Made by a program: the position numbers and the translations under genes. From Anaerolineae bacterium (GTDB lineage: Bacteria; Chloroflexota; Anaerolineae; Anaerolineales; Anaerolineaceae), in the NCBI GenBank assembly GCA_013314735.1, contig JABUFD010000001.1, positions 248,001 through 312,000 on the forward strand: a stretch of DNA of 64,000 nucleotides, written 5' to 3'. The first letter of the stretch is position 1; the number at the start of each line of letters is the position of its first letter. The notes under the pieces were generated by a model, which was not told where the DNA came from, searched no databases, and saw only the letters and a program-made list of their open reading frames with translations. Below are positions 1 through 64,000 of this stretch, in pieces.

Positions 1-443
1 GGAATGCCTTCCGGGGTGGCCGGGATTTTGATGCACAGGTTGGGGCGGTTGACCCACTGCCACAGGCGTTTGGCTTCGGCAATGGTGGTTTCGGTATCGT
101 TGGCAAGATTCGGGTCTACCTCGAGGCTGATATAACCGTCACCTTTGGCGGTTTTTTCATACAACGGGCGCAGCAGATCCGCGCCGGCCTGAATATCTTC
201 CACGGCCAGCTGCCAGAAGATCTGTTCAGGCGTCCATCCGGCCAGTGCCATCGGTTGAATGGCGTTATCGTAATCGCTGGATTTGGCGATGGCTTTCATG
301 AAGATGCTGGGGTTGGAAGTGACACCGTAAATGTCGCCGGCTTCAATCATCCCCTTTAAAGAGCCATCTTCGATTAACTTGCGCTGGATATTGTCATACC
401 ACAGCGATTGTCCCAATTTGTAGAGTTCCACATTTTTACTCAT
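1..443 (-). CDS. tal: Transaldolase, N-terminal part (cut by window edge)
   Basis: The visible 147 codons encode the N-terminal part of a transaldolase, which moves a dihydroxyacetone unit between sugar phosphates in the non-oxidative pentose phosphate pathway. The start MSKNVELYKLGQSLWYDNIQ, the TSNPSIF motif about 40 residues in and the GDGYISLEVDPN segment are typical of the long transaldolase subfamily. The ATG at 443 is preceded by GGAG with about 5 nt spacing and overlaps the end of rpiB by 8 nt, so the two are translationally coupled. With rpiB and tkt on the same strand it forms a pentose phosphate block. The catalytic lysine lies beyond the window edge. Confidence 0.93.
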   Translation of the reverse strand, partial: MSKNVELYKLGQSLWYDNIQRKLIEDGSLKGMIEAGDIYGVTSNPSIFMKAIAKSSDYDNAIQPMALAGWTPEQIFWQLAVEDIQAGADLLRPLYEKTAKGDGYISLEVDPNLANDTETTIAEAKRLWQWVNRPNLCIKIPATPEGI

Positions 444-912
444 TGTTTTCTCCTTGTGGTTGACCACATTCCCGGGCTTCCAATCCCTGAACCATCATTA
501 CGCGTTTCAGGTAATTACCCGTATTCAGAAACTCAGCCCCCAGAAAAGCTTTAACGATGTCCATTGCCAATTCAGTCCCGACCACTCGTCCTCCGAGGCA
601 AAGCACATTCATGTTGTCATGCTCCACACCCTGGTGGGCAGTATAGGTATCATGGCACACTGCGCCGTAGACCCCCTTCATTTTATTGACGGTAATGCTG
701 ACACCCACCCCGGAACCGCAAATTGCGATGCCACGGTCAGCCTGGCCAGAACGGACAGCTTCTCCCACCAGGATGCCGAAATCCGGGTAGTCCACGCGTT
801 CGATGACGTGTGTTCCCAGATCAAGGACTTCATGGCCGGCTTGCTGTACAGCCTGGATCACGGCTTCTTTCAGCGGATATCCACCGTGATCTGTACCCAC
901 TGCAATTTTCAT
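436..912 (-). CDS. rpiB: Ribose-5-phosphate isomerase B
   Basis: This 158-residue protein belongs to the RpiB/LacAB family, which interconverts ribose 5-phosphate and ribulose 5-phosphate. It starts MKIAVGTDHGGYPLK, carries the phosphate-binding GSGVG element in 'AICGSGVGVSI', and has the family's 'HDTYTAHQGVEHDNMNVL' segment. I chose the ATG at 912 because the family begins with MKIA and GGAAAGGAAC lies just upstream; the in-frame ATG at 954 would add 14 unrelated residues and lies inside the tkt terminator region. Its stop overlaps the tal start by 8 nt. Confidence 0.93.
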   Translation of the reverse strand: MKIAVGTDHGGYPLKEAVIQAVQQAGHEVLDLGTHVIERVDYPDFGILVGEAVRSGQADRGIAICGSGVGVSITVNKMKGVYGAVCHDTYTAHQGVEHDNMNVLCLGGRVVGTELAMDIVKAFLGAEFLNTGNYLKRVMMVQGLEARECGQPQGENNE

Positions 913-940
913 GGTTTGTTCCTTTCTATCCAACAGCAGA

Positions 941-977
941 TAAAAAGCAGGCATCCGGTTTAATGGCGGATGCCTGC
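941..977 (-). terminator. Rho-independent terminator of tkt
   Basis: A perfect 11-bp stem (GCAGGCATCCG at 947-957 with CGGATGCCTGC at 967-977, 9-nt loop) is followed on the minus strand by TTTTTA. It begins 8 nt after the tkt stop and lies before rpiB, so it should end or attenuate tkt transcription ahead of rpiB-tal. Confidence 0.8.
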
Positions 978-984
978 AAAGGGA

Positions 985-2991
985 TCAATGTGCCAGAAGG
1001 TCCTTCGCCTGGGCAAGAACGTTCTCAACGGTGAAGCCGAATTTTTCGTAAAGAATCTCATACGGAGCAGAAGCGCCGAAGGAGCCCATGGCGATAATGC
1101 GGCCTTTGTTGGTGGCGTATCGCTCCCAACCCATGGCTACGCCGGCTTCAATCACAACGCGCTTGGCAATGGAAGGCGGAAGGACGCTGTCTTTGTAGTC
1201 CTGGTCCTGCTCTTCGAACAATTCCCAGCAGGGGAAGGAAACCACGCGGACGCGGGTGCCTTCTGCGGCAAGTTTTTCCGCAGCCTGGTAGGCAATGCTC
1301 AATTCAGAACCCGTGCCGATCAGGATCACTTCAGGAGTGCCCTCACCAAAATCCTTGAGGACATATGCCCCACGGGCGAGGTTACAGGCGCAGGCGTTTT
1401 CTGTGCGGTCGTACACCGGCAGGTCCTGGCGCGACAGGGCGAAAAAGGTGGGTTTACTGCGGTTACGCAGGGCGAATTTCCAGGCTTCGGCGGTCTCGTT
1501 GGCGTCCGCAGGACGGATCACGTACAGGTTGGGCATGGCACGCAGCGATGCGAGATGCTCAATCGGCTGGTGGGTGGGTCCGTCCTCGCCCAGGCCGATG
1601 CTGTCGTGAGTGAAGACCCAGATGCTGGGAATGTGCGAGAGGGCTGCCGTACGCATGGCGGAGCGGCAATAATCGGTGAAGACCATGAAGCTGGCGCCGT
1701 AGGCGATGCAGCCGCCGTGGAGAGTGATCCCGTTGACAGCGGCGCCCATGGCGAATTCACGCACCCCAAAGTGGAAGTTGCGTCCTTCTGGTGATTCGTG
1801 CTGGAAGGCCGGGCTGCCATTGATCCAGGTTTTGGTGGAGGGGGCGAGGTCAGCAGAACCACCGATCAATTCCGGGATGCGTGGGGCGAGGGCGTTGATG
1901 ACCTTACCAGATGCGTTGCGCGTAGCCACGCCTTTCTTCATGTCGGTTGGAAAGTCAACCAGGTCCACATCCCAGCCTTGCGGAAACTCTCCAGCCATGC
2001 GGCGCTTGAATTCCGCTGCCAGTTCGGGGTACTGCGCGGCATAGGCGGCCATTTCCTGTTCCCACTTTGCCTGGGCGGCGGCACCTGTTTCCAGTGCCTT
2101 CCGGTAGAAGGCAAGCACATCTTCCGGGATGAAAAAGCGCGGCTGCACCGGCCAACCGACCAATTCTTTGGCGGCATCCAGTTCGGCATTGCCGGGAGGG
2201 GCTCCGTGTGCTTTTTCGGAACCTGCCAGGTTGGGCAGGCCGTAACCGATGATGGTGGGACAGATGATCAGCGAAGGGCGGGGATCTGTTTTGGCGGCCT
2301 TGATGGCGGCGTCAATGGCTTCCACGTCGTTGCCATCGGCAATACGGATCACCTGCCAGCCATAAGCTTCAAAACGCGCACCACGATCTTCGGTAAATGC
2401 CAGTTCTGTTTCGCCGTCAATCGAGATGTGGTTGTCATCATAGAAATAGATCAATTTGCCAAGCTTCAGGTGACCGGCGAGTGATGCAGCCTCAGAGGCG
2501 ACACCCTCCATCAGGTCTCCGTCGGTAACAATACCGTAGGTGTAATGGTCAACAACAGGGTGGCCATCCTTATTAAAAATGGCAGCGAGATGCGCTTCAG
2601 CGATAGCCATACCGACGCCGGTGGCGAAACCCTGGCCTAACGGGCCGGTGGTGGTTTCCACGCCGGGTGTCAGGCCGACTTCGGGGTGGCCGGGGGTGAG
2701 GCTGCCCCACTGGCGGAACTGTTTCAATTGTTCCAGCGGCAGGTCATAGCCGGTGAGATGCAGCATGCTGTACAGCAGCATCGAGCCGTGTCCGCCGGAG
2801 AGGACAAAACGGTCGCGGTCCGCCCACTTGGGGTTGGTGGGATTGTGTTTCAGATGGCGCGTGAAGAGCGTATAGGCGATTGCTGCCGTGCCCATTGGCA
2901 GCCCCGGGTGCCCGGAATTGGCTGTCTGCACGCCGTCAGCAGAAAGGAATCGGATGGTATTGATGGCTTTTTCCTGAAAATCTTGGTTCAT
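985..2991 (-). CDS. tkt: Transketolase
   Basis: At 668 residues this is a full-length thiamine diphosphate-dependent transketolase, transferring two-carbon units between ketoses and aldoses. Visible hallmarks are the N-terminal '[11 protein letters not shown]' motif, the ThDP-binding region [15 protein letters not shown] (here 'VTDGDLMEG') with '[10 protein letters not shown]', '[13 protein letters not shown]' and the C-terminal domain '[19 protein letters not shown]'. It lies upstream of rpiB and tal on the same strand, with a strong terminator between. The ATG at 2991 is preceded by a GAGGTAGATACG stretch on the minus strand. Confidence 0.96.
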
Positions 2992-3119
2992 CTCGTATCT
3001 ACCTCATTCTTTGTTTAATCCACATCCAGGATGGCGCAACACACAATAGCGCCATTGCGAGTGTGATGGTTTGCTGTTCTTATTTTACCCCATGCGATGC
3101 GGGAACTGCATGCGCAAAT

Positions 3120-3147
3120 GTTCCTCTTTCATTTTATGAAGAGGAAC
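3120..3147. terminator. Hairpin between DUF1801 gene and tkt
   Basis: GTTCCTCTTTCAT and ATGAAGAGGAAC form a near-perfect stem (one bulged T) with a TTT loop. It lies 32 nt past the stop of the minus-strand DUF1801 gene and could terminate that operon, but the following T-tract is weak. The rest of 2992-3178 should hold the tkt promoter; I could not assign it with confidence. Confidence 0.4.
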
Positions 3148-3178
3148 ACTGATCTGGCAGCGATGGTTCTATTTGGTA

Positions 3179-3544
3179 TTACCAGGCGGTGAGGTTTTCT
3201 TCCACCCGGAATTTTACGATTCTCGTAATCAAATCCAGGGGGAGCGGTTGATCGAGTGGGAACCGCACGGTTCCCTTGGAAAGGTGGTAACGTTCCAATT
3301 CCGCACGAAAAGCCTCAACGCCGCTGGGTGCCGGATAAAATCCGATATGGGTTGGATAGGCTGCAAAATGCACCAGGTTCTTTTTTAGGTAGAAAGTCGG
3401 CATACCGTAACTGATTTTTTCTACGGCGTGGGGTGCAGCCGCCTGGATGGTGGAGCGAAGCTCCCGCAACTTTTCCTGAATGTCAGCGGGAAACCGGGCA
3501 ATATATTCCTCGATCGTGGTGAAGGTTGTGGTTTGAGATTTCAC
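3179..3544 (-). CDS. DUF1801 (YdhG-like, frataxin-fold) protein
   Basis: This protein of about 121 residues matches the DUF1801/YdhG family: 'TTIEEYIARFPADIQEKLRELR', 'AAPHAVEKISYGMPTFYLKK', 'VHFAAYPTHIGFYPAPSG' and 'GTVRFPLDQPLP'. Some members are proposed iron-binding frataxin-fold proteins; the biochemical role is not established. I place the start at the GTG at 3544 because GGAG stands 7 nt upstream, formed by the last codons of the preceding gene. An upstream in-frame start at 3562 lacks such a site. Three or four nucleotides separate it from the isochorismatase-like gene stop, so the two form one operon. Confidence 0.8.
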   Translation of the reverse strand: MKSQTTTFTTIEEYIARFPADIQEKLRELRSTIQAAAPHAVEKISYGMPTFYLKKNLVHFAAYPTHIGFYPAPSGVEAFRAELERYHLSKGTVRFPLDQPLPLDLITRIVKFRVEENLTAW

Positions 3545-3548
3545 AGGA

Positions 3549-4046
3549 TCACTCCAACACACGCAATAGTGCGCCAGGGGTCAGGTGGCTGCACAATTCT
3601 TCCACCAATTCGATTTGCCTGGGGTCGTGGCTGGCAATGCCGTAGCGGACGAGAATCGGTTTCAGGTCGAGGTCTTCCGCACCGCGGTAGGTGGAAAGGA
3701 CGCAGTAGGCGGCGGAGAATCCGGTGATGAAAATCGTATCGGCACCCAGGTCCTGGATCGTCTGGTACAGGCTGGTTTTGTTGAAGCTGTTGCCATATGT
3801 TTTATAAATATGGATGTCTGTGGGCATCACATCCATTTCGTCCGGGGTGTCAAAGCCTGGCTGGCCGGGCAGCAGGTTTTCAGATTTATTCATGTGCTGG
3901 ATGCAAATCACCGGCAGGTTGTGTTTCCGGAAAGCGCCTATAGCCATATTGATCACCTGTACCGCCTCGGTGAGGGATTGGGCTGTAACCGGGCTTTCCT
4001 GGTAAAAGGCTTTTTGAACATCAATGACCAATAAAACAGGTTTCAT
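3549..4046 (-). CDS. Isochorismatase-family cysteine hydrolase
   Basis: A 165-residue member of the isochorismatase/nicotinamidase superfamily. The catalytic Asp is in 'LLVIDVQKAFYQES' and the nucleophile is the Cys of 'FSAAYCVLSTYRGAEDL', in the usual place after the 'TIFITG' strand. The substrate cannot be told from sequence; members hydrolyse nicotinamide, isochorismate, ureidoacrylate or other amides. The start at 4046 fits the family N-terminus (MKPVLLVIDVQ) and has GGGATTCCC upstream but no strong Shine-Dalgarno; a longer form from 4121 adds 25 poorly conserved residues. Confidence 0.82.
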   Translation of the reverse strand: MKPVLLVIDVQKAFYQESPVTAQSLTEAVQVINMAIGAFRKHNLPVICIQHMNKSENLLPGQPGFDTPDEMDVMPTDIHIYKTYGNSFNKTSLYQTIQDLGADTIFITGFSAAYCVLSTYRGAEDLDLKPILVRYGIASHDPRQIELVEELCSHLTPGALLRVLE

Positions 4047-4139
4047 GGGAATCCCTTTCCGAAATAAGCTCGTTGGTATATAGGGATTATATGAAAAAAA
4101 GCATCCAATTGGGACAGGCAATTTCCTGCAAATGGAGAA

Positions 4140-5435
4140 TCAGTCTTCGTAAATAATAGCCATGTTCTGCAGTACCGACCAGGATTTTAAAAAGGTTTCT
4201 ATCCCCTTGTAATAGATCGTGCTGCCATCCAGAATGGTTACGTAGTCCGGCCCGTAACCAACCAGGAGTACCACGTGTTCATAGGGCGCCACAACGACTT
4301 CGCTGCCGTCCGTGGCAGTGTATACCTGAGCGGCCACATTGGTCCAGCTCTGGCCGATATACCAGATGATGACCGGCTGGCCATTGGCGATCTGCCGCTG
4401 CAACTCTTCGAAGGTGTAATTGCGCACGGCCTGTGCCGGCAGACCGTAGGCGCGCAGCAATGCAGCCACAGGTTCGGCGTGCACGCCATAAGCGCGTGGT
4501 GGGGTCAATCCCCAAACGCCATCCACACTGCCCACAAAGCCAACTTCCGGGTTGTCTGAAACCGGCAGGCCGTTGTGGAAATCCATTTCGTGAATTTCCA
4601 TGCCAAAGTAACGGGCCCAATCGACGGCCGCGCTTGATTCACAGCTTAAAGGGCGGATTTGATCGGAGCCGTAGATATTCCCGATGCCTGCACTGGCGGG
4701 TAATTCGGGTGTGGGGGTATGGGTCGGAACCGGAGTGGCAGTTTCGGTGGGAGTGTGTGTCGCCGTTGGCGAGGGTGATGCTGTCGCTGTCGGATAGGCG
4801 GTAATCGTTGATGTGGGTTCAGGAGTATTCGTCCCGGTTGGGGTGGCTTCCGCTGGCTGTGTAGTACCAGTCATCATCAGGCTGATGCTTCCGGAAACTG
4901 ATTGGGATGGGGGAAACAGCAGGGAGAGGATGTCAGCGCCAAAGCGCACATATACCAATCCAGCCAGCAGCAGCCCCAGCACAGCGGCAGCCGTGACCAA
5001 TACCCAGGAACGCCTGGATGCTGGTTTTGAAGCGGGAACGGTTTGCCGTGGCACCGCGATGCTTTCCGGCGCTACTGTAAATGGGGCGACAGATTGCAGG
5101 TTGCCAGTGACGGGCCGGGCCGTAGTGGTTTCATCTGCTGTGACGGGTGAGGGGATTGTAACGACGGGATGTTTGCGGACTTCACCCGTAAGCTCTGCCA
5201 ACTTTTTCGCGGCCAGTTCATTCGAGGGATTGATCCGCAGGCATTGATGGAGGCAGGCGATGCGCTCGCGTCTGCTGCCGGAGACCACCGCCAGTAAAAA
5301 CCAGGTGCGGTCTTCCTGTGGGAAATGCTGGATTAAAACCCGTAAGTATTGCCGGGCTTCGGTATAGCGCCGGTTTTTCGCAAGGCTGATGGCCTGGTGC
5401 AATGCCTGTTCAATGGTATCCATGATGCGGGTCAC
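4140..5435 (-). CDS. TPR-like, single-pass membrane protein with C39-like papain domain
   Basis: The protein (up to 431 residues) has three parts: a helical TPR-like N-terminus (about 5-85), one transmembrane helix (about 143-165) and, after a Thr/Pro-rich spacer (about 190-245), an extracellular C39-like peptidase domain (Peptidase_C39_2 type). The likely catalytic triad is Cys265 in 'PLSCESSA', His387 in 'YEHVVLLVGYG' and Asp403 in 'ILDGS'. Such domains cut or transfer peptides, or act as non-catalytic binders; the target is unknown. Start choice is open: a GTG at 5435 overlaps the upstream stop (GTGA), while the ATG at 5423 gives a more natural N-terminus (MDTIEQAL). It is coupled to the small membrane protein upstream. 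Confidence 0.75.
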   Translation of the reverse strand: MTRIMDTIEQALHQAISLAKNRRYTEARQYLRVLIQHFPQEDRTWFLLAVVSGSRRERIACLHQCLRINPSNELAAKKLAELTGEVRKHPVVTIPSPVTADETTTARPVTGNLQSVAPFTVAPESIAVPRQTVPASKPASRRSWVLVTAAAVLGLLLAGLVYVRFGADILSLLFPPSQSVSGSISLMMTGTTQPAEATPTGTNTPEPTSTITAYPTATASPSPTATHTPTETATPVPTHTPTPELPASAGIGNIYGSDQIRPLSCESSAAVDWARYFGMEIHEMDFHNGLPVSDNPEVGFVGSVDGVWGLTPPRAYGVHAEPVAALLRAYGLPAQAVRNYTFEELQRQIANGQPVIIWYIGQSWTNVAAQVYTATDGSEVVVAPYEHVVLLVGYGPDYVTILDGSTIYYKGIETFLKSWSVLQNMAIIYED

Positions 5436-5611
5436 TTCTCCTGATCTTTATCGCGGTTTGCCCAAAACAGAATGGTCAACAATGCCGCTGCTGCCCAAAC
5501 CAGTGCGGCGTATTGCTGATACCAGGGTGGATTGGAAAAGGCCAGGAAAGCGATTCCCAGCAGGATCAGCATCACAAACAAAGACCAGTACCGGCGGACA
5601 AATTCTTTCAT
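5432..5611 (-). CDS. Small two-helix membrane protein
   Basis: A 59-residue protein starting MKEFVRRYWSLFVMLILLG with two hydrophobic helices (about 9-27 and 34-50) and a charged tail (NRDKDQEK). I chose the ATG at 5611 because the sequence upstream of it is not hydrophobic and looks non-coding; a longer start lies at 5638. It overlaps the start of the C39-like gene and is probably co-expressed with it. No family recognised. Confidence 0.6.
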   Translation of the reverse strand: MKEFVRRYWSLFVMLILLGIAFLAFSNPPWYQQYAALVWAAAALLTILFWANRDKDQEK

Positions 5612-5738
5612 ATGACTGAGCGTAATGTCCCGGTGCAATTTGCAGGCCAGCCAGAGTGTATCATCATATCCTCATTATACAGGATGCAGGAAACAGGGCA
5701 AATCGGCAAGGCAGCCGAAACTTGTCGCCACTCCACTT

Positions 5739-5776
5739 ATGAAAACAGGCGAAGGAAGTTTGCTTCCTTCGCCTGT
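5739..5776 (-). terminator. Terminator of the heliorhodopsin gene
   Basis: A perfect 14-bp stem (ACAGGCGAAGGAAG at 5745-5758, CTTCCTTCGCCTGT at 5763-5776) with a 4-nt loop is followed on the minus strand by TTTTC. It lies 17 nt after the heliorhodopsin stop and separates that gene from the small membrane protein. Confidence 0.8.
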
Positions 5777-5792
5777 GATAGCTTGGGGGGGA

Positions 5793-6593
5793 TTATACAG
5801 GGGCCAGCGTGCCGGAGAAGATCAACCATGCCAGGAGTGTTTTGGCTGCCAGGCTGAGAACGATGTAGAATTTTTCACCGAACAGGTAGTCTTTCCAGGG
5901 GCCAATCTTCTTATACTGCAGGAACATGTTGATGGCAAAGATGTTGAAGAAGACGAACAGGGAGGGAATGATGGCATAAACGAAGTCTGGCGGTCGGGTA
6001 TCGGCGCTGCTGGAATTGTTGATTGCGCCCAGGAAGTACATGACCAACACGATCCAGGGCACAATGCCAGCGATACAACCGTAGATGAAGGCTTTCCAGT
6101 CGACCTTTTTGGTGAACTGGTTGATGTCTTCCATCAGGATGCCGAACAGGTTCATGGCGGCATTGACACCAAACATGGCGATCAAAGCGCCCACATCACG
6201 CACGCCAGCCAGGAGGCCGATCAGGACGATCATCCAGGAAGAGCTCAATGCATATTCATAGAAACGTACCGGGTTCTTACCTTTGGCCAAATTTTGCTGG
6301 TATTTCTTGTAACCCACCGTGGCCAACAGGAAATGCGCCACTGCGGAAATCAGCAGAAACACAGCGACCGCGATCCCAAACGGCAGATCATAAAAAACTC
6401 CGGTCTGCGGTTCCAATGAAAAGTTGTCGATATTGAATTTGAGATAATTGGTGTTGATTGGATACGTTACATCGTTACTGAGAACGATCATCAAAATACC
6501 CTGAATCAGGTGAAAGAAACCCATAATGGCGTTAAACCGCCGCAGGCCTGTCAACTTTTTCTGGGGGATGGCGACTTCATTTGCCGGACTCAT
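5793..6593 (-). CDS. Heliorhodopsin (HeR)
   Basis: A 266-residue seven-helix protein matching the heliorhodopsin family, retinal-binding light sensors that sit in the membrane inverted relative to type 1 rhodopsins. Diagnostic elements are 'LRRFNAIMGFFHLIQG' in helix 1, 'RFYEYALSSSWMI' in helix 3 and 'LSLAAKTLLAWLIFSGTL' in helix 7. Lys251 is the retinal Schiff-base lysine; Glu113 corresponds to the counterion; His28 and His87 match the two histidines near the retinal in characterised members. The ATG at 6593 has AAGGAG 9 nt upstream. It is a single-gene unit with its own terminator. No carotenoid-cleaving oxygenase gene is visible in the window, so retinal supply is unexplained. Confidence 0.93.
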   Translation of the reverse strand: MSPANEVAIPQKKLTGLRRFNAIMGFFHLIQGILMIVLSNDVTYPINTNYLKFNIDNFSLEPQTGVFYDLPFGIAVAVFLLISAVAHFLLATVGYKKYQQNLAKGKNPVRFYEYALSSSWMIVLIGLLAGVRDVGALIAMFGVNAAMNLFGILMEDINQFTKKVDWKAFIYGCIAGIVPWIVLVMYFLGAINNSSSADTRPPDFVYAIIPSLFVFFNIFAINMFLQYKKIGPWKDYLFGEKFYIVLSLAAKTLLAWLIFSGTLAPV

Positions 6594-6658
6594 TGATATA
6601 TCTCCTTGGTTGAATAAAATTATATTTAATAGAATAATAATGAATAATTATTAGACGC

Positions 6659-6714
6659 GTATTAGTTAATCACCTCAGTTTATCAACGTTTGTATAGATT
6701 CTAACGGACAAACG
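6659..6714 (-). promoter_or_regulatory. Putative heliorhodopsin promoter with upstream inverted repeat
   Basis: On the minus strand TTGATA (6681-6686) and TAATAC (6659-6664) are 16 nt apart, a reasonable housekeeping promoter for the heliorhodopsin gene. Directly upstream is an inverted repeat, CGTTTGT (6687-6693) and ACAAACG (6708-6714), which could bind a regulator. The surrounding 6594-6761 stretch is strongly AT-rich and holds no gene. Confidence 0.4.
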
Positions 6715-6761
6715 CTTTATATCGTTATTTTCGTTGCTCGTTCTTAATTCCTTGGTGGGGT

Positions 6762-7625
6762 ATGATTAAAGAAATCCCCCCAATCGGAGCTGTGATGTTG
6801 TCCCATCCTGTATTAATGCCGTATCCTGACGTTCAAAAAATGTTGAGTTTGATCCATGCTGGCATTCAATCCATCCTGCAGATGGATTATGTATCGTTGA
6901 CCCTGCATGGGTCCATGGCAGCGGGTGGGTTTGATCCTGACCGGAGTGACGTGGATTTCCTGGTGGTAACCGAACAACCGGTCGAGAGCGAGCCATTCAA
7001 CCGCCTGGCGGCCATGCACGAGGCACTCAGTGGCAGCGGCCTGGCCTGGGCAACCAACATTGAGGGTTCCTACATTCACCGGAGCGCACTGTACCGCTAT
7101 GATCCGGGGGACTGCGTTCATCCTGCCCTTCGCTGCGATGGTTCATTTGGCTGGGATGGCCACGGCCCTGATTGGGTTTTACAGCGGTGGAACATCCGTG
7201 AGTACGGCATTGTGCTGTTCGGTGAGGCACCCCGTTCCTTAATTGCTCCAATCTCACCCGATGAGATGCGGTCAGCGGTACTGGGCATCCTGCTTTCCTG
7301 GTGGGAACCGATGCTGTTGAATGAATACCGCCTGGACGAGCCGGAGTACCAGGCGTATGCCGTGATGACGATGTGCCGTTCTTTCTATACCCTCACAACC
7401 GGCAAGGTCGCATCCAAGCCGGAAGCGGCGGTATTTTCGCTGGCACGGCTGTCTGACACCCCATGGGCAGCACTGATCCGTGAAGGCGCGGCGTGGCGGC
7501 ATGGGATGGTGATGGACCGCAAGGAGATGGTGAAGGGATTTATCCGCTTCACGATTGCTGCCTGTAAAGATGCGATCAATGACATGGATGCAACAAAAAA
7601 TCCCGGCGCGCCGGGATTGGAGTAA
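6762..7625 (+). CDS. AadA-like nucleotidyltransferase (aminoglycoside adenylyltransferase family)
   Basis: The 287-residue protein has a nucleotidyltransferase domain with the signature 'LHGSMAAGGFDPDRSDVDFLVV', where GS and the DxD aspartates bind nucleotide and metal, followed by a helical C-terminal domain of the AadA/DUF4111 type. AadA enzymes adenylylate streptomycin and spectinomycin; a chromosomal relative in an environmental bacterium may have another substrate, so resistance is not implied. The ATG at 6762 is 4 nt after GGTGGG; the ATG at 6795 is an alternative. Its last codons overlap the terminator of the convergent tRNA-Gly gene. Confidence 0.8.
   Translation: MIKEIPPIGAVMLSHPVLMPYPDVQKMLSLIHAGIQSILQMDYVSLTLHGSMAAGGFDPDRSDVDFLVVTEQPVESEPFNRLAAMHEALSGSGLAWATNIEGSYIHRSALYRYDPGDCVHPALRCDGSFGWDGHGPDWVLQRWNIREYGIVLFGEAPRSLIAPISPDEMRSAVLGILLSWWEPMLLNEYRLDEPEYQAYAVMTMCRSFYTLTTGKVASKPEAAVFSLARLSDTPWAALIREGAAWRHGMVMDRKEMVKGFIRFTIAACKDAINDMDATKNPGAPGLE
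7595..7618 (-). terminator. tRNA-Gly terminator inside the 3' end of the AadA-like gene
   Basis: The 20-nt palindrome at 7599-7618 (AATCCCGGCG / CGCCGGGATT) is followed on the minus strand by TTTTTTG. It is the natural terminator of the tRNA-Gly gene, yet it is translated as the last codons of the convergent nucleotidyltransferase gene. Confidence 0.8.
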
Positions 7626-7696
7626 GCGGGCGACGAGATTCGAACTCGCGAATATTAGCTTGGGAAGCTAATGCCTTACCACTTGGCGACGCCCGC
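7626..7696 (-). tRNA. tRNA-Gly (anticodon CCC)
   Basis: The minus strand folds as a cloverleaf: acceptor GCGGGCG with CGCCCGC, D-arm GCCAAGTGGTAAGGC, anticodon arm TTAGC-TTCCCAA-GCTAA and a TTCGAAT T-loop. The anticodon is CCC. No CCA is encoded. It has a consensus promoter and its own terminator, so it is a stand-alone unit. Confidence 0.95.
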
Positions 7697-7707
7697 AGGT
7701 TAGAAAG

Positions 7708-7736
7708 ATTATAGTATCCTATTGGAAGACTGTCAA
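7708..7736 (-). promoter_or_regulatory. Consensus sigma70-type promoter for tRNA-Gly
   Basis: The minus strand reads TTGACA (7731-7736), a 17-nt spacer and TATAAT (7708-7713), an exact consensus promoter, 11 nt upstream of the mature tRNA 5' end. Confidence 0.88.
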
Positions 7737-7760
7737 GAAAAGCCCCCCGGGGTAGGATTA

Positions 7761-7769
7761 TGGTATAAT
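7761..7769 (+). promoter_or_regulatory. Extended -10 promoter for mreB
   Basis: TGGTATAAT is a perfect extended -10 element with no good -35. It lies 58 nt before the mreB start and likely drives the mreBCD-mrdA block. Confidence 0.6.
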
Positions 7770-7826
7770 GCGGCGCAGGAGTGAGAGGAGCTCTCAAATT
7801 CCCACGTAGCGCCGAAGGAGCAAGCA

Positions 7827-8885
7827 TTGCCTTTTAAACCACTCAACTGGCTCATGGGCCTCTTTTCTCTCGATATTGGAATCGATCTTGGAACCGCCAA
7901 TACCCTTGTCAATGTTAAAGGAAAAGGGATTGTGATCAATGAACCTTCGGTAGTGGCCATCGAGAAACGTTCCCGCAAACCGATTGCGATTGGAGCAACT
8001 GCCAAAGAGATGGTCGGGCGCACGCCAATGAATGTTCAGGCAGTCCGCCCTTTGAGGGACGGGGTGATATCCGAGTTCGAGATTACCCAGGCAATGCTGC
8101 AATACTTCATTTATAAGGCGCACCAACAGTCGATCGTGCCGTTTCCCAGTCCGCGCGTTGTAGTAGGTATTCCATCCGGCGCCACCGAAGTTGAAAAACG
8201 GGCGGTATATGATGCTGCCATGTCAGCGGGTGCGCGCGAGATTTACCTGATCGAGGAACCACGTGCCGCCGCGCTGGGGGCTGGCCTGCCGGTGACTGAT
8301 GTGCGGGGGACGATGGTGGTGGATATCGGCGGGGGAACCACCGAGGTGGCGGTGATCTCAATGGGAGGTGTGGTGGTTTCGCGTTCCCTGCGGGTTGCGG
8401 GTGATGAACTGGATGACGATATCATTCAGTATGTGCGCAATAAATATAACCTTTACATCGGTGAGCGGATGGCGGAACAAATCAAACAGACCATCGGTTC
8501 AGCGTATCCGCTGCCGAGTGAGAAGACGATGGATATCCGAGGCCGCAATCTGGTGACAGGCCTGCCGGAATCGATTGAGGTTTCATCGGTGGAAATCCGT
8601 GATGCCCTGTCATCTTCCATTAAAGTAATCATCGATACCATTAAAGATGCCCTCGATGAGGTTCCGCCTGAAATTGGCGCAGACCTGATCGAAACCGGTA
8701 TTTGCCTGGCAGGCGGTACTTCACAGATTCAAGGCCTGGCGGAACGCCTTACGGATGAGCTGCATTTGCGGGTGTGGGTGGCTGAAGATCCCATGACCTG
8801 CGTGGCGCGCGGCGCCGGCATGGTACTGGAAAACCTGGCGCAGTACGCGATGATGTTATCCAGTGTGGAGCGTTCAGGCGCTTGA
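7827..8885 (+). CDS. mreB: Rod-shape protein MreB (bacterial actin)
   Basis: A 352-residue MreB, the actin-like ATPase that forms membrane-bound filaments and guides the elongasome. The phosphate 1 motif 'DIGIDLGTANTLV', the phosphate 2 motif 'VVDIGGGTTEVAVIS' and the adenosine motif 'GICLAGGTSQIQGL' are intact. The start is a TTG at 7827: AAGGAG lies exactly 6 nt upstream, whereas the next ATG (7854) has no site and would trim the N-terminal helix that often binds membrane. It opens a shape and division block continuing to rodA. Confidence 0.96.
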   Translation: MPFKPLNWLMGLFSLDIGIDLGTANTLVNVKGKGIVINEPSVVAIEKRSRKPIAIGATAKEMVGRTPMNVQAVRPLRDGVISEFEITQAMLQYFIYKAHQQSIVPFPSPRVVVGIPSGATEVEKRAVYDAAMSAGAREIYLIEEPRAAALGAGLPVTDVRGTMVVDIGGGTTEVAVISMGGVVVSRSLRVAGDELDDDIIQYVRNKYNLYIGERMAEQIKQTIGSAYPLPSEKTMDIRGRNLVTGLPESIEVSSVEIRDALSSSIKVIIDTIKDALDEVPPEIGADLIETGICLAGGTSQIQGLAERLTDELHLRVWVAEDPMTCVARGAGMVLENLAQYAMMLSSVERSGA

Positions 8886-8907
8886 ACCAAACCAACAAGG
8901 TATTCCC

Positions 8908-9753
8908 ATGAAAATACCACAACTCCGTCCATGGCAGATCGCTGTGATCCTGCTGCTGGCTCTGGGATTAATCATTTTATCCTTGAGTGGCTATTTGAAT
9001 TCGTTGCTGGGCACCGCCACCTCCCCATTGGTGTCATTGCAATCCTGGCTTTCCACCCGCTATGTGGCACTGTATGAGTTTTTTACTGCGCCACGTGACA
9101 CCCTGGCGCTGCGTCAGGAAAATGAAGCGCTGCAGAGCGAAGTGGCGCTGCTTCGCAAGCAGTTGATTGAGTATGAAGAGCAATTGCGGGAGGCTGAAGT
9201 CTTTTATGCGTTATTGAATTTTGCGCGTTCCAAACCGGAGAATCAATACATCGCCGCTTCCGTCATCGGCAAGGATCCCAGCCCTTTCATGGGATATGTG
9301 ATTCTGGACCACGGCACCAACGACGGTGTACGGCATGGCATGCCAGTGGTGACGGAACAGGGGTTGGTAGGGCGGGTCACCGCGGTAACTGCCAATGCCT
9401 GCCGTGTGCAATTGGTCAGTGATGCTGGATTTAACGCGAATATCCGCACACAACAAAGCCTTGCCGAGGGCCTGGTGGTGGGTTCCGTCACCGGCGATGT
9501 AACATTGGAGATGGTATCCCAGGATGTGGTATTGACACCCGGTGAATTAATCCTGACTTCCGGGTTGGGCGGTAATTATCCAGCCGATGTTTTGATTGGT
9601 GCTGTGGAAACTGTGCGTAAAGAAGAAAATGCGTTATTTCAGGCAGCCTCAGTACAGCCGGCGGTTGATTTTCGCAACTTGCAGGTCGTGCTGATTATCC
9701 GCAATTTCCGGCCGGTGGAAGTGGAACCACTCATTCCGGAAACAACAGAATAA
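8908..9753 (+). CDS. mreC: Rod-shape protein MreC
   Basis: A 281-residue bitopic protein with a transmembrane helix at about 10-30, a coiled coil at about 67-108 (rich in 'ALRQENEALQSEV') and the C-terminal beta-barrel region of MreC. It links MreB to PBP2 outside the membrane. The ATG at 8908 is 22 nt after the mreB stop with AAGG upstream; the reading frame is open further upstream but those codons overlap mreB. Confidence 0.93.
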   Translation: MKIPQLRPWQIAVILLLALGLIILSLSGYLNSLLGTATSPLVSLQSWLSTRYVALYEFFTAPRDTLALRQENEALQSEVALLRKQLIEYEEQLREAEVFYALLNFARSKPENQYIAASVIGKDPSPFMGYVILDHGTNDGVRHGMPVVTEQGLVGRVTAVTANACRVQLVSDAGFNANIRTQQSLAEGLVVGSVTGDVTLEMVSQDVVLTPGELILTSGLGGNYPADVLIGAVETVRKEENALFQAASVQPAVDFRNLQVVLIIRNFRPVEVEPLIPETTE

Positions 9754-9760
9754 GGCAGCG

Positions 9761-10276
9761 ATGGGCGCAATTGCAGGCATTGTGGTGTTATTGGCCGGGC
9801 TGATGCTGCAAACAGCTGTATTCAGCCGCCTAACCCTGATGAGCGGTGCTGCGGATGTGGTATTGCTTCTGTTGATCGCCTGGGCGATGCGCAAACAGAC
9901 CAGGGAGTGGGAGTTATGGTTCTGGACAGTGTTTGGCGCGGTGTTCACAGCTTTTATCTCAGCAGTCCCACCGTTAATTACCCTTGGCTTGTATGTGGGT
10001 ATCATATTCGTTTCCCGCTGGATGCGCAACCGGATCTGGCAGGGTGAAGTACTGGCTTACTTTTTCAGTGTTTTGCTGGGGACGGTGATTCAACACGGCG
10101 TAACATTTGCTGTTCTGCGGTTTTTTAGTGGGATCGCACTGGAATTGGAAACCAGCGTTGTTTATGTGATTTTACCCAGCCTTGTATTGAATTTGTTGTT
10201 CGCATTTCCAATTTACCTGTTAATGAAAGACCTGTCAGATTGGATTTATCCTGGTGAGGTGGATTCCTATGTCTGA
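9761..10276 (+). CDS. mreD: Rod-shape protein MreD
   Basis: A 171-residue integral membrane protein with about five helices, placed between mreC and the PBP2 gene as in most rod-shaped bacteria. MreD sequences are poorly conserved, so the call rests on size, topology ('LMLQTAVFSRLTLMSGAADVVLLLLI' style start) and position. Its stop overlaps the PBP2 start by 8 nt. Confidence 0.88.
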   Translation: MGAIAGIVVLLAGLMLQTAVFSRLTLMSGAADVVLLLLIAWAMRKQTREWELWFWTVFGAVFTAFISAVPPLITLGLYVGIIFVSRWMRNRIWQGEVLAYFFSVLLGTVIQHGVTFAVLRFFSGIALELETSVVYVILPSLVLNLLFAFPIYLLMKDLSDWIYPGEVDSYV

Positions 10277-12350
10277 GAATCGAGAAGCAACGTTTGAGCC
10301 GCGGCGGCTGCGCCTGGTGATCATCTTTATCCTGGCCGCACTGGTCATTTTCCTGATCCGCGTGTTTGATTTATCTGTGATTAAGGGACAGGACTACCTG
10401 GAGAAAGCGGAAGAGAACCGTACGGGCACGATCACACTCCATACCGAGCGTGGGATTATCTATGACCGGAATGGATTTGTGCTGGCAAGCAATATCCCCA
10501 CTTACAACGTGGTCATCACCCCGGCATTGCTGCCGGATGATGAGGGTGACAGTGAAGACATCTACCGCCGGTTATCTGATTTGATCGGTGTACCTGTCAG
10601 TAACGGGGAAATCACCGATGAAACCGCGCGCTTGTTCACTCCCTGTAATACCATTTTTGGGATCAAGGAAATTGTTTATATTGGGGGTTCCATTGCGCCA
10701 TATGATGCGGTGCAGGTACGATGTGATGTACCCAGGGATATTGCGATGGTGATTGAGGAGAACCAGGCCGATTGGCCGGGTGTGGGAATTGAGATCATCC
10801 CCATCCGTGACTATCCGACCGGTGTTCTGACCTCTGAAGTGATCGGCTTTATGGGCCCGATTCCCGCAGCGCTTGTGCAGGACTATAAAGATCGTGGATT
10901 TGTGCCCGGTATTGATAAAGTGGGGTACTCCGGGGTGGAAGCCTCATTACAGGAAACCCTCAGCGGGACCAATGGCCTTCGCACGGTTGAAGTTGACGCC
11001 CTGGGACAGGTGCTGCGTGATATCGCGGATCCTGTGGAACCCATCCCCGGACTCAATGTGAAATTGACCATCGACACGCGCTTGCAGAATGCCGCCAGAG
11101 GTGCATTGATCAAACATTTTACTGGATGGAATAATTTCTTCGGTGAAGAACGATTCCAAAATGGTGTGGTGATTGCCATGAACCCCAAAACTGGTGAGGT
11201 GCTGGCAATGGTTTCCCTCCCATCCGTTGAAAACAACCGCATGGCGCGTTTCATCCCGGCGGAATATTACAACCAGATATCGATTGATCCGTTGAAGCCG
11301 CTGTTGAACCATGCCGTATCTGCGGAACATCCACCCGGGTCGGTGTATAAACTGGCAGCATCAATCGGTTCTTTGAACGAGAGTATTGTGGAACTGAATG
11401 AGCAAATCGAATGCCCTGATGTCGGCAAGATCACGGTTTTGCAGAAATTCACCCCCAATGATCCCGGTATTCCACAGGACTATGTCTGCTGGCGCCGTGA
11501 TGAAGCCGGAAACCGCACCGGACATGGCATGGTCGATTGGCACCATGCGATTGCGTATTCGTGCGATGTGTGGTTTTACAAAGTGTCGGGTGGTTACCAG
11601 GACGAAGTTCCCCGAGGGCTGGGTGTGTGGCGCATGGCCGATTACGCCGAAGCCCTGGGATATGGGCAAGTGACTGGTATTGAATTACCTGGTGAACAGG
11701 ATGGATTGGTACCGGACCCCGATTGGAAACGAGTCAATGTTGGTGAGAATTGGGCAACCGGTGATACCTATATCGCATCCATGGGGCAGGGATATGTGCT
11801 CTCCACTCCACTTCAGGTGCTGGTTTCCTTCAATATCATTGTGAATCAGGGCAAATATATGCAGCCAACGCTGGTCTATCAATTGCTCGACAGTGAGGGG
11901 AATGTTGTTCAGGATTTTGAGCCCAGGCTGAAGTGGGACCTGACCAAGGACGCGATGATCCCGGTGTATGATGAAAACAATTTTGCCACCGGTGAAATGA
12001 AAACAATTGATCCCCAGGTGTTTGTTGAGGCCATGGTCGGCATGCGGATGGTGGTAACAGAAGCGGGTGGAACCGCTCAGGCGATTTTCGAGGGCTCTGA
12101 TATAGAAACAGCCGGCAAAACCGGCACTGCAGAGTATTGCGACGAAAAAGCCCAGGCAGAAGACCGCTGCAAGCCGGGTGCCTGGCCTGCCCATGCCTGG
12201 TATGTGGGGTATGCCCCTTACGATGACCCGGAAATAACCGTGGTGGCATTTGTTTATGATGGCACCGAAGGTTCGCAGGTGGCAGCACCGATCGTACGTG
12301 AGGTTCTCGAAGCCTATTTCCTGCTGAAACAGGCAGACCAGGCGAATTAG
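10269..12350 (+). CDS. mrdA: Penicillin-binding protein 2 (class B transpeptidase)
   Basis: A 693-residue class B PBP that crosslinks peptidoglycan during elongation. It has one N-terminal membrane helix (about 16-34), a dimerisation domain and a transpeptidase domain with all three catalytic motifs: Ser358-x-x-Lys361 in 'HPPGSVYKLA', Ser431-Cys-Asp433 in 'YSCDVWFY', and Lys617-Thr-Gly in 'AGKTGTAEY'. I chose the ATG at 10269 with AGGTGG upstream; a GTG at 10254 would add five residues. It overlaps mreD by 8 nt, which argues for translational coupling with the MreBCD complex. Confidence 0.95.
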   Translation: MSENREATFEPRRLRLVIIFILAALVIFLIRVFDLSVIKGQDYLEKAEENRTGTITLHTERGIIYDRNGFVLASNIPTYNVVITPALLPDDEGDSEDIYRRLSDLIGVPVSNGEITDETARLFTPCNTIFGIKEIVYIGGSIAPYDAVQVRCDVPRDIAMVIEENQADWPGVGIEIIPIRDYPTGVLTSEVIGFMGPIPAALVQDYKDRGFVPGIDKVGYSGVEASLQETLSGTNGLRTVEVDALGQVLRDIADPVEPIPGLNVKLTIDTRLQNAARGALIKHFTGWNNFFGEERFQNGVVIAMNPKTGEVLAMVSLPSVENNRMARFIPAEYYNQISIDPLKPLLNHAVSAEHPPGSVYKLAASIGSLNESIVELNEQIECPDVGKITVLQKFTPNDPGIPQDYVCWRRDEAGNRTGHGMVDWHHAIAYSCDVWFYKVSGGYQDEVPRGLGVWRMADYAEALGYGQVTGIELPGEQDGLVPDPDWKRVNVGENWATGDTYIASMGQGYVLSTPLQVLVSFNIIVNQGKYMQPTLVYQLLDSEGNVVQDFEPRLKWDLTKDAMIPVYDENNFATGEMKTIDPQVFVEAMVGMRMVVTEAGGTAQAIFEGSDIETAGKTGTAEYCDEKAQAEDRCKPGAWPAHAWYVGYAPYDDPEITVVAFVYDGTEGSQVAAPIVREVLEAYFLLKQADQAN

Positions 12351-12403
12351 GGAAGACCAGCGAAACCTGTTGTTATTTCCATTCCGCTTTCTACAGACTT
12401 TAT

Positions 12404-12412
12404 TGCTATAAT
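12404..12412 (+). promoter_or_regulatory. Extended -10 promoter for minCDE
   Basis: TGCTATAAT, an extended -10 element, ends 11 nt before the minC start. The short leader suggests transcription begins just ahead of the ATG. Confidence 0.55.
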
Positions 12413-12423
12413 CAATCATTAAT

Positions 12424-13122
12424 ATGTCCGATATTGAACAAAAAGTACGGGTTGAAATTAAAGGCGTGCAGAATGCCCTGCTGGTTACCCTGGGGGAGGG
12501 TGATTGGGCAGATGCGGAACGCAGTATTCTGGCGCGGGTGGAGGCGCAGAACAGTTTCTTCAAAGGAGCACGGATGGCGGTGGATGTGGGAGAACGCAGC
12601 CTGCGAGCGGCTGAACTCGGTTCATTTCGCGACCACCTTTCAGATCTGGACGTAACCCTGTGGGCGGTGCTTTCCAGCACCGATGTTACCGAAGAAACCG
12701 CGCGCCGTTTGGGGCTTGCCACCCGATTGCCGGGAACTGCGACGCGCAAGCAGAAAATCGCTCCCGTCAGTACTGAATTCAGCGGGGAAAGCGGCATATT
12801 ACTGCGGAAAACCATGCGTTCCGGTTTCAAGGTAACCCATCCCGGGCATATCACTGTGATTGGTGATGTGAACGCCGGTGCAGAAATCATAGCCGGCGGG
12901 GACGTCGTGGTGTGGGGACGCCTGCGCGGCATGGTGCATGCCGGTGCGGATGGGAACCATCAAGCGATGGTGTGCGCCCTCGAATTGACCCCCATGCAAT
13001 TGCGAATCGCTGATAAAATTGCAGTGCCTCCGCGCCGGAAAAAAGGGGAAGTTTTACAACCGGAAATTGCGCGCATTGCCAATGATCAGGTCGTGGCAGA
13101 ACCCTGGAATTTCAAGGAATAG
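12424..13122 (+). CDS. minC: Septum site-determining protein MinC
   Basis: A 232-residue MinC, the inhibitor that stops FtsZ ring formation away from midcell. The C-terminal beta-helix domain is clear in 'GHITVIGDVNAGAEIIAGGD' and 'VVWGRLRGMVHAGADG', which binds MinD. The N-terminal FtsZ-binding domain is more divergent. minC, minD and minE follow each other closely. Confidence 0.93.
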   Translation: MSDIEQKVRVEIKGVQNALLVTLGEGDWADAERSILARVEAQNSFFKGARMAVDVGERSLRAAELGSFRDHLSDLDVTLWAVLSSTDVTEETARRLGLATRLPGTATRKQKIAPVSTEFSGESGILLRKTMRSGFKVTHPGHITVIGDVNAGAEIIAGGDVVVWGRLRGMVHAGADGNHQAMVCALELTPMQLRIADKIAVPPRRKKGEVLQPEIARIANDQVVAEPWNFKE

Positions 13123-13134
13123 GAATCAAGCAAC

Positions 13135-13938
13135 ATGACAGCAAAAGTGATCACAATCACCTCCGGAAAAGGCGGCGTTGGTAAAACCACCAACGCAGCC
13201 AATATCGCCGCCGCCCTGGCATTAACCGGCGATAAAGTTGTATGCATTGACGGCGATATTGGTTTACGCAACCTGGATGTTGTGCTTGGCCTGGAAAACA
13301 GGATCGTGTATGACCTGGTGGATGTGGTTGAAGGCCGCTGCCGCCTGGCGCAGGCGATGATCAAAGATAAACGCATTCCTGACTTTTTCCTGATTCCCGC
13401 CGCGCAAACCCGTGATAAGAGTGCCGTCTCACCCAGTGATATGGTGAATTTGTGTGACCAGCTTCGTCCTGATTTTGACTGGATTGTAATTGACTGCCCG
13501 GCGGGCATCGAACGCGGTTTCCGCAACGCGCTTGCCCCGGCAGACCTGGTACTGGTCATCACCAATCCTGAAATTTCAGCCGTACGTGATGCTGACCGCA
13601 TTATCGGTTTGGTGGAAGCGGAAGAAAAAGGCCCGGCGAAACTGATCCTGAACCGTGTCAGCATCGATATGGTAAAACGCGGTGATATGCTGGCCGCGGA
13701 TGATGTGGTTGACCTGTTGGCAATCGAATTGATCGGCATTGTGCCGGAAGATCCAAATGTGCTGGTTTCCAGCAACCAGGGTGTTCCGGTAGTTTTGAAT
13801 GAAAAAACCAAGGTGGGCAAGGCTTTTCGAAATATTGCTTTACGAATTAAAGGTGAGCAGGTGCCTTTCCTGGATCTGGACGAGAAAGATAACTTTTTCG
13901 GCAGGCTGGGAAAAGTATTTCGCGGCGCAAATCATTGA
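13135..13938 (+). CDS. minD: Septum site-determining ATPase MinD
   Basis: A 267-residue MinD with the deviant Walker A 'SGKGGVGKTTNAANI', switch I 'CIDGDIGLRNLDVVLGL', Walker B 'DWIVIDCPAGIE' and a C-terminal amphipathic helix ('GRLGKVFRGA') that anchors it to membrane. It recruits MinC. The ATG at 13135 is 12 nt after minC. Confidence 0.96.
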   Translation: MTAKVITITSGKGGVGKTTNAANIAAALALTGDKVVCIDGDIGLRNLDVVLGLENRIVYDLVDVVEGRCRLAQAMIKDKRIPDFFLIPAAQTRDKSAVSPSDMVNLCDQLRPDFDWIVIDCPAGIERGFRNALAPADLVLVITNPEISAVRDADRIIGLVEAEEKGPAKLILNRVSIDMVKRGDMLAADDVVDLLAIELIGIVPEDPNVLVSSNQGVPVVLNEKTKVGKAFRNIALRIKGEQVPFLDLDEKDNFFGRLGKVFRGANH

Positions 13939-13958
13939 TGCGGATGGAGTAAACAACT

Positions 13959-14207
13959 ATGTTTCGAAAAAAATCAACAAGTGCTGGCAGCGCAAAAGAC
14001 CGTCTGCAACTGGTATTGATCCAGGACCGCACGAATTTAAGCGCCCTCGACCTCGACCAATTAAAAAACGAAATTCTGGAAGTACTGGCGCGGTATGTTG
14101 ATATCGATCGGCGTGCGGTCAATATCAGCATGGAACAGGATGGGCGGGAACAGCGCCTGCGTGCGGATATTCCCCTCAAGGCTGCTACAAGGGCCAACCG
14201 GAGGTAA
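13959..14207 (+). CDS. minE: Cell division topological specificity factor MinE
   Basis: An 82-residue MinE: 'AKDRLQLVLIQDRTNLSALD' is the anti-MinCD region, followed by 'LKNEILEVLARYVDID' and the C-terminal topological domain ending in 'LRADIPLK'. It stimulates MinD ATPase and sets pole-to-pole oscillation or gradients. A complete MinCDE set next to MreBCD is fitting for a rod or filament. Confidence 0.92.
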   Translation: MFRKKSTSAGSAKDRLQLVLIQDRTNLSALDLDQLKNEILEVLARYVDIDRRAVNISMEQDGREQRLRADIPLKAATRANRR

Positions 14208-14216
14208 ATTCCCCCA

Positions 14217-15332
14217 TTGATACGGCGCGAATTATGGCGTAATTTTGACTTCCTGCTGTTTGGGAGTGTGTTATTGCTGGGTATTGTGGGGGTGGTGGTG
14301 ATCAATTCCGCCATAGCCGGCAGCCCAAGCCTGCTGGAATTGCCTGAAAAACAGGCGCAATACCTGGTGATCGGGCTGATTGTGATCATCATCATGTCGC
14401 TGATCGACTACCATTACCTGGCACCGCTCAGCCCGGTGATGTACCTGGTGATCCTGGCGGCTCTGGTGGTGATTTATGTGTTTGGTGAGACCGCTTTTGG
14501 CTCGCGGCGTTGGATTGTGATTGGCGGAATCAATGTGCAACCTTCCGAATTGGCTCGCCAGGTATTGATCCTGGTGCTGGCCAATTATTTCTGGCAGGCG
14601 CGTGATGATAAAAAAGGCTGGCTGTGGGTGCTGAAAAGCGCTGCCATCATGGGCGTGCTGGTGTTCTGGGTGATCATTGAACCCAGCCTGAGCGCGTCTA
14701 TCGTACTGATGGTGATCTGGTTCGCGCTGATCTGGTTGGCCGGATTACAGCCAAAATTTATCCTGTATTTTGTTCTGATTGCGATTGTGATCGTTGCCGT
14801 GGCGCTGCTGATACCGGGGTTGATCCAGGATTACCAGATGCAGCGCATCATCAACTTCATCAGCCCTGACGAGGATGCCAGTTATGGTGAAACGTATAAC
14901 ATCGAGCAGGCCTTGATCACGATTGGTTCCGGGGGGTGGTTTGGACAGGGCTATCTGCAAAGCTCCCAGGTGCAGTTGCGTTTTCAAAAAGTGCGCCACA
15001 CGGATTTCATTTTTTCCGTCGTGGCGGCAGAATTTGGCCTGTTGGGAGCGGCAGTGTTGATGGGCTTGATCTTCTTCATGCTGTGGCGCTGTTTCGCTGT
15101 GGCAAAAAAAGCTACTGACTTGTACGGCGCTTTGATCGCCTACGGAATTGGGGTGGTGATGGCTTTCCAGACGGTTGTGAACATCGGGGTGAATGTCAAC
15201 TTGCTGCCAGTCACAGGCCTGACCCTGCCGTTCGTTTCGTATGGCGGTAGTTCCATGTTATCATTGTGCGTAGGGATCGGCCTGGTAGAAAGCGTTGCGG
15301 TTCACACCCAAAAGCGGCAACCAGCTGCCTGA
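14217..15332 (+). CDS. rodA: SEDS peptidoglycan glycosyltransferase RodA/FtsW family
   Basis: A 371-residue protein with about ten membrane helices of the SEDS family, which polymerise lipid II. Family marks include 'FGSRRWIVIGGINVQPSELA', 'YNIEQALITIGSGGWFGQGY', 'HTDFIFSVVAAEFGLLGA' and 'LTLPFVSYGGSSM'. Its place at the end of the mre-min block favours RodA over FtsW. The start is a TTG at 14217 (TTG ATA CGG) with GGAGGT 11 nt upstream; no better start is seen. Confidence 0.9.
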   Translation: MIRRELWRNFDFLLFGSVLLLGIVGVVVINSAIAGSPSLLELPEKQAQYLVIGLIVIIIMSLIDYHYLAPLSPVMYLVILAALVVIYVFGETAFGSRRWIVIGGINVQPSELARQVLILVLANYFWQARDDKKGWLWVLKSAAIMGVLVFWVIIEPSLSASIVLMVIWFALIWLAGLQPKFILYFVLIAIVIVAVALLIPGLIQDYQMQRIINFISPDEDASYGETYNIEQALITIGSGGWFGQGYLQSSQVQLRFQKVRHTDFIFSVVAAEFGLLGAAVLMGLIFFMLWRCFAVAKKATDLYGALIAYGIGVVMAFQTVVNIGVNVNLLPVTGLTLPFVSYGGSSMLSLCVGIGLVESVAVHTQKRQPAA

Positions 15333-15373
15333 TCTTTGTTTTTGATCAATTATTGTTAAGGATGGTTTTAATC

Positions 15374-16873
15374 ATGAATGCTGGCTCACCTGTTCGTGTC
15401 CGTTTTGCGCCTTCGCCGACGGGCTTCATGCACCTGGGGCATGCGCGCACCGCGTTGTATTGTTACCTGCTCGCTCGTAATACTGGCGGGCAGTTCATTC
15501 TGCGCATTGAGGATACAGACCAACGCCGTTTCGTTCAGGAGGCACTATCCAATATCACCGAAGGCCTGCGCTGGCTTGGGCTGCAGTGGGATGAAGGCCC
15601 TGAAGTCGGAGGGGATTACGGCCCCTACCAACAGACCGAACGCCTGGCGGTCTACCAGGAATATGCTGAAAAGCTGGTCGAAATGGGACACGCATTTTAT
15701 TGCTTTTGTTCCACGGAACGACTGGATGAAATGCGCAAAGCACAGCAGGCGCAGAAGATCAATCCGCATTATGACGGCACCTGCCGCGATATCCCATTAA
15801 CCGAGGCCCGGCAGCGGATCGCCGCGGGAGAACCCTACGTTGTACGGTTCAAAATGCCCAGGGATGGCAGCATTACAGTGCGGGATGAAATGCGTGGCGA
15901 CATCACCGTGGAACTGGGCAACCTCGACGACTATATCCTGGTGAAATCCAATGGGATTCCGGTCTATCACCTGGCGGCGATGGTGGATGACCACCTGATG
16001 GAGATCACGCATGTGTTCCGGGGTTCGGAATGGCTGCCTTCATTGCCGCAAAACGTGCTATTATACCGCACATTCGGTTGGAAAGAACCGAAATGGTATC
16101 ATCTTTCGGTGTTCCTTAAACCAAGCGGCCAGGGAAAATTGAGCAAACGTGACGCCGCCCAGTACAAGGAAGGCGGTTACAGTGTGATGATCCACGATAT
16201 GGAAGAATTGGGTTATCTGCCGGAGGCCGTCAATAACTGGGTGGCATTGATGGGTTGGAGTTATGACGGCAGCACGGAATTTTTTACCATGGATGACCTG
16301 GTGGAAAAATTCAATGTTGAAAAACTCAATCCCAAACCATCGGCGATCAATTTCACCAAGCTTGATCATTTTAATGGACTGCATATTCGCAATTTGAGCC
16401 ATGCCGATCTGGCGCAGCGTATCAAGCCATTTTTCATGAACAGAGGCTATATCACAGACGATGACATCCTGCTCAAGATCACACCCATTCTGCAGGAGCG
16501 TTTGAAGACACTGGATGATGCGATTGAAATGGCCGGCTTTTTCTTTCAGGATGAAATCGTTCCGCGGGTCGAAGACTTGATCCAAAAGAAGATGACTGCG
16601 GAAGATGCCCTGCTGGTGGCCCGGCGTGCTGCTGAAGTGCTGGAACAGATGCCATCTATGGCGCTGGAGTACACCGAAGAACCAATGCGCCAGCTGGTGG
16701 AAGAACTGGGAATGAAACCCGGGCAGTTCTTTGGTGTAATCCGGGTGGCTGTTACCGGTCAGCCGGTCAGCCCGCCGTTGTTCGAAAGCATGGAGATCAT
16801 CGGTAAGGATGTTATTCTGCAGCGTCTGCACCAGGCCATCCGCCTGTTGGAAGTGGAAGCCCAGCATTCATAA
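15374..16873 (+). CDS. gltX: Glutamyl-tRNA synthetase
   Basis: A 499-residue class I synthetase that loads glutamate on tRNA-Glu. The HIGH motif is 'PSPTGFMHLGHART' and the KMSKS motif is 'KLSKRDAAQ'; the C-terminal anticodon-binding cage ends near 'IRLLEVEAQ'. The ATG at 15374 has AAGGA 12 nt upstream and matches the conserved N-terminus (VRVRFAPSPTG). No glnS is visible, and a tRNA-Gln gene follows directly, so a non-discriminating enzyme that also makes Glu-tRNA-Gln is possible. Confidence 0.95.
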   Translation: MNAGSPVRVRFAPSPTGFMHLGHARTALYCYLLARNTGGQFILRIEDTDQRRFVQEALSNITEGLRWLGLQWDEGPEVGGDYGPYQQTERLAVYQEYAEKLVEMGHAFYCFCSTERLDEMRKAQQAQKINPHYDGTCRDIPLTEARQRIAAGEPYVVRFKMPRDGSITVRDEMRGDITVELGNLDDYILVKSNGIPVYHLAAMVDDHLMEITHVFRGSEWLPSLPQNVLLYRTFGWKEPKWYHLSVFLKPSGQGKLSKRDAAQYKEGGYSVMIHDMEELGYLPEAVNNWVALMGWSYDGSTEFFTMDDLVEKFNVEKLNPKPSAINFTKLDHFNGLHIRNLSHADLAQRIKPFFMNRGYITDDDILLKITPILQERLKTLDDAIEMAGFFFQDEIVPRVEDLIQKKMTAEDALLVARRAAEVLEQMPSMALEYTEEPMRQLVEELGMKPGQFFGVIRVAVTGQPVSPPLFESMEIIGKDVILQRLHQAIRLLEVEAQHS

Positions 16874-16940
16874 GAACTTCCCGCTGCTTTTGTGATGTTC
16901 TTGCAAAAGATGCACGGCAGTGGTAGAATGTATTTCGCAT

Positions 16941-17014
16941 TGGGGGTTCGTCTAATGGCAGGACGGCTGACTCTGGATCAGTAAGTAGGAGTTCGAATCT
17001 CTTACCCCCAGCCA
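16941..17014 (+). tRNA. tRNA-Gln (anticodon CTG)
   Basis: The cloverleaf is complete: acceptor TGGGGGT with ACCCCCA, anticodon arm GCTGA-CTCTGGA-TCAGT, T-loop TTCGAAT, discriminator G and an encoded CCA end (17012-17014). The anticodon is CTG. It lies 67 nt after gltX. Confidence 0.95.
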
Positions 17015-17020
17015 TCAGCA

Positions 17021-17045
17021 AAGGCGGTCGAGAGACCGCCTTTTC
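17021..17045 (+). terminator. Terminator after tRNA-Gln
   Basis: GGCGGTC (17023-17029), a GAGA loop and GACCGCC (17034-17040) are followed by TTTT, starting 7 nt after the tRNA. Confidence 0.85.
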
Positions 17046-17150
17046 GTATTTTTTCCATGGATGGGCGATGAATGGCGCAGGGTGGTATCAACAAACCCGT
17101 ACAAATGACTATAATTGGGTTAATCACTCAATTCACTGGAGGACGTCATC

Positions 17151-19559
17151 ATGTCAGAAAAACCTGAGATTCATGTTGAGCGGCGGCGTAAAGGATCTAA
17201 ACCTGCCCGGCAGGCTGCGGCGCCTGTGCGGCGAGGCAGCAGTCCCGGCAGCCGGCCTTCGTCACCTGGTTCTGGCGGATTACCGATTCCTGGCGGGACA
17301 ACAGGGAAATTGGGATGCGGGGGGATTTTTGTGATCGTGTTGCTGTTGCTCCTGTTTGTGGTCCTGCGGCAATGCGGCGGGATTGACCTGACAGCGGTTG
17401 TGGATGATCTGGGGGGGTATGTTGAAGAAGCGGAACCCACCCAGGTGTATGCCACCCGTACACCTCGGCCTCCGGTTGAGGATTCCGGCGTCGAATCGGA
17501 CGAGCGCTGGCTGGTCATGGTCTACCAGGATGCCGATGACCGGGTGTTGGAGCAGGACATCGTACTGGACCTGAACGAAATGGAACTGATGGGGTCCACC
17601 GAGCAAGTGATGATTGTATCGCAGATCGACCGTTTCCGCGGCGGTTACGAAGGGGTTGATGACTGGCATGGCACCCGCCGTTACCTGGTTACTTATGATG
17701 GTGATCTCAACGCGATCGGCTCTGACCTGGTGATGGACCTGGGTGAGGCCAATATGGCTGATGGTGATACCCTGGTGGATTTTGTTACCTGGGCGGTGAG
17801 TTCCTACCCGGCAGACCATTTTGTGCTGATCCTTTCGGACCACGGCATGGGATGGCCGGGCGGTTGGAGCGACCCGGCACCGGGGATGCGTGACAGTGGC
17901 AGCGCCCCGTTGATCGATCAACTGCCGGATGATTCCATTTACCTGTCGGAACTGGACGATGCCCTGGCGCAAATTCAGGCCAACACCGGCATCGAAAAGT
18001 TTGACCTGATCGGCATGGATGCCTGCCTGATGAGCCAGATGGAAGTGTATATGATGCTGGAGCCGTATGCGAGAACCGCGGTAGCTTCAGAAGAAACCGA
18101 ACCGGGCCTCGGTTGGGCGTATGCTGCATTTCTCAGCCTGCTCGTGTACGATCCTTCGATCGATGCGGCCGATCTGGCAGCAAATATCGTCGACACCTAT
18201 ATCGACCAGGATGAACGGATTATCAATGACCAGGCGCGTGCGGAATTCCTGCAGCAGAATTCCAGCACAGGCAGTTTCTTTGGCGCTTACCGGGTGACCG
18301 CCAGCCAGCTGGCAGACCAGATGGAGAAAAACATCACCCTCACCGCGGTTGACCTGGAACAAATTGGCGCATTGAATACGGCCTTGAACGACTTTGTTTA
18401 CCAACTGCAAACTGACGACCCGCAGATGGTGGCCAATGCGCGCAATTACGCGCAATCTTTCACCAGCATTTTCGGTAAACAGGTGCCGGCTTCCTATATC
18501 GACCTTGGCCATTTTGTGTCGTTGGTGGCAAAGAACAGCCGTACCCGTTCCGTCCGCGACAGCGCGCAGCTGGTGCTCGATGCCTTGGATGAGGCTGTGA
18601 TTGCGGAACGCCACGGGAGCAACAAGCCCGGTGCCACCGGCATTGCCATCTATTTCCCCAATTCCACCCTGTACAAATCGCCATATACCGGCATGCAGTC
18701 GTACAGCCTGCTGGCTGACCGCTTTGCGCGGGTATCGCTGTGGGATGATTTCCTGGTATCCCATTACAACAACCGGCCATTTGAAGCAGACGCGGCGGAG
18801 GCGGTGGTGCCATCCAGCGGGATGACGAGCCGTTCGCCTGGCAGTGGTGGTATTTCCATTTCAACGATCACCACCACGGCAGATACGGTTGGCCTTGACA
18901 GTTCGATTGGGATGAGCGCGGAAGTTTCTGGCGAAAATATCGGTTACCTGTATCTCTTCACCGGCTATTACGATGCGGATTCGAACAGTATTCTGGTGGC
19001 TGATATGGATTATCTTGAGAGCGATGCGGTAGAGGAGGTGAACGGGGTGTATTACCCGGTGTGGCCGGCGGCAGATTCATTCATCGTGAGCCATGCGTGG
19101 GAACCGGTGTTATTTGCTATTTCGGACGGTAGCACCAGCGAGATTGCCATGTTCCAGCCAACAGCGTATGGGGCCAGCGCGGAAGAGGCTGTATACACGG
19201 TGCAGGGCGTCTATACCTTCGCCGAATCGGGTGAGCAGCGAAAGGCGGAACTGCAATTTATGGATGGTAAATTGTTCCAGGTGTTTGGATACCTGGGCAG
19301 TGACATCGCCGGTGCGCCTTCCGAGATCACCCCGGCTGTCGGTGACACATTCACACTTTCCTACCAGTGGCTGGAATTGGACGCGTCTGGCAATATCAGC
19401 CAGGTGGTATATGAAGATGGCAACACCCTTACCTTTGGGGAAGCTGCCTTTACCTGGGAAACGGTCTATGCTCCCTACGGTGATTACGTAGTGGGTTTCC
19501 TGGTGGGGGATCTGGACGGGAATCTGTACCCGTCTTACGCCCGGGTACGGGTCGAGTGA
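17151..19559 (+). CDS. Membrane-anchored clostripain-like (C11) cysteine peptidase
   Basis: An 802-residue protein with a short Arg/Ser/Pro-rich cytoplasmic tail, one membrane helix (about 58-74) and a large external region. The C11 clostripain domain (about 118-540) has the catalytic His231 in 'ILSDHGMGWPGGW' and Cys292 in 'IGMDACLMSQMEV'. C11 enzymes cleave after Arg or Lys and often mature themselves. The part after about 560 is beta-rich and unassigned. The ATG at 17151 follows GGAGGACGTC. It stands alone between the tRNA-Gln terminator and a secreted-protein gene. Confidence 0.88.
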   Translation: MSEKPEIHVERRRKGSKPARQAAAPVRRGSSPGSRPSSPGSGGLPIPGGTTGKLGCGGIFVIVLLLLLFVVLRQCGGIDLTAVVDDLGGYVEEAEPTQVYATRTPRPPVEDSGVESDERWLVMVYQDADDRVLEQDIVLDLNEMELMGSTEQVMIVSQIDRFRGGYEGVDDWHGTRRYLVTYDGDLNAIGSDLVMDLGEANMADGDTLVDFVTWAVSSYPADHFVLILSDHGMGWPGGWSDPAPGMRDSGSAPLIDQLPDDSIYLSELDDALAQIQANTGIEKFDLIGMDACLMSQMEVYMMLEPYARTAVASEETEPGLGWAYAAFLSLLVYDPSIDAADLAANIVDTYIDQDERIINDQARAEFLQQNSSTGSFFGAYRVTASQLADQMEKNITLTAVDLEQIGALNTALNDFVYQLQTDDPQMVANARNYAQSFTSIFGKQVPASYIDLGHFVSLVAKNSRTRSVRDSAQLVLDALDEAVIAERHGSNKPGATGIAIYFPNSTLYKSPYTGMQSYSLLADRFARVSLWDDFLVSHYNNRPFEADAAEAVVPSSGMTSRSPGSGGISISTITTTADTVGLDSSIGMSAEVSGENIGYLYLFTGYYDADSNSILVADMDYLESDAVEEVNGVYYPVWPAADSFIVSHAWEPVLFAISDGSTSEIAMFQPTAYGASAEEAVYTVQGVYTFAESGEQRKAELQFMDGKLFQVFGYLGSDIAGAPSEITPAVGDTFTLSYQWLELDASGNISQVVYEDGNTLTFGEAAFTWETVYAPYGDYVVGFLVGDLDGNLYPSYARVRVE

Positions 19560-19819
19560 TGTTGGTACGTGAATTCGCCGGATCCGGTGAGTGCGGCTCA
19601 GCCGCGCCACGACCAATGGGTGAAGATAAATTCGAACCGGAGGACGGCGGTTCGATGTTCATGACCTGGTTCATTGCGTCAGTAAAGTTTATGGATTCTC
19701 TGTTTGTGCCTTTGGTGAAAAAGAATGAAAAGTTTATTGGCGTTAGCTCTTGTCAATATTTAAATTCATGTTAATATGGATTTATTGAATCCTTATTTTC
19801 CCAATTTTGGAGAATCATT

Positions 19820-20464
19820 ATGAAAGCCAAGAGAATTGTTCAATGTTTGGGTGCCATATTGTTGTTGGCCGGCATGCTCTCATCCACGGCGAGCAGCGTG
19901 ATGGTGGAAGCGAAAGCGATTGAACCACCTGCACCTGGGGTTGCCAATGGCAGCTGGCAATGGACCTCGACCGATGTAACCGGAACAATCATCCCCCAGT
20001 TTCAGGTGCCGGATGATGACGGTGATGAGTGGTCGCTGCTGCTGAGCAGCGGGCTGCAGGTTTCCGGTGCCACCCAGATTTGCCATCCCTTCCGCGGCGG
20101 GCAGATCGGATGGGTGTCCGAAATCCGCATGCTGGTTGGCAAAACCTGGGTATCGGTGCCCACCACCACTGCCTGGATGCCGGACGAGGAAGGCGAATTG
20201 ATGACCTGCGCCTCTGCCCAAATGGCGGGAACCTACGCTATTTTCGGCTACTGGGTCAAACCGGAAGGCTGGATGGAATCCAAATCGATGTGCCCTCCGG
20301 CGGATGATTGGGTTCTCATGTATGATGGTGAATTACTTCATCCGGATGATTACTGTGTTTCAGACCATGAGGTGTATTCAACGTTTGATGGCTTTGTTGT
20401 CGATCTATCGCCGCGGGTATGCTGCAATAACCAGGTGTGGGCACCGCCAGATTTCAAATTTTAA
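19820..20464 (+). CDS. Secreted Cys-containing protein of unknown function
   Basis: A 214-residue protein with a clear signal peptide (MKAKRIVQCLGAILLLAG, probable cleavage near residue 27-33) and a mature part with seven cysteines, including an adjacent pair in 'SPRVCCNNQVW', which suggests disulfides outside the cell. It is rich in Trp and acidic residues. I recognise no family. The ATG at 19820 has GGAG 7 nt upstream. The 260 nt before it (19560-19819) holds no convincing gene. Confidence 0.7.
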   Translation: MKAKRIVQCLGAILLLAGMLSSTASSVMVEAKAIEPPAPGVANGSWQWTSTDVTGTIIPQFQVPDDDGDEWSLLLSSGLQVSGATQICHPFRGGQIGWVSEIRMLVGKTWVSVPTTTAWMPDEEGELMTCASAQMAGTYAIFGYWVKPEGWMESKSMCPPADDWVLMYDGELLHPDDYCVSDHEVYSTFDGFVVDLSPRVCCNNQVWAPPDFKF

Positions 20465-20490
20465 ACTCTTCGCGTTTGTTCTGGAACTAC

Positions 20491-20520
20491 ACCAGCCTGC
20501 TTTATCATCAGCAGGCTGGT
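20491..20520 (+). terminator. Hairpin after the secreted-protein gene
   Basis: A perfect 10-bp stem (ACCAGCCTGC / GCAGGCTGGT) with a 10-nt loop starts 26 nt after the stop codon. The T-run after it is interrupted (GATTCTATTT), so it is a probable rather than certain terminator. Confidence 0.6.
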
Positions 20521-20627
20521 GATTCTATTTGGCCTGGATATTTCCCCGGGTCAGCACATCATCACTTGATTGAGTTCTGATTTTTTTTCCCGTACATGTT
20601 AAGTGTGCCTGTGGAAGACATTTGTGT

Positions 20628-20656
20628 TTGATTTTTCGCGGTTTCTATGGCATAAT
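20628..20656 (+). promoter_or_regulatory. Promoter of the ileS leader
   Basis: TTGATT (20628-20633), a 17-nt spacer and CATAAT (20651-20656), the latter preceded by TGG as an extended -10. Transcription would start near 20663, just before the T-box fold. Confidence 0.65.
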
Positions 20657-20680
20657 GAAAGCAATTAAACCTTAAAAAGC

Positions 20681-20964
20681 GATGATGGAAACGAGTACGT
20701 TCAGCCGCTGCTGACAGCGAACCCGGACACGGTGGAAGCCGGGGAAGCATGTTGAACCGAAAATCCTTCCGGAGCTGTGCGCCGAAAAGCCTGGGCTGAG
20801 TAAGCAAGCCGGTGCTGCCGACCGTTACCCGGGCACGAATCTCCTGTCAGCCAGGGCATTCGGTAAAGTGCCTGCGTTTGGGCTGCCGCCCATGCAGGAA
20901 ATCAGGGTGGTACCGCGGGAGTGCGCTCTCGTCCTTGAACAAGGATGGAGGGCGTTTTGGTTTT
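20681..20964 (+). ncRNA. T-box riboswitch, isoleucine specifier, controlling ileS
   Basis: The leader carries the near-universal T-box sequence AGGGTGGTACCGCG (20904-20917), which pairs with the acceptor end of uncharged tRNA. The stem I base can be drawn as GGAA (20687-20690) with TTCC (20767-20770), and the 3' side of the specifier loop then shows ATC (20763-20765), an isoleucine codon, in agreement with the downstream ileS. A terminator hairpin with a T-tail follows the T-box sequence. Uncharged tRNA-Ile should stabilise the antiterminator and switch ileS on. Confidence 0.93.
20924..20964 (+). terminator. T-box regulated terminator
   Basis: CGCTCTCGTCCTT pairs with AAGGATGGAGGGCG and is followed by TTTTGGTTTT. 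The 5' strand lies directly after the T-box sequence, as expected for the terminator that competes with the antiterminator. Confidence 0.85.
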
Positions 20965-21017
20965 AACCAACCATCCATGCGTACATGATGTGATTGGTAG
21001 ACAAGAAGGAGCATTGC

Positions 21018-24000
21018 ATGTCAACATTCAAAGCCGTTTCACCCAAACTCGATGTAACCGCCATGGAAGAAGGCGTGCTGGATTTCTGGAACCAGCATGA
21101 TATTTTCCATAAAAGCGGCGAACAGCGCGAAGGCCAGCCGGAGTATGTGTTTTATGAAGGCCCGCCTACGGCCAACGGCCGGCCGGGCGTGCACCATGTT
21201 TTGGCGCGCGCCTTCAAGGATATTTTCCCCCGCTACAAAACCATGCGCGGTTACCATGTATCACGCCGCGGCGGCTGGGATGCCCAGGGGCTGCCGGTGG
21301 AAATCGAGATCGAAAAGAAGCTGGGTCTGAGCGGCAAACAGCAGATTGAAGCCTACGGCGTGGCGAAATTCAACGCGCTGTGCCGGGAATCGGCGTTTGA
21401 ATACATCCAGGAATGGGAAAAACTCACCAGCCGCATCGGTTTCTGGGTCGATCTGGAAACAGCGTACGTGACTTACAAGAACGAATACATCGAAAGCATC
21501 TGGCACATTTTGAAAACCTTCTGGGAGCAGGACCTGCTGTATGAAGGCTACAAGGTGCTGCCCTATTGCCCGCGCTGTGGGACGCCGCTTTCGGACCACG
21601 AGGTGGCACAGGGTTACAAGGACGTCGATGATCCTTCGATCTATGTGCGCATGGAACTGGAAGACGAGACCGGGACAGCGCTGCTGGTTTGGACCACCAC
21701 CCCGTGGACGCTGCCGGGCAACGTGGCGGTTTCCGCCCATCCCGAGGTGGATTATGTGAAGGTGAAACGCCACCTGCACCACCACGATGAAGCCGGGGAA
21801 CCCGACAAAGACTGCACTGAACAACTGATCCTGGCAGAAGCACTGCTGGAAAAAGTGTTCGGTGAAGAACCGGTGGACGTGGTGGCGCGTTTCAAAGGGC
21901 GCGAGCTGGCGGGGCGCAAGTACAAACCGCTGTTCAACTTCGTCCCGCCTGACAAACCCGCCTGGTTCGTGGTGCTGGGGCACCATGTGACCACCGAGGA
22001 CGGTACCGGGTTGGTGCATACCGCCCCGGCCTTCGGCGCCGAGGATATGGCGATGGCGCAGGAACACGACCTGCCGGTAGTGATGACGATCGACGATGCC
22101 GGGCAGTTCCTGCCAGCGGTAACGCCGTGGGCGGGGGTGTTCGTCAAGGATGCCGACCCGGGTATCACGGCCAACCTGGAGGATCGCGGCATCCTGTTCC
22201 GCGCGGGGAAGATCAATCACACCTACCCGTTCTGTTGGCGCTGCAATACCCCGCTGCTGTATGCCGCGCGGCCGACCTGGTACATTCGCACCACCAGCAA
22301 GAAACAGCGCATGGTGGAATTGAATGAGAAGATCAACTGGGTGCCGGAGAACATCCGTAACGGGCGCTTTGGCAACTGGCTGGAAAACAACATCGACTGG
22401 GCGTTGGGGCGCAACCGTTATTGGGGTACCCCGCTGCCGGTATGGCGCTGTACTGGCTGTGGCCACCGCGATGCGATTGGTTCGGTGGCGGAATTGAGCG
22501 AACGCTCCGGCCAGGATTGTTCCGAACTCGACCTGCACCGCCCCTATGTGGATGAAATCCACCTGCCCTGCCCGAAATGCGGCGGATCGATGCAGCGCGT
22601 GGAGGAAGTGATCGACTGCTGGGCGGACTCCGGTTCGATGCCGTATGCGCAGTGGCATTTCCCGTTCGAGAATGTCGAGACATTTGAGAGCCAATTCCCG
22701 GCCGATTTCATCTGCGAAGCCGTGGATCAGACCCGCGGTTGGTTTTACACCCTGCACGCCCTCAGCACACTCCTGTTTGACGAGGTGTGCTTCAAGAACG
22801 TGATCTGCCTGGGGTTAATTCTCGACGGTGATGGGTTCAAGATGTCCAAATCGCGCGGCAACATTGTCAGCCCGTGGGAAGTGATCGAAAAAGGCGGGGC
22901 GGATGCGATGCGTTGGTACCTGTATACGGCCAGCCCGCCCGGGCAGTCGCGCCGTTTTTCGGCGCAGCTGGTGGAAGACGTGGTGCGCAGCTTTACCCTG
23001 ACGCTGTGGAATACCTATTCCTTCTTTGTCACCTATGCCAACCTCGACGGCTGGCAGCCAGGGAAAACGGATGCGGTGGAATACAGCCCGTTGGACCAGT
23101 GGCTGCGTTCGCGCCTGCATGCCCTGCTGCGTGATGTCACCACCGCGCTGGAAACGTATGATGTGCTGGGGGCAACCCGCCCGATCGAAACCTTCGTGGA
23201 TGAACTCTCCAACTGGTACCTGCGGCGCAGTCGAAGGCGCTTCTGGAAGAGCGAAAGCGACAGCGACAAGCAGGCAGCCTATGCCACCCTGTATGAAGCC
23301 CTGCTGACCCTGAGCCAGATGCTGGCACCGACCATGCCGTTCCTGGCGGAAGAGCTGTACCAGAACCTGGTGCGCGCTATGCATCCGGATGCCCCACTGT
23401 CGGTGCACCTGTGCGACTGGCCGGAATATGATCCTGCCGTGATCGATGAGGAACTCAACCGCGAAATGGCGCTGGCGATGAAGCTGGCATCCCTGGGACA
23501 TTCCGCGCGCAACAGCGCCAATGTGAAAGTGCGCCAGCCGCTGGCGGAAGCCGCTTTCGCGCTGGGGTCCCTCGATGAGCAGCGCGTGGTAGAAAAATAT
23601 GCCGATGTGCTGATGGATGAACTCAATGTCAAGTCGGTGCGCATCCTCAGCGGCAGCGCCGAGGCGGCTTCATATACATTGAACCCGTACCCCAAGCAGT
23701 TGGGGCAGAAGTACCAATCGCTGTTCCCGCAGGTGCGCAAAGCGATCCTCGCGCTGGATACGGAAACAACCGCCCAGGCCTTCCTGGCTGGAGAGAACGT
23801 CACCGTGGAAGTCAACGGCGAAAGCTATGCGATCCTGCCGGAGGAAGTGGAGGTGCGCATGCAGGCCAAAACCGGTCTGGTGGTGGCGGCCGATGGCGCT
23901 TACCTGGCGGCACTGGATACTGTATTGACGCCGGAACTGGAACGCGAAGGCCTGGTGCGTGAACTGCTGCGCCGGGTGCAGGACCTGCGAAAAACTGCCG

Positions 24001-24200
24001 ATCTCGAGATCGCGGACCGGATTGCGGTGGTGTATACCGCCAGCGACGGGCTGCACGAGGCGGTGGCGCAGTACCGCGAGCTGATCATGAGCGAAACCCT
24101 GGCGATTTCGCTGGAGGCCGGCGAACTGCCGCAGGGGTGGGCCAGCGTGACCGATACCTTCGGTGGGGAGGATGTTTCCGTGGCGCTGCGGAAGGCGTAG
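21018..24200 (+). CDS. ileS: Isoleucyl-tRNA synthetase
   Basis: A 1060-residue class I synthetase that loads isoleucine on tRNA-Ile and edits valine. The HIGH-type motif is in 'PTANGRPGVHHVLAR', the KMSKS motif is 'GFKMSKSRGN', and the CP1 editing domain contains 'WTTTPWTLPGN'. Length and the C-terminal region resemble the eukaryote-like IleS2 type found in several bacterial phyla. Two Cys pairs in 'CTGCGH' and 'CPKCGG' suggest a zinc-binding insert. The ATG at 21018 has AGAAGGAG upstream; an earlier in-frame start at 20994 is less likely. Confidence 0.95.
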   Translation: MSTFKAVSPKLDVTAMEEGVLDFWNQHDIFHKSGEQREGQPEYVFYEGPPTANGRPGVHHVLARAFKDIFPRYKTMRGYHVSRRGGWDAQGLPVEIEIEKKLGLSGKQQIEAYGVAKFNALCRESAFEYIQEWEKLTSRIGFWVDLETAYVTYKNEYIESIWHILKTFWEQDLLYEGYKVLPYCPRCGTPLSDHEVAQGYKDVDDPSIYVRMELEDETGTALLVWTTTPWTLPGNVAVSAHPEVDYVKVKRHLHHHDEAGEPDKDCTEQLILAEALLEKVFGEEPVDVVARFKGRELAGRKYKPLFNFVPPDKPAWFVVLGHHVTTEDGTGLVHTAPAFGAEDMAMAQEHDLPVVMTIDDAGQFLPAVTPWAGVFVKDADPGITANLEDRGILFRAGKINHTYPFCWRCNTPLLYAARPTWYIRTTSKKQRMVELNEKINWVPENIRNGRFGNWLENNIDWALGRNRYWGTPLPVWRCTGCGHRDAIGSVAELSERSGQDCSELDLHRPYVDEIHLPCPKCGGSMQRVEEVIDCWADSGSMPYAQWHFPFENVETFESQFPADFICEAVDQTRGWFYTLHALSTLLFDEVCFKNVICLGLILDGDGFKMSKSRGNIVSPWEVIEKGGADAMRWYLYTASPPGQSRRFSAQLVEDVVRSFTLTLWNTYSFFVTYANLDGWQPGKTDAVEYSPLDQWLRSRLHALLRDVTTALETYDVLGATRPIETFVDELSNWYLRRSRRRFWKSESDSDKQAAYATLYEALLTLSQMLAPTMPFLAEELYQNLVRAMHPDAPLSVHLCDWPEYDPAVIDEELNREMALAMKLASLGHSARNSANVKVRQPLAEAAFALGSLDEQRVVEKYADVLMDELNVKSVRILSGSAEAASYTLNPYPKQLGQKYQSLFPQVRKAILALDTETTAQAFLAGENVTVEVNGESYAILPEEVEVRMQAKTGLVVAADGAYLAALDTVLTPELEREGLVRELLRRVQDLRKTADLEIADRIAVVYTASDGLHEAVAQYRELIMSETLAISLEAGELPQGWASVTDTFGGEDVSVALRKA

Positions 24201-24218
24201 CTGGAAAATTGGTGGTTA

Positions 24219-24262
24219 AAAAAACAGCCAGGATATTTCCAAAATCCTGGCTGTTTCCTTTT
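24219..24262. terminator. Bidirectional terminator between ileS and glnA
   Basis: AAACAGCCAGGAT (24222-24234) pairs with ATCCTGGCTGTTT (24244-24256); both flanks carry T-tracts on the respective strands (TTTCCTTTT and TTTTTTAACC), serving the two convergent genes. Confidence 0.88.
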
Positions 24263-24278
24263 CGTCGATCAATCGAAG

Positions 24279-25697
24279 TTACATATCAAAATACATTTCG
24301 ATCTCGTAGGGGTGCGGGCGGTCGTTGACCTCTTTGACTTCCTTGCGTTTGCGGCTGATCCAGTTGTGGATGGTTTCTTTGGAGAACACCCCGCCCTTAA
24401 GCAGGAACTCGTGGTCGGCTTCGAGCGCATCCAATGCGCCTTCCAGCGAGGTCGGCAGGGCGGTGATCTGCCTGCGTTTTTCTTCGGGCCACGAGAAGAT
24501 GTCTTCGTTGATCGGGCCAAAGTTGCAGCATCCGGGATCCATCTTGTTCTGGATGCCGTCAATGCCCGCCATCAGCATGCCGGCCATGGCGAGGTAAACA
24601 TTGCAGGTGGCATCAGGAGGGCGGTACTCAAAGCGCACGGCATCTTCGGCGGTGGCATACTCCGGCACGCGGATGGCAGCACTGCGGTTGCCGAGAGAGA
24701 AAAAGGCATTCACCGGGGCTTCATAGCCCGGCACCAGGCGGCGGTAGCTGTTGGTGCTGGGGTTGGTGAACGCCAGCAGGGCCGGGGCGTGGGTCAGCAG
24801 GCCGCAGATATAGCAGTAGGCGGTTTCACTGAGCAGGATTGGGTCGGCAGCGTTGTAGAACATGTTCTTGCCGTCTTTGAAGATGTGCTGGTGGAAGTGC
24901 ATCCCGCTGCCGGCTTCACCGTAGAGCGGCTTGGGAAGGAAGGAGGCGGTGTAGCCGTAATCATTGCAGATGTTCTTGACGAAATACTTGATCAACATCA
25001 TCGCATCCGCCGATGCGATGGTCGGCATCATCGGGGTTTCGATCTCGCACTGCCCGGCTCCGCCGACTTCGTGGTGGTGGTATTTGATCGGTACGCCGAC
25101 ATCTTCGAGCATGATGGTGACGTTGTTGCGGATGTCAAAGAAGTGGTCATAGGGTGAGATGGCATGGTAACCGCCGTGGTGCTTGAGGAAGTAGGAGGGT
25201 TTTTCGTGATCCGGTTCATAGTTGGTTTCGGTGCAGTGCACCTGGTAACCGGTGCCGTAGGGATTGCTGTAGAAGCGCACCTCATCGAAGATGTAGAATT
25301 CCAGTTCCGGCCCCCAGATGGCGGTATCGGCGATGCCCAGCTCATTCATATACTGTTCCGCCCGACGGGCGATCTGGCGCGGGTCATGCGCGAACAATTT
25401 CTTGCTGCCGGCTTCGTGGATATTACAGATGAAACTGAGCAGGGGCTGTTCGGAAAATGGGTCCATGAACCCGGTGGAAAGGTCGGGGATCAGAACCATG
25501 TCGCCGTAATCGACACTTTTTAATCCCACGCTGGAGCCGTCAAAGCCAACCCCCTGTTCCATCAATTCTTCGTTGAATGATTGCGCCGAAATGGTCACGC
25601 GATGCCATTTGCCTGCCAGGTCGGCGAACTTCAAATCGATCATGCGGATCTCTTCATCCGACACGAACTTCAGGGCTTCATTCAGTCCTTGAAACAT
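24279..25697 (-). CDS. glnA: Glutamine synthetase type I without the adenylylation tyrosine
   Basis: A 472-residue GS I that makes glutamine from glutamate and ammonia. The beta-grasp 'GVGFDGSSVGL', metal ligands in 'WGPELEFYIFD', the ATP site 'KPLYGEAGSGMHFHQ' and 'LVPGYEAPVNAFFSLGNRSAAIRVP' are present. In the loop where GS I-beta enzymes have 'NLYDLP', this protein reads 'EDIFSWPEE', so the regulatory Tyr is Phe at about residue 401. Control by adenylylation is therefore unlikely. It stands alone; no glnB or glnE is seen nearby. Confidence 0.95.
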   Translation of the reverse strand: MFQGLNEALKFVSDEEIRMIDLKFADLAGKWHRVTISAQSFNEELMEQGVGFDGSSVGLKSVDYGDMVLIPDLSTGFMDPFSEQPLLSFICNIHEAGSKKLFAHDPRQIARRAEQYMNELGIADTAIWGPELEFYIFDEVRFYSNPYGTGYQVHCTETNYEPDHEKPSYFLKHHGGYHAISPYDHFFDIRNNVTIMLEDVGVPIKYHHHEVGGAGQCEIETPMMPTIASADAMMLIKYFVKNICNDYGYTASFLPKPLYGEAGSGMHFHQHIFKDGKNMFYNAADPILLSETAYCYICGLLTHAPALLAFTNPSTNSYRRLVPGYEAPVNAFFSLGNRSAAIRVPEYATAEDAVRFEYRPPDATCNVYLAMAGMLMAGIDGIQNKMDPGCCNFGPINEDIFSWPEEKRRQITALPTSLEGALDALEADHEFLLKGGVFSKETIHNWISRKRKEVKEVNDRPHPYEIEMYFDM

Positions 25698-25836
25698 GGA
25701 TTACTCCTTCACTTGGATTGGGTGATATTGGTGATAAGGTACTTCAATCTTACTGTATTTTCATCCCTTTGCGCAATCGATTTATGGGATAATGGTAGGA
25801 ATTCTACAGATTCATGACGGTAAAAAAGGAGCAATC

Positions 25837-26874
25837 ATGGGAAAGAAACAATTGCGGGCGGTACTGGTTGGCTGCGGCGGCATCAGCAATGCCTGGCTGC
25901 AGGCAAACCGGCAGATTGATGAGCTGGAAATCGTTGGTCTGGTGGATATCAACCCGTCAGCGGCGGAAGCCCAAAAAGAGAAGTATGACCTGGCAGACGC
26001 GGTCACCGGGCGTGAAATGGAGTGGGTGGTGGAACAAACCACACCCGACCTGGTGTTTGACTGCACCATCCCCGAGGCACACCAGCAGGTGGCAGTAACG
26101 GCGATGGAGATGGGCTGCGATGTGCTGGGAGAAAAACCACTGGCGGCTTCTCTGGCCAGCGCACGCAAGATTGTGGCAACGATGCAAAAAACCGGCCGGA
26201 CGCATGCCGTAATGCAGAACCGGCGATACCTGGCCGGCGCACGCCGGATGCAGGCTTTCCTGCGCGCGGAGGAGATCGGGCCGTTGACCACGTTGAATGC
26301 TGATTTTTACCTGGGCGCGCACTTCGGTGGTTTCCGCGACCGGATGGAACATGTGTTGCTGCTGGATATGGCGATCCATACCCTCGACCTGGGGCGAATG
26401 CTGGTGAATGCCAGCCCGGTTTCGGTGTACTGCAAGGAATGGAACCCGGCTGGCTCGTGGTATGACCATGATGCCTCGGCGGTGGCGATATTCACCTTTG
26501 ACAATGGAGTGGTCTTCACCTACCGCGGATCGTGGTGTGCCGAAGGGTTGAACACCAAATGGGAATCCGATTGGCGCGCGGTGGGGACACGCGGTTCGGT
26601 AACATGGGACGGCGGGGAGGAATTCGCAGTGCAGGTGGTCAAAGCGGGCGGTGGTTTTCTCTCAGAACTGGCGGAACGACCGGTGCCGCACCTGGCGCAG
26701 GACGTGATCCTCGGCGGACATGAGGGGCAAATCCGCGCTTTTGTGCAGGCGATCCTGAACGGGGAGACCCCCGAAACGATTTCTACTGACAATTTCAAAA
26801 GTCTGGCGATGGTGTTCGGGGCGATCGAGAGCGCAGAAAAAGATTGCCCGGTACAGATCGAAACTTTGGGTTGA
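25837..26874 (+). CDS. Gfo/Idh/MocA family oxidoreductase
   Basis: A 345-residue NAD(P)-dependent dehydrogenase with an N-terminal Rossmann fold ('AVLVGCGGISNAWLQAN'), the EKP motif in 'CDVLGEKPLAASL' whose Lys is catalytic, and a C-terminal alpha/beta domain with 'DMAIHTLDLGRMLV' supplying a His-Asp pair. The substrate is probably a sugar or cyclitol, but cannot be read. The ATG at 25837 has AAAGGAG 5 nt upstream. An extended -10 element (TGGGATAAT, 25785-25793) precedes it. Confidence 0.88.
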   Translation: MGKKQLRAVLVGCGGISNAWLQANRQIDELEIVGLVDINPSAAEAQKEKYDLADAVTGREMEWVVEQTTPDLVFDCTIPEAHQQVAVTAMEMGCDVLGEKPLAASLASARKIVATMQKTGRTHAVMQNRRYLAGARRMQAFLRAEEIGPLTTLNADFYLGAHFGGFRDRMEHVLLLDMAIHTLDLGRMLVNASPVSVYCKEWNPAGSWYDHDASAVAIFTFDNGVVFTYRGSWCAEGLNTKWESDWRAVGTRGSVTWDGGEEFAVQVVKAGGGFLSELAERPVPHLAQDVILGGHEGQIRAFVQAILNGETPETISTDNFKSLAMVFGAIESAEKDCPVQIETLG

Positions 26875-26890
26875 CGATAAAACAATCAAG

Positions 26891-26925
26891 ATCCCAGGGA
26901 TTTCTACATTCCCTGGGACCTTTTT
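26891..26925 (+). terminator. Terminator after the Gfo/Idh/MocA gene
   Basis: TCCCAGGGA (26892-26900) pairs with TCCCTGGGA (26910-26918), then CCTTTTT. It lies between convergent genes. Confidence 0.82.
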
Positions 26926-26965
26926 GCTAAATCAGGCTGGTCAGAAACCAGCATCTACAACTGGA

Positions 26966-28483
26966 TCACTCTGGCAGGGCGAAACCGTTCTCTTCGACAC
27001 TGCCCTCACCAAGTTCAAGCGGTTCAACAACTTCAACCGGTGCGGCTTCCAAATTCGCAGGTTTGCGACTGGCACGGCGCTGCTGCCACCAGCGGTAGCA
27101 CCACATTACAATCGCGCCGAGGCCGAAGAAGGTGGCGGTGACGCCGATGAACCAGCCCAGCACTGGGATGGCGCGCGCCACTGCGTACAGTGTGATGCCG
27201 ATCAGGGCTGCCAGCCAGGCGCGCCCGGCGTTTTCACCTTCCTGCGGCTTGAGAATTACGCGGCCCAGCCAGAACGCCACCACCAGTTTGCTCAGGTGGC
27301 TGACAGCCAGGTTGAACGCGGTGAAGACCACGGCCAGGCTGGAGAAACCCAGGGTGCCGGCAGCAGATCCCAGCTTGCCAAAGCTGAGGAGTGCCACCAG
27401 CAGGGCGGCAATCGCGATCAACCCAGCGGCAATCAGCGCGGCCAGGTAACCGCCAAAGAAGGAGGCGGCACCGTAGCCCAATGAAGCCCAGGGCTGGGTG
27501 CGCAGCACCGCAACCGTTTCCTCAAATGGTTTGCGGCACAGCCACAGTACCAGGGAGCCAAGGATGGCGAGCGCCATGAATCGGCCGATGTTGTTCCGCA
27601 TCCAGTGCCAGGCAACCCGTGCGGGGCCAAAATGAACCCTGTCGTCTTCCCATCCGGGATGGGGATCGGGAGTATTCTCTTCGGTTGTATCCGGGACGGG
27701 AGTTTGCAGCACCACACCGCCTTCGGGCTGGGTGCCCAGTTCGGGCATGCCCACCATGTTGGTGATGATCGTCAATTCACCCGCAATCCGCGCCGCATCG
27801 GTGATGTTCAATCCACCCTGCATACGCGGGGGCGGATTCTGCAAACCGGGGTAGTTGAAGCTGTAGTAGGTGTAGGTATCATGCGGCTGGGTGCTGCTGA
27901 TCTCCACCTGCATGTCACCACCGATGGTTCCGCTGAGTTCAACGGCTTCCGCGGCAATGCGCGCGTCATCCGCGATCTCCCCTGCCAGCCTGGTCTGCAT
28001 CCCGCCGTAGAACAGATCACGGCCAATGAAGGTTTCTTCTTCCATGCCGAGGTTGTAGGCGCCCACGTACAGGTTACCGTCCGCGCGTGCGCCGTCTTCC
28101 AGCAGGACATTGCTGGCACCGCCGAAAATGGAACCCGCCACGGTGCCCTTGACGATCACTTCAGCCGCCCCGGCAAACAGGTTGCCGCCAATACGGGCAT
28201 CCTTGCCGATCTCGACTGTCTGGCCGAAGACGAACAGGTCGCCTTCCACCGTACCGTTCACTTCCACCTGGCTGCCCATCGCGATCACCGAGCCGGTGAC
28301 CAGGCCCTCGATCGTGACGATCTCCGCCGCAATCAACAGATCATCATCGATGACCTCGTCCGCCCCGACCGTGCCGTCATCGGTGATCTCGGCGGCCTGG
28401 ACGGGGGTGACCGCCACAAACAACAGCCCGAAGATCATCAGCACGGCCAGCATGCCGGAGCATTTGATCCAAAATTTGTTCAT
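26966..28483 (-). CDS. Secreted bactofilin-like domain protein with C-terminal membrane helices
   Basis: A 505-residue protein with a signal peptide (MNKFWIKCSGMLAVLMIFG, cleavage near 'VQAAE'), a long run of short beta-repeats (about 36-230) of the bactofilin/polymer-forming kind ('VEGDLFVFGQTVEIGKDARI', 'VKGTVAGSIFGGASNV'), a Pro-rich linker and four or so C-terminal membrane helices (about 310-450). Classical bactofilins are cytosolic; an exported version suggests a surface scaffold, but its role is unknown. The ATG at 28483 has GGAGGAAAAC upstream. The open frame further upstream overlaps the divergent RecA-like gene and is not coding. Confidence 0.78.
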   Translation of the reverse strand: MNKFWIKCSGMLAVLMIFGLLFVAVTPVQAAEITDDGTVGADEVIDDDLLIAAEIVTIEGLVTGSVIAMGSQVEVNGTVEGDLFVFGQTVEIGKDARIGGNLFAGAAEVIVKGTVAGSIFGGASNVLLEDGARADGNLYVGAYNLGMEEETFIGRDLFYGGMQTRLAGEIADDARIAAEAVELSGTIGGDMQVEISSTQPHDTYTYYSFNYPGLQNPPPRMQGGLNITDAARIAGELTIITNMVGMPELGTQPEGGVVLQTPVPDTTEENTPDPHPGWEDDRVHFGPARVAWHWMRNNIGRFMALAILGSLVLWLCRKPFEETVAVLRTQPWASLGYGAASFFGGYLAALIAAGLIAIAALLVALLSFGKLGSAAGTLGFSSLAVVFTAFNLAVSHLSKLVVAFWLGRVILKPQEGENAGRAWLAALIGITLYAVARAIPVLGWFIGVTATFFGLGAIVMWCYRWWQQRRASRKPANLEAAPVEVVEPLELGEGSVEENGFALPE

Positions 28484-28501
28484 TGTTTTCCTCCAATCAT
28501 T

Positions 28502-28515
28502 AAAACAAGTGTTCA
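28502..28515. promoter_or_regulatory. Possible LexA-type (SOS) box ahead of the RecA-like gene
   Basis: AAACAAGTGTTC at 28503-28514 resembles the Gram-positive LexA box GAAC-RNRY-GTTC with one mismatch in the first half-site. It lies in the 54-nt gap between the divergent bactofilin-like and RecA-like genes, 23 nt before the RecA-like ATG, where a repressor could block transcription. The match could be chance. Confidence 0.35.
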
Positions 28516-28537
28516 TTATTAATTTACGCAAATTGGC

Positions 28538-29197
28538 ATGGAAGGTTTCAACCCTGATTGGCAAGATTGCCCGGCGGAATTGCAGGTATCGGCGATTGGC
28601 AGGATAGAACATTTGTACTACGATGATGATGTGAATGACCTTGTCCCTGTTTCTGACCTGCTGATCGATGAAGCGCGGGGGTGCTGCGTACTGATCGGCC
28701 CGTACGCGGCGGCGGATGTGCTGCTGCGCCTGGCGGCACAGCTGACCGTGCAGCAGCCGGTCAACATCCTCGATGCCGCCCTGCGCTTTGATGTACACCA
28801 TGTGGCGCGCCTGCTGCGGCAGCGTTCCACCGCCATTTACGATGCACTCGAGCGTATTGAACTGGTGCGGGTGTTCAATGCCTGCCAGCTGGTGGATGGC
28901 CTGCGCGCCTTTGAGCGTGACCGCGCCCCGGTGCTGATCTTTGGCGCGTTGGCATTGTTTGAAACCGATATCCTGGGTAGCCAGCGCGAGCGGCACCTGC
29001 TGGTTTCCTATTTTGACCTGCTGCGCCGCATGGGGGCGGAGCGGTTGTTGTTCATCGGGCTGAAACCAGCGGAGCGCCTGCGCCAGGCGCCGTGGAATCA
29101 ACTGTTATATGATGCGGCGCGCGTGTATGACCTGTCGATGCAGGAGGAACCGCAAAGCGCGCAGCAATTGGACCTGTTTGGAGGGTTGGATGGGTAA
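28538..29197 (+). CDS. Inactivated RecA-fold protein with C-terminal sliding-clamp motif
   Basis: A 219-residue protein with the layout of a RecA/ImuA-type domain but no functional ATP site. At residues 54-61 it reads GPYAAADV exactly where GPxxxGKT is expected: the Gly, Lys and Thr are Ala59, Asp60 and Val61. The Walker B strand 'APVLIFGALALFE' has Gly instead of Asp. It ends with 'QQLDLFGGLDG', a good match to the beta-clamp-binding consensus QLxLF. I infer a non-catalytic partner for a DNA polymerase, like ImuA. There is no clear Shine-Dalgarno. It overlaps the next gene by 8 nt and lies upstream of a family B polymerase gene. Confidence 0.65.
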   Translation: MEGFNPDWQDCPAELQVSAIGRIEHLYYDDDVNDLVPVSDLLIDEARGCCVLIGPYAAADVLLRLAAQLTVQQPVNILDAALRFDVHHVARLLRQRSTAIYDALERIELVRVFNACQLVDGLRAFERDRAPVLIFGALALFETDILGSQRERHLLVSYFDLLRRMGAERLLFIGLKPAERLRQAPWNQLLYDAARVYDLSMQEEPQSAQQLDLFGGLDG

Positions 29198-29456
29198 ATC
29201 GGTTCGCACCATTACGGACGCATATCATCTCGAAGGGCAAATCCTGTCCAATTTTCGGCGCGGACTGCGGCGGCAGGACCAGGCGGTGCTGGATGAACTG
29301 CTGAGCTATACCCACAAGCACCTGGCGGCGGCATCGCTGGCCTCGGATGCCCTGCCGATGGAGATGTTCCTGCTGGCGATGATCCTGGAGCAGCAAAAAG
29401 AGATCGAAGCGCTGCGCGTGCGGCTGCAGCGCTTAGAACAATCGGCTGCTGGCTAA
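29190..29456 (+). CDS. 88-residue helical protein coupled to the RecA-like gene
   Basis: A small, almost wholly helical protein of 88 residues ending in a heptad-like stretch 'QQKEIEALRVRLQRLEQ', a likely coiled coil. The ATG at 29190 has GGAGGG upstream and overlaps the RecA-like gene stop by 8 nt, which means coupled translation and probably a shared complex. Its 3' end overlaps the convergent SRAP gene by 24 nt. No family recognised. It could mediate dimerisation or bridge to the polymerase. Confidence 0.65.
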   Translation: MGKSVRTITDAYHLEGQILSNFRRGLRRQDQAVLDELLSYTHKHLAAASLASDALPMEMFLLAMILEQQKEIEALRVRLQRLEQSAAG

Positions 29457-30122
29457 TGGCTCCACGCACATGGGACTATTGATCCTGGGACTGTTAACGG
29501 CATGCGAAACCGGGTAGGCCTTCATCTCATCGGCGGGGAAGGTTTGCAGCAGTGCTGCCAGCTGCTCCGGCATCAGCCTGTCGAGCCATGCCAGGCGGTC
29601 GCTGCCGCGCAGGATCACCGGCATGCGGTCATGCACGGCCGCCACCAGCGGGTTGGGTTCACAGGTGAGGATGGTGCAGGTTTCAATTGTTTCGCCGTCG
29701 GGCGGTGTCCAGCGCGACCACAGCCCGGCGAAGGTCATCAACCCGCCGCTGGCCAGCGAGAAAAAATGCGGCTGCTTGTTGCTGCCGCCAGTTTTTTCCC
29801 ATTCATAGAAACCATCGGCCAGCACCAGGCAGCGCTTCTGCTTGAAGGCATCGCGGAAGGCGGGTTTCTCCGCGGCGGTTTCGGAACGGGCGTTGATGAA
29901 ACCGCTGACCGATTTCCCATCCGCGGCGGGTTTCATCCAATGCGGGATCAATCCCCACTGCATCAGGCGCAGTACGCGCTGCGGGTCCTTCACCATTACC
30001 GGTACCATCTGCGAGGGGGTGATGTTGTAGCTGGGCGACCAGTCTTCAGCACCCTCAAACGGCAGGCCCATCTGTTCGGCAATTTCCTCCGCCTTCAGGC
30101 GCAATGTATATCTTCCACACAT
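29433..30122 (-). CDS. SRAP-domain protein (YedK/HMCES), abasic-site DNA crosslinker
   Basis: A 229-residue SRAP protein. It begins MCGRYTLR, where Cys2 (after Met removal) forms a stable crosslink to abasic sites in single-stranded DNA; the conserved 'NITPSQMVPV', 'GLIPHW', 'INARSETAAEKPAF', 'GFYEW' and 'HDRMPVIL' motifs are present, including the Asn, Glu and His of the active site. HMCES/YedK shields abasic sites from error-prone processing. It is divergent from the family B polymerase and convergent with the RecA-like pair, so it shares a damage-response neighbourhood. Confidence 0.93.
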   Translation of the reverse strand: MCGRYTLRLKAEEIAEQMGLPFEGAEDWSPSYNITPSQMVPVMVKDPQRVLRLMQWGLIPHWMKPAADGKSVSGFINARSETAAEKPAFRDAFKQKRCLVLADGFYEWEKTGGSNKQPHFFSLASGGLMTFAGLWSRWTPPDGETIETCTILTCEPNPLVAAVHDRMPVILRGSDRLAWLDRLMPEQLAALLQTFPADEMKAYPVSHAVNSPRINSPMCVEPLASSRLF

Positions 30123-30137
30123 GGTTTTCTTCCTTTG

Positions 30138-30190
30138 TTGATGCGCACTTATTTTTTAATTATACAACCCGTGTCCAGACTCCGGGTTGT
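30138..30190 (+). promoter_or_regulatory. Polymerase B promoter with overlapping inverted repeat
   Basis: TTGATG (30138-30143), a 17-nt spacer and TATACA (30161-30166) form a good promoter toward the polymerase gene. The inverted repeat ACAACCCG (30164-30171) and CGGGTTGT (30183-30190) overlaps the -10 end and the predicted start of transcription, a typical operator position. The same gap must hold the promoter of the divergent SRAP gene. Confidence 0.5.
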
Positions 30191-30232
30191 CAAAACCGGA
30201 ACCTGCCGTACCCGGATGGCAGGGGGTGGGTG

Positions 30233-32503
30233 ATGAAGAGCGCAGCCGTGCCCCAATCGACAGCGCTGCAGGAGATCAGTGGCTGGCTGCTGGATATTTA
30301 CACCCACCCGCAAAGCGGCCATACCTGCCTGTGGATCATCCGTGACGACGGGCGGCGGATGTGCCTGGCGCACCACGTCCCGGCGATTTTTTACATGAGC
30401 GGCGCGTCCGAAGCGCTGGCGCAGGCGGAGGGTTTCCTCTACCAGGCTTTCTCGGCCTGGGTGCAGGTGCGGCAGGAGCATGTACGCCGTCCCATCCATG
30501 CCAGCCAACAGCCGATCCTGGCAGTGCGCACCCCCAACGAGGTGGTGATGCGGCGCGTGTTCCGCGCACTGGAAGACCAGTTCCCCGCGCTGGATTATTA
30601 CAACGTCGATTTAAACGCCTCGCTGCTGTATGCCGCGCGTTACAATCTGTTCGCGCTGTGCCGTGTGCGCGCCGTGGCGGATGCGGAACGCCGCCTGCGG
30701 ACGATCGAAACCGGCGACAGCCGCTGGAACCTTGATTTGCCGGCGCCGCCGCTGCGCGTGTTGGAAATCCGTCCCAATGCCAATCCGCGTGCCGAGGCGC
30801 CTACCCTGGTCAGCATCAGCGCGGGCGGACGCCAGTTCCGGCATGCCTTTGCCACGGAGCGGGAATTGGCGCGGGTGGTGGCGCCTTACCTGCGGCGCTA
30901 TGATCCCGACATTCTCGTGACCGAGTACGGTGATGCCTACCTGATCCAGGCGATTGCCGAAGGCGCCCGGGGTTGGGTGGAGAGTGTGCCCCTGAATCGC
31001 GATCCCGATGCCCCGCTGCAGACACTCAAGGAGCGCTCGTACCATTCGTATGGGCAGCTGTATTTCCGCCCTTCGGCCGTGTTCCTGGCAGGCCGGCACC
31101 ATATTGACATGCATTCTTCCTTTTTCTGGCAGGATTCCGGCCTGGATGGTATTCTCGAGGTGGCGCGGGTGACGACACAATCGCTGCAGCGCGCGGCGCG
31201 CACCACCCCCGGTACCGGGATTTCCTCGATGCAGATTGTGGAGGCGCTGCGCAGCCATATCCTGGTGCCTTACAAGAAACAGCAGCCGGAGCGCAAGCGC
31301 AGCGCTGTCAACCTGCTGCAGCATGACATGGGCGGGTTCATCATGCAGCCGATCATCGGGCTGCACCAGCAGGTGGGGGCGGTCGACTTCATCAGCATGT
31401 ATCCTTCCCTGATGGTGCAATGCAATATATCACCGGAGTGCATTCCGCATGGGCTGGAAGAAGACCACGACGATCCCGGACTGATCCCGCGCACGCTCAA
31501 GCCGCTGCTGGACAAGCGCGTGGAACTCAAGCTGCGGATCGAGGAACGCCCGCCCAATGATCCGCGCTGCGATGATGACCGGCTGCGCTCTGATGCCCTG
31601 AAATGGCTGCTGGTCACCTGCTTTGGCTACCTGGGCTACAAGAATGCGCGTTTTGGGCGGATTGAATCGCATGAGGCAGTTACCGGCGCGGGGCGCGAGG
31701 CGCTCTTGCTGGCCAAGGATGTGGCAGAAGATATGGGGTTCCTGGTGCTGCACGCGATTGTCGACAGCCTGTTCGTGCAGAAGCCCGGATGCGATTTGAA
31801 GGGTGATTTTCATTCCCTGCTGGATGCAATCTCACAGCGCACCCGCCTGCCGATTGGGATTGACGGGGTGTTCCGCTGGGTGGCGTTCCCGCCTTCACGC
31901 ATGGATGCGCGCGCATCGGTCCCCAACCGCTATTTTGGCGTGTTCCAGGATGGTTCGTTGAAGGTGCGCGGGATTGAATCGCGGCGGCGGGATGTGCCGC
32001 CGTTTATCAAGGAAACCCAGATGGAAGTGCTGCACCTGCTGTCAAAAGCAGAGTTGCTGGACGAAACGCGCTACCTGCTGCCCGGCATTTTGAAGTTTGT
32101 CGAGGAGCGCCGCCGCGCATTGGCAATGAACGAAGTGGAGCCGGTGAAGCTGGTGATCCGCCATAAGCTGTCACGTGCGCTGGCGGAATACCGCGTGCAG
32201 ACGCCAGCCTCGATTGCCGCGCGTGAATTGACCGCCCATGGGCGCGACCCCCAGCCGGGCGAGGTGATCCAGTTCCTGCATGTGCGCGGCAAAATACCGG
32301 CCCGGCTGTGGCAGCCCGGCTGCCCCCTCAGTCCCAAAGAGATTGACCCGCGCCTGTACCTGCGTATTTTTGACCGGGCGATGGATACCGTGCTGGGCCT
32401 GTTCCGGCAACGCTTCCCGGAAATTCACCACCAGGGGGAGCAGTTGGGGCTGTTCGCGCCCAGTGAAATCTCCCGCCGCCAGCTGGGCTCGGGTTGGCGC
32501 TGA
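30233..32503 (+). CDS. Divergent family B DNA polymerase with degenerate exonuclease and altered motif C
   Basis: A 756-residue family B polymerase. Motif A is intact in 'VDFISMYPSLM' (Asp385). Motif B reads 'LKWLLVTCFGYLGYKNARFG', keeping Lys457 and GYLGY but not the usual NSxYG. Motif C reads 'HAIVDSLFV' where YxDTDS is expected: the first Asp is Ile509 and only Asp511 remains. Later 'NRYFGVFQDG' and 'VRGIESRRRD' match the family. The 3'-5' exonuclease is degenerate: the DxE of Exo I is lost ('LRVLEIRPN', residues 174-182) and Exo II lacks Asn and Asp. The C-terminus holds 'GEQLGLFAP', a clamp-binding motif. I infer a translesion or structural polymerase. The ATG at 30233 follows GGGGGTGGGTG. 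Confidence 0.85.
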   Translation: MKSAAVPQSTALQEISGWLLDIYTHPQSGHTCLWIIRDDGRRMCLAHHVPAIFYMSGASEALAQAEGFLYQAFSAWVQVRQEHVRRPIHASQQPILAVRTPNEVVMRRVFRALEDQFPALDYYNVDLNASLLYAARYNLFALCRVRAVADAERRLRTIETGDSRWNLDLPAPPLRVLEIRPNANPRAEAPTLVSISAGGRQFRHAFATERELARVVAPYLRRYDPDILVTEYGDAYLIQAIAEGARGWVESVPLNRDPDAPLQTLKERSYHSYGQLYFRPSAVFLAGRHHIDMHSSFFWQDSGLDGILEVARVTTQSLQRAARTTPGTGISSMQIVEALRSHILVPYKKQQPERKRSAVNLLQHDMGGFIMQPIIGLHQQVGAVDFISMYPSLMVQCNISPECIPHGLEEDHDDPGLIPRTLKPLLDKRVELKLRIEERPPNDPRCDDDRLRSDALKWLLVTCFGYLGYKNARFGRIESHEAVTGAGREALLLAKDVAEDMGFLVLHAIVDSLFVQKPGCDLKGDFHSLLDAISQRTRLPIGIDGVFRWVAFPPSRMDARASVPNRYFGVFQDGSLKVRGIESRRRDVPPFIKETQMEVLHLLSKAELLDETRYLLPGILKFVEERRRALAMNEVEPVKLVIRHKLSRALAEYRVQTPASIAARELTAHGRDPQPGEVIQFLHVRGKIPARLWQPGCPLSPKEIDPRLYLRIFDRAMDTVLGLFRQRFPEIHHQGEQLGLFAPSEISRRQLGSGWR

Positions 32504-32512
32504 TGTGCGGGA

Positions 32513-33946
32513 TCAGGGTGTATCCTGGGGCAGGATGGAAGGGATCTCGAACCAGAAGATGGAACCACTGCCGGGGATTGAATCTACGCCGATGGTGCCC
32601 TGATGGGCTTCGATCACGCGCCGGGTGATCGAAAGCCCCAGCCCGGTGCTGCGTTCTCCGCCGGTGGGCTGTGCCGATAAGCGGCTGAAATCCTTGAACA
32701 GGCGGTCGCGTTCGACCGGGGAGATGCCTGGCCCCTGGTCCTGTACCTCCACACGCCAGGCTGTGTCTTGTGGCATCGCACGCACGATGACGGTACTGCC
32801 GGGCGGGGAATATTTGACAGCATTGGAGAGCAGGTTGTCGAGTACCTGGCGCATGCGGGGGATGTCAATACAGGCCGTGCCTTCCGGGATTGTATCCAAA
32901 ATAATGCGGGTATTTTTGGGTTCTGCCAGGAACTGGTTGCGCCGCACGGCATCCTCCAGTAATTTCCGCATCGGGTAGTAGATTGGATCGAGGGTCACTT
33001 TGCCGGATTCGATGCTGGTTACATCGAGCAGGTCGTTGAGGAGCATACCCATGTGTTGCGCGGTTTCATGGATGTCATGGATGAAATCCGCCCGTTCAAG
33101 ATCAGTTAATTGAATAGCTGGCATGGCAAGCAATTCGGCAATGTTCTGGATGCTCGCAATCGGGTTGCGCAGGTCGTGTGCGGCAATGCCGAGGAAGGTA
33201 TTTTGCAGGTTATTCAGGCGCTGCACTTCGCTGTATTGCTGCTCCAGTTGTTTCTTTTGCCGGGCGAGGATGCTGACGAGGTGGCCCTTTTCGACAATCA
33301 CCGAAAGCTGCCCGGCGATCTGCATATAGATCTCGGCGTGTGCCGCGGCATAGGTATTTTCACGGCAGCTGGAGAAGAACATGAATCCGATTGGGATGCC
33401 GTTTGCGATCAATGGGCAGGTGAGGGAGGAACGGACGCCTTCTTCCACCATCAGACGGGTGGATTCGGAGGAGGGTTTGGCAGCCAGGTAGTCTTGCAAG
33501 TCGTTAATGATGCGGGGCAGGCCGCTTTGCAGGATGGTTTCCAGGCTGCTGCCGCTCATTTCGCAGGTATACTCTTTGGCGAGTTTCAGAGGGGTGTATT
33601 CCGCCCGTGCCCAATGCGCGCGCAGGATGGTTCGCTGGTTCTCGAGCAGGGAAAATCCGATCCGGTCATACGGGATGAAATTGCGGAAGTCCTCGTAGAT
33701 GTGCTCCAGCACTTCTTCCAGCAGCAAACCAGAATTGATGGCTGAGGTGAGTTGGTTCAGCTTTTGAATTTCCTGGTAGCGGTTTTCCAGGTTGAGCGCC
33801 AACAGCTGCAGGGCTTTGCCCAACTGACCAATCTCATCTTCGGGCTGGTCCGGGATGCGGATGCGAAAATTACCCTCGATCAACTGGTTGGCAGCCTGGA
33901 TCAGGCGCAATATGCGGGTATCCTGTGAATTTTGCTGATTATCCAT
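32513..33946 (-). CDS. Soluble sensor histidine kinase (HAMP-like, GAF, HisKA, HATPase)
   Basis: A 477-residue kinase with no membrane helix. An N-terminal HAMP-like helical segment (about 10-60) leads to a GAF domain (about 70-220), a coiled coil, a HisKA domain with the phospho-acceptor His257 in 'GIAAHDLRNPIASIQ', and a HATPase domain with the N box 'LDNLLSNAVKYSP', 'DQGPGI' and 'STGLGLSITRRVIEAH'. It should sense a cytosolic signal through GAF. No response regulator is adjacent, so it is an orphan. Its 3' end is convergent with the polymerase gene, 10 nt apart. Confidence 0.9.
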   Translation of the reverse strand: MDNQQNSQDTRILRLIQAANQLIEGNFRIRIPDQPEDEIGQLGKALQLLALNLENRYQEIQKLNQLTSAINSGLLLEEVLEHIYEDFRNFIPYDRIGFSLLENQRTILRAHWARAEYTPLKLAKEYTCEMSGSSLETILQSGLPRIINDLQDYLAAKPSSESTRLMVEEGVRSSLTCPLIANGIPIGFMFFSSCRENTYAAAHAEIYMQIAGQLSVIVEKGHLVSILARQKKQLEQQYSEVQRLNNLQNTFLGIAAHDLRNPIASIQNIAELLAMPAIQLTDLERADFIHDIHETAQHMGMLLNDLLDVTSIESGKVTLDPIYYPMRKLLEDAVRRNQFLAEPKNTRIILDTIPEGTACIDIPRMRQVLDNLLSNAVKYSPPGSTVIVRAMPQDTAWRVEVQDQGPGISPVERDRLFKDFSRLSAQPTGGERSTGLGLSITRRVIEAHQGTIGVDSIPGSGSIFWFEIPSILPQDTP

Positions 33947-34086
33947 AGCTGTTCCGCCTCCGGGCGAATGTGATTCTTATTCTTATATTAACATATCTTA
34001 ATTGATATGCCAGTGCATTGGCCGGATTTTCACTGTCTGAAAAACATCTGTTACACTTAGTGGAGTTTTGGCAACAGGAAAGAACC

Positions 34087-35904
34087 ATGGCAATCATCAG
34101 TTTGAAAAATATTTCCCTGACCTTTGGCGGCCCGGCATTGCTGCTGGATGCTGATTTGCAGGTGGAGCGCGGTGAACGGATCGGCTTGCTGGGACGCAAT
34201 GGAGCCGGGAAAAGCACGCTGCTGAAACTGGTGTATGGTGAGATCAACCCCGACAGCGGTGAGGTCAGCCGCCAGCAGCAGTTGCGCATGGCATACCTGC
34301 CGCAGGAAGTGCCGCAGGACCTGCAAGGCGATCTTCATTCCATTGTGATGAGCGGGCTGGATGGCGTCTTCCTGGCAGAACATACGGAGGATGAAAGCTG
34401 GCAGCGGCAGATTGCGGCTGACCAGGTGATTGACCGCCTGGGATTGGCGGCGGATGACCGCTTTGAGCTGCTTTCCGCCGGGATGAAGCGCCGTGCGCTG
34501 CTGGCGCGCGGCCTGGTGCGTGAGCCGGATGTACTTCTGCTGGACGAGCCCACCAACCACCTTGATATTGACGCGATTGACTGGATGGAAACCTTTCTGA
34601 AGCGCTGGGGCGGTACGCTCCTGTTCGTCACGCATGACCGCATGTTCCTGGACCGGGTGGCCACCCGTATCATCGAACTGGACCGGGGAACCTTGTTTGA
34701 TTGGCATTGCGACTATGCCACCTTCCGCCAGCGCAGGGAAGCTGTGGAAGAGGCACGCAGTGAGCAGGATGCCGAGTTTGATAAAAAGCTGGCGCAGGAG
34801 GAAGCCTGGATCCGGCGCGGGGTTGAAGCACGCCGCACCCGCAATGAAGGACGGGTACGCGCGCTGCAGCGTTTGCGGCAGATTCGGCGTGACCGGCGTG
34901 AGCAACCCGGCAGGGTGAAGGTCGAAATCCAAAAGGCGCGCCGGTCCGGGCAACTGGTATTGGAAGCGGAGCATGTCGGCTTTCAATATGATGGACAGCC
35001 CATCCTGAACGATTTTTCACTCACAATCCAGCGCGGTGATCGGGTGGGAATTGTCGGGCCCAATGGGAGCGGCAAGACCACATTGCTGCGGTTGCTGTTG
35101 GGTGAACTGAAACCGCAAAGCGGTATGATCCGACTGGGTACCAACCTGGAAATCGCCTATTTCGACCAGCTGCGGGTGCAGCTGGATGAGAGCAAATCGA
35201 TCCTGGATAATGTCGGCCAGGGGCGTGATTTCGTCACCATCAATGGCAGGCCGCGGAATGTGATTGGCTACCTGGATGATTTCCTGTTCCCCAAGGAATT
35301 GATCCACGCCCCGATCCTGTCACTCTCAGGCGGGGAGCGTAACCGCCTGTTGTTGGCGCGCTTGTTTGCCATGCCCGCCAACCTGATCATCCTTGACGAA
35401 CCGACCAACGATCTCGATATTGAAACGCTGGAAATTCTGGAAAACCTGCTGCTGGATTTCCAGGGCACAATCTTGCTGGTCAGTCATGACCGCGCCTTCC
35501 TCAACAACCTGGTGACCAGTACGATCGTGCTGGACGGCAACGGCAGCGCACGGGAGTACGTGGGGGGGTATGATGACTGGCAGAAAGATACCGCTGCGCA
35601 GGCAGAGGCGCAGAAGGAGGCCGTACCGCCCCCTGCGGCAGTGAAAAAAAACACCCCGGCAACAGCGACTGCTGAGAAACCGGCGCGGCTGACCTACCAG
35701 GAGAAGCGGGAACTGGAAACCTTGCCTGCCCGGATTGCCGCTTTGGAATCAGAAATTGAGCGGTTGCATGGAATGATGGAAGATCCAGCTTTCTTCCTGC
35801 GGGATGTGGCAGCGGTGCAGATGGATACCGACCGCTTGCAGCAGCTGGAAAATGAGCTTTCCCAGGTGTTTGAACGCTGGATGGCGCTGGAACAGCGCGC
35901 TTAA
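34087..35904 (+). CDS. ABC-F family ATPase (Uup-like)
   Basis: A 605-residue soluble protein with two ABC domains and no membrane part. The first has Walker A 'GLLGRNGAGKSTLLKL' and the second 'GIVGPNGSGKTTLLRL'; signature motifs are 'LSAGMKRRALLARG' and 'LSGGERNRLLLARL', and both Walker B-DE pairs are present ('LLLDEPTNHLD', 'IILDEPTNDLD'). The linker between domains and a C-terminal coiled coil (about 560-603) resemble Uup, which binds DNA and acts on the ribosome or on branched DNA. Some ABC-F proteins protect ribosomes from antibiotics. The ATG at 34087 has GGAAAG upstream. Confidence 0.9.
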   Translation: MAIISLKNISLTFGGPALLLDADLQVERGERIGLLGRNGAGKSTLLKLVYGEINPDSGEVSRQQQLRMAYLPQEVPQDLQGDLHSIVMSGLDGVFLAEHTEDESWQRQIAADQVIDRLGLAADDRFELLSAGMKRRALLARGLVREPDVLLLDEPTNHLDIDAIDWMETFLKRWGGTLLFVTHDRMFLDRVATRIIELDRGTLFDWHCDYATFRQRREAVEEARSEQDAEFDKKLAQEEAWIRRGVEARRTRNEGRVRALQRLRQIRRDRREQPGRVKVEIQKARRSGQLVLEAEHVGFQYDGQPILNDFSLTIQRGDRVGIVGPNGSGKTTLLRLLLGELKPQSGMIRLGTNLEIAYFDQLRVQLDESKSILDNVGQGRDFVTINGRPRNVIGYLDDFLFPKELIHAPILSLSGGERNRLLLARLFAMPANLIILDEPTNDLDIETLEILENLLLDFQGTILLVSHDRAFLNNLVTSTIVLDGNGSAREYVGGYDDWQKDTAAQAEAQKEAVPPPAAVKKNTPATATAEKPARLTYQEKRELETLPARIAALESEIERLHGMMEDPAFFLRDVAAVQMDTDRLQQLENELSQVFERWMALEQRA

Positions 35905-35919
35905 TCGCCTGCCAGAAAA

Positions 35920-37125
35920 TCAGCGCATGTTGCGGCGGAAATCCGGGAAGGGAAGCACCGAGAAGCCCTGCAGGATGGACTGCTCCGAAAGCGGTCCAGG
36001 TGCGCTCCATTCGGCGGCGTCGTATACATCGCTGTCGGGTACGCATCCTTCGTGCAGCAGCTGCACCAGGCGGTAGTTCATGATGAAGTCCATCCCACCG
36101 TGCCCGCCGGATTTGCGGGCCTGTTCGCCGAACTGTTTCCACAACGGATGTTCCCACGTTTCCCGGATGGGTTCCAGCGGCATCCATTCCTCGTGTTTGG
36201 TGAGGCCGTCGAGGTACAGCCGCGGGGGCAGATCGCGGAAGGTGCCACGCGTACCGCTGATGAGGAAGTTGCGGTCATAGGGCCGCGGGGTGACTACACT
36301 GTGCTGCAGGACAATCGTTCGGCCCAGGCGGGTGCGGATCAGGCTGGTGTTCATATCACCGGCGACGTAAATCTCACGGCGCTTGGGATCGTCCTGCGGC
36401 AGGTGGGCATCGCGGTACTCCGCCAGGCTTGCGGGAAGGCTGCTCATCGAAACCAGGCAGTCAAAAGCATCATCGCTGCCGATGCCGAGAATCTGCGCAA
36501 CAGGGCCCAGGCCGTGGGTGGGGTAGTGGTTGCTGTCGCGGGTGATATGCGGCTGGCGCCGCCACAGGCCTTCGGAAACATCGGAAAGCAGCATTTCCCG
36601 CAGGTCATGGATGTAAGCACACTCGGCATGGGTCAGTATGCCGAACATACCTGCCTGCGCCATGCGCAAAACGATCATTTCCCAGTAGTCGTAGCAGCAA
36701 TTTTCGAGCATCACGCAATGCCGCCGGGTTTGTTCTGAGGTATGAACCAGATCCCAACACTCTTCGAGCGTGACCGCGGCGGGGACTTCCACCCCCACAT
36801 GAGCGCCAGCGCGCATCGCTTCCACTGCGAACCGGGTGTGAGTGTCCCACGGGGTGGCAACATACACCAGGTCCAGTTCATGCTGTAGCAGATCAGACCA
36901 GCCATCCGCGCCGGGGTGGAGCGCCGGGGCGGGTTTTCCAGCTGCCGTGACCATCGCCGCAGCCTGCTGCAGCGATTCCGTACTGGCATCAGCAAGCGCG
37001 ACCACATCAATGCCTTCGCAGGCGAGCAGCTCATGCAGCAGCATCCTGCCGCGGGATCCCGCGCCGATCAGTCCGAAGCGGATACGATCAAATGATTCAA
37101 ATGGGACACCGTGCATCGTTTCCAT
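35920..37125 (-). CDS. Gfo/Idh/MocA family oxidoreductase (glycoside hydrolase 109-like)
   Basis: A 401-residue NAD-dependent enzyme with an N-terminal Rossmann motif 'RFGLIGAGSRGRMLLHELL' and the 'HVGVEVPAAVTLEECWDLV' stretch in place of EKP, a feature seen in the alpha-N-acetylgalactosaminidase-like (GH109) branch. The long C-terminal domain contains 'YPTHGLGPVAQILGI' and 'GGHGGMDFIMNYRLVQLL', also typical of that branch. It may be a redox-assisted glycosidase, by family resemblance only. AGGAG lies 10 nt before the ATG at 37125. Confidence 0.78.
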   Translation of the reverse strand: METMHGVPFESFDRIRFGLIGAGSRGRMLLHELLACEGIDVVALADASTESLQQAAAMVTAAGKPAPALHPGADGWSDLLQHELDLVYVATPWDTHTRFAVEAMRAGAHVGVEVPAAVTLEECWDLVHTSEQTRRHCVMLENCCYDYWEMIVLRMAQAGMFGILTHAECAYIHDLREMLLSDVSEGLWRRQPHITRDSNHYPTHGLGPVAQILGIGSDDAFDCLVSMSSLPASLAEYRDAHLPQDDPKRREIYVAGDMNTSLIRTRLGRTIVLQHSVVTPRPYDRNFLISGTRGTFRDLPPRLYLDGLTKHEEWMPLEPIRETWEHPLWKQFGEQARKSGGHGGMDFIMNYRLVQLLHEGCVPDSDVYDAAEWSAPGPLSEQSILQGFSVLPFPDFRRNMR

Positions 37126-37258
37126 GGTATGGCAACTCCTGGTGGGATGGTCATTGGTAAACAGAATTGGATTGTATTGTAGCCTGCTTTTTGACCGTAG
37201 ACTTCTTGCCGGCAGAAGGTGAAAAAATTGAAAAACCTTTCCGCGCCTACCTGCCCGA

Positions 37259-37267
37259 TGCTATAAT
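37259..37267 (+). promoter_or_regulatory. Extended -10 promoter for the flavoprotein gene
   Basis: TGCTATAAT, an extended -10, stands 48 nt before the flavoprotein start at 37315 in the gap between two divergent genes. Confidence 0.5.
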
Positions 37268-37314
37268 CGAAGGATTCATATTTGAGGAAAGATGCCGGGA
37301 GGGAAAGGATTCCC

Positions 37315-38526
37315 ATGAAACACTATATCATTGCAGGTGGTGGGGTGGCAGGGGTGACAGCCGCCAAGGAAATCAAAAAACTGGATCCCGAAGCAGCGGT
37401 GGATGTTTACTGCAGCGAGGACGTTCCATACTACTACCGGCCGCGCCTGTGGGAATTCATTGCCGGTCGGATTGCGTCAGAAGATACCTATTACCGCCCT
37501 GCCGACTGGTATGCCGCGCAAGGCATTGGCCTTCACCTGGGGACAGCTGTGGTTGCTGTTGACCCCCAGGCTCACAGCGTAACGCTTTCGGATGGTTCCA
37601 TCCAGGCGTATGACCGCCTGTTGATTGCCGCGGGCAGTTCCAGCTTTGTACCGCCGGTGGCGGGAACCGAGCTGGAAGGTGTGTACGCCCTGCGCAGCCT
37701 GGCAGATGCCAGGACGATTGTCGCCCGTGCAGAACAAGCAAAGACGGCAGTGCTGATCGGCGGTGGGTTGCTGGGGCTGGAAACCGCCAAAGCACTTGCC
37801 GACCGGGGCTTGCAGGTGACCGTGGTGGAGTTTTTCCCCCGCCTGCTGCCGCGCCAACTGGACGAAGAAGGCGCTGCAGTGCTGGAGGCGCATCTCTTGC
37901 ATCTGGGGATGAAGCTGATCACCGGCGATTCGGTCACCAGCATCGAAGGTGACCATCATGGGTTGCGCCTGGTACTGAAAACCGGCAGCGAATTGACAAC
38001 CGATATGGTGGTGTTTTCCGCCGGAATCCGTTCCAATCTCCAACCGTGGGCGTCGTGCGGGATCGAGACCGGGCGAGGGGTGAAGGTCAATCCATACATG
38101 GAAACCAACCAGCCGGATATCCTGGCTGCGGGAGATGTGGCAGAATTTGAGGGGATGGTGTATGGCATCATTCCCGCGGCTACTGAGCAGGGGGGAATTG
38201 CAGGAAGCAACATGGTAAATCCGCGCAGCATGACCTATACCGGCACACTGCCTTCCACCAAGCTGAAAGTGGCGGGAATGGAATTCTCATCGTTTGGCGA
38301 ATCGACTGCGGAGGGTGATGGTGTGCGCGTGCTGCGGCGTTCTCAGCCGGAGGATGGCAAATACCTGCGGCTTGCTTTGCGTGACCATATCCTGATAGGC
38401 GCGATTGTCCTCGGTGAACCGAAAACGGCAACGGCGATCAAGAAAATTATCGCTGCCGGAGTGGATGTGCGCCAGTGGGAAGAGCAGATGCTAGCGGACC
38501 GTTTTGATTTTAGCCAGGTTCATTAA
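37315..38526 (+). CDS. FAD-dependent NAD(P)H oxidoreductase (rubredoxin/nitrite reductase type)
   Basis: A 403-residue two-dinucleotide-binding flavoprotein. The FAD site is 'YIIAGGGVAGVTAAKEI', the NAD(P)H site is 'TAVLIGGGLLGLETAKALAD', and 'DILAAGDVAEFEGMVYG' is the second FAD signature. The architecture matches rubredoxin-NAD reductase and the N-terminal half of NirB. There is no redox-active CxxC, so a disulfide reductase is unlikely. The partner is not obvious in the neighbourhood. The ATG at 37315 has GGGAGGGAAAGG upstream. Confidence 0.85.
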   Translation: MKHYIIAGGGVAGVTAAKEIKKLDPEAAVDVYCSEDVPYYYRPRLWEFIAGRIASEDTYYRPADWYAAQGIGLHLGTAVVAVDPQAHSVTLSDGSIQAYDRLLIAAGSSSFVPPVAGTELEGVYALRSLADARTIVARAEQAKTAVLIGGGLLGLETAKALADRGLQVTVVEFFPRLLPRQLDEEGAAVLEAHLLHLGMKLITGDSVTSIEGDHHGLRLVLKTGSELTTDMVVFSAGIRSNLQPWASCGIETGRGVKVNPYMETNQPDILAAGDVAEFEGMVYGIIPAATEQGGIAGSNMVNPRSMTYTGTLPSTKLKVAGMEFSSFGESTAEGDGVRVLRRSQPEDGKYLRLALRDHILIGAIVLGEPKTATAIKKIIAAGVDVRQWEEQMLADRFDFSQVH

Positions 38527-38590
38527 TTCGCATAAGACGGCATTCGAGTGCCATCATCAAGGCAAAAATCCTGAACCACGGAGGACATGC

Positions 38591-40576
38591 ATGGTACAAC
38601 TGACAATGGGGATCGATACCGGCGGGACTTACACTGACGGTGTCCTGTTCGACCCTCACTCCCGGCGGGTGCTGCACGCGGAAAAAGTACTCACCAGCCA
38701 TACCGATTTAACGGGTTGCATATTCACAATCATTGACCGGCTTTTGCACGCTTTGGCCTCTGTTGAAGACGCACAGCTCAGCCTTGTATCGCTCTCAACT
38801 ACTCTGGCCACCAATGCCATCGCAGAAGGAAAACGCAAACCAGCCGCGCTGCTGCTGCTCGGATACGATCCCGAACTGGTGGCGCGTTTTCATTTCGGTG
38901 AACATTTTGGCACCCCGCATTATTTTTTTGTCAAAGGCCGACATGACCTGAACGGTGTGGAACAGGAACAATTGGATGAAGCAACAATCCGCGAAATTGT
39001 CCTTTCTATCCAGGGCGAGGTGGATGCCTTTGCTGTGGTTTCATATGCCGGGGCGCGTAACCCGGCTCACGAACAGCGCGCGGCAGCCATCATCGCAGAT
39101 CATTGCAGCCACCCGGTGGTCCAGGGGCATCACCTCTCGCAGGCGCTAGATTCGATCCGGCGCGCCACCACTGCCAGCCTGAACGCATCCCTGCTGGCCA
39201 ACACCCAGGCCTTCATCCGCGCGGTGGAAGATATGCTGCATGCCCATGGTGTGGAATGCCCGGTAATGATTGTGCGGGGCGATGGCTCGGTGGCAAAAGC
39301 GGCCTACATCCGCCAGCGGCCGGTCGAGATCATCCATTCCGGGCCGGCCACCAGCGCCATCGGCGGGTTGTTCCTGGCCGGAATTGGCAATGGCCTCGTG
39401 ATCGACATCGGCGGTACTACCACGGACATCGCCCTGGTGGAAAATGGTGTTGTACAGAGTGGGGATGCAATGGCAACGGTTGGCCCGTACCATACCGCAG
39501 TCCGCACCATCCGGGCGCGCTCCATCGGGTTGGGCGGTGACAGCGCGGTTCGCTTTGACCGGCACCACCGTGTCAGCATCGGGCCTGAGCGGGTGCTGCC
39601 GCTTTCACGGTTGTGTACCGAATTCCCTGTGATGAAGCAGCGCCTGCTGCAATGGCTGAAGGAAAAAGACCAGGTGTATCATTACGGCCGCCTGGAATGC
39701 TGGATTTTGCGCAAGCCCTCGCCTGGTTTGGCTGTGAATGCCCGTGCGGCAAAAACAGTAGAGATGCTCAAGGATGGGCCCTGCCTGCTGCCAGACCTGC
39801 TCAAGCGTGCAGGTGCGGTCAGCCCGGTACAATTGGGAGTGCATCAATTGGTCAATCATGAGATCATTGAACGCGCAGGGCTGACCCCGACCGACCTGCT
39901 GCATGCCAGTGGCGATTTTTGTGCCTGGGATGCAGCCATCGCTGCCGCATATCTTGAGAAAAGTGCTGCCCTGTTGGGCGTATCCCCTGCGTCTTTCATG
40001 GCACGCATCTGGAATGAGATCACGGAACGGATTGCAGCGGAGATTGTGGAATTTTTATCGGGCAAGGCGCTCTCCGAAAGCGGGGCGATCAGCCGCCATG
40101 ACGGACTCGACCGCTGGCTGTTTGAGGAATCGATCCGCCCGGTGAACCGCCATCTCTCCAGCCGAATCGCCCTGCGTGACCCGATCGTGGGAATCGGCGC
40201 TCCCGCCAAACATTTCCTGACTGGAGCCGCCAGTCTGCTGGGTACGTATGTGATTTTCCCTGACCATTACCCGGTTGCCAATGCGATAGGTACTGTAGTT
40301 GGCAATGTCATTTCCCGCCAGGAAGGGGAAGTGGTGCCGCTGTTGGAAGGCAGCAATATCAGTGGTTACGTCGCCCGGGGACCGGGATTCCATGCCGAAT
40401 TTGAGGAGATGCCGCCGGCCGTGGCGTATTTGCGCCAGCATCTGGAGGATGGTGTCACGGCAGAGGCCAGGGCGGCAGGTGCTTTCCAACCGCTTGTTGA
40501 TAGTGAACAGATTTCTGTCCTGGATGGCCTCGTCATCCGAATTTCAGCCTGGGCGGTGGGGAAATCACTCCAGTGA
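38591..40576 (+). CDS. Hydantoinase A / oxoprolinase family protein
   Basis: A 661-residue ASKHA-fold protein with the N-terminal 'MGIDTGGTYTDGVLFDP' and the second phosphate motif 'NGLVIDIGGTTTDIALVENG', the marks of the hydantoinase A / 5-oxoprolinase ATP-dependent amidohydrolases. No hydantoinase B partner lies beside it, which is unusual; single HyuA-like genes of unknown substrate exist in anaerobes. The ATG at 38591 has GGAGG 5-6 nt upstream. It is 64 nt after the flavoprotein gene and may be in its transcript. Confidence 0.82.
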   Translation: MVQLTMGIDTGGTYTDGVLFDPHSRRVLHAEKVLTSHTDLTGCIFTIIDRLLHALASVEDAQLSLVSLSTTLATNAIAEGKRKPAALLLLGYDPELVARFHFGEHFGTPHYFFVKGRHDLNGVEQEQLDEATIREIVLSIQGEVDAFAVVSYAGARNPAHEQRAAAIIADHCSHPVVQGHHLSQALDSIRRATTASLNASLLANTQAFIRAVEDMLHAHGVECPVMIVRGDGSVAKAAYIRQRPVEIIHSGPATSAIGGLFLAGIGNGLVIDIGGTTTDIALVENGVVQSGDAMATVGPYHTAVRTIRARSIGLGGDSAVRFDRHHRVSIGPERVLPLSRLCTEFPVMKQRLLQWLKEKDQVYHYGRLECWILRKPSPGLAVNARAAKTVEMLKDGPCLLPDLLKRAGAVSPVQLGVHQLVNHEIIERAGLTPTDLLHASGDFCAWDAAIAAAYLEKSAALLGVSPASFMARIWNEITERIAAEIVEFLSGKALSESGAISRHDGLDRWLFEESIRPVNRHLSSRIALRDPIVGIGAPAKHFLTGAASLLGTYVIFPDHYPVANAIGTVVGNVISRQEGEVVPLLEGSNISGYVARGPGFHAEFEEMPPAVAYLRQHLEDGVTAEARAAGAFQPLVDSEQISVLDGLVIRISAWAVGKSLQ

Positions 40577-40727
40577 CTGTTATCCGCGAACCATTTGAAG
40601 AATGCTGGTGATTATGGCAAAATCAAAGAGGGGAGGCGGAACAGGCCGTTGATGGATGCCATCGTTTGATATTCAGGCTGAGTACCGCATCCGGATAAGA
40701 TCAGTAACACGGTAAAAAGGAGTTTCC

Positions 40728-42209
40728 ATGAAAACACTCAATCAATACCAATTCTGGTTTGTCGTTGGCAGCCAGCACCTCTATGGGCCGGATGTCCTGA
40801 AAACCGTCGATACCCACGCGCGGATCATGACGGAGGGGTTTAATGCCGCCCACCAGATTCCATGCCCGGTGAAATATGCCGGAACGGTCACCACACTGGA
40901 TGAAGTGACCCGGGTGATGGAAGAGGCCAATCATGCGGCGGATTGTGCGGGGGTGATTACCTGGATGCACACCTTCTCGCCGTCGAAAATGTGGGTGCGG
41001 GGGTTGGGTTTGCTAAACAAGCCATATCTGCACCTCAATACGCAATTCAACCGCAACATACCGTTTGATACGATCGACATGGATTACATGAATCTCAACC
41101 AATCAGCCCATGGTGACCGGGAACATGGTTTCATCGCAGCCCGTCTGCGCAAACCGCGGAAAGTGATTGCCGGCTACTGGGAAGAGGACAGGATGCTTGC
41201 CCGTATTGGCGGCTGGATGCGCAGTGCGGTGGGTGCAGCGGTATCGAGAACATTAAAAGTGGCACGCTTTGGCGACAATATGCGTGAGGTGGCGGTGACG
41301 GAGGGGGACAAGGTCGAAGCCCAACGCCAGTTTGGCTGGAGTGTGAATACGTGGGGAATTGGTGAACTGGCGGCACGGGTGAATGCCGTAACCGAAGCCC
41401 AGATCGATGCAAAAATGGCAGAATATGCTGAAAAGTATACGATGGACACTGATCAGGTGGATCATGTGCGGTACCAGGCCAGAATGGAAATGGCGTTGGA
41501 TACCTTCCTGCAGGAAGGTGGATTCGGCGCGTATACCGATACATTTGAGGATTTGCACGGCCTTGCGCAGCTCCCCGGCCTGGCCACCCAGAACCTGATG
41601 TCCAGAGGCTATGGCTTTGGGGCGGAGGGTGACTGGAAATCTGCCGCAATACTGCGCGTGATGAAGGCGATGACGCAGGACTTACCCGGCGGTGCAACCT
41701 TCATGGAAGATTACACTTACCATCTTGAAGCGGGGCGGGAGCGTGTGCTGGGTGCTCATATGCTGGAAATCTGCCCGAGCATTGCTGATGGCAAAGCCAG
41801 CATCCACGTGGATCCATTGGGCATCGGCGGGAAGGAAGCCCCGGCGCGGCTCGTATTTGACGGTAAAGCGGGTGAGGCGATCCTGGTGACCTTGATCGAC
41901 CTGGGCGACCGCTTCCGGATGATCGTGCATGATATCCGGGCGGAGAAGCCGATGCAGGACATGCCAAAGCTGCCGGTGGCGCGGGTGATGTGGGAGCCGA
42001 TGCCGGACCTGGGGACTGGTTCGGAATGCTGGATTCATGCCGGTGGTGCCCATCATTCGATCCTGTCCTACGACCTCACGGCAGCCGAAATGCGCGACTT
42101 CGCTGAGATGATGGGAATCGAATTCATCCATATTCACCGTGGTTCCACGGTGGATGATCTGAAACAAACCTTGCTGGTGAATGACCTGGTGTGGAAACTG
42201 CGGTACTGA
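40728..42209 (+). CDS. araA: L-arabinose isomerase
   Basis: A 493-residue AraA that converts L-arabinose to L-ribulose. It begins 'QYQFWFVVGSQHLYGPD' and contains 'CAGVITWMHTFSPSKMW', 'LLNKPYLHLNTQFNRNIPF', the metal-binding Glu in 'FMEDYTYHLE' and the C-terminal His in 'WIHAGGAHHS' region. AAAGGAG lies 6 nt before the ATG. No araB or araD is adjacent; ribulose 5-phosphate handling by rpiB-tkt exists elsewhere in the window. Confidence 0.96.
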   Translation: MKTLNQYQFWFVVGSQHLYGPDVLKTVDTHARIMTEGFNAAHQIPCPVKYAGTVTTLDEVTRVMEEANHAADCAGVITWMHTFSPSKMWVRGLGLLNKPYLHLNTQFNRNIPFDTIDMDYMNLNQSAHGDREHGFIAARLRKPRKVIAGYWEEDRMLARIGGWMRSAVGAAVSRTLKVARFGDNMREVAVTEGDKVEAQRQFGWSVNTWGIGELAARVNAVTEAQIDAKMAEYAEKYTMDTDQVDHVRYQARMEMALDTFLQEGGFGAYTDTFEDLHGLAQLPGLATQNLMSRGYGFGAEGDWKSAAILRVMKAMTQDLPGGATFMEDYTYHLEAGRERVLGAHMLEICPSIADGKASIHVDPLGIGGKEAPARLVFDGKAGEAILVTLIDLGDRFRMIVHDIRAEKPMQDMPKLPVARVMWEPMPDLGTGSECWIHAGGAHHSILSYDLTAAEMRDFAEMMGIEFIHIHRGSTVDDLKQTLLVNDLVWKLRY

Positions 42210-42329
42210 ATCGAATGGTGAACCTGCACCAGGGTTCATTATGGATGATTCAATTGCGATGGAATGGGTTTTCACATCCCGCATCCTGGTATCGCAAACA
42301 TCTCTAAAAATATAATTGCTAATAAATGG

Positions 42330-42360
42330 TTCACAGCCGCCAGATAGAGGCGGCTGTGAA
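42330..42360. repeat. Perfect 12-bp inverted repeat between araA and the NifX-like gene
   Basis: TTCACAGCCGCC (42330-42341) and GGCGGCTGTGAA (42349-42360) form a stable hairpin between convergent transcription units. Neither side has a real T-tract, so it may act as a terminator or as 3' end protection. Confidence 0.6.
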
Positions 42361-42414
42361 CGTGTGCTGTAAGGTGAGATGGTGTTTCGCCCATCATCTC
42401 AAACATACTGTTGA

Positions 42415-42795
42415 TCAATGATCGTGGTGGTGATGCTCGATACTTTCCTTGCAGGCAGCACTCATTAATAATTTCCCGGCAAAGAATGCTTCGAGGGTTT
42501 TCTCCACGGTGCCTTCCGCGCCTGTGCAGGCTTCCACACCTTCCTGCTCAAACAGTTCGATCGCCCGCCTTCCCATACCGCCAGCGATCATCACATCGGC
42601 ATGGTGCTGCTGGATGTACGCCGGCACCATGCCGGGTTCATGTTCAGCAAAATATGGGTTGTGGATTGATTGAACATTGGTAACCTGGTGCTGGTCATCC
42701 ATGTCCACCAGGATGAAAAAGGGGCATCGCCCAAAATGATGGCTCACGGTGCTTTCCAGTCCCTGGTTGTTTGATGCTGAGATTGCAATTTTCAT
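42415..42795 (-). CDS. NifX/NifB-like dinitrogenase cofactor-family protein with His-rich tail
   Basis: A 126-residue protein of the Nitro_FeMo-Co family: 'MKIAISASNNQGLESTVSHH', 'HFGRCPFFILVDMD', 'IAGGMGRRAIELFEQEGVEA'. It ends in 'CKESIEHHHHDH', a metal-binding tail. Relatives bind iron-molybdenum or copper-molybdenum clusters, including the orange protein Orp. It is the last gene of a PadR-led operon with two ferredoxin-ATPases and is 6 nt after the upstream stop. Confidence 0.85.
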   Translation of the reverse strand: MKIAISASNNQGLESTVSHHFGRCPFFILVDMDDQHQVTNVQSIHNPYFAEHEPGMVPAYIQQHHADVMIAGGMGRRAIELFEQEGVEACTGAEGTVEKTLEAFFAGKLLMSAACKESIEHHHHDH

Positions 42796-42801
42796 CTTTG
42801 A

Positions 42802-43698
42802 TTAGTCCTTGTCTAAGGTTTGTTTAATAACGTTCCAGATAAGGCGCAGGGCATCTGCCGCAGTGCCATCTGGTTCATGTTCCAACAGGGTTTGTTGGTT
42901 GATCATTGCGTTGACAAATTGGTGTGTGAACGGAATTCGCCCAACGATGGGAAGTCGTTCCTGCTGACAGAAAGTGGCCAATCGGGATTCGGCTTCACCA
43001 TTCATGCCGCTCTTGTTTACCACTACCAACGATGGCACCCGGAAATGGTAAAGGGTTTGCAGAATCCGTCCCAGGTCATGTAAACCGGAAGCGGATGGTT
43101 CGGTCACAATCACAGCCAGGTCAATGCCGGTGACCGCTGCCATCACCGGGCAGCCAATCCCGGGCGGACCGTCGATCAACATCAACTTCTGTCCCTGGTT
43201 GCGGGTCCATTGCTCCGCTTGCTTGCGGATGACGGTCACCAATTTCCCCGAATTTCCCTGTCCGGGATAGAGGTCCGCGTGAAAACACTCGCCAAAGCGC
43301 GTGCCGGATTGATACCAGCGCCCATTTTCTTGCCGGATCATGATGATTGCGCCGGCTGGACAGACTCTTTGGCACAGGGTACAGCCTTCGCAGCCAAAGG
43401 GGTCCACCTGGTAGCGGTCGTTTTCATGCCGGATAGCTGAAAAATGGCATACGCTTTCACAGGCACCGCAGCTGATGCATGCCTCCTGATCGATCACTGC
43501 TGTCAAGCCGCCGCTGTACGGCACCTGGCGGTGAACCTCAGGGGAAATGACCAGGGACAAATTCGCGGCATCCACGTCTGCATCCACCAGCACCGGAGTG
43601 TGCCAGGCCGCATCATTGGCAGCCAGGTTGGCGAGGCAGGCGGTGATGCTGGTTTTGCCGGTACCGCCTTTTCCGCTGACAATGACCACCTGTTTCAT
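42802..43698 (-). CDS. MinD/ParA-like ATPase with two [4Fe-4S] ferredoxin inserts (second copy)
   Basis: A 298-residue P-loop ATPase with the deviant Walker A 'VSGKGGTGKTSITACLA', followed at about 65-120 by a ferredoxin insert with two CxxCxxC motifs ('CISCGACESVCHFSAI' and 'CEGCTLCQRVCPAGAI'), then 'LIDGPPGIGCPVMAAVTG'. Such proteins couple nucleotide hydrolysis to electron transfer or iron-sulfur cluster assembly. Its start overlaps the stop of the paralogue upstream (ATGA), so they are likely to form a heterodimer, as in the Orp complex of Desulfovibrio. Confidence 0.9.
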   Translation of the reverse strand: MKQVVIVSGKGGTGKTSITACLANLAANDAAWHTPVLVDADVDAANLSLVISPEVHRQVPYSGGLTAVIDQEACISCGACESVCHFSAIRHENDRYQVDPFGCEGCTLCQRVCPAGAIIMIRQENGRWYQSGTRFGECFHADLYPGQGNSGKLVTVIRKQAEQWTRNQGQKLMLIDGPPGIGCPVMAAVTGIDLAVIVTEPSASGLHDLGRILQTLYHFRVPSLVVVNKSGMNGEAESRLATFCQQERLPIVGRIPFTHQFVNAMINQQTLLEHEPDGTAADALRLIWNVIKQTLDKD

Positions 43699-44612
43699 GG
43701 TGAGACCTCCAGGGTAAGCTTCGCGCGGACAGCAGAAACCAGTTGGCGGAAGGTATCCTGAATGGCGGTGTTCTGCCTGACGAGTAATCCACCGCCGGCA
43801 ATCACCTCAGCAAATGCGCGTGAGTAAGGCAGCCGCCCGATGACCGGGTAGGGGAGCGCCTGAATGCGATCTTCGATGGTCTGATTTCCAAGCCCATCCC
43901 GGTTAACAATCACCGCTGCTGGCTTCTGCATCTGCTGCAGCAAGTTCACCATCAAATCGAGGTCATGCATGCCGAAAGGAGTGGGTTCTGTTACCAACAG
44001 CACCAGGTCGGCGTCGCGGATGGTTTCCACCACGGGACACGAAGTGCCGGGCGGTGCATCCAGAATCACCACATCCGGTACGGGAATTGTGCCTTCTATG
44101 GTTTGTTTTAGGGCGCTGATCAAAGGCGCAGCACTGGGTTGCCCAATCCCGAGTAATCCTTCCGCGAATTGCAATGAAGGGGTTACGGTGCCTTGATGGA
44201 TCTCGCCGATTTTTTCCGGCTGATCGTGGATGGCATGCTCCGGGCACACAAAGGCACAGACACCGCAGTCATGACACAGGTCAGAAAAGACCATTATGCG
44301 TGGCTGCGGCATCAGTGGGCTGTTGAGTATACTGATCGCATTGAATTGGCAGACATCCGCACATTGACCGCAATAGGTGCAGAGGGCTGGATCGATCTCC
44401 GGGATGTTCTTGTCGATATCACGGGTTTGTTGTATCTGTGGTCGTAAAAACAAATGCGCATCCGGCGCTTCCACATCACAATCCAACACCAGAACAGATT
44501 GTTCAGCCTGCCATGTATCGGCCAGATTGACGGCGATAGTAGTTTTCCCTGTACCGCCTTTCCCGCTGGCAACCGCGATTTTGAATGGTGAATGGTCGTT
44601 TTCCAGTCGCAT
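43695..44612 (-). CDS. MinD/ParA-like ATPase with two [4Fe-4S] ferredoxin inserts (first copy)
   Basis: A 305-residue paralogue of the next gene: Walker A 'VASGKGGTGKTTIAVNLADT', ferredoxin insert with 'CTYCGQCADVCQFNAI' and 'CHDCGVCAFVCPEHAI', and 'ILDAPPGTSCPVVETIRD'. Both four-Cys motifs are complete, so two cubane clusters are expected. Overlap by 4 nt with the second copy indicates coupling. The ATG at 44612 is 9 nt after the first NifX-like gene. Confidence 0.9.
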   Translation of the reverse strand: MRLENDHSPFKIAVASGKGGTGKTTIAVNLADTWQAEQSVLVLDCDVEAPDAHLFLRPQIQQTRDIDKNIPEIDPALCTYCGQCADVCQFNAISILNSPLMPQPRIMVFSDLCHDCGVCAFVCPEHAIHDQPEKIGEIHQGTVTPSLQFAEGLLGIGQPSAAPLISALKQTIEGTIPVPDVVILDAPPGTSCPVVETIRDADLVLLVTEPTPFGMHDLDLMVNLLQQMQKPAAVIVNRDGLGNQTIEDRIQALPYPVIGRLPYSRAFAEVIAGGGLLVRQNTAIQDTFRQLVSAVRAKLTLEVSP

Positions 44613-44621
44613 GGTTGCCAG

Positions 44622-44939
44622 TCAGTCTAGCATTGCGAGGATCGATTCCAGTGAAACCGCCGCAGCATTGGGGATGGATTCCATCTCGATTCCTGCACTA
44701 CCCAGCACCTGGGCCGCATTGGGCCCGAAAGCACCGCTGATGGCTTTTTGGATTCCCATGTCCAGCAGCATGCGGGAGGTTTCCACACCGGCGCCGTGGG
44801 CAGGCTGGTTTTCTGTATTGGATACAAATTCGATGGATTTGCTTTCTGTATCGTAGATGGCAAAATGATAGGCTCTCCCAAAGCGTGGATCCATGACCGT
44901 ATCACGGCGGGGATGTAGAATCGAAATGGCAATTTTCAT
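44622..44939 (-). CDS. NifX-like cofactor-family protein (first copy)
   Basis: A 105-residue protein starting 'MKIAISILHPRRDTVMDPRF' and containing 'FGRAYHFAIYDTESK' and 'SGAFGPNAAQVLGSAGIEM', the Nitro_FeMo-Co fold. It lacks the His-rich tail of the second copy. I placed the start at the ATG at 44939 because the family begins with MKIA; longer in-frame starts fall in the upstream DUF5320 gene. It likely carries a metal cluster delivered by the adjacent ATPases. Confidence 0.82.
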   Translation of the reverse strand: MKIAISILHPRRDTVMDPRFGRAYHFAIYDTESKSIEFVSNTENQPAHGAGVETSRMLLDMGIQKAISGAFGPNAAQVLGSAGIEMESIPNAAAVSLESILAMLD

Positions 44940-44952
44940 GGTTTTCCTGTGC

Positions 44953-45240
44953 TTAATCCTTAAGACTTTCATCAATGTCTTTGAGTTCCTGTTCCAGCCA
45001 TTGTTTGCGCTGGCGCAATGTTTCTTTGGTTTCGCCGGCAGCGGCTGGATTACCAAAGCCGCCCCGCATTCCCCATCCGCGGCCAAAGCCGAATCTGCGT
45101 CCGCCGAGGCCGGCGCGCCAAAAACGGCGTGCGCGGGGGAACCAACCGCCGCCCGTTTGTGGGGCGCCACTGCAGTCTCCCAATCCGCGTCCTGTCATTG
45201 GGCCCTCACCCATGGGTCCTGAATGATCTCTTGCTGGCAT
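44953..45240 (-). CDS. DUF5320-like Gly/Arg-rich small protein
   Basis: A 95-residue protein starting MPARDHSGPMGEGPMTGRG, then a Gly/Arg/Phe-rich middle and a helical acidic end ('KQWLEQELKDIDESLKD'). This pattern, 'GPMGxGPMTGRGxGxC', is the DUF5320 family, found with NifX-like and MinD-ferredoxin genes in anaerobes; its job is unknown. The ATG at 45240 has GGAGAAATAAC upstream, one base after the PadR stop. Confidence 0.8.
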   Translation of the reverse strand: MPARDHSGPMGEGPMTGRGLGDCSGAPQTGGGWFPRARRFWRAGLGGRRFGFGRGWGMRGGFGNPAAAGETKETLRQRKQWLEQELKDIDESLKD

Positions 45241-45241
45241 G

Positions 45242-45658
45242 TTATTTCTCCTTTTCACTTGAATTTGTCCAGTTATGATATGTTGTCAATACTTTTTGGA
45301 TATCCAGTTGAGTACGTTCCAGGTCATGAATCCACTCCTGCAGGAATTGCCTACCCTGAGGGGTGATCTGGTACATACGCCGCTGCGGTCCCTGGCTCTC
45401 GTCATCCCATTCGGACTGCACCAGGGAGAGGCTTTCCATGTCCCGCAGGTTGCGATACACCAGTGAGGGATCAAGAATTTCGACATCAAAGCCAAAACTT
45501 TCCAGGTCTGTCAGCAGGTTGTAGCCGTGGGAATTTTCCCTGGCCAACAACAGCAACAGGCATGGCTGGAGAAAATTGATGATACGCCTTCTGCGGCGTC
45601 CCTGTCCCATTCCTCGGCCAGCACCCCGGCCCATTCCTCTTCCATATCCAGGCGGCAT
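45242..45658 (-). CDS. PadR-family transcription regulator with Gly/Arg N-terminal tail
   Basis: A 138-residue winged-helix protein of the PadR family: 'FLQPCLLLLLARENSHGYNL' and 'VYRNLRDMESLSLVQSEWDD', with a C-terminal dimerisation helix. It has an unusual tail of GMGRGAGRGMGQGRRRRR before the domain, like the Gly/Arg stretch of the DUF5320 protein it precedes. It is the first gene of the NifX-ATPase operon and probably controls it. Confidence 0.88.
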   Translation of the reverse strand: MPPGYGRGMGRGAGRGMGQGRRRRRIINFLQPCLLLLLARENSHGYNLLTDLESFGFDVEILDPSLVYRNLRDMESLSLVQSEWDDESQGPQRRMYQITPQGRQFLQEWIHDLERTQLDIQKVLTTYHNWTNSSEKEK

Positions 45659-45675
45659 GGTTGTTGTCTCCTTCC

Positions 45676-45728
45676 ACTATTGACGATCTGTATATATAAT
45701 AACTATCTATAGACAAATTGTCAATAGT
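45676..45728 (-). promoter_or_regulatory. Promoter and likely PadR operator of the NifX-ATPase operon
   Basis: On the minus strand TTGACA (45719-45724), a 17-nt spacer and TATTAT (45696-45701) form a strong promoter. Around it lie an inverted repeat, ACTATTGAC (45676-45684) with GTCAATAGT (45720-45728), and the palindrome TCTATAGA (45706-45713) between the -35 and -10. Such placement fits autoregulation by the PadR protein. Confidence 0.6.
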
Positions 45729-45771
45729 TAATTGTTCCTTATTATGAATGCGTCCATGCTGCCGGGGTGGA

Positions 45772-46596
45772 TCAAAGAGAGGCGCGCTGGCGGGAGATTT
45801 CGTACAGGATGATCGAAGTGGCGCAGGCGACGTTCATGGACGAGGCGGAGCCAGACATGGGGATGGTGTACATCTCATCACACAGGGAGCGATTGTTTTC
45901 ACTCAATCCTGCGGTTTCATTACCAATAAATACCACGGTGGGGCGGGTCAGATCGCCGTCAGCAATCGGGCGGTTGGATTTGGCGCTGGTGCCAATGGTC
46001 TGCAAGCCTGGCAGCGACTGCCGCAATTCTTCAATCCAGGGAATCAAATCCTGGAAGGAAGCCAGCGTGACAACCGGCACGGCAAAAAAGGAACCGGTGG
46101 TGGCGCGGATGGTTTCAGGATCATACAGATCAGCGGCATGGCCGGTGATCACAATCCCATCCACGCCCAGCGCATCGCTGGAGCGGATAATGGTGCCCAG
46201 GTTGCCGGGGCTGGAAGGCCGGTCCAGCACGAGGAACACTCCGGACTCTTTCACCGGAATGCGTACCAGGCTTTCTTCCGGCATCTGCACCAGGGCGATG
46301 ATCTCGGAAGTGTCTTCCTTTTGGCTGATTTTGTCCATCAACTGTTGCGGCAGGCTGTAATGGCGTTGGACAGGGATATTTAGCAGCATGTCCTGTGCCC
46401 AACTGGAAAGTTTCCGGTCACGGGAGTAGATGAAGGCATTGATCTGCCAGCGGTATTGGACAGCATTGTTGATGGCGCGTACGCCTTCGACGAAAAATTC
46501 CCGTGCGCGGAAACGCTTGGTGCGGTTGCGGCGCAGGGTTTCAATGTACTGGAAATCGTTGTTCTCGGTGTGGATGACAATCTGCTGCGGAGCCAT
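45772..46596 (-). CDS. SpoU/TrmH-family RNA 2'-O-methyltransferase
   Basis: A 274-residue SPOUT methyltransferase that modifies ribose in rRNA or tRNA. The trefoil-knot motifs are 'VFLVLDRPSSPGNLGTIIRS', 'VVFIGNETAGLSE' and 'IPMSGSASSMNVACATSIIL'. The N-terminal domain (to about 110) is the substrate-binding L30e-like kind. The ATG at 46596 shares its last base with the stop of the upstream gene (TGATG), so translation is coupled to the URO-D-like gene. Confidence 0.9.
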   Translation of the reverse strand: MAPQQIVIHTENNDFQYIETLRRNRTKRFRAREFFVEGVRAINNAVQYRWQINAFIYSRDRKLSSWAQDMLLNIPVQRHYSLPQQLMDKISQKEDTSEIIALVQMPEESLVRIPVKESGVFLVLDRPSSPGNLGTIIRSSDALGVDGIVITGHAADLYDPETIRATTGSFFAVPVVTLASFQDLIPWIEELRQSLPGLQTIGTSAKSNRPIADGDLTRPTVVFIGNETAGLSENNRSLCDEMYTIPMSGSASSMNVACATSIILYEISRQRASL

Positions 46597-47666
46597 CACC
46601 TGCCGGCCTCCTGCTCGCGGATGATCTGGGCAGCCTCGATCATCGCCATATACCCATCGACCGGGACGTAATGCGGGATGGAGTTGCCCGATCCCAGCGC
46701 ATAGCCATATGCGGTGCGGCGGAAACGGGTCGCTTTCTCCACCACATCTGTCGTGATCTGGGCAGGCGTTTTTTGGCACAGGATATCGACATCAATCCCA
46801 CCGAATAAACCGATCCGACTGCCGTAGCGTTCAATCCAGGTATCAAAGGGGGCGATAATATCCTCGTTGGAATGTTTGGCATTGATACCCAGTTGGATCA
46901 CATCTTCCATTATGGGGAAAATTTTGCCGCAGGAATGGTACAGGAACGGTTTCCCCGCCATTTTCACCTGCGAGATGACCTTTTCATATTGGGGGATGAC
47001 ATGGCGGCGGATGGTGCCGGGAGAAACCAGGGTGCTGGTCTTAAAACCCAGGTCATCGCCAAAGCGGCAGACACAGAACACGTCGCTGTAATCCTGCAGG
47101 AATTGCTGCCAGATCACGGCCATCAACTCGCCGATGCGATTGTAGAGGTCTGCGAATAATTCAGGATCGTCTGCTTGCATATAGGCCAGGTATTCATAAC
47201 CGACCAGGTCTTCGCTGATCTCGAATGCGCCGTTGCCAACCCCGCCGATGGCTTGCATTCCCGGGGGCAGATTGCGCCGCAGCGCCTGGAATTGGGGATG
47301 TGCCAGTGCCCAGAACCGTTCTGGCAGTTCCGCCCACGGGTATTGTTCAAAATCCTGACGGCTCTGGATAGGGCCCTTTTTCCCGCCCATGATGGCACCG
47401 CCATCCGGCAGGATGCTGGTGATGCAGACCTCAAACGAAACCGTATCATAGGTCATCACCTGCCAGAAGCGGCAGTAGTTGCGGAAGAATTCTTCGCGGT
47501 CGCTTGTATCGCCGGATGCCAATGTGCCAAACGCCGTGTTCAGCACAGCTTCCATCGTTTCCACACTGATGATGTGTTCATACACCGGCAGCCGCGCCGG
47601 TCGGCGGTTGGCCAGCACATCCACGATATGGCGGTAATCATTCTGAAAATCGGTTGTCGGCAGCAT
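46596..47666 (-). CDS. URO-D/MtaA-like methyltransferase family protein
   Basis: A 356-residue TIM-barrel protein of the uroporphyrinogen decarboxylase superfamily. The zinc-type 'FLYHSCGKIFPIMEDVIQLG' motif and 'LFGGIDVDILCQKTPAQI' resemble corrinoid-linked methyltransferases such as MtaA and CmuA more than true HemE. It may move methyl groups, but no corrinoid protein gene is nearby. The ATG at 47666 has GAGG upstream; the open frame extends 57 codons further but that part has no family match. Coupled to the RNA methyltransferase. Confidence 0.75.
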   Translation of the reverse strand: MLPTTDFQNDYRHIVDVLANRRPARLPVYEHIISVETMEAVLNTAFGTLASGDTSDREEFFRNYCRFWQVMTYDTVSFEVCITSILPDGGAIMGGKKGPIQSRQDFEQYPWAELPERFWALAHPQFQALRRNLPPGMQAIGGVGNGAFEISEDLVGYEYLAYMQADDPELFADLYNRIGELMAVIWQQFLQDYSDVFCVCRFGDDLGFKTSTLVSPGTIRRHVIPQYEKVISQVKMAGKPFLYHSCGKIFPIMEDVIQLGINAKHSNEDIIAPFDTWIERYGSRIGLFGGIDVDILCQKTPAQITTDVVEKATRFRRTAYGYALGSGNSIPHYVPVDGYMAMIEAAQIIREQEAGR

Positions 47667-47778
47667 CAGGACCTCGCATTGATTATGATTGATACAGTTA
47701 AGAGGAATTATACCTGCCCTGCCTGCATGCCGGTGAAAATAAAAAAGTGCTTTCGAAACCGATACAAAGGCTTTTCGC

Positions 47779-48450
47779 CTAAAACAAGAAATGGCGGAGG
47801 AGGAGCAATGCCGAGTTGTGCAGTCCATGGGCCACACCGGTGGTCAGGGTGGAGCCGTTTTTCAGGATAAGCCGCAGGCTTCCCCAGGCGCAGCCCAGCA
47901 GGAAGGTTAATATCACCTGCAGGAAATCCTGCCCGACCGGGAAATGCATCCATCCAAACAGGAAAGCCGAAACCAGTACGGATACGGGCCTGGAAAAACC
48001 GGCATGTACCAGCTTGCCGAGGATGTAACCGCGGAAAACCAGCTCTTCAACCAAACCGACAAACAACACCTGGTGGACGATCGCCAATGCCATCCTGCCT
48101 GCTTGATCGAACTTCCCAGGCAGAAGCCAGTCCGGGTTCATGCCCAATGCCAGCGGTATGCCAACAAACAGCAGCAAGACACCCGCGAAGATTGGGAGTG
48201 CCAGCAGAATCTGTGTGCCAGGGGAGTCTTTCTTGTAGCCCAGAACGGGTACAGGGTCCTTGAATACCTTCATCGATCCCAGCACCATGCCTCCCATTAG
48301 CAAGTACAGGGCGAACTTGATCAGCATCTCGGCAGTGTAGCTGGCTGCCAGGGAACGGAGTGCAGGGGCTGTGACCACGATCAACATCACACCGAGGTAC
48401 ACAACACCGATATGCAGGATGGTTCGTCGTTTCTGTGTTTTGGCTGCCAT
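47779..48450 (-). CDS. CPBP-family intramembrane metalloprotease (CAAX/Abi)
   Basis: A 223-residue membrane protein of the CPBP family. The three motifs that build the active site are present: 'VGLVEELVFRGYI' (EExxxR), 'AFLFGWMHFP' (FxxxH) and 'GLHNSALLL' (HxxxN). Members cut prenylated or signal-anchored substrates, or have unclear roles in stress and bacteriocin immunity. It lies between the URO-D-like gene and the ABC cluster on the same strand and may be independent. Confidence 0.85.
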   Translation of the reverse strand: MAAKTQKRRTILHIGVVYLGVMLIVVTAPALRSLAASYTAEMLIKFALYLLMGGMVLGSMKVFKDPVPVLGYKKDSPGTQILLALPIFAGVLLLFVGIPLALGMNPDWLLPGKFDQAGRMALAIVHQVLFVGLVEELVFRGYILGKLVHAGFSRPVSVLVSAFLFGWMHFPVGQDFLQVILTFLLGCAWGSLRLILKNGSTLTTGVAHGLHNSALLLLRHFLF

Positions 48451-48483
48451 GTGTATCTTCCTGGGACTGATATCAGCGCATCA

Positions 48484-49806
48484 TTATTCGTATTTCAAGG
48501 CTTTCACTGGTTCCAGCCGGGTGGCGTTGACGGCCGGGAAAAACCCACTGGCAACACCGATAAAGGTGGCGAACAATAGGGCAAATAACAGTAGCCAGGG
48601 GGGGGTGCTGGTACTCAATCCGCCGCCAAAACCACCGCCCTGCTGCATTTGGGACGCCAGGATCGAGGTGGCTACCACGTTAAAGGCCTTGCTGAACAGC
48701 CAGCCGAAGAAAGCGCCGCCCAACCCACCAATGAAACCAATCCCGGCAGCTTCGCCCAGGAAGATGCGTAAGACATCATTATTGGTTGCGCCGATCGCCT
48801 TCATCAGGCCGATCTCATGGGTGCGTTCGAGGATTGCCATGGTCATCGTGTTGGCAATGCCAATCGCCGCCACCAGCAGGGCGATCGCGCCGATACCGCC
48901 AAAAACGATCTGCAGCACCATGAAGTAACTGTTAACGCCTTCCACCATGCTTTGCGGGGAAAAAGCCTGGAACCCCATCTCGTTAATGGCATTGGTCAGG
49001 TCGGTTACATATTCAACGGATTCCGCTTTGACGATCACGCGCTGGTAGCCATCTTTGTTGCGGTTGATGCGTTTACCGCCGTTGAACCAGGTGTTCCATT
49101 CATCCAGCTGGCTCATCGTAACATACATGCTCCAGTCCGATTCACCCTGGGTTTCCTCCAGGATACCAACCACCCGCAGCTGGAGGGTTTTCTTGATTTC
49201 CTCGCCGTCACTGGTGTATTTGGTCATCACCAGTTTCAATTGCTGTCCCATCAAGTCCGGTGGTTCCGCCACTTCCTGCCCTGGGCGGTAATTGGGGTCA
49301 TAATAATTCATTGGCACCTGGCTGCCAATAATGACGGTGCCTTTTTGCAGATCGACATCGCCGACTGCCGCTTCCAACTCGAGGTAAGGCAATTTCTCAG
49401 GATCTACGCCGACAAAATTCGCCCAGTATTCCATCTTGCCGTAGGTCAATTGCCCCCAACCCATCAAGTAGTCCAGCGGAATCACCGAGGCCACGCCCGG
49501 CAGCGCTGCGATTTCCTCGAGGGCTGCCGGTGTGAGCTTTTTCTGCTGGGAAGATGATCCTGTATCACCCTTCCCACCGGCTTCGACCGCGTACATATCT
49601 TCCCATACCGGGTTGACCTCAATCCGGGTCAGGTCGCTGATTCCCCACAGATTTTCCGTGGCGCTTTTCTGCAGGCCAATCCCGAGGGATACCAGCACGA
49701 CCACTGCGGCGGTGCCGATGATCACGCCAATGGCGGTCAGCAGCACGCGACCCTTGTGGCGGCTGAGGTTCTCAAGGATCAGGCGCAGCAAATCAACCAG
49801 GCGCAT
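48484..49806 (-). CDS. ABC transporter permease, MacB/FtsX type
   Basis: A 440-residue permease with one N-terminal helix (about 18-40), a large external MacB_PCD-like domain and three C-terminal helices of the FtsX fold, including 'IANTMTMAILERTHEIGLMKAIGAT', a hallmark loop. MacB-type systems transmit force across the membrane rather than move small solutes. It starts 3 nt after the CARDB-like surface gene stop, and with the ATPase and YIP1 protein forms one operon. Confidence 0.9.
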   Translation of the reverse strand: MRLVDLLRLILENLSRHKGRVLLTAIGVIIGTAAVVVLVSLGIGLQKSATENLWGISDLTRIEVNPVWEDMYAVEAGGKGDTGSSSQQKKLTPAALEEIAALPGVASVIPLDYLMGWGQLTYGKMEYWANFVGVDPEKLPYLELEAAVGDVDLQKGTVIIGSQVPMNYYDPNYRPGQEVAEPPDLMGQQLKLVMTKYTSDGEEIKKTLQLRVVGILEETQGESDWSMYVTMSQLDEWNTWFNGGKRINRNKDGYQRVIVKAESVEYVTDLTNAINEMGFQAFSPQSMVEGVNSYFMVLQIVFGGIGAIALLVAAIGIANTMTMAILERTHEIGLMKAIGATNNDVLRIFLGEAAGIGFIGGLGGAFFGWLFSKAFNVVATSILASQMQQGGGFGGGLSTSTPPWLLLFALLFATFIGVASGFFPAVNATRLEPVKALKYE

Positions 49807-49809
49807 CGG

Positions 49810-51606
49810 TCAGCCTCCTTTGCCGCCGGGGATCGGTTCAATATACATTTCCTCTTCCACCGGCATCATCATCTCATCCGGTTGGGATGTGCCGCTATCG
49901 AGGCCCAGCAGGCCAAGGATGAAACGCCATACCTTCTGGAAGAAAGTTTCCGGCTGACCGGGTTCCATACCGCCCTGGGAGGGATCGACAAACTCACCTT
50001 CCGCCGGGGGTTCAAACACCGGCATCGGTTCCACGACCAGCTCGAAGGTCTGTTCGATGGTGCGGCTCTGATTGAAGTCATCGGTGTAATTGACTGTGAC
50101 CGTAATCGTCATCGGTCCTTCCACCATCGGCCAGGCGGTGGCGTCCATGGTGTAATACCCGCCCGGTTCCAACGCGCCCACCAGCAGGCTGTTTTCGGTG
50201 ATCTCCGCATTGGCCGAGGTCACCACCATATTACCCAGTACGGCCGTGGTCTTTCCAAGGTTGGTGATCTGCAGCGGCAGCATGGCCGGCTGCCCGGCAA
50301 ACAACACACCGGGGTCGCGGTAGAAGCCGACCTCGACCATGGGCAGTTGATAGACCAGGAGCGTGATCACCTGGTCATCCACCACGCGTTTGCCCTCGGC
50401 ATCCTCATACACAAACGAAATTTTAAAGGGGTAGGCACCCGGGGTGGTGGTGACATTGACGATCAACTGGACGCTGGTTTGCAAGGTGGCGCCAGCGGAG
50501 ATACTGTCGAGGAAGATGATATTGGAAGAACCCAATGGGCCGAAATGGGTCAGGTCGGCGCTGCCACCGCTCATCCCGCCTCCGCCGCTGGTGCTGCCGT
50601 CCGTGCCGGGCTGCACGCTTTCCACGCCGCCACCCAGCACCATGGTCACTTTCCTGGCGTCGTCCAACCCCATGTTGTTGATCACAAGGGTCAATTGGAA
50701 CAGGCTGCCGGGCTGCAGCGGTTCAATATCGGTGGTGTAGCTGTTGACCACCAACTGGGCGGAGGCGTCCGGGTTTGGCGTGGGGGTGGGGGTGGGAGCG
50801 GTATATACCGGCGTCTTCAGGTTGATGGTGAGGGTGAAGGTTTCGCTGTACTGTGTGCCATTGACATCGGAATAAGACACATTCACCTGGATCGTGCCGG
50901 AATCATAGCCCCACATGGAAAAATTGGCGCGCATCGGCTGGGTAATGGAAACGGTGCTGCCTGCGCCAAGTTCGGCGATGTGGCGCACCCCACCGGTTTC
51001 CAGCGGGAGGAAGTCGCTGCTTTCAAAGGCCACCACCACACTGCCGGCCAGGGTGGGGCCGCTGTTGCGCAGTTTCAGGGTAAGGGTGAAGTCATTGCCG
51101 GGGGTGATAGGCTGATCACCGGCTGAATAGGACTCGACCCCGATCAACGGCCGCCGGTAGGGTTCCGCGGTGTTGGTGGGGGAAGGGGGAATGTAAGCGA
51201 TGGTGGTGAGGGTGATACTCTCGTATTCGTCAGAACTTTGGTCGTAAACAAAAACGTAGGTTGAAAAAGTATCACCAGATATTGCTCCTGCAGGGACGGT
51301 GACGAGTACATTAAATGTGCCTGTAGTATCTGGGTCGATTGTTACTGGGCTGGGGCAAGGTTCTGATATTCCATCACAAGTAATTGTGTAAGTGTTGGAC
51401 GTTAATGTCTTATTGTTGATCGAAAAGGCATATGTCACAGAAGTTCCTGGAGGGCCCGATTTTGATGTGCTGTCGACTGTCAGATCAAAACCTTCCGCGC
51501 TGGGTGTGTCAGCTTGGCGCGGGATCATGGCCATGCCGAACAGCAAGGTCAGGACCAGGAGGATGCCCATCCCGGCCAGCAGTTGTTTGTGGTTGTTGTG
51601 TTTCAT
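49810..51606 (-). CDS. Exported CARDB/COG1361-like surface protein
   Basis: A 598-residue protein with an N-terminal signal anchor (about 10-27) and at least three Ig-like CARDB/NEW3-type beta-sandwich domains (about 40-135, 155-265 and 280-410, then a fourth-like segment to 530), each with 'NNSGPTLAG' or 'TNLGKT' type strands. A Thr/Pro linker (TPTPTPNP) separates two of them. The C-terminus has an amphipathic helix and an acidic tail. Proteins like this flank MacB-type ABC genes in Archaea and Chloroflexota. It overlaps the ATPase gene by 4 nt (ATGA). Confidence 0.78.
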   Translation of the reverse strand: MKHNNHKQLLAGMGILLVLTLLFGMAMIPRQADTPSAEGFDLTVDSTSKSGPPGTSVTYAFSINNKTLTSNTYTITCDGISEPCPSPVTIDPDTTGTFNVLVTVPAGAISGDTFSTYVFVYDQSSDEYESITLTTIAYIPPSPTNTAEPYRRPLIGVESYSAGDQPITPGNDFTLTLKLRNSGPTLAGSVVVAFESSDFLPLETGGVRHIAELGAGSTVSITQPMRANFSMWGYDSGTIQVNVSYSDVNGTQYSETFTLTINLKTPVYTAPTPTPTPNPDASAQLVVNSYTTDIEPLQPGSLFQLTLVINNMGLDDARKVTMVLGGGVESVQPGTDGSTSGGGGMSGGSADLTHFGPLGSSNIIFLDSISAGATLQTSVQLIVNVTTTPGAYPFKISFVYEDAEGKRVVDDQVITLLVYQLPMVEVGFYRDPGVLFAGQPAMLPLQITNLGKTTAVLGNMVVTSANAEITENSLLVGALEPGGYYTMDATAWPMVEGPMTITVTVNYTDDFNQSRTIEQTFELVVEPMPVFEPPAEGEFVDPSQGGMEPGQPETFFQKVWRFILGLLGLDSGTSQPDEMMMPVEEEMYIEPIPGGKGG

Positions 51607-52343
51607 GGTTGTTCTCCCTCTTCCATTTCGTCATCGAGTAATGCGAATGAAGATGCGTTTTGAAATTCCTGTTCCGTCACAATTTTACCGTCCAACAGGT
51701 AAATGACATGGGTGGCAAATTGTTTCATGCGTTCGTCATGCGATACCACCACCACGGTTTTCCCCTGCTGGTAATACTCATGCAGCATGCGCATGATGCG
51801 CTGCCCGCTGGTGGTGTCGAGGTTGCCGGTGGGTTCATCCGCCAGGATCAGGGGCGGATCATTGACCATGGCCCGTGCAAAGGCCACCCGCTGCTGCTGG
51901 CCGCCGGACAATTCGGTGGGCTTGTGTTTGGCGCGGTTGGCCAGTCCCACCTGCTCCAGCAGGCTGGTGGCGCGCTGGCGGCGTTTGGCACGGCTGGTGC
52001 CGGCAAACCACATCGGGAAACTGACATTTTCCAGCGCGGTCATGGTGCTGACCAGGTTGAAAGATTGAAAAATAAATCCCACCGTTTTGCGGCGGTAGAG
52101 TGCCAGGTTGATATCATTGGTGAAATCAACGGGCTTGCCGTTGACCAGCACTTCACCTTTGGTTGGTTTGTCCAAACCACCGACCAGGTACAACAGGGTC
52201 GACTTGCCGGAACCGGACGGACCCATGATGACCGTGAAAGAATGGGCTGGAATAATCAGGTCAACGCCATCGAGAGCGCGCACCACCTGGTCGCCCATTT
52301 TGAAGATTTTTTCCAGACTACGTACTTCAATCTCTGCGCTCAT
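51603..52343 (-). CDS. ABC transporter ATPase, MacB/LolD type
   Basis: A 246-residue ABC ATPase with Walker A '[18 protein letters not shown]', signature '[15 protein letters not shown]', Walker B '[12 protein letters not shown]' and the '[10 protein letters not shown]' H-loop. It closely follows the LolD/MacB pattern and pairs with the FtsX-type permease downstream. The last residues (EEGEQP) overlap the surface protein gene start. Confidence 0.94.
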
Positions 52344-52352
52344 CGGTCCTCT

Positions 52353-53138
52353 CTAGAAGTAGAACATGCCGTTGGTGAACACAGAACTGATGCGATTGAT
52401 AATGAAGGCGGGCAGGCTGCGTATTGAAAGGTACAACACGGCTGTTCCCAGCAGGATCAGCAGTCCTTTGAGAAGTTTGATCTGTGTAACCGGCCTGAAT
52501 CCTGCCAGTATCAGCAGCAGTTGCCACACCAGATACAAGTCGATGAATTTCAGCAGGACGGCGAAAAATCCGGCCAATCCCTGTGCGTCCACGGGTCCGA
52601 ATCCGGATAAACCTGGCGAAGTGATCAGCTGACCGGCAGCCAGCAGGTAGACGGATTGCACCACATCACGCACCACGAACGGCAGCGCGCTCCACGCAGC
52701 CAGGTTGAATACCCCGCGCCATTCCAACGGGTGTCCGGCCAGTAGCAGTAGTACCATCAGGATCACACTCAGGATCAGCCAGTTGGACCAGATTCCCAGC
52801 CAGCGCCCGATGATCGGGAACAGGGTGGTGCGGACAAAACCGCTGTTTTGCGCCATCACATTGGAATATTGATCCTGGTATTCCTCCGGGTAGTATTCCA
52901 TGTCGGGCGGCATTTCCGCCGGTACGGCGGTTCGTTTTTCGATCGATGCCGTAATCATTGTGAGGATCAGGCTGCTGACCATCAGGATCAACAGCGGGAA
53001 CAGCCAGATGGCTTTTTCGGTATTGACTATCTCCGGCATGGTCTTGCGTGGTTTCAATAAAACCCGCGGAATTTTCCCCGGATTGGTTTGGCCGGGTTGT
53101 TCCACCATTGTCAGGTTGCTCGATTCATTTTCGCTCAT
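52353..53138 (-). CDS. YIP1-family membrane protein
   Basis: A 261-residue protein with a cytoplasmic N-terminus and about five membrane helices, matching the bacterial YIP1 domain family. It precedes the ATPase by 9 nt and so belongs to the ABC cluster; its role there is unknown. Two ATGs lie in tandem; I chose 53138 because the GGGAGGAA site is 5 nt upstream of it but only 2 nt before 53141. Confidence 0.75.
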   Translation of the reverse strand: MSENESSNLTMVEQPGQTNPGKIPRVLLKPRKTMPEIVNTEKAIWLFPLLILMVSSLILTMITASIEKRTAVPAEMPPDMEYYPEEYQDQYSNVMAQNSGFVRTTLFPIIGRWLGIWSNWLILSVILMVLLLLAGHPLEWRGVFNLAAWSALPFVVRDVVQSVYLLAAGQLITSPGLSGFGPVDAQGLAGFFAVLLKFIDLYLVWQLLLILAGFRPVTQIKLLKGLLILLGTAVLYLSIRSLPAFIINRISSVFTNGMFYF

Positions 53139-53390
53139 CATTTCCTCCCGGGATCAGGGTTGCAGCACATCACCAGTTATAACGTTCGTGACCCGATTAA
53201 TGTTCCCTCATCCATGGCGATTATACACTGATTTCAGATTGTCTTTCCCGTTGAGATGGGTACATTGTGTGGGCAGGTTTGTTCGTTTGGAAGTAGCACC
53301 ACAATTTTCAAATGGCTGGCGCTGCAATTGCAGGGGAAAAAAATGATACACTAAAACCGGAAACGTCAAGCACTGGAAGCGAGGTATGGC

Positions 53391-54026
53391 ATGAGCCAAT
53401 CAATTGTATCACTGGTTGAACGCGAGCCTGCGTTGCGGGGGATATTGCCGCAGTTGGAAGCAGCCGGCAGTATCCTGTTGGCAACTGCCCAACGGAGCGG
53501 CACCATCCTGGTGTGCGGCAACGGCGGCAGCGCTGCGGACAGCGAACATATTGTGGGGGAGTTGATGAAGGGTTTCCTGATGAAGCGGCCGCTTACACCC
53601 CAAATGCGCGCACGGTTTGAGGATGCCTATGGCGCAGAGGGTGGTTGGCTGGCTGACCATTTGCAAGGAACGATACCTGCGATTTCACTTGTCAGCCACA
53701 GCGCCCTGATCACGGCTTTCCTCAACGATGTGGAGCCGTCGATGATATTTGCCCAACAGGTGCTGGGATATGGCAAAGCGGGTGACTGCCTGATCGCTCT
53801 TTCGACATCCGGCAATTCGGCCAATGTGGTGAATGCTGTGCGCACCGCCCATGTGTTGGGGCTACATTCTGTGGGTATGACAGCCGAAACCGGCGGTGTA
53901 CTGAAAGAGCTGTGTGAATGCTGCATCTGCGTTCCTGCCCAAACCACGGCCCGGGCACAGGAATACCACCAGATGATTTATCATGCATTATGCGCGGATG
54001 TGGAAGCCGCGCTGTTCACCCGCTAA
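53391..54026 (+). CDS. SIS-domain phosphosugar isomerase (GmhA-like)
   Basis: A 211-residue SIS protein with 'LVCGNGGSAADSEHIVGELM' and 'IALSTSGNSANVVNAV', the phosphosugar-binding motifs of sedoheptulose-7-phosphate isomerase GmhA. It would make D-glycero-D-manno-heptose 7-phosphate from a pentose phosphate product. It starts a compact unit with HAD, deoxyhypusine-synthase-like and PfkB genes. Strict GmhA function is likely but not proven. Confidence 0.85.
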   Translation: MSQSIVSLVEREPALRGILPQLEAAGSILLATAQRSGTILVCGNGGSAADSEHIVGELMKGFLMKRPLTPQMRARFEDAYGAEGGWLADHLQGTIPAISLVSHSALITAFLNDVEPSMIFAQQVLGYGKAGDCLIALSTSGNSANVVNAVRTAHVLGLHSVGMTAETGGVLKELCECCICVPAQTTARAQEYHQMIYHALCADVEAALFTR

Positions 54027-54045
54027 CGGGACGACGGGAGTAGCC

Positions 54046-54888
54046 ATGACCCTACCATTGTTGCAGACATTGCAGAACCGCCAGGTTGAAATCATCCATC
54101 CTGATATCATGCGCGGGAAAATACGCTTTGCCTTGTTCGACTTTGATGGAACCCTGTCCACCTTCCGGGAGGGCTGGCAGGTAGTGATGCACCGGATGAT
54201 GATGGAATACCTGCTGCGCACCCCGAAGCATGAATCTGAAGCGGCGCTTTCCAGTGCCGTACGGGAAGCCATCGACATTTCCACCGGCAAGCAGACGATT
54301 TACCAGATGATCACTTTGCGCGAAATGGTGGCAGCGCGCGGTGGTGAGGTGCTGAAGGCCGAAGACTACAAATCCGATTTTAACCAGCGCCTGCTGGATG
54401 CGATCCAACACCGGATTGACGGCGTGGGCAGCGGTGACATTCCACGGGAGCAGATGCTGGTTCCCGGTTCGCTGGCATTGCTGGAGCAGCTGAAACAGCG
54501 GGGCGTGGTGTGCTTCCTGGCCTCGGGAACGGATGAAATCTATGTGCGGCAGGAAGCAGACACCCTCGGCCTGTGCGGTTATTTCGCCGGGATTTACGGC
54601 GCGCAGGAGGATTATATCAACCACTCCAAGCGCAAGGTGATCGAGCGCATCATCCGCGAACATCATCTTTCCGGTCCGGAACTGGTGGGCTTTGGTGATG
54701 GCTTTGTGGAGATTGAGGATGTGAAAGATGCGGGGGGAATCGCGGTGGGGGTGGCGAGCGATGAGGTGCGCCGCAGTGGCGTGAATGAATGGAAACGCAC
54801 CCGCCTGATCCAGGCTGGAGCGGATGTGATCATCCCGGATCACCTGGAATGCACAATGTTATTGCAATGGTTGTTTGCGGAGGAATGA
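54046..54888 (+). CDS. HAD-superfamily phosphatase
   Basis: A 280-residue HAD hydrolase with 'FALFDFDGTLSTFREGW' (nucleophile Asp and acid Asp), 'FLASGTDE' (motif II) and 'GFGDGFVEIEDVKDAGG' (motif IV). A helical cap lies between. By context it would remove the phosphate from the heptose-like product, but heptose 1,7-bisphosphate phosphatase GmhB is usually smaller and capless. It is 19 nt after the SIS gene, with GGGAG before the ATG at 54046. Confidence 0.82.
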   Translation: MTLPLLQTLQNRQVEIIHPDIMRGKIRFALFDFDGTLSTFREGWQVVMHRMMMEYLLRTPKHESEAALSSAVREAIDISTGKQTIYQMITLREMVAARGGEVLKAEDYKSDFNQRLLDAIQHRIDGVGSGDIPREQMLVPGSLALLEQLKQRGVVCFLASGTDEIYVRQEADTLGLCGYFAGIYGAQEDYINHSKRKVIERIIREHHLSGPELVGFGDGFVEIEDVKDAGGIAVGVASDEVRRSGVNEWKRTRLIQAGADVIIPDHLECTMLLQWLFAEE

Positions 54889-54890
54889 AA

Positions 54891-55853
54891 ATGGCTTATC
54901 CTGTGTTTGACCGGAACCAATTGATCCTGAAACCCCTGGCAGCACGTGTGCATGACATGTCACTGGCGGACGTGCTGGCGTTGGATGATGTGGTTGAACC
55001 AAGCACATCATCGGACCTGCCAATCCTTTCACAACGCATCCGGCAGGCACGCAAAGCGGGCAAGCCGGTGATTTTGATGATGGGGGCGCATGTCATCAAA
55101 CGCGGCATGTCGCGTTTCATCATCCAGTTGATGAAGGATGGCTGGCTCACACACATCGGTATGAACGGTGCCTGTGCCATCCATGACAGTGAACTGACGA
55201 TGATCGGCGCGACCACGGAGAGCGTGGCACGTTATATTACGGAAGGACAATTTGGCCTGTGGCAGGAAACAGGCATAATAAATGAAGGAGCAACCAAAGC
55301 GCAGCAGGAGGGTCTGGGCTTTGGCGAGGCATTGGGGCAGTTGCTGCTGGAACGGCAATACCCGCACCTGGAGGTGAGTATCCTGGCGAATGCCTGCCAG
55401 CTGGGTATTCCCGTCACCTTGCATGTGGGGGTCGGTAATGATATTGTCCACGAACACCCCAATATGGACGGTGCGGCTACCGGGTGGGCTTCCTACCGCG
55501 ATTTCCTGATCCTGGCGCGCGCGATGCAGGATTTGCAGCATGGCGTGGTGATGAATATCGGTACAGCCGTGATGGGGCCGGAAGTGTACCTGAAATGCCT
55601 TTCGATGGTGCGTAATGTCGCCCATCAGCGCGGCGAGAAAATCAATGAATTCACCAGCGCGGTTTTCGACCTGCTGCCGATTGCCCAGCCCCATCAGGAA
55701 GCGCCCAAAACGGACCCGGCTTATTATTTCCGCCCCTATAAAACTGTCCTGGTGCGTACGGTGCAGGACGGCGGCGAATCCTATTATATACAGGGTGACC
55801 ACCGCTCCACGGTGGGAACACTGCAGCGCATGCTGAACTCGAAGGAAGCGTAA
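54891..55853 (+). CDS. Deoxyhypusine-synthase-like protein of unknown function
   Basis: A 320-residue protein with 'MMGAHVIKRGMSRFIIQLMK', 'HIGMNGACAIHDSELTMIGA' and 'VTLHVGVGNDIVHEHPN', which recall the NAD-binding fold of deoxyhypusine synthase. Bacteria have no hypusine, so another role is certain if the homology holds. It sits inside the SIS-HAD-PfkB unit and may act on the same sugar or its nucleotide form. The ATG at 54891 has GGAGG 7 nt upstream; the ATG at 54885 is too close to it. It ends 4 nt before the kinase gene. Confidence 0.55.
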   Translation: MAYPVFDRNQLILKPLAARVHDMSLADVLALDDVVEPSTSSDLPILSQRIRQARKAGKPVILMMGAHVIKRGMSRFIIQLMKDGWLTHIGMNGACAIHDSELTMIGATTESVARYITEGQFGLWQETGIINEGATKAQQEGLGFGEALGQLLLERQYPHLEVSILANACQLGIPVTLHVGVGNDIVHEHPNMDGAATGWASYRDFLILARAMQDLQHGVVMNIGTAVMGPEVYLKCLSMVRNVAHQRGEKINEFTSAVFDLLPIAQPHQEAPKTDPAYYFRPYKTVLVRTVQDGGESYYIQGDHRSTVGTLQRMLNSKEA

Positions 55854-55857
55854 ACCA

Positions 55858-56904
55858 ATGAGCAACCTGCGCGCACGGCTCGAAGCGATTTTTGCCCGAT
55901 TTCCACAGATGCGGGTGCTAATGGCGGGGGATTTCTTCATCGACCAGTACCTGCAGCTGGAACGACGCTATTCGGAAACTTCACTCGAAACGGGGCTGGA
56001 AGCCTACCAGGTGACGGGTATCACCAACAGCCTGGGCGCGGCGGGGACGGTGGCTAATAACCTGTGTGCGATGGAAGCACAGGTATTGGCGTTGACCATG
56101 CGCGGTGCGGATGCAAACGGGTACGTGATGCAACAATTGATGGCGTTGCAGGGGATTGACATGCAGTATGTGGTGTCCCACGAAGCCATTTTCACCCCTA
56201 CCTACATCAAGCCGATGATGTTGGAAATTGATGGACGCAGGCATGAGTTAAACCGGATGGATATTAAGAACCGACAGATTGTGCCCGCGGTGGTGGAAGC
56301 CGTGTTGATGCTGCACCTGCGTACAGCTATTGAACAGGTAGATGTGATCCTGGTCACCGACCAGGTGCCCGAAGCAAATTGCGGGGTGCTTACCAACCAG
56401 ATACGGGCGCAGCTGGCCGAATTGGGGTTAATCTACCCGGACCTGCCAATATGGGTTGATTCACGTGAACGGGGGGGATTGTTCGCGCATATGGCTTTAA
56501 AAACGAACCTGGCGGAGGCACGCAAATCGCTGGGGCTTACAACAGATAAGGCCCTGGAACCGGTGGATGCGGCGGCATCTCTGCAAGATAAAATGGGCAA
56601 ACCGGTGCTGGTCACCGCCGGTGAGCGGGGGATTGCGTATAGCGACATCTTCGGCAGCGGGATGATCCCGGCTGTCCCTCTGGAGGAACCGTTCGATGTC
56701 GTCGGTGCCGGTGACAGCGTTCTGGCAGGTGCGGGCCTGGCCATTGCCGCGGGTGCAACCCTGGCAGAAGCCGCGTTGGTGGGTTGCCTGGCGGCGTCTG
56801 TCACCGTGAAAAAAATCGGAACCACCGGTACGGCCAATGTCCCGGAAATGCTGGCGAACCTTTCCTACTACGAAACCAATTTTCCCGATCTGCTGGCAGA
56901 ATGA
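55858..56904 (+). CDS. PfkB-family sugar kinase (heptose 7-phosphate kinase RfaE1/HldE-like)
   Basis: A 348-residue ribokinase-fold enzyme with 'RVLMAGDFFIDQYLQ', 'NSLGAAGTVANNL' and the C-terminal catalytic 'FDVVGAGDSVLAGAGLA', whose Asp is the base. The N-terminal region is like D-glycero-beta-D-manno-heptose 7-phosphate kinase. With the SIS isomerase and HAD phosphatase it could make ADP- or GDP-heptose precursors; the nucleotidyltransferase is missing here. Confidence 0.85.
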   Translation: MSNLRARLEAIFARFPQMRVLMAGDFFIDQYLQLERRYSETSLETGLEAYQVTGITNSLGAAGTVANNLCAMEAQVLALTMRGADANGYVMQQLMALQGIDMQYVVSHEAIFTPTYIKPMMLEIDGRRHELNRMDIKNRQIVPAVVEAVLMLHLRTAIEQVDVILVTDQVPEANCGVLTNQIRAQLAELGLIYPDLPIWVDSRERGGLFAHMALKTNLAEARKSLGLTTDKALEPVDAAASLQDKMGKPVLVTAGERGIAYSDIFGSGMIPAVPLEEPFDVVGAGDSVLAGAGLAIAAGATLAEAALVGCLAASVTVKKIGTTGTANVPEMLANLSYYETNFPDLLAE

Positions 56905-57161
56905 TTCAGTTTGCCAGGCCGTCATCCGTGGAATGAAATAAGGGTTTGGTGAGGGGGGCAGTCTTCGCATTCACCCGTTAAACCAGCGTACCGCCAAATT
57001 TTTGGCAGGTCGTTTCCTGTTTGGTCGCCAGATATACACTACCTCCAGCGCGATGGACTATCCTGGCGCTCCGGTAAATGACATAGGTCAGTGACAAATC
57101 GGAAGAATTACCTGATTTCATGTGAAAGAATGAGAAAAGTTTTTGTTTTATATGAAAAACA

Positions 57162-57190
57162 TTGACAAAAGGTGAAAAAATTTATAAGAT
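57162..57190 (+). promoter_or_regulatory. Strong promoter of the DeoR-fusion regulator
   Basis: TTGACA (57162-57167), a 17-nt spacer and TAAGAT (57185-57190). The predicted start, near 57197, lies directly before the palindrome at 57206. Confidence 0.72.
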
Positions 57191-57205
57191 TGCTTTATTC
57201 ATTTC

Positions 57206-57217
57206 GAAACCGGTTTC
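57206..57217. promoter_or_regulatory. Perfect palindromic operator, LacI-family type
   Basis: GAAACCGGTTTC is a perfect 12-nt palindrome with the central CG typical of LacI-family operators. It lies just past the predicted transcription start, where a bound repressor would block the promoter. Confidence 0.65.
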
Positions 57218-57315
57218 TATGACTGCATGGCGGTCCGGGTTTGGGAGTGGGTCATTCTATTACCAGTTATTCAGGGAATCAGGGAAAACGTCATTGACGT
57301 TGGATTGGAGCATTC

Positions 57316-58971
57316 ATGTCGATTCAATTGCGCCACCAGCAGATCATCAAAATATTGCAGGAGGAGGGTTCGGCAGATGTCAACAAGCTCGCCAACCGCC
57401 TGAGCGTTACCGGTGCCACCATCCGCGCTGACCTGCGGAAACTGGAATCGCAGGGGTATCTGCAGCGCTACCACGGCGGGGCGATGCTGACAGAAGAAGG
57501 CCAGAGCCAGGATAGCCTGGTGGAGACCCGCAAGCGTAACATCGCCCGTTATGCCGCCAGCCTGTTGCGAGATGGCGACTCTGTTTTGTTTGATGCCAGC
57601 ACCACGGTGCGGCACATGGTGAAGTTCATGTATCATTTACACGATCTGACCCTGTTCACGAATGGGATTGGTTTGGCGAAAGAACTGGTCAAGAATTCCT
57701 CCAACAAGGTGGTGTTGATCGGGGGTGTGCTGCAGCCGGACGGCGACCTGGTGAAAGGTTTGCGCGGTTTTTCCATCACCGATGGGTTAAATATCGGAAA
57801 AACATTCATCTCGTGTTCCGGGTTTACTTTCAAGAACGGGCTCTCAACCTTCGATGTGGAAGAAGCCGAGGTGATGCGGGAACGCATTGCCGTGGCCGGG
57901 CAGGTCATCGCCCTGATCGATTCGTCGAAATTTGGCACGTCTGGTGTGGCGCCGTTTGCGACCCTGAATGAGGTCGCCATGGTGATCACGGATGAGGGGA
58001 TCGATGCGGAGGCGATCGAACAATTCCGGCGCAGCGGGACGGAGCTGGTAGTGGTCAATGAGCATGGGGTCAGTAACTATGTACGCCGCCAGCGAGACTA
58101 TTTCACTATCGGTTTCGCCAACCTTGACAACTCCGGGTTTGCAGCGGATGTGCTGGCCAGTCTCGAAGCGGCTGCTGAAAAGCAGAATATCCGTCTGATT
58201 GTCAAAAACAACCAGCTTAACAGTGAACTGGCGCTCAAGAATGCTGATGACTTGCTGGACGAAGGCATTGACCTGATGATCGAATACCACATTGATGAAC
58301 GCATTGGCGGCGTGATCATGGATAAATTCAACCGCCACCGGGTGCCGGTGATTTGCATCGACATCCCGATGATCGGCGCCACGTATTTTGGTGTTGATAA
58401 CTACAATGCCGGGTTGATGGCTGGAGAAGCGCTGGGCGAATGGATCATGGAACACTGGGGCGGGCACTATGACCGCATCCTGATCCTGGAGGAGCCCCGC
58501 GGCGGCACCCTGACAGCCTCCCGTATTTACGGGCAGATCGATGGCCTGCAAAAAATCCTGGGCAAGATCACAGATGGCAAGCGCATCTACCTTAACAGCG
58601 GAAACCGGATTGATGTCAGCAAGTCGTCGGTGATGGAAACGCTGCGGGCGTATCCCGAATTTCACCGGCTGGCCATTCTGCCATTCAATGATGATGCCGC
58701 AATCGGTGCCTGCCGCGCGGCACGTGAACTGAACCGTGAGAAAGATATCATCATTGTCGGCCAGGGGGCATCGCCGATCACGCGCGCCGAGTTACGCAAC
58801 CAGGATTCCCGCGTGATGGGCTCAACTGCCTTCTGGCCGGAACAATATGGCGAGAAGGTGATCGATATCGCCAAGCGGATATTGGACGGCCAGCGTGTAC
58901 CCAACGCGGTGACGATGCAGCATACCTTCCTGACCGCGAAAAACATCAACCAGTTTTACCCTGAGGGATGA
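57316..58971 (+). CDS. DeoR-type regulator fused to a periplasmic-binding-protein sensor
   Basis: A 551-residue three-domain regulator. Residues 1-57 are a DeoR helix-turn-helix ('LANRLSVTGATIRADLRKLE'); about 70-230 is the DeoR C-terminal sugar-phosphate-sensing domain with 'VLFDASTTVRHM', 'LFTNGIGLAKEL' and 'SGFTFKNGLSTFDVEEAEVM'; about 255-548 is a LacI/periplasmic-binding-protein-like domain ('GVIMDKFNRHRVPVICIDIP', 'ALGEWIMEHWGGHYDRILIL'). Two effector domains suggest it senses two sugars or a sugar and its phosphate. It is followed after 32 nt by the isomerase gene. The ATG has GGAG 6 nt upstream. Confidence 0.88.
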   Translation: MSIQLRHQQIIKILQEEGSADVNKLANRLSVTGATIRADLRKLESQGYLQRYHGGAMLTEEGQSQDSLVETRKRNIARYAASLLRDGDSVLFDASTTVRHMVKFMYHLHDLTLFTNGIGLAKELVKNSSNKVVLIGGVLQPDGDLVKGLRGFSITDGLNIGKTFISCSGFTFKNGLSTFDVEEAEVMRERIAVAGQVIALIDSSKFGTSGVAPFATLNEVAMVITDEGIDAEAIEQFRRSGTELVVVNEHGVSNYVRRQRDYFTIGFANLDNSGFAADVLASLEAAAEKQNIRLIVKNNQLNSELALKNADDLLDEGIDLMIEYHIDERIGGVIMDKFNRHRVPVICIDIPMIGATYFGVDNYNAGLMAGEALGEWIMEHWGGHYDRILILEEPRGGTLTASRIYGQIDGLQKILGKITDGKRIYLNSGNRIDVSKSSVMETLRAYPEFHRLAILPFNDDAAIGACRAARELNREKDIIIVGQGASPITRAELRNQDSRVMGSTAFWPEQYGEKVIDIAKRILDGQRVPNAVTMQHTFLTAKNINQFYPEG

Positions 58972-59003
58972 AGTCATTCCCTACCAGAAAAAAGGAGCAA
59001 CCC

Positions 59004-60428
59004 ATGACAGATACTGTGAAAATCGGCTTGTTTGGCATTGGCCTCGATACGTATTGGCCGCAGTTCAAAGGCCTGAAAGAAAAGCTGATGGGCTACCAGG
59101 CGGAAATCCACGCAAACATTGCGGCACGCCAGGTAACCGTGGTCGATGCCGGATTGGTGGATTCACTGGAAAAGGCGTACGCCGCGGCAGACCTGTTCAA
59201 GCGGGAAAATGTGTCGCTCGTGTTCCTGTATGTCAGTACCTATGCGTTAAGTTCAACAGTCCTGCCGGTGGTGCAGGAGGTAAAAGTGCCAGTGGTGGTG
59301 CTGAATATGCAGCCCGTCAGCCGGATTGATTATGCCACATTCAACCAATTGGGCAGCCGTGAAGAAATGACCGGTGAATGGCTGGCGCATTGCCAGGCGT
59401 GCTCCGCGCCGGAAATCGCCTCCGTGTTTAACCGGGCCGGCATTGATTACCACCTGGTGACCGGCTATATGCAGGATGAAACGGCGTGGAATGAAATTTA
59501 TGCCTGGGTGGATGCGGCCTCGGTCGCTTCGCAGCTGCGGCGCAGCGCGGTGGGGGTGTTGGGCCATTACTACCTGGGGATGATGGATGTCTACAGTGAT
59601 ATGACCCAACTCGCGGCTGTGTTTGGCAACCATTTTGAAATTGTCGAAATGGATGAATTAAAAACGTTGCGCGATGAGGTGACGGAAGGTGAGATCAGTG
59701 CCATGATCGCGAAATTCGATGCCATGTTTGATGTCAGTAGTGAATGCCCCACCGATGAAATCCGCCGCGCGGCGCGTACCAGCTGCGCCCTTCATCAACT
59801 GGTGGAGAGGCACCGTATGGAAGCGATGGCGTATTATTATGAAGGCACGCCTGGCAGCGAGCATGAGGATATCGTTACATCGGTGATTGCGGGGAATACC
59901 CTGTTGACCGCCAATCACGTTCCTGTAGCTGGTGAGTACGAAATCAAAAACGTCCTGGCGATGAAAATCATGGATTGCTTCGAGACGGGCGGGTCGTTCT
60001 CGGAATTTTACGCAATGGATTTCGATGATGACATTGTCATGCTGGGGCATGACGGGCCGGCGCATGCCGGCATTGCCGAAGGCAGGGTGCGGCTGGTGCC
60101 GCTGCAGGTGTACCACGGGAAACCTGGCAAGGGGCTGTCGATCCAGATGAGTGTGGCGCACGGCCCGGTAACCATCCTTTCGGTGTTGCAGGACGGTCTG
60201 GGCAAGGTCAAATTACTCGTGGCAGAGGGCGTTTCGGAAGATGGCCCGACATTGGAGATTGGCAATACCAACAGCCGATATCGTTTCCCGATTGGTGCAA
60301 AGGCGTACATTAATGCCTGGGCGAGTGCCGGGCCCTCCCATCACTGTGCGATCGGGGTAGGACACATTGCCCAGAAGATCGAGAAATTGGGGAATATCCT
60401 GGGGATAGACGTGATCCGGGTGTGTTAG
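59004..60428 (+). CDS. L-fucose/L-arabinose isomerase-family protein
   Basis: A 474-residue protein of the fucose/arabinose isomerase fold: 'KIGLFGIGLDTYWPQFKG', 'NVSLVFLYVSTYALSSTVLP', 'HYLGMMDVYSDMTQ' and a C-terminal domain with 'WASAGPSHHCAIGVGH'. It interconverts an aldose and ketose; the sugar cannot be read. AAAAAAGGAG is 5-6 nt before the ATG at 59004. It probably shares a transcript with the regulator upstream, which fits sugar-dependent control. Confidence 0.82.
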   Translation: MTDTVKIGLFGIGLDTYWPQFKGLKEKLMGYQAEIHANIAARQVTVVDAGLVDSLEKAYAAADLFKRENVSLVFLYVSTYALSSTVLPVVQEVKVPVVVLNMQPVSRIDYATFNQLGSREEMTGEWLAHCQACSAPEIASVFNRAGIDYHLVTGYMQDETAWNEIYAWVDAASVASQLRRSAVGVLGHYYLGMMDVYSDMTQLAAVFGNHFEIVEMDELKTLRDEVTEGEISAMIAKFDAMFDVSSECPTDEIRRAARTSCALHQLVERHRMEAMAYYYEGTPGSEHEDIVTSVIAGNTLLTANHVPVAGEYEIKNVLAMKIMDCFETGGSFSEFYAMDFDDDIVMLGHDGPAHAGIAEGRVRLVPLQVYHGKPGKGLSIQMSVAHGPVTILSVLQDGLGKVKLLVAEGVSEDGPTLEIGNTNSRYRFPIGAKAYINAWASAGPSHHCAIGVGHIAQKIEKLGNILGIDVIRVC

Positions 60429-60481
60429 TTTTGTGCCAGTTGCCCGATGCAACCTGAGCAAGATGGTGTGAGAGAAAATAT

Positions 60482-60520
60482 CGGCTCCCGATGAACCAAG
60501 ATCGGGAGCCGGCTTGTTTT
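60482..60520. terminator. Terminator between the isomerase and sulfatase genes
   Basis: CGGCTCCCGAT (60482-60492) pairs with ATCGGGAGCCG (60501-60511), followed by GCTTGTTTT on the plus strand and ATATTTTC on the minus strand. It can serve both convergent genes. Confidence 0.82.
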
Positions 60521-60552
60521 GCTGAAAGATATGTGAACGGGTCAGAATCTGC

Positions 60553-62073
60553 TTACAGTTTCTTTGCGCTGAAAATGTTGCGGATAGATTCCGCCGGGTG
60601 GGTCACCGGTCGGGCATATCCCGGCCCAAGGTCATCAATTTTGGGCTGCAGGTCGGCACCCATATCCTGCAGCAGCAGGCTCTGGTCGGTTTCCAGCAGG
60701 GGACTGTGTTTCCCATATTGTTTCCACTGTCCATTCTCAACGGCATTCGTGTAACCGGCTTCCGTATAACGCTCAAGCTGGGCTGACCGCAGGCGTTCCA
60801 CCTGGTCACCATAGAAGGCATTGTAGGCCATGTTGCGGGTTTCACCGGGATCGAGGGTCAGGTTGTAGAGCCATTCCTTTTCATCAGCTGCGGACCAGGT
60901 GTATTTCCAGGTGCCGTCGGTGATCAAATACAGGCCGGTTGCCTGGTTGCCAATGTGACTGTACACGTACTGGCGCCGGGTTTCTCCATTGAGGACTGCG
61001 GCCAGGTCCTCTCCCTCCGGGTGTGCTGAAGGTTGATCTGCTCCGGCAGCACTCAGCATGGTGGGATAGAAATCAAGGTTGGAAGTGGGCGCCATGCAGC
61101 GTTGGCCACCTTCAAACATGCCTGGCAGCCGGGCGAGCATCGGTACATGCGCGGCAGGTTCCAGCATGCAGCGTTTGCCGAACGAACCGAAATCACCCAG
61201 CATTTCACCGTGGTCCGCATTGAACAGAATCAGGGTGTTGTCGATCTCATCCCCCAGGGCGGCGAGAATGCGGCCGATATTGTAGTCAACAAAGGAGATC
61301 GTTGCCAGGTACGCCGCGCGCATTGTGCGAAGTAAATTGTTGTCAAAACCCTGGTCACGGTATTTATAACGATTCTGCAGATGGTTCCAATAGCACAGGG
61401 CATCCTGGTAGTTCTCCGGGCGGTGCGGCAGCGGCATCTGACCGGCGCGGTAAAGCTTGTTCCACGGCACCGGGTTTTCAAATGGCGGATGGGGTTTGAT
61501 AAAACTACTCCATAAGAAAAAGGGCCGGTTGCGGTCGCGTTTTTCCAGGAAATGAACCGAGCGGTCTGCCACCCAGGTGGTATTATGCAGACGGGCTGGC
61601 AGTTGCGAGGGCTGCGGAATGTAATAATACTCACTGCGGACGCCGTGGATGTCATCCACATAGCCGTATCCCTGTTCTTTCAGGTAATCGCGGAAATCAT
61701 CCTGCATACCGCCTTCTTCAGAGTAATCGCGGTGGTCAAATCCCCACAACTTCATGGAATCCGGTGAAAAATGCATTTTGCCCACGCCATGGGTCTGGTA
61801 TCCAAGGGATTGCAACCCCTCCATGAAAGTGGTGCGTTCCTGGGGCATGGGGACATTTTCCCAACAATTGGTTTCATGCGGGGGCAGGCCGGTGATCAGG
61901 GAGCAACGGGCTGCGATGCATACCGGGGTGGTGGTGTAGGCGCGGTCAAAGCTGACGCCGGTATTGGCGATGAAATCGAGATTGGGGGTTTTAATGAATG
62001 GATTGCCAAGGGCAGCGATTGTATCGTAACGCTGCTGGTCTGTATACAATAGCAAAATGTTCGGTTGTTTCAA
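60553..62073 (-). CDS. Type I sulfatase
   Basis: A 506-residue arylsulfatase-like enzyme. 'PNILLLYTDQQRYD' supplies metal-binding aspartates, and the formylglycine site is Cys in 'TPVCIAARCSLITG' (CxAxR). Further motifs are 'GVGKMHFS' and 'FNADHGEMLGDFGSFGK'. There is no signal peptide, so it may act in the cytosol on imported sulfated sugars. I prefer the TTG at 62073 as start because AAGGAGG lies 5 nt upstream; the ATG at 62100 has no such site. An anaerobic sulfatase-maturing enzyme would be needed; it is not in the window. Confidence 0.9.
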   Translation of the reverse strand: MKQPNILLLYTDQQRYDTIAALGNPFIKTPNLDFIANTGVSFDRAYTTTPVCIAARCSLITGLPPHETNCWENVPMPQERTTFMEGLQSLGYQTHGVGKMHFSPDSMKLWGFDHRDYSEEGGMQDDFRDYLKEQGYGYVDDIHGVRSEYYYIPQPSQLPARLHNTTWVADRSVHFLEKRDRNRPFFLWSSFIKPHPPFENPVPWNKLYRAGQMPLPHRPENYQDALCYWNHLQNRYKYRDQGFDNNLLRTMRAAYLATISFVDYNIGRILAALGDEIDNTLILFNADHGEMLGDFGSFGKRCMLEPAAHVPMLARLPGMFEGGQRCMAPTSNLDFYPTMLSAAGADQPSAHPEGEDLAAVLNGETRRQYVYSHIGNQATGLYLITDGTWKYTWSAADEKEWLYNLTLDPGETRNMAYNAFYGDQVERLRSAQLERYTEAGYTNAVENGQWKQYGKHSPLLETDQSLLLQDMGADLQPKIDDLGPGYARPVTHPAESIRNIFSAKKL

Positions 62074-62420
62074 GGTATCCTCCTTCGTGAATCTGCTCAT
62101 TGAAAAGGGCTGGTGAAATTTCCATACTTGCTGGAATGGAGAACCATGATTTCTATTCTATCCCTGATTCTACCGCCAAATCAAAACTCACAGTGTTTCC
62201 TTGCATTTTTTTTGTTTATTTTCATTTGTCTGAAAATAAATATTTTTTAATATCTACTTAGAATTCGATGATATTATTTTTTTATATACATTCACCAATT
62301 CCCCATCAGTCCATTAACCGGGAATTCACGTTGATTCGTCAAATTCGATCCATCGTTTGCCAACGTTTCGGAGTTTATCGAAACGGTAATTTCACCAAAA
62401 TTGTTGAAAGGAGTCAGGTT
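62074..62420. other. AT-rich divergent promoter region
   Basis: A 347-nt gap between the divergent sulfatase and solute-binding genes, strongly AT-rich at about 62190-62300. It has no gene. It holds one inverted repeat, listed separately, and presumably both promoters. Confidence 0.6.
62364..62385. promoter_or_regulatory. Inverted repeat upstream of the solute-binding gene
   Basis: CGTTTCG (62364-62370) and CGAAACG (62379-62385) are separated by 8 nt, 36 nt before the ATG. The half-site contains GAAAC, as does the palindrome at 57206, so the same regulator may bind both. Confidence 0.5.
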
Positions 62421-64000
62421 ATGAGGAAGATGTTTTATTTTCTATCTGTGTTAATGGTCCTGGCCATGCTGTTCTCAGCGTGTGCAAAACCGGCAGAGCC
62501 ACAGACCACCACAGAAGAAGAAACAGCAGCAGAAGAAACCACCGCGGAAGAGGCTGTTGCTGAAGAGGAAACCGCTGAGGAAGAAGCTGTAGAGGAGGAA
62601 ACAGCAGAAGAAGCACCTGAAGTGGTTGTTCCTGTTGCGTATCAGGAAGCTCCCATGCTGGCAGAAAAAGTTGCCGCGGGTGAGCTGCCCCCGGTGGAGG
62701 AACGTCTGCCGGCAGTGCCGTATGTGGTGGGTCCGGGAACAGAAATTGTTGTTGAGAACCTGGATTACACCATCGGGCGCTACGGCGGAACCCTGCGCTC
62801 TGCCCATGTGGGCACATTCCAACCCGACTTGTTCATGGCGTCGATTGAGGGATTGATCACGGCGCCCGGGCTGGGCATCGAAGGCGTCCATGGCAATGTG
62901 GTCGAAAGCTTCACTGTCAATGATGATGCAACCGTGTACACATTCAAAATGCGCGAAGGCCTGAAATGGTCGGATGGTGTACCTGTCACCCGTGAGGATG
63001 TCGAATTTGCCTGGAATGACGTATGGATGAATACAGACCTGTATCCCGGCGGCCCAAAAGCTGATTTCCGTGCAGGCGGAACATCCAATGGCGCCCCCAT
63101 GACGTTGGAATTTATTGACGATTGGACCTTCACCCTCAGCTTTGAGAGCTCTTACGGTTCATTCGTGGGCGTTCTGGCGATCAAGGGCTGGGCAAGCTAC
63201 CAGGACTTGATCAAGCCAGCGCATTATTTGAAACCGTATCATAAAACCTATGCGGATGCTGATGAACTGGCAGCAGTCATGGATGAAAAAGGCTATATTG
63301 TTGAAGACTGGGCCAACTTCTTCCAGGCTATGGATGTTGGCAACTGGGATATGTATACAGAACCCGCAATTGGTTTCCCGCAGTTGTCGCCCTGGATTCT
63401 TGTGCAGTTGACAGAAGGCGCTGTTTTGCTGGATCGGAACCCGTATTATTTCAAGGTCGATGCCGAAGGTCAGCAGCTTCCGTATATTGATTCATTAATT
63501 TCCACCCGTGTTGATAACACCGATATGGTGAACACGCGTGGTATCGCCGGTGATGCAGACTTCCTGCGGCAGGATCCCAGCCTGGCAATGGTTCCCCTGT
63601 ATAAGGAGAATGAAGAAGCTGGCCATTACCGCGTCGTTCTGCTGCAGCACCATACCGGGATTGCATATAAGCTCAATTACACCAACCAGGACCCTGGTTG
63701 GAATGAAGTTGTCAACGATGTGCGGTTCCGCAAAGCGCTGAACCTTGCGACCGACCAGGACGAAATTTTGCAGTTTGTTTATAACACCTTTGGGCAGGAA
63801 TCGTTGATCACACCCTGGGAATATGACCTGGAAGCTGCCAACGCCCTGTTGGACGAAATGGGCATGACCGAGTATGATGCAGAGGGTTACCGGTTGAGCC
63901 CCAGTGGTTATCCTTTGAAAGTGCTGGTTGAAGCCTTCGATGGTAACCCGGACATGGTGCCGATTGCCGAATACCTGATCGAATACCTGAGCGACCTGAA
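62421..64000 (+). CDS. Family 5 extracellular solute-binding lipoprotein (cut by window edge)
   Basis: The first 526 codons of an ABC solute-binding protein. It has a lipoprotein signal (MRKMFYFLSVLMVLAMLFSA, lipobox 'LFSAC' with Cys at about residue 21), a Glu/Thr/Ala-rich linker (about 27-70), and the SBP family 5 core ('FKMREGLKWSDGVPVTREDV', 'RFRKALNLATDQDEI'). Family 5 proteins carry peptides, but in Chloroflexota and Thermotogota many bind oligosaccharides, which would fit the sugar genes nearby. AAAGGAG lies 8 nt before the ATG. Permease genes should follow beyond the window. Confidence 0.9.
   Translation, partial: MRKMFYFLSVLMVLAMLFSACAKPAEPQTTTEEETAAEETTAEEAVAEEETAEEEAVEEETAEEAPEVVVPVAYQEAPMLAEKVAAGELPPVEERLPAVPYVVGPGTEIVVENLDYTIGRYGGTLRSAHVGTFQPDLFMASIEGLITAPGLGIEGVHGNVVESFTVNDDATVYTFKMREGLKWSDGVPVTREDVEFAWNDVWMNTDLYPGGPKADFRAGGTSNGAPMTLEFIDDWTFTLSFESSYGSFVGVLAIKGWASYQDLIKPAHYLKPYHKTYADADELAAVMDEKGYIVEDWANFFQAMDVGNWDMYTEPAIGFPQLSPWILVQLTEGAVLLDRNPYYFKVDAEGQQLPYIDSLISTRVDNTDMVNTRGIAGDADFLRQDPSLAMVPLYKENEEAGHYRVVLLQHHTGIAYKLNYTNQDPGWNEVVNDVRFRKALNLATDQDEILQFVYNTFGQESLITPWEYDLEAANALLDEMGMTEYDAEGYRLSPSGYPLKVLVEAFDGNPDMVPIAEYLIEYLSDL

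Follow-up and report, generated by a model that had tools for sequence, protein, structure and literature searches.

The stretch of DNA analysed here (64,000 nt, hereafter the window) belongs to an Anaerolineae bacterium (GTDB lineage Chloroflexota; Anaerolineae; Anaerolineales; Anaerolineaceae), and corresponds to positions 248,001–312,000 of the forward strand of contig JABUFD010000001.1 (assembly GCA_013314735.1). Four reading frames proposed in the initial annotation were confirmed: a RecA-like frame and an 88-aa frame on the plus strand, an SRAP gene on the minus strand, and a polymerase B gene on the plus strand. We refer to the three plus-strand genes as iRadA, PPB2 and PolB2 (Table 1).

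Table 1. Genes, motifs and regulatory elements of the locus, in window positions.
Feature	Position	Strand	Basis
RecA-like frame as first read	28538–29197	+	Open reading frame
Promoter-like pair TTGGCA-17-TACGAT, SOS box between the hexamers	28596–28624	+	Consensus scan
LexA (SOS) box TAGAACATTTGTACTA	28605–28620	+	One mismatch in 12 to TAGAAC-N4-GTTCTA
iRadA, inactivated Rad51/RadA homologue, 188 aa from GTG	28631–29197	+	Relatives, profile, model
Degenerate Walker A position GPYAAADV	28697–28720	+	Translation; columns vary widely among relatives
C-terminal beta-clamp motif QLDLF of iRadA	29165–29179	+	Translation, tail patterns
PPB2, 88 aa, N-terminus MGKS, start overlapping iRadA stop	29190–29456	+	Open reading frame, profile, relatives
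SRAP (HMCES/YedK family), tail-to-tail with PPB2, 24-base overlap	29433–30122	-	Pfam
Inverted repeat ACAACCCG-N11-CGGGTTGT with perfect 8-bp arms, in the space separating the SRAP and PolB2 starts (divergent)	30164–30190		
PolB2 polymerase, 756 aa	30233–32503	+	Pfam, profile, model
Motif A aspartate D385	31385–31387	+	Invariant in 37-sequence alignment
Motif C HAIVD (507–511), first Asp lost, D511 kept; HxxxD form	31751–31765	+	Alignment
C-terminal beta-clamp motif QLGLF of PolB2	32441–32455	+	Translation, tail patterns

Predicted folds of the trio

The first reading of the RecA-like protein was right as to its Walker A, in whose place stands GPYAAADV with the second Gly, the Lys and the Thr all replaced. 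The predicted structure (pLDDT 82) aligns with RAD51D at Z 17.4 (168 residues, rmsd 2.6, RAD51D residues 86–290), and the model and GPYAAADV together describe a RadA/Rad51 fold without its N-terminal domain and without the ATPase residues; the protein is RecA-like by structure prediction, as proposed, but of the Rad51/RadA type rather than that of bacterial RecA. Its profile matches solved RadA (3.6e-9). Searched singly against Pfam and NCBIfam, neither the window iRadA nor its PPB2 gave a credible match, and 13 of 64 relatives reached Pfam Rad51 (best E 0.0057). The gene most likely starts at the GTG at 28631 rather than at the ATG at 28538, which lies upstream of the promoter-like pair. The later start is favoured by low model confidence over residues 1–40 (block means 43–64), by the equivalent point falling near the start of iRadA in relatives, and by the promoter-like pair, whose enclosed SOS box makes the shift likely. 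PPB2 was recognized by a profile match (E 1e-30); a SlyX assignment for it (E 0.29) was dismissed.

PolB2 matches Pfam at 1.8e-24, and its predicted structure (pLDDT 88) is that of a family B polymerase, with Z-scores of 23.8 to Pyrococcus abyssi PolB and 24.2 to an engineered TNA polymerase. The reported loss of exonuclease residues is borne out by profile alignment to solved archaeal polymerases, window residues being matched by eye: R/N stand at the DxE of Exo I and Y/L at the N/D of Exo II. At the aligned Exo I positions the PolB2 family consensus is acidic (E, D), whereas the window residues are not. The Exo III position presumably falls between aligned stretches. These absences, a motif C lacking its first Asp and a RadA-like partner stripped of its Walker A residues would all suit a dead polymerase in a trio that acts as a regulatory or structural complex, as in the first proposal of an inactivated PolB2. 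We regard this as very unlikely: D385 and D511 are both invariant in the 37-sequence alignment, which is unexpected of a dead enzyme, and the HxxxD form of motif C, described for PolB2 in PMC8764526, is also that of Sulfolobus Dpo2, reported there to be as active as the replicase Dpo1. In a screen for defence systems, PADLOC gave a single match, between the polymerase domain and a model named homing endonuclease (5.3e-20), which we did not read as a sign of defence.

Gene linkage and SOS boxes among relatives

A search of genome contigs with the single protein gave no match; repeated with an alignment, it gave 532 relatives, the best 80 of which were used. All three genes occur at 76 of these 80 named loci, being split at one of the 76 (L146); the full trio is present in the Anaerolineaceae isolates Leptolinea tardivitalis, Longilinea arvoryzae and Levilinea saccharolytica. 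A second set of 80 regions, overlapping the first, was fetched, 78 from the order set (with two regions from each of two genomes) and two from the phylum set; between the fetched and named sets, 141 of 161 loci are distinct. In 80 of 81 loci (the window and 79 of the 80 fetched relatives) the genes run iRadA–PPB2–PolB2 on one strand, and in the exception (L105) neither PolB2 partner was found. Thus the trio that the initial annotation took for parts of one machine does keep together in relatives. These figures lean to the closer ones, since the selection omitted the majority of fragments and, at the bottom of the score range, some full-length matches (e.g. G658, G637, G561 and G663).

PolB2 was found in 102 of 201 genomes sampled from the order, roughly half, and iRadA in 71 of 101 genomes of the family. 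More widely, PolB2 gave matches in 13 of 199 genomes of the class sample and in 34 of 399 of the phylum; four of the latter, near 1e-11, could represent different polymerases of family B. The 30 plasmid matches listed for PolB2 are all archaeal (29–33% identical); a Haloarcula plasmid carries, ahead of its PolB2, a PPB2 (4.8e-20) and a truncated match to iRadA (2.5e-5).

The LexA box TAGAACATTTGTACTA is the top-scoring SOS site of the 64-kb window, where the runner-up has three mismatches, and it displaced AAACAAGTGTTC at 28503–28514, considered earlier for this role. In the host, GAACATTTGTTC lies upstream of a LexA-like gene of 253 aa. Among relatives, an SOS box with at most two mismatches in 12 is present upstream of iRadA at 36 of 77 loci, whereas 770 pieces drawn at random from these loci gave 16 (three of the 80 loci were dropped, their upstream sequence being short); the 41 regions without such a box count against an SOS-controlled PolB2 mutasome. 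The E. coli type of box, CTGT-N8-ACAG, is absent upstream of iRadA at the 80 loci (0.22 expected by chance), which says little beyond its not being the box of this family. Exact GAAC-N4-GTTCTA occurs seven times in the host genome, against six for a reversed-pattern control, and reached no clear SOS gene. In the window, PolB2 has no SOS box ahead of it, the best site there having four mismatches. Promoter-like pairs number two in the region against 0.9 expected in shuffles, weak alone and near chance; the putative promoter around the SOS box would yield an iRadA message with no leader or almost none from the start point that we infer. SOS induction of the operon is probable.

A congener carries the identical 16-mer before iRadA, with PolB2 about 3 kb off, preceded by a second SOS box of its own and cut short by the contig edge. 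The separation could be an assembly error in this 6.6-kb contig of a metagenome-derived genome, but the separate box before PolB2 speaks against that. With an SOS box on each half, this congener hints that the halves stay under SOS control once the operon is split.

Clamp motifs and the SRAP neighbour

Both C-terminal beta-clamp motifs of the initial annotation are present in the window, but their conservation in orthologues, which it had made a test of the idea, holds for iRadA and fails for PolB2. With tails cut by locus ends and iRadA–PPB2 fusions removed before the iRadA counts, 132 distinct iRadA tails remained, of which 75 have Qxx[LMI]F, where shuffling gives a mean of 3.3; the figure for PolB2 is two of 135 tails (shuffled mean 1.3). 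The window is the one locus in 126 with canonical motifs in both proteins, a combination that almost never occurs according to PMC11791011. It is a real possibility, though we lean somewhat to the other side, that the PolB2 QLGLF is a chance tail sequence and the clamp is held by iRadA only. Besides the rarity of canonical motifs in PolB2 tails, three looser patterns lie near or under the shuffled level (2 against 1.2, 5 against 7.0 and 2 against 1.3), and QLGLF sits 15 residues from the end of PolB2, in a stretch of declining model confidence (block means 75, 51 and 35). The exact form QLxLF, however, was found in two of the 135 PolB2 tails against 0.1 in shuffles. PolB2 also bears C-terminal clamp-like motifs in three of the four loci with an iRadA–PPB2 fusion (by pattern in L134 and L140, by a purpose-written one in L132; L139 is without), and in L133, where the iRadA tail has no motif, and some bacterial PolB2 proteins have been described with beta-clamp motifs (PMC11791011).

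The SRAP protein matches PF02586 far above the cut-off (1.3e-74, 250.7 bits, cut-off 27.1) and a single copy was found in the host assembly. It reads MCGRY at residue 1, NARSE at 77, FYEW at 105 and HDRMP at 164, and we take the positions of Cys2, Asn, Glu and His to be catalytic. As first annotated, the gene lies between the partners; it is antisense, with PPB2 on one side and PolB2 on the other. The inverted repeat beyond its start was spotted by eye and then searched for, giving one occurrence (up to three mismatches allowed) against 0.36 expected.

Could SRAP function as a fourth mutasome component, shielding abasic sites or passing them to PolB2? It lies tail-to-tail with PPB2 in window and congener alike, adjoins the operon on the same strand at six of the 80 named loci (best 80 of 532), and comes after PolB2 in two Leptospira phages, immediately in the first case and 0.5 kb further on in the second. 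A hand count put it within 10 kb of PolB2 in five of 45 genomes of the order that have both genes, where by our rough estimate random placing would give about 0.3 close cases, and enrichment of SRAP near PolB2 has been reported (PMC11791011). Yet SRAP is widespread (90 of 121 genomes of the order); in 40 of the 45 genomes, many of them drafts, the search found no SRAP closer than 10 kb to PolB2; of the five close cases, three belong to a single genus, in which the gap is about 8 kb; and only two of 81 loci have it within 5 kb. Antisense in the window, it would also need a separate promoter. We also considered whether SRAP has a clamp motif: the C-termini are ASSRLF in the window, AAGRLFQ in the congener and QPRLFD in one phage, the window tail lacks the Gln of the motif, and Qxx[LMI]F occurs in the last 35 residues of none of the 30 other SRAPs of the order listed. 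We think a fourth part unlikely; SRAP probably serves at abasic sites under the same stress, without being a necessary subunit.

A bolder proposal would make the set, in this genus, a four-part machine: a LexA-controlled PolB2 with two clamp motifs and a dedicated SRAP that shields abasic sites, carried also by phages as a portable cassette. Four PolB2 records come from Leptospira phages, and the two examined both read iRadA–PPB2–PolB2–SRAP; a literature search on Leptospira phages and SRAP gave only unrelated papers. We hold this proposal to be distinctly improbable, but if true, the four-gene set on phages would be a portable mutagenic bypass cassette.

A bacterial PolB2 mutasome

We conclude with high confidence that the locus encodes a bacterial PolB2 mutasome (iRadA, PPB2 and PolB2), predicted to be repressed by LexA, tied to the clamp and active as an extender free of proofreading. 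Its present basis is gene content, gene order, predicted folds, motifs and an SOS box identified by sequence; the complex, the extender activity and mutagenesis at this locus we infer from the literature. The initial annotation had named the kind of machine correctly, given the linkage, the Rad51 fold and the iRadA clamp motif, but not its novelty, the system having been published in 2014 and 2025. Inactivated RecA partners of divergent PolB, which it took to be reported mainly for archaea, are published for bacteria too: Makarova 2014 (PMC4104785) describes the trio there, in some with lexA, and Timinskas 2025 (PMC11791011) modelled the complex and reported the bacterial order iRadA–PPB2–PolB2, nearby lexA and SRAP, and beta-clamp motifs. 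With this published mutasome the window shares the three genes in bacterial order on one strand, a motif C minus its first Asp, a decayed exonuclease, a Rad51-like inactive partner, the PPB2 N-terminal arm, the clamp motif at the iRadA end, and a link to SRAP and LexA.

It differs in having canonical clamp motifs in iRadA and PolB2 together, an antisense SRAP between PPB2 and PolB2, and two changed motifs. PPB2 begins MGKS, where most of 80 listed relatives have MGRT, and at the D(K/R) motif described in print ahead of motif A, D365 is invariant in the alignment while the next residue, variable in relatives, is M, giving DM. Both count against our assignment, the former by conservative changes and the latter by one that is not conservative, as does the antisense SRAP, which leaves a 776-bp gap between PPB2 and PolB2 so that co-transcription is not assured.

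The ImuA-ImuB-DnaE2 system, to which the initial annotation likened the layout, is LexA-controlled and combines a RecA-superfamily partner, a clamp tether and an error-prone polymerase. The analogy of outline stands, whereas membership is ruled out: the operon holds no Y-family ImuB and no C-family DnaE2, its only polymerase is of family B, and the partner is Rad51/RadA-like. The single IMS-family match in the host genome, DinB-like by eye, lies elsewhere than the operon. The Dpo2 (PolB2) of Sulfolobus islandicus is a family B enzyme with no proofreading and an HxxxD motif C, but has an archaeal host, and archaea, that host included, to our knowledge have no LexA. PMC7390963 and PMC8764526 describe Sulfolobus Dpo2 as a damage-induced extender responsible for targeted mutagenesis. 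E. coli Pol V (UmuD'2C-RecA) resembles the PolB2 mutasome in its small oligomeric arm protein, polymerase and recombinase fold (PMC11791011), but uses a Y-family polymerase and active RecA. The literature consulted contains experiments for archaeal PolB2 only, with no assay of a bacterial PolB2, and a search gave no paper on PolB2 in Chloroflexi; the main text of PMC11791011 makes no mention of Chloroflexota.

On this basis, LexA would repress the iRadA-PPB2 promoter in the undamaged cell, and its release upon DNA damage would allow iRadA, PPB2 and PolB2 to be made. According to the published model, a PPB2 trimer and one iRadA would dock on PolB2, with iRadA standing in for a neighbouring Rad51 subunit. 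PolB2, keeping its polymerase site (D385, D511) and having no proofreading, could then elongate primers that are mismatched or end at a lesion, with mutations as the price, and the C-terminal clamp motifs of iRadA and PolB2 would anchor the complex on the beta clamp of the host; SRAP, from the opposite strand, would probably deal with abasic sites in the same response.

The system is already in print, and the window adds a bacterial example of a described damage-tolerance machine, its unusual details (two clamp grips, an SRAP gene inside the operon) being variants of what is already known. Many bacteria are predicted to have a PolB2 mutasome; specific experiments are suggested by the double clamp motif, which is rare, and by SRAP, which recurs as a neighbour, and the SOS box before the operon, at 36 of the 77 loci, offers a testable SOS link in bacteria.

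Membership in the PolB2 mutasome

The trio of PolB2, arCOG07300 and an inactivated RadA was described by Makarova and colleagues, whose account includes the same three families linked in several bacterial genomes and, in some genomes, lexA within the same predicted operon (PMC4104785). The names PPB2 (the small partner) and iRadA, and a heteropentamer model, come from Timinskas and colleagues, in whose account iRadA-PPB2-PolB2 is the sole bacterial order (fusions and cases with intervening genes included), SRAP and DUF72 genes lie near polB2, and bacterial beta-clamp motifs occur in either iRadA or PolB2 and almost never in the two together (PMC11791011). A 2026 survey lists the G2/PolB2 group in bacteria (PMC12926913), and Sulfolobus Dpo2 is reported as a damage-induced, active extender without proofreading, responsible for targeted mutagenesis (PMC7390963, PMC8764526). 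No word beginning Chloroflex occurs in the main text of PMC11791011, nor is Chloroflexota mentioned in that of PMC12926913, and a literature search for PolB2 and Chloroflexi found no paper.

Here we find that the window locus is a member of this known system, since the features that could be tested match, one of them without a clear outcome (PolB2 reads DM where the published motif is D(K/R)). The polymerase-B mutasome proposed in the initial annotation thus stands, but as a system already in print, bacteria included (PMC4104785, PMC11791011). The source assembly amounts to 4.09 Mb in 13 contigs (95.5% complete; the window is on contig 9). Anaerolineae is its probable class, judged from the best 80 of 532 named relatives of the polymerase: nearly all have Chloroflexi/Chloroflexota, Anaerolineae, Anaerolineales or Anaerolineaceae in their titles, or else a name of the kind Leptolinea, Longilinea, Levilinea or Candidatus Aquidulcis.

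Features of the window locus and of two Leptospira phage loci
Feature	Positions	Remark
iRadA gene (RecA superfamily)	28538-29197	limits of the initial annotation
SOS box TAGAACATTTGTACTA	28605-28620	one mismatch to TAGAAC-N4-GTTCTA
PPB2 gene, 88 aa	29190-29456	start overlaps stop of iRadA
SRAP gene	29433-30122	strand opposite to other three
PolB2 gene, family B polymerase	30233-32503	
Leptospira phage L243 (KF114879.1)	2186-6710	four genes annotated as hypothetical proteins and family B polymerase
Leptospira phage L244 (KF114878.1)	2183-5967	four genes annotated as hypothetical proteins and family B polymerase

SRAP and PolB2 matched Pfam families (PF02586, 1.3e-74, and PF00136, 1.8e-24), and iRadA and PPB2 found a credible match in neither Pfam nor NCBIfam. 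A profile of 64 iRadA proteins, the window's included, matched solved RadA first (3.6e-9), then Rad51, DMC1 and RAD51D, and the predicted structure (mean pLDDT 82) matched RAD51D (Z 17.4 across 168 residues) and RadA (Z about 16); the proposed RecA-type fold is thus, by prediction, that of Rad51/RadA and not of bacterial RecA. The PolB2 model (pLDDT 88) matched Pyrococcus abyssi PolB (Z 23.8 across 640 residues); its score against an engineered TNA polymerase was Z 24.2. All 37 aligned sequences keep the motif A aspartate (D385) and the second aspartate of motif C (D511), and the first motif C aspartate is replaced (HAIVD). The reported loss of exonuclease residues is borne out for Exo I and Exo II, both replaced in a profile alignment (window residues compared by eye), the Exo III region lying between the aligned stretches. 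PPB2 begins MGKS in the window and MGRT in most relatives.

Linkage, SRAP and phages

PolB2 was found in 102 of the 201 genomes sampled from the order, 13 of 199 in the class sample and 34 of 399 in the phylum sample (four doubtful). Linkage was followed in 80 regions, drawn from order-level matches and two further phylum-sample genomes and biased to better matches, which with the window make 81 loci. The predicted co-occurrence was confirmed: iRadA and PPB2 were detected in 80 of the 81, with order and strand kept in all 80 and the two genes fused in four. All three genes were found in 76 of the 80 named genome loci, split in only one (L146, a congener); of the four misses, L184 and L216 are contigs starting at the operon, and L180 and L218 are not. 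Two genomes (G298, G645) each have two full-length PolB2 genes (L086/L087 and L061/L064), each copy with its own iRadA and PPB2.

As first described, SRAP lies between the partners and the polymerase, and for this reason the PPB2-PolB2 gap is 776 bp in the window versus at most 187 bp in relatives. A perfect inverted repeat (30164-30190), possibly an operator, lies in the interval from which SRAP and PolB2 are read divergently. The window gene is the one SRAP copy found in the source assembly, and SRAP occurs in 90 of 121 genomes of the order. By hand count it lies within 10 kb of PolB2 in five of 45 order genomes where both were found, against roughly 0.3 for random placing; three of the five come from a single genus, in which the genes stand about 8 kb apart, and draft contigs can mask others. 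SRAP was found within 5 kb of PolB2 in two of the 81 loci, and adjoins the operon on the same strand in six of the 80 named loci. PolB2 matched 20 records in a phage collection, among them four Leptospira phages at about 90% of PolB2 length; both of those examined have all four genes on a single strand, in the order iRadA, PPB2, PolB2, SRAP. PHROGs phage families matched PPB2 (2.7e-9), SRAP (6.1e-66) and, weakly, iRadA (9.1e-5). A literature search on SRAP and family B polymerases in Leptospira phages returned only unrelated papers, and the two papers that mention both PolB2 and SRAP are among those cited here. Thus SRAP is a recurrent neighbour of PolB2, as published, and only possibly a subunit.

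Several SRAP C-termini are clamp-like: ASSRLF in the window (29433-29450), AAGRLFQ in the congener (L227), QPRLFD in phage L243 and QLDLDF in locus L268. They recall human HMCES, which has a PCNA motif.

Beta-clamp motifs

In a set of 141 distinct loci, 75 of the 132 unfused iRadA proteins have Qxx[LMI]F at the C-terminus, where shuffling gives a mean of 3.3. Only two of the 135 PolB2 proteins have it (mean of 1.3 on shuffling; two with exact QLxLF versus 0.1 expected), so that conservation of the clamp motifs in orthologues holds for iRadA and not for PolB2. Both proteins carry the motif in one of 126 loci, the window; L103 and L170 pair the iRadA motif with a PolB2 near-motif (QLNFF, QLRLW). 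In iRadA-PPB2 fusions iRadA has no free C-terminus. A PolB2 motif or near-motif is present in three of the four fusions, L134, L140 and L132 (in L132 through a pattern made to fit that locus), L139 being the exception. L133, where the iRadA tail is without a motif, has one in PolB2 as well. These cases fit the published idea that the clamp motif shuttles between iRadA and PolB2, and suggest a reason for it.

Probable SOS control and a proposed mechanism

Of 80 loci, 22 have GAAC-N4-GTTC upstream of iRadA, with 23 sites in all versus 1.65 expected. TAGAAC-N4-GTTCTA, with at most two of 12 mismatched, occurs in 36 of 77 iRadA upstream regions versus 16 of 770 pieces taken at random from these loci, a control that may include the sites themselves. 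The next-best match in the 64-kb window to its SOS box has three mismatches. The box lies between TTGGCA and TACGAT (spacing 17), a kind of pair near chance level in the region. Because it falls within iRadA as initially annotated, the start at 28538 is set aside and GTG 28631 is most likely, consistent with relatives' starts and low model confidence in the first 40 residues; 28538-28630, which holds the promoter-like pair and the box, is probably non-coding. Three host genes exceed the cut-off for the LexA DNA-binding family, and the one of LexA length (L142, 253 aa) has GAACATTTGTTC roughly 80 bp upstream of its start. An SOS box was not found before the window PolB2 (best site, 4 mismatches), whose transcription would have to run through SRAP or start at a different promoter.

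In the congener (L146/L227), whose PolB2 is 69% identical to the window's over residues 7-558, the identical 16-mer stands directly before an ATG. PolB2 there lies beyond two genes, by eye one for an oxidoreductase and one glutamine-synthetase-like, on the strand opposite to iRadA, with its own SOS box TAGAACTTTTGTTCTT 45-60 bases upstream of its ATG. A tRNA-Gly and a tRNA-Cys directly precede it. G725, labelled the same genus, has an iRadA match on contig 80 (1045-1560); we take it to be one genome with G716, whose contig 80 (6,584 bases) is this congener contig; on it the SRAP and PPB2 genes meet tail-to-tail, like those of the window. If the congener contig is right, SOS control would have been kept or regained through rearrangement.

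The genes, their order, the predicted folds, the motifs and, by sequence, the SOS box are shown here; the following steps are inferred. Release of LexA would turn on iRadA-PPB2, and PolB2 directly or via read-through; the three proteins would assemble as in the published model and dock on the beta clamp. The host's one Y-family match, DinB-like by eye, could, speculatively, act as inserter, and the complex would extend lesion or mismatched ends without proofreading, leading to more mutation.
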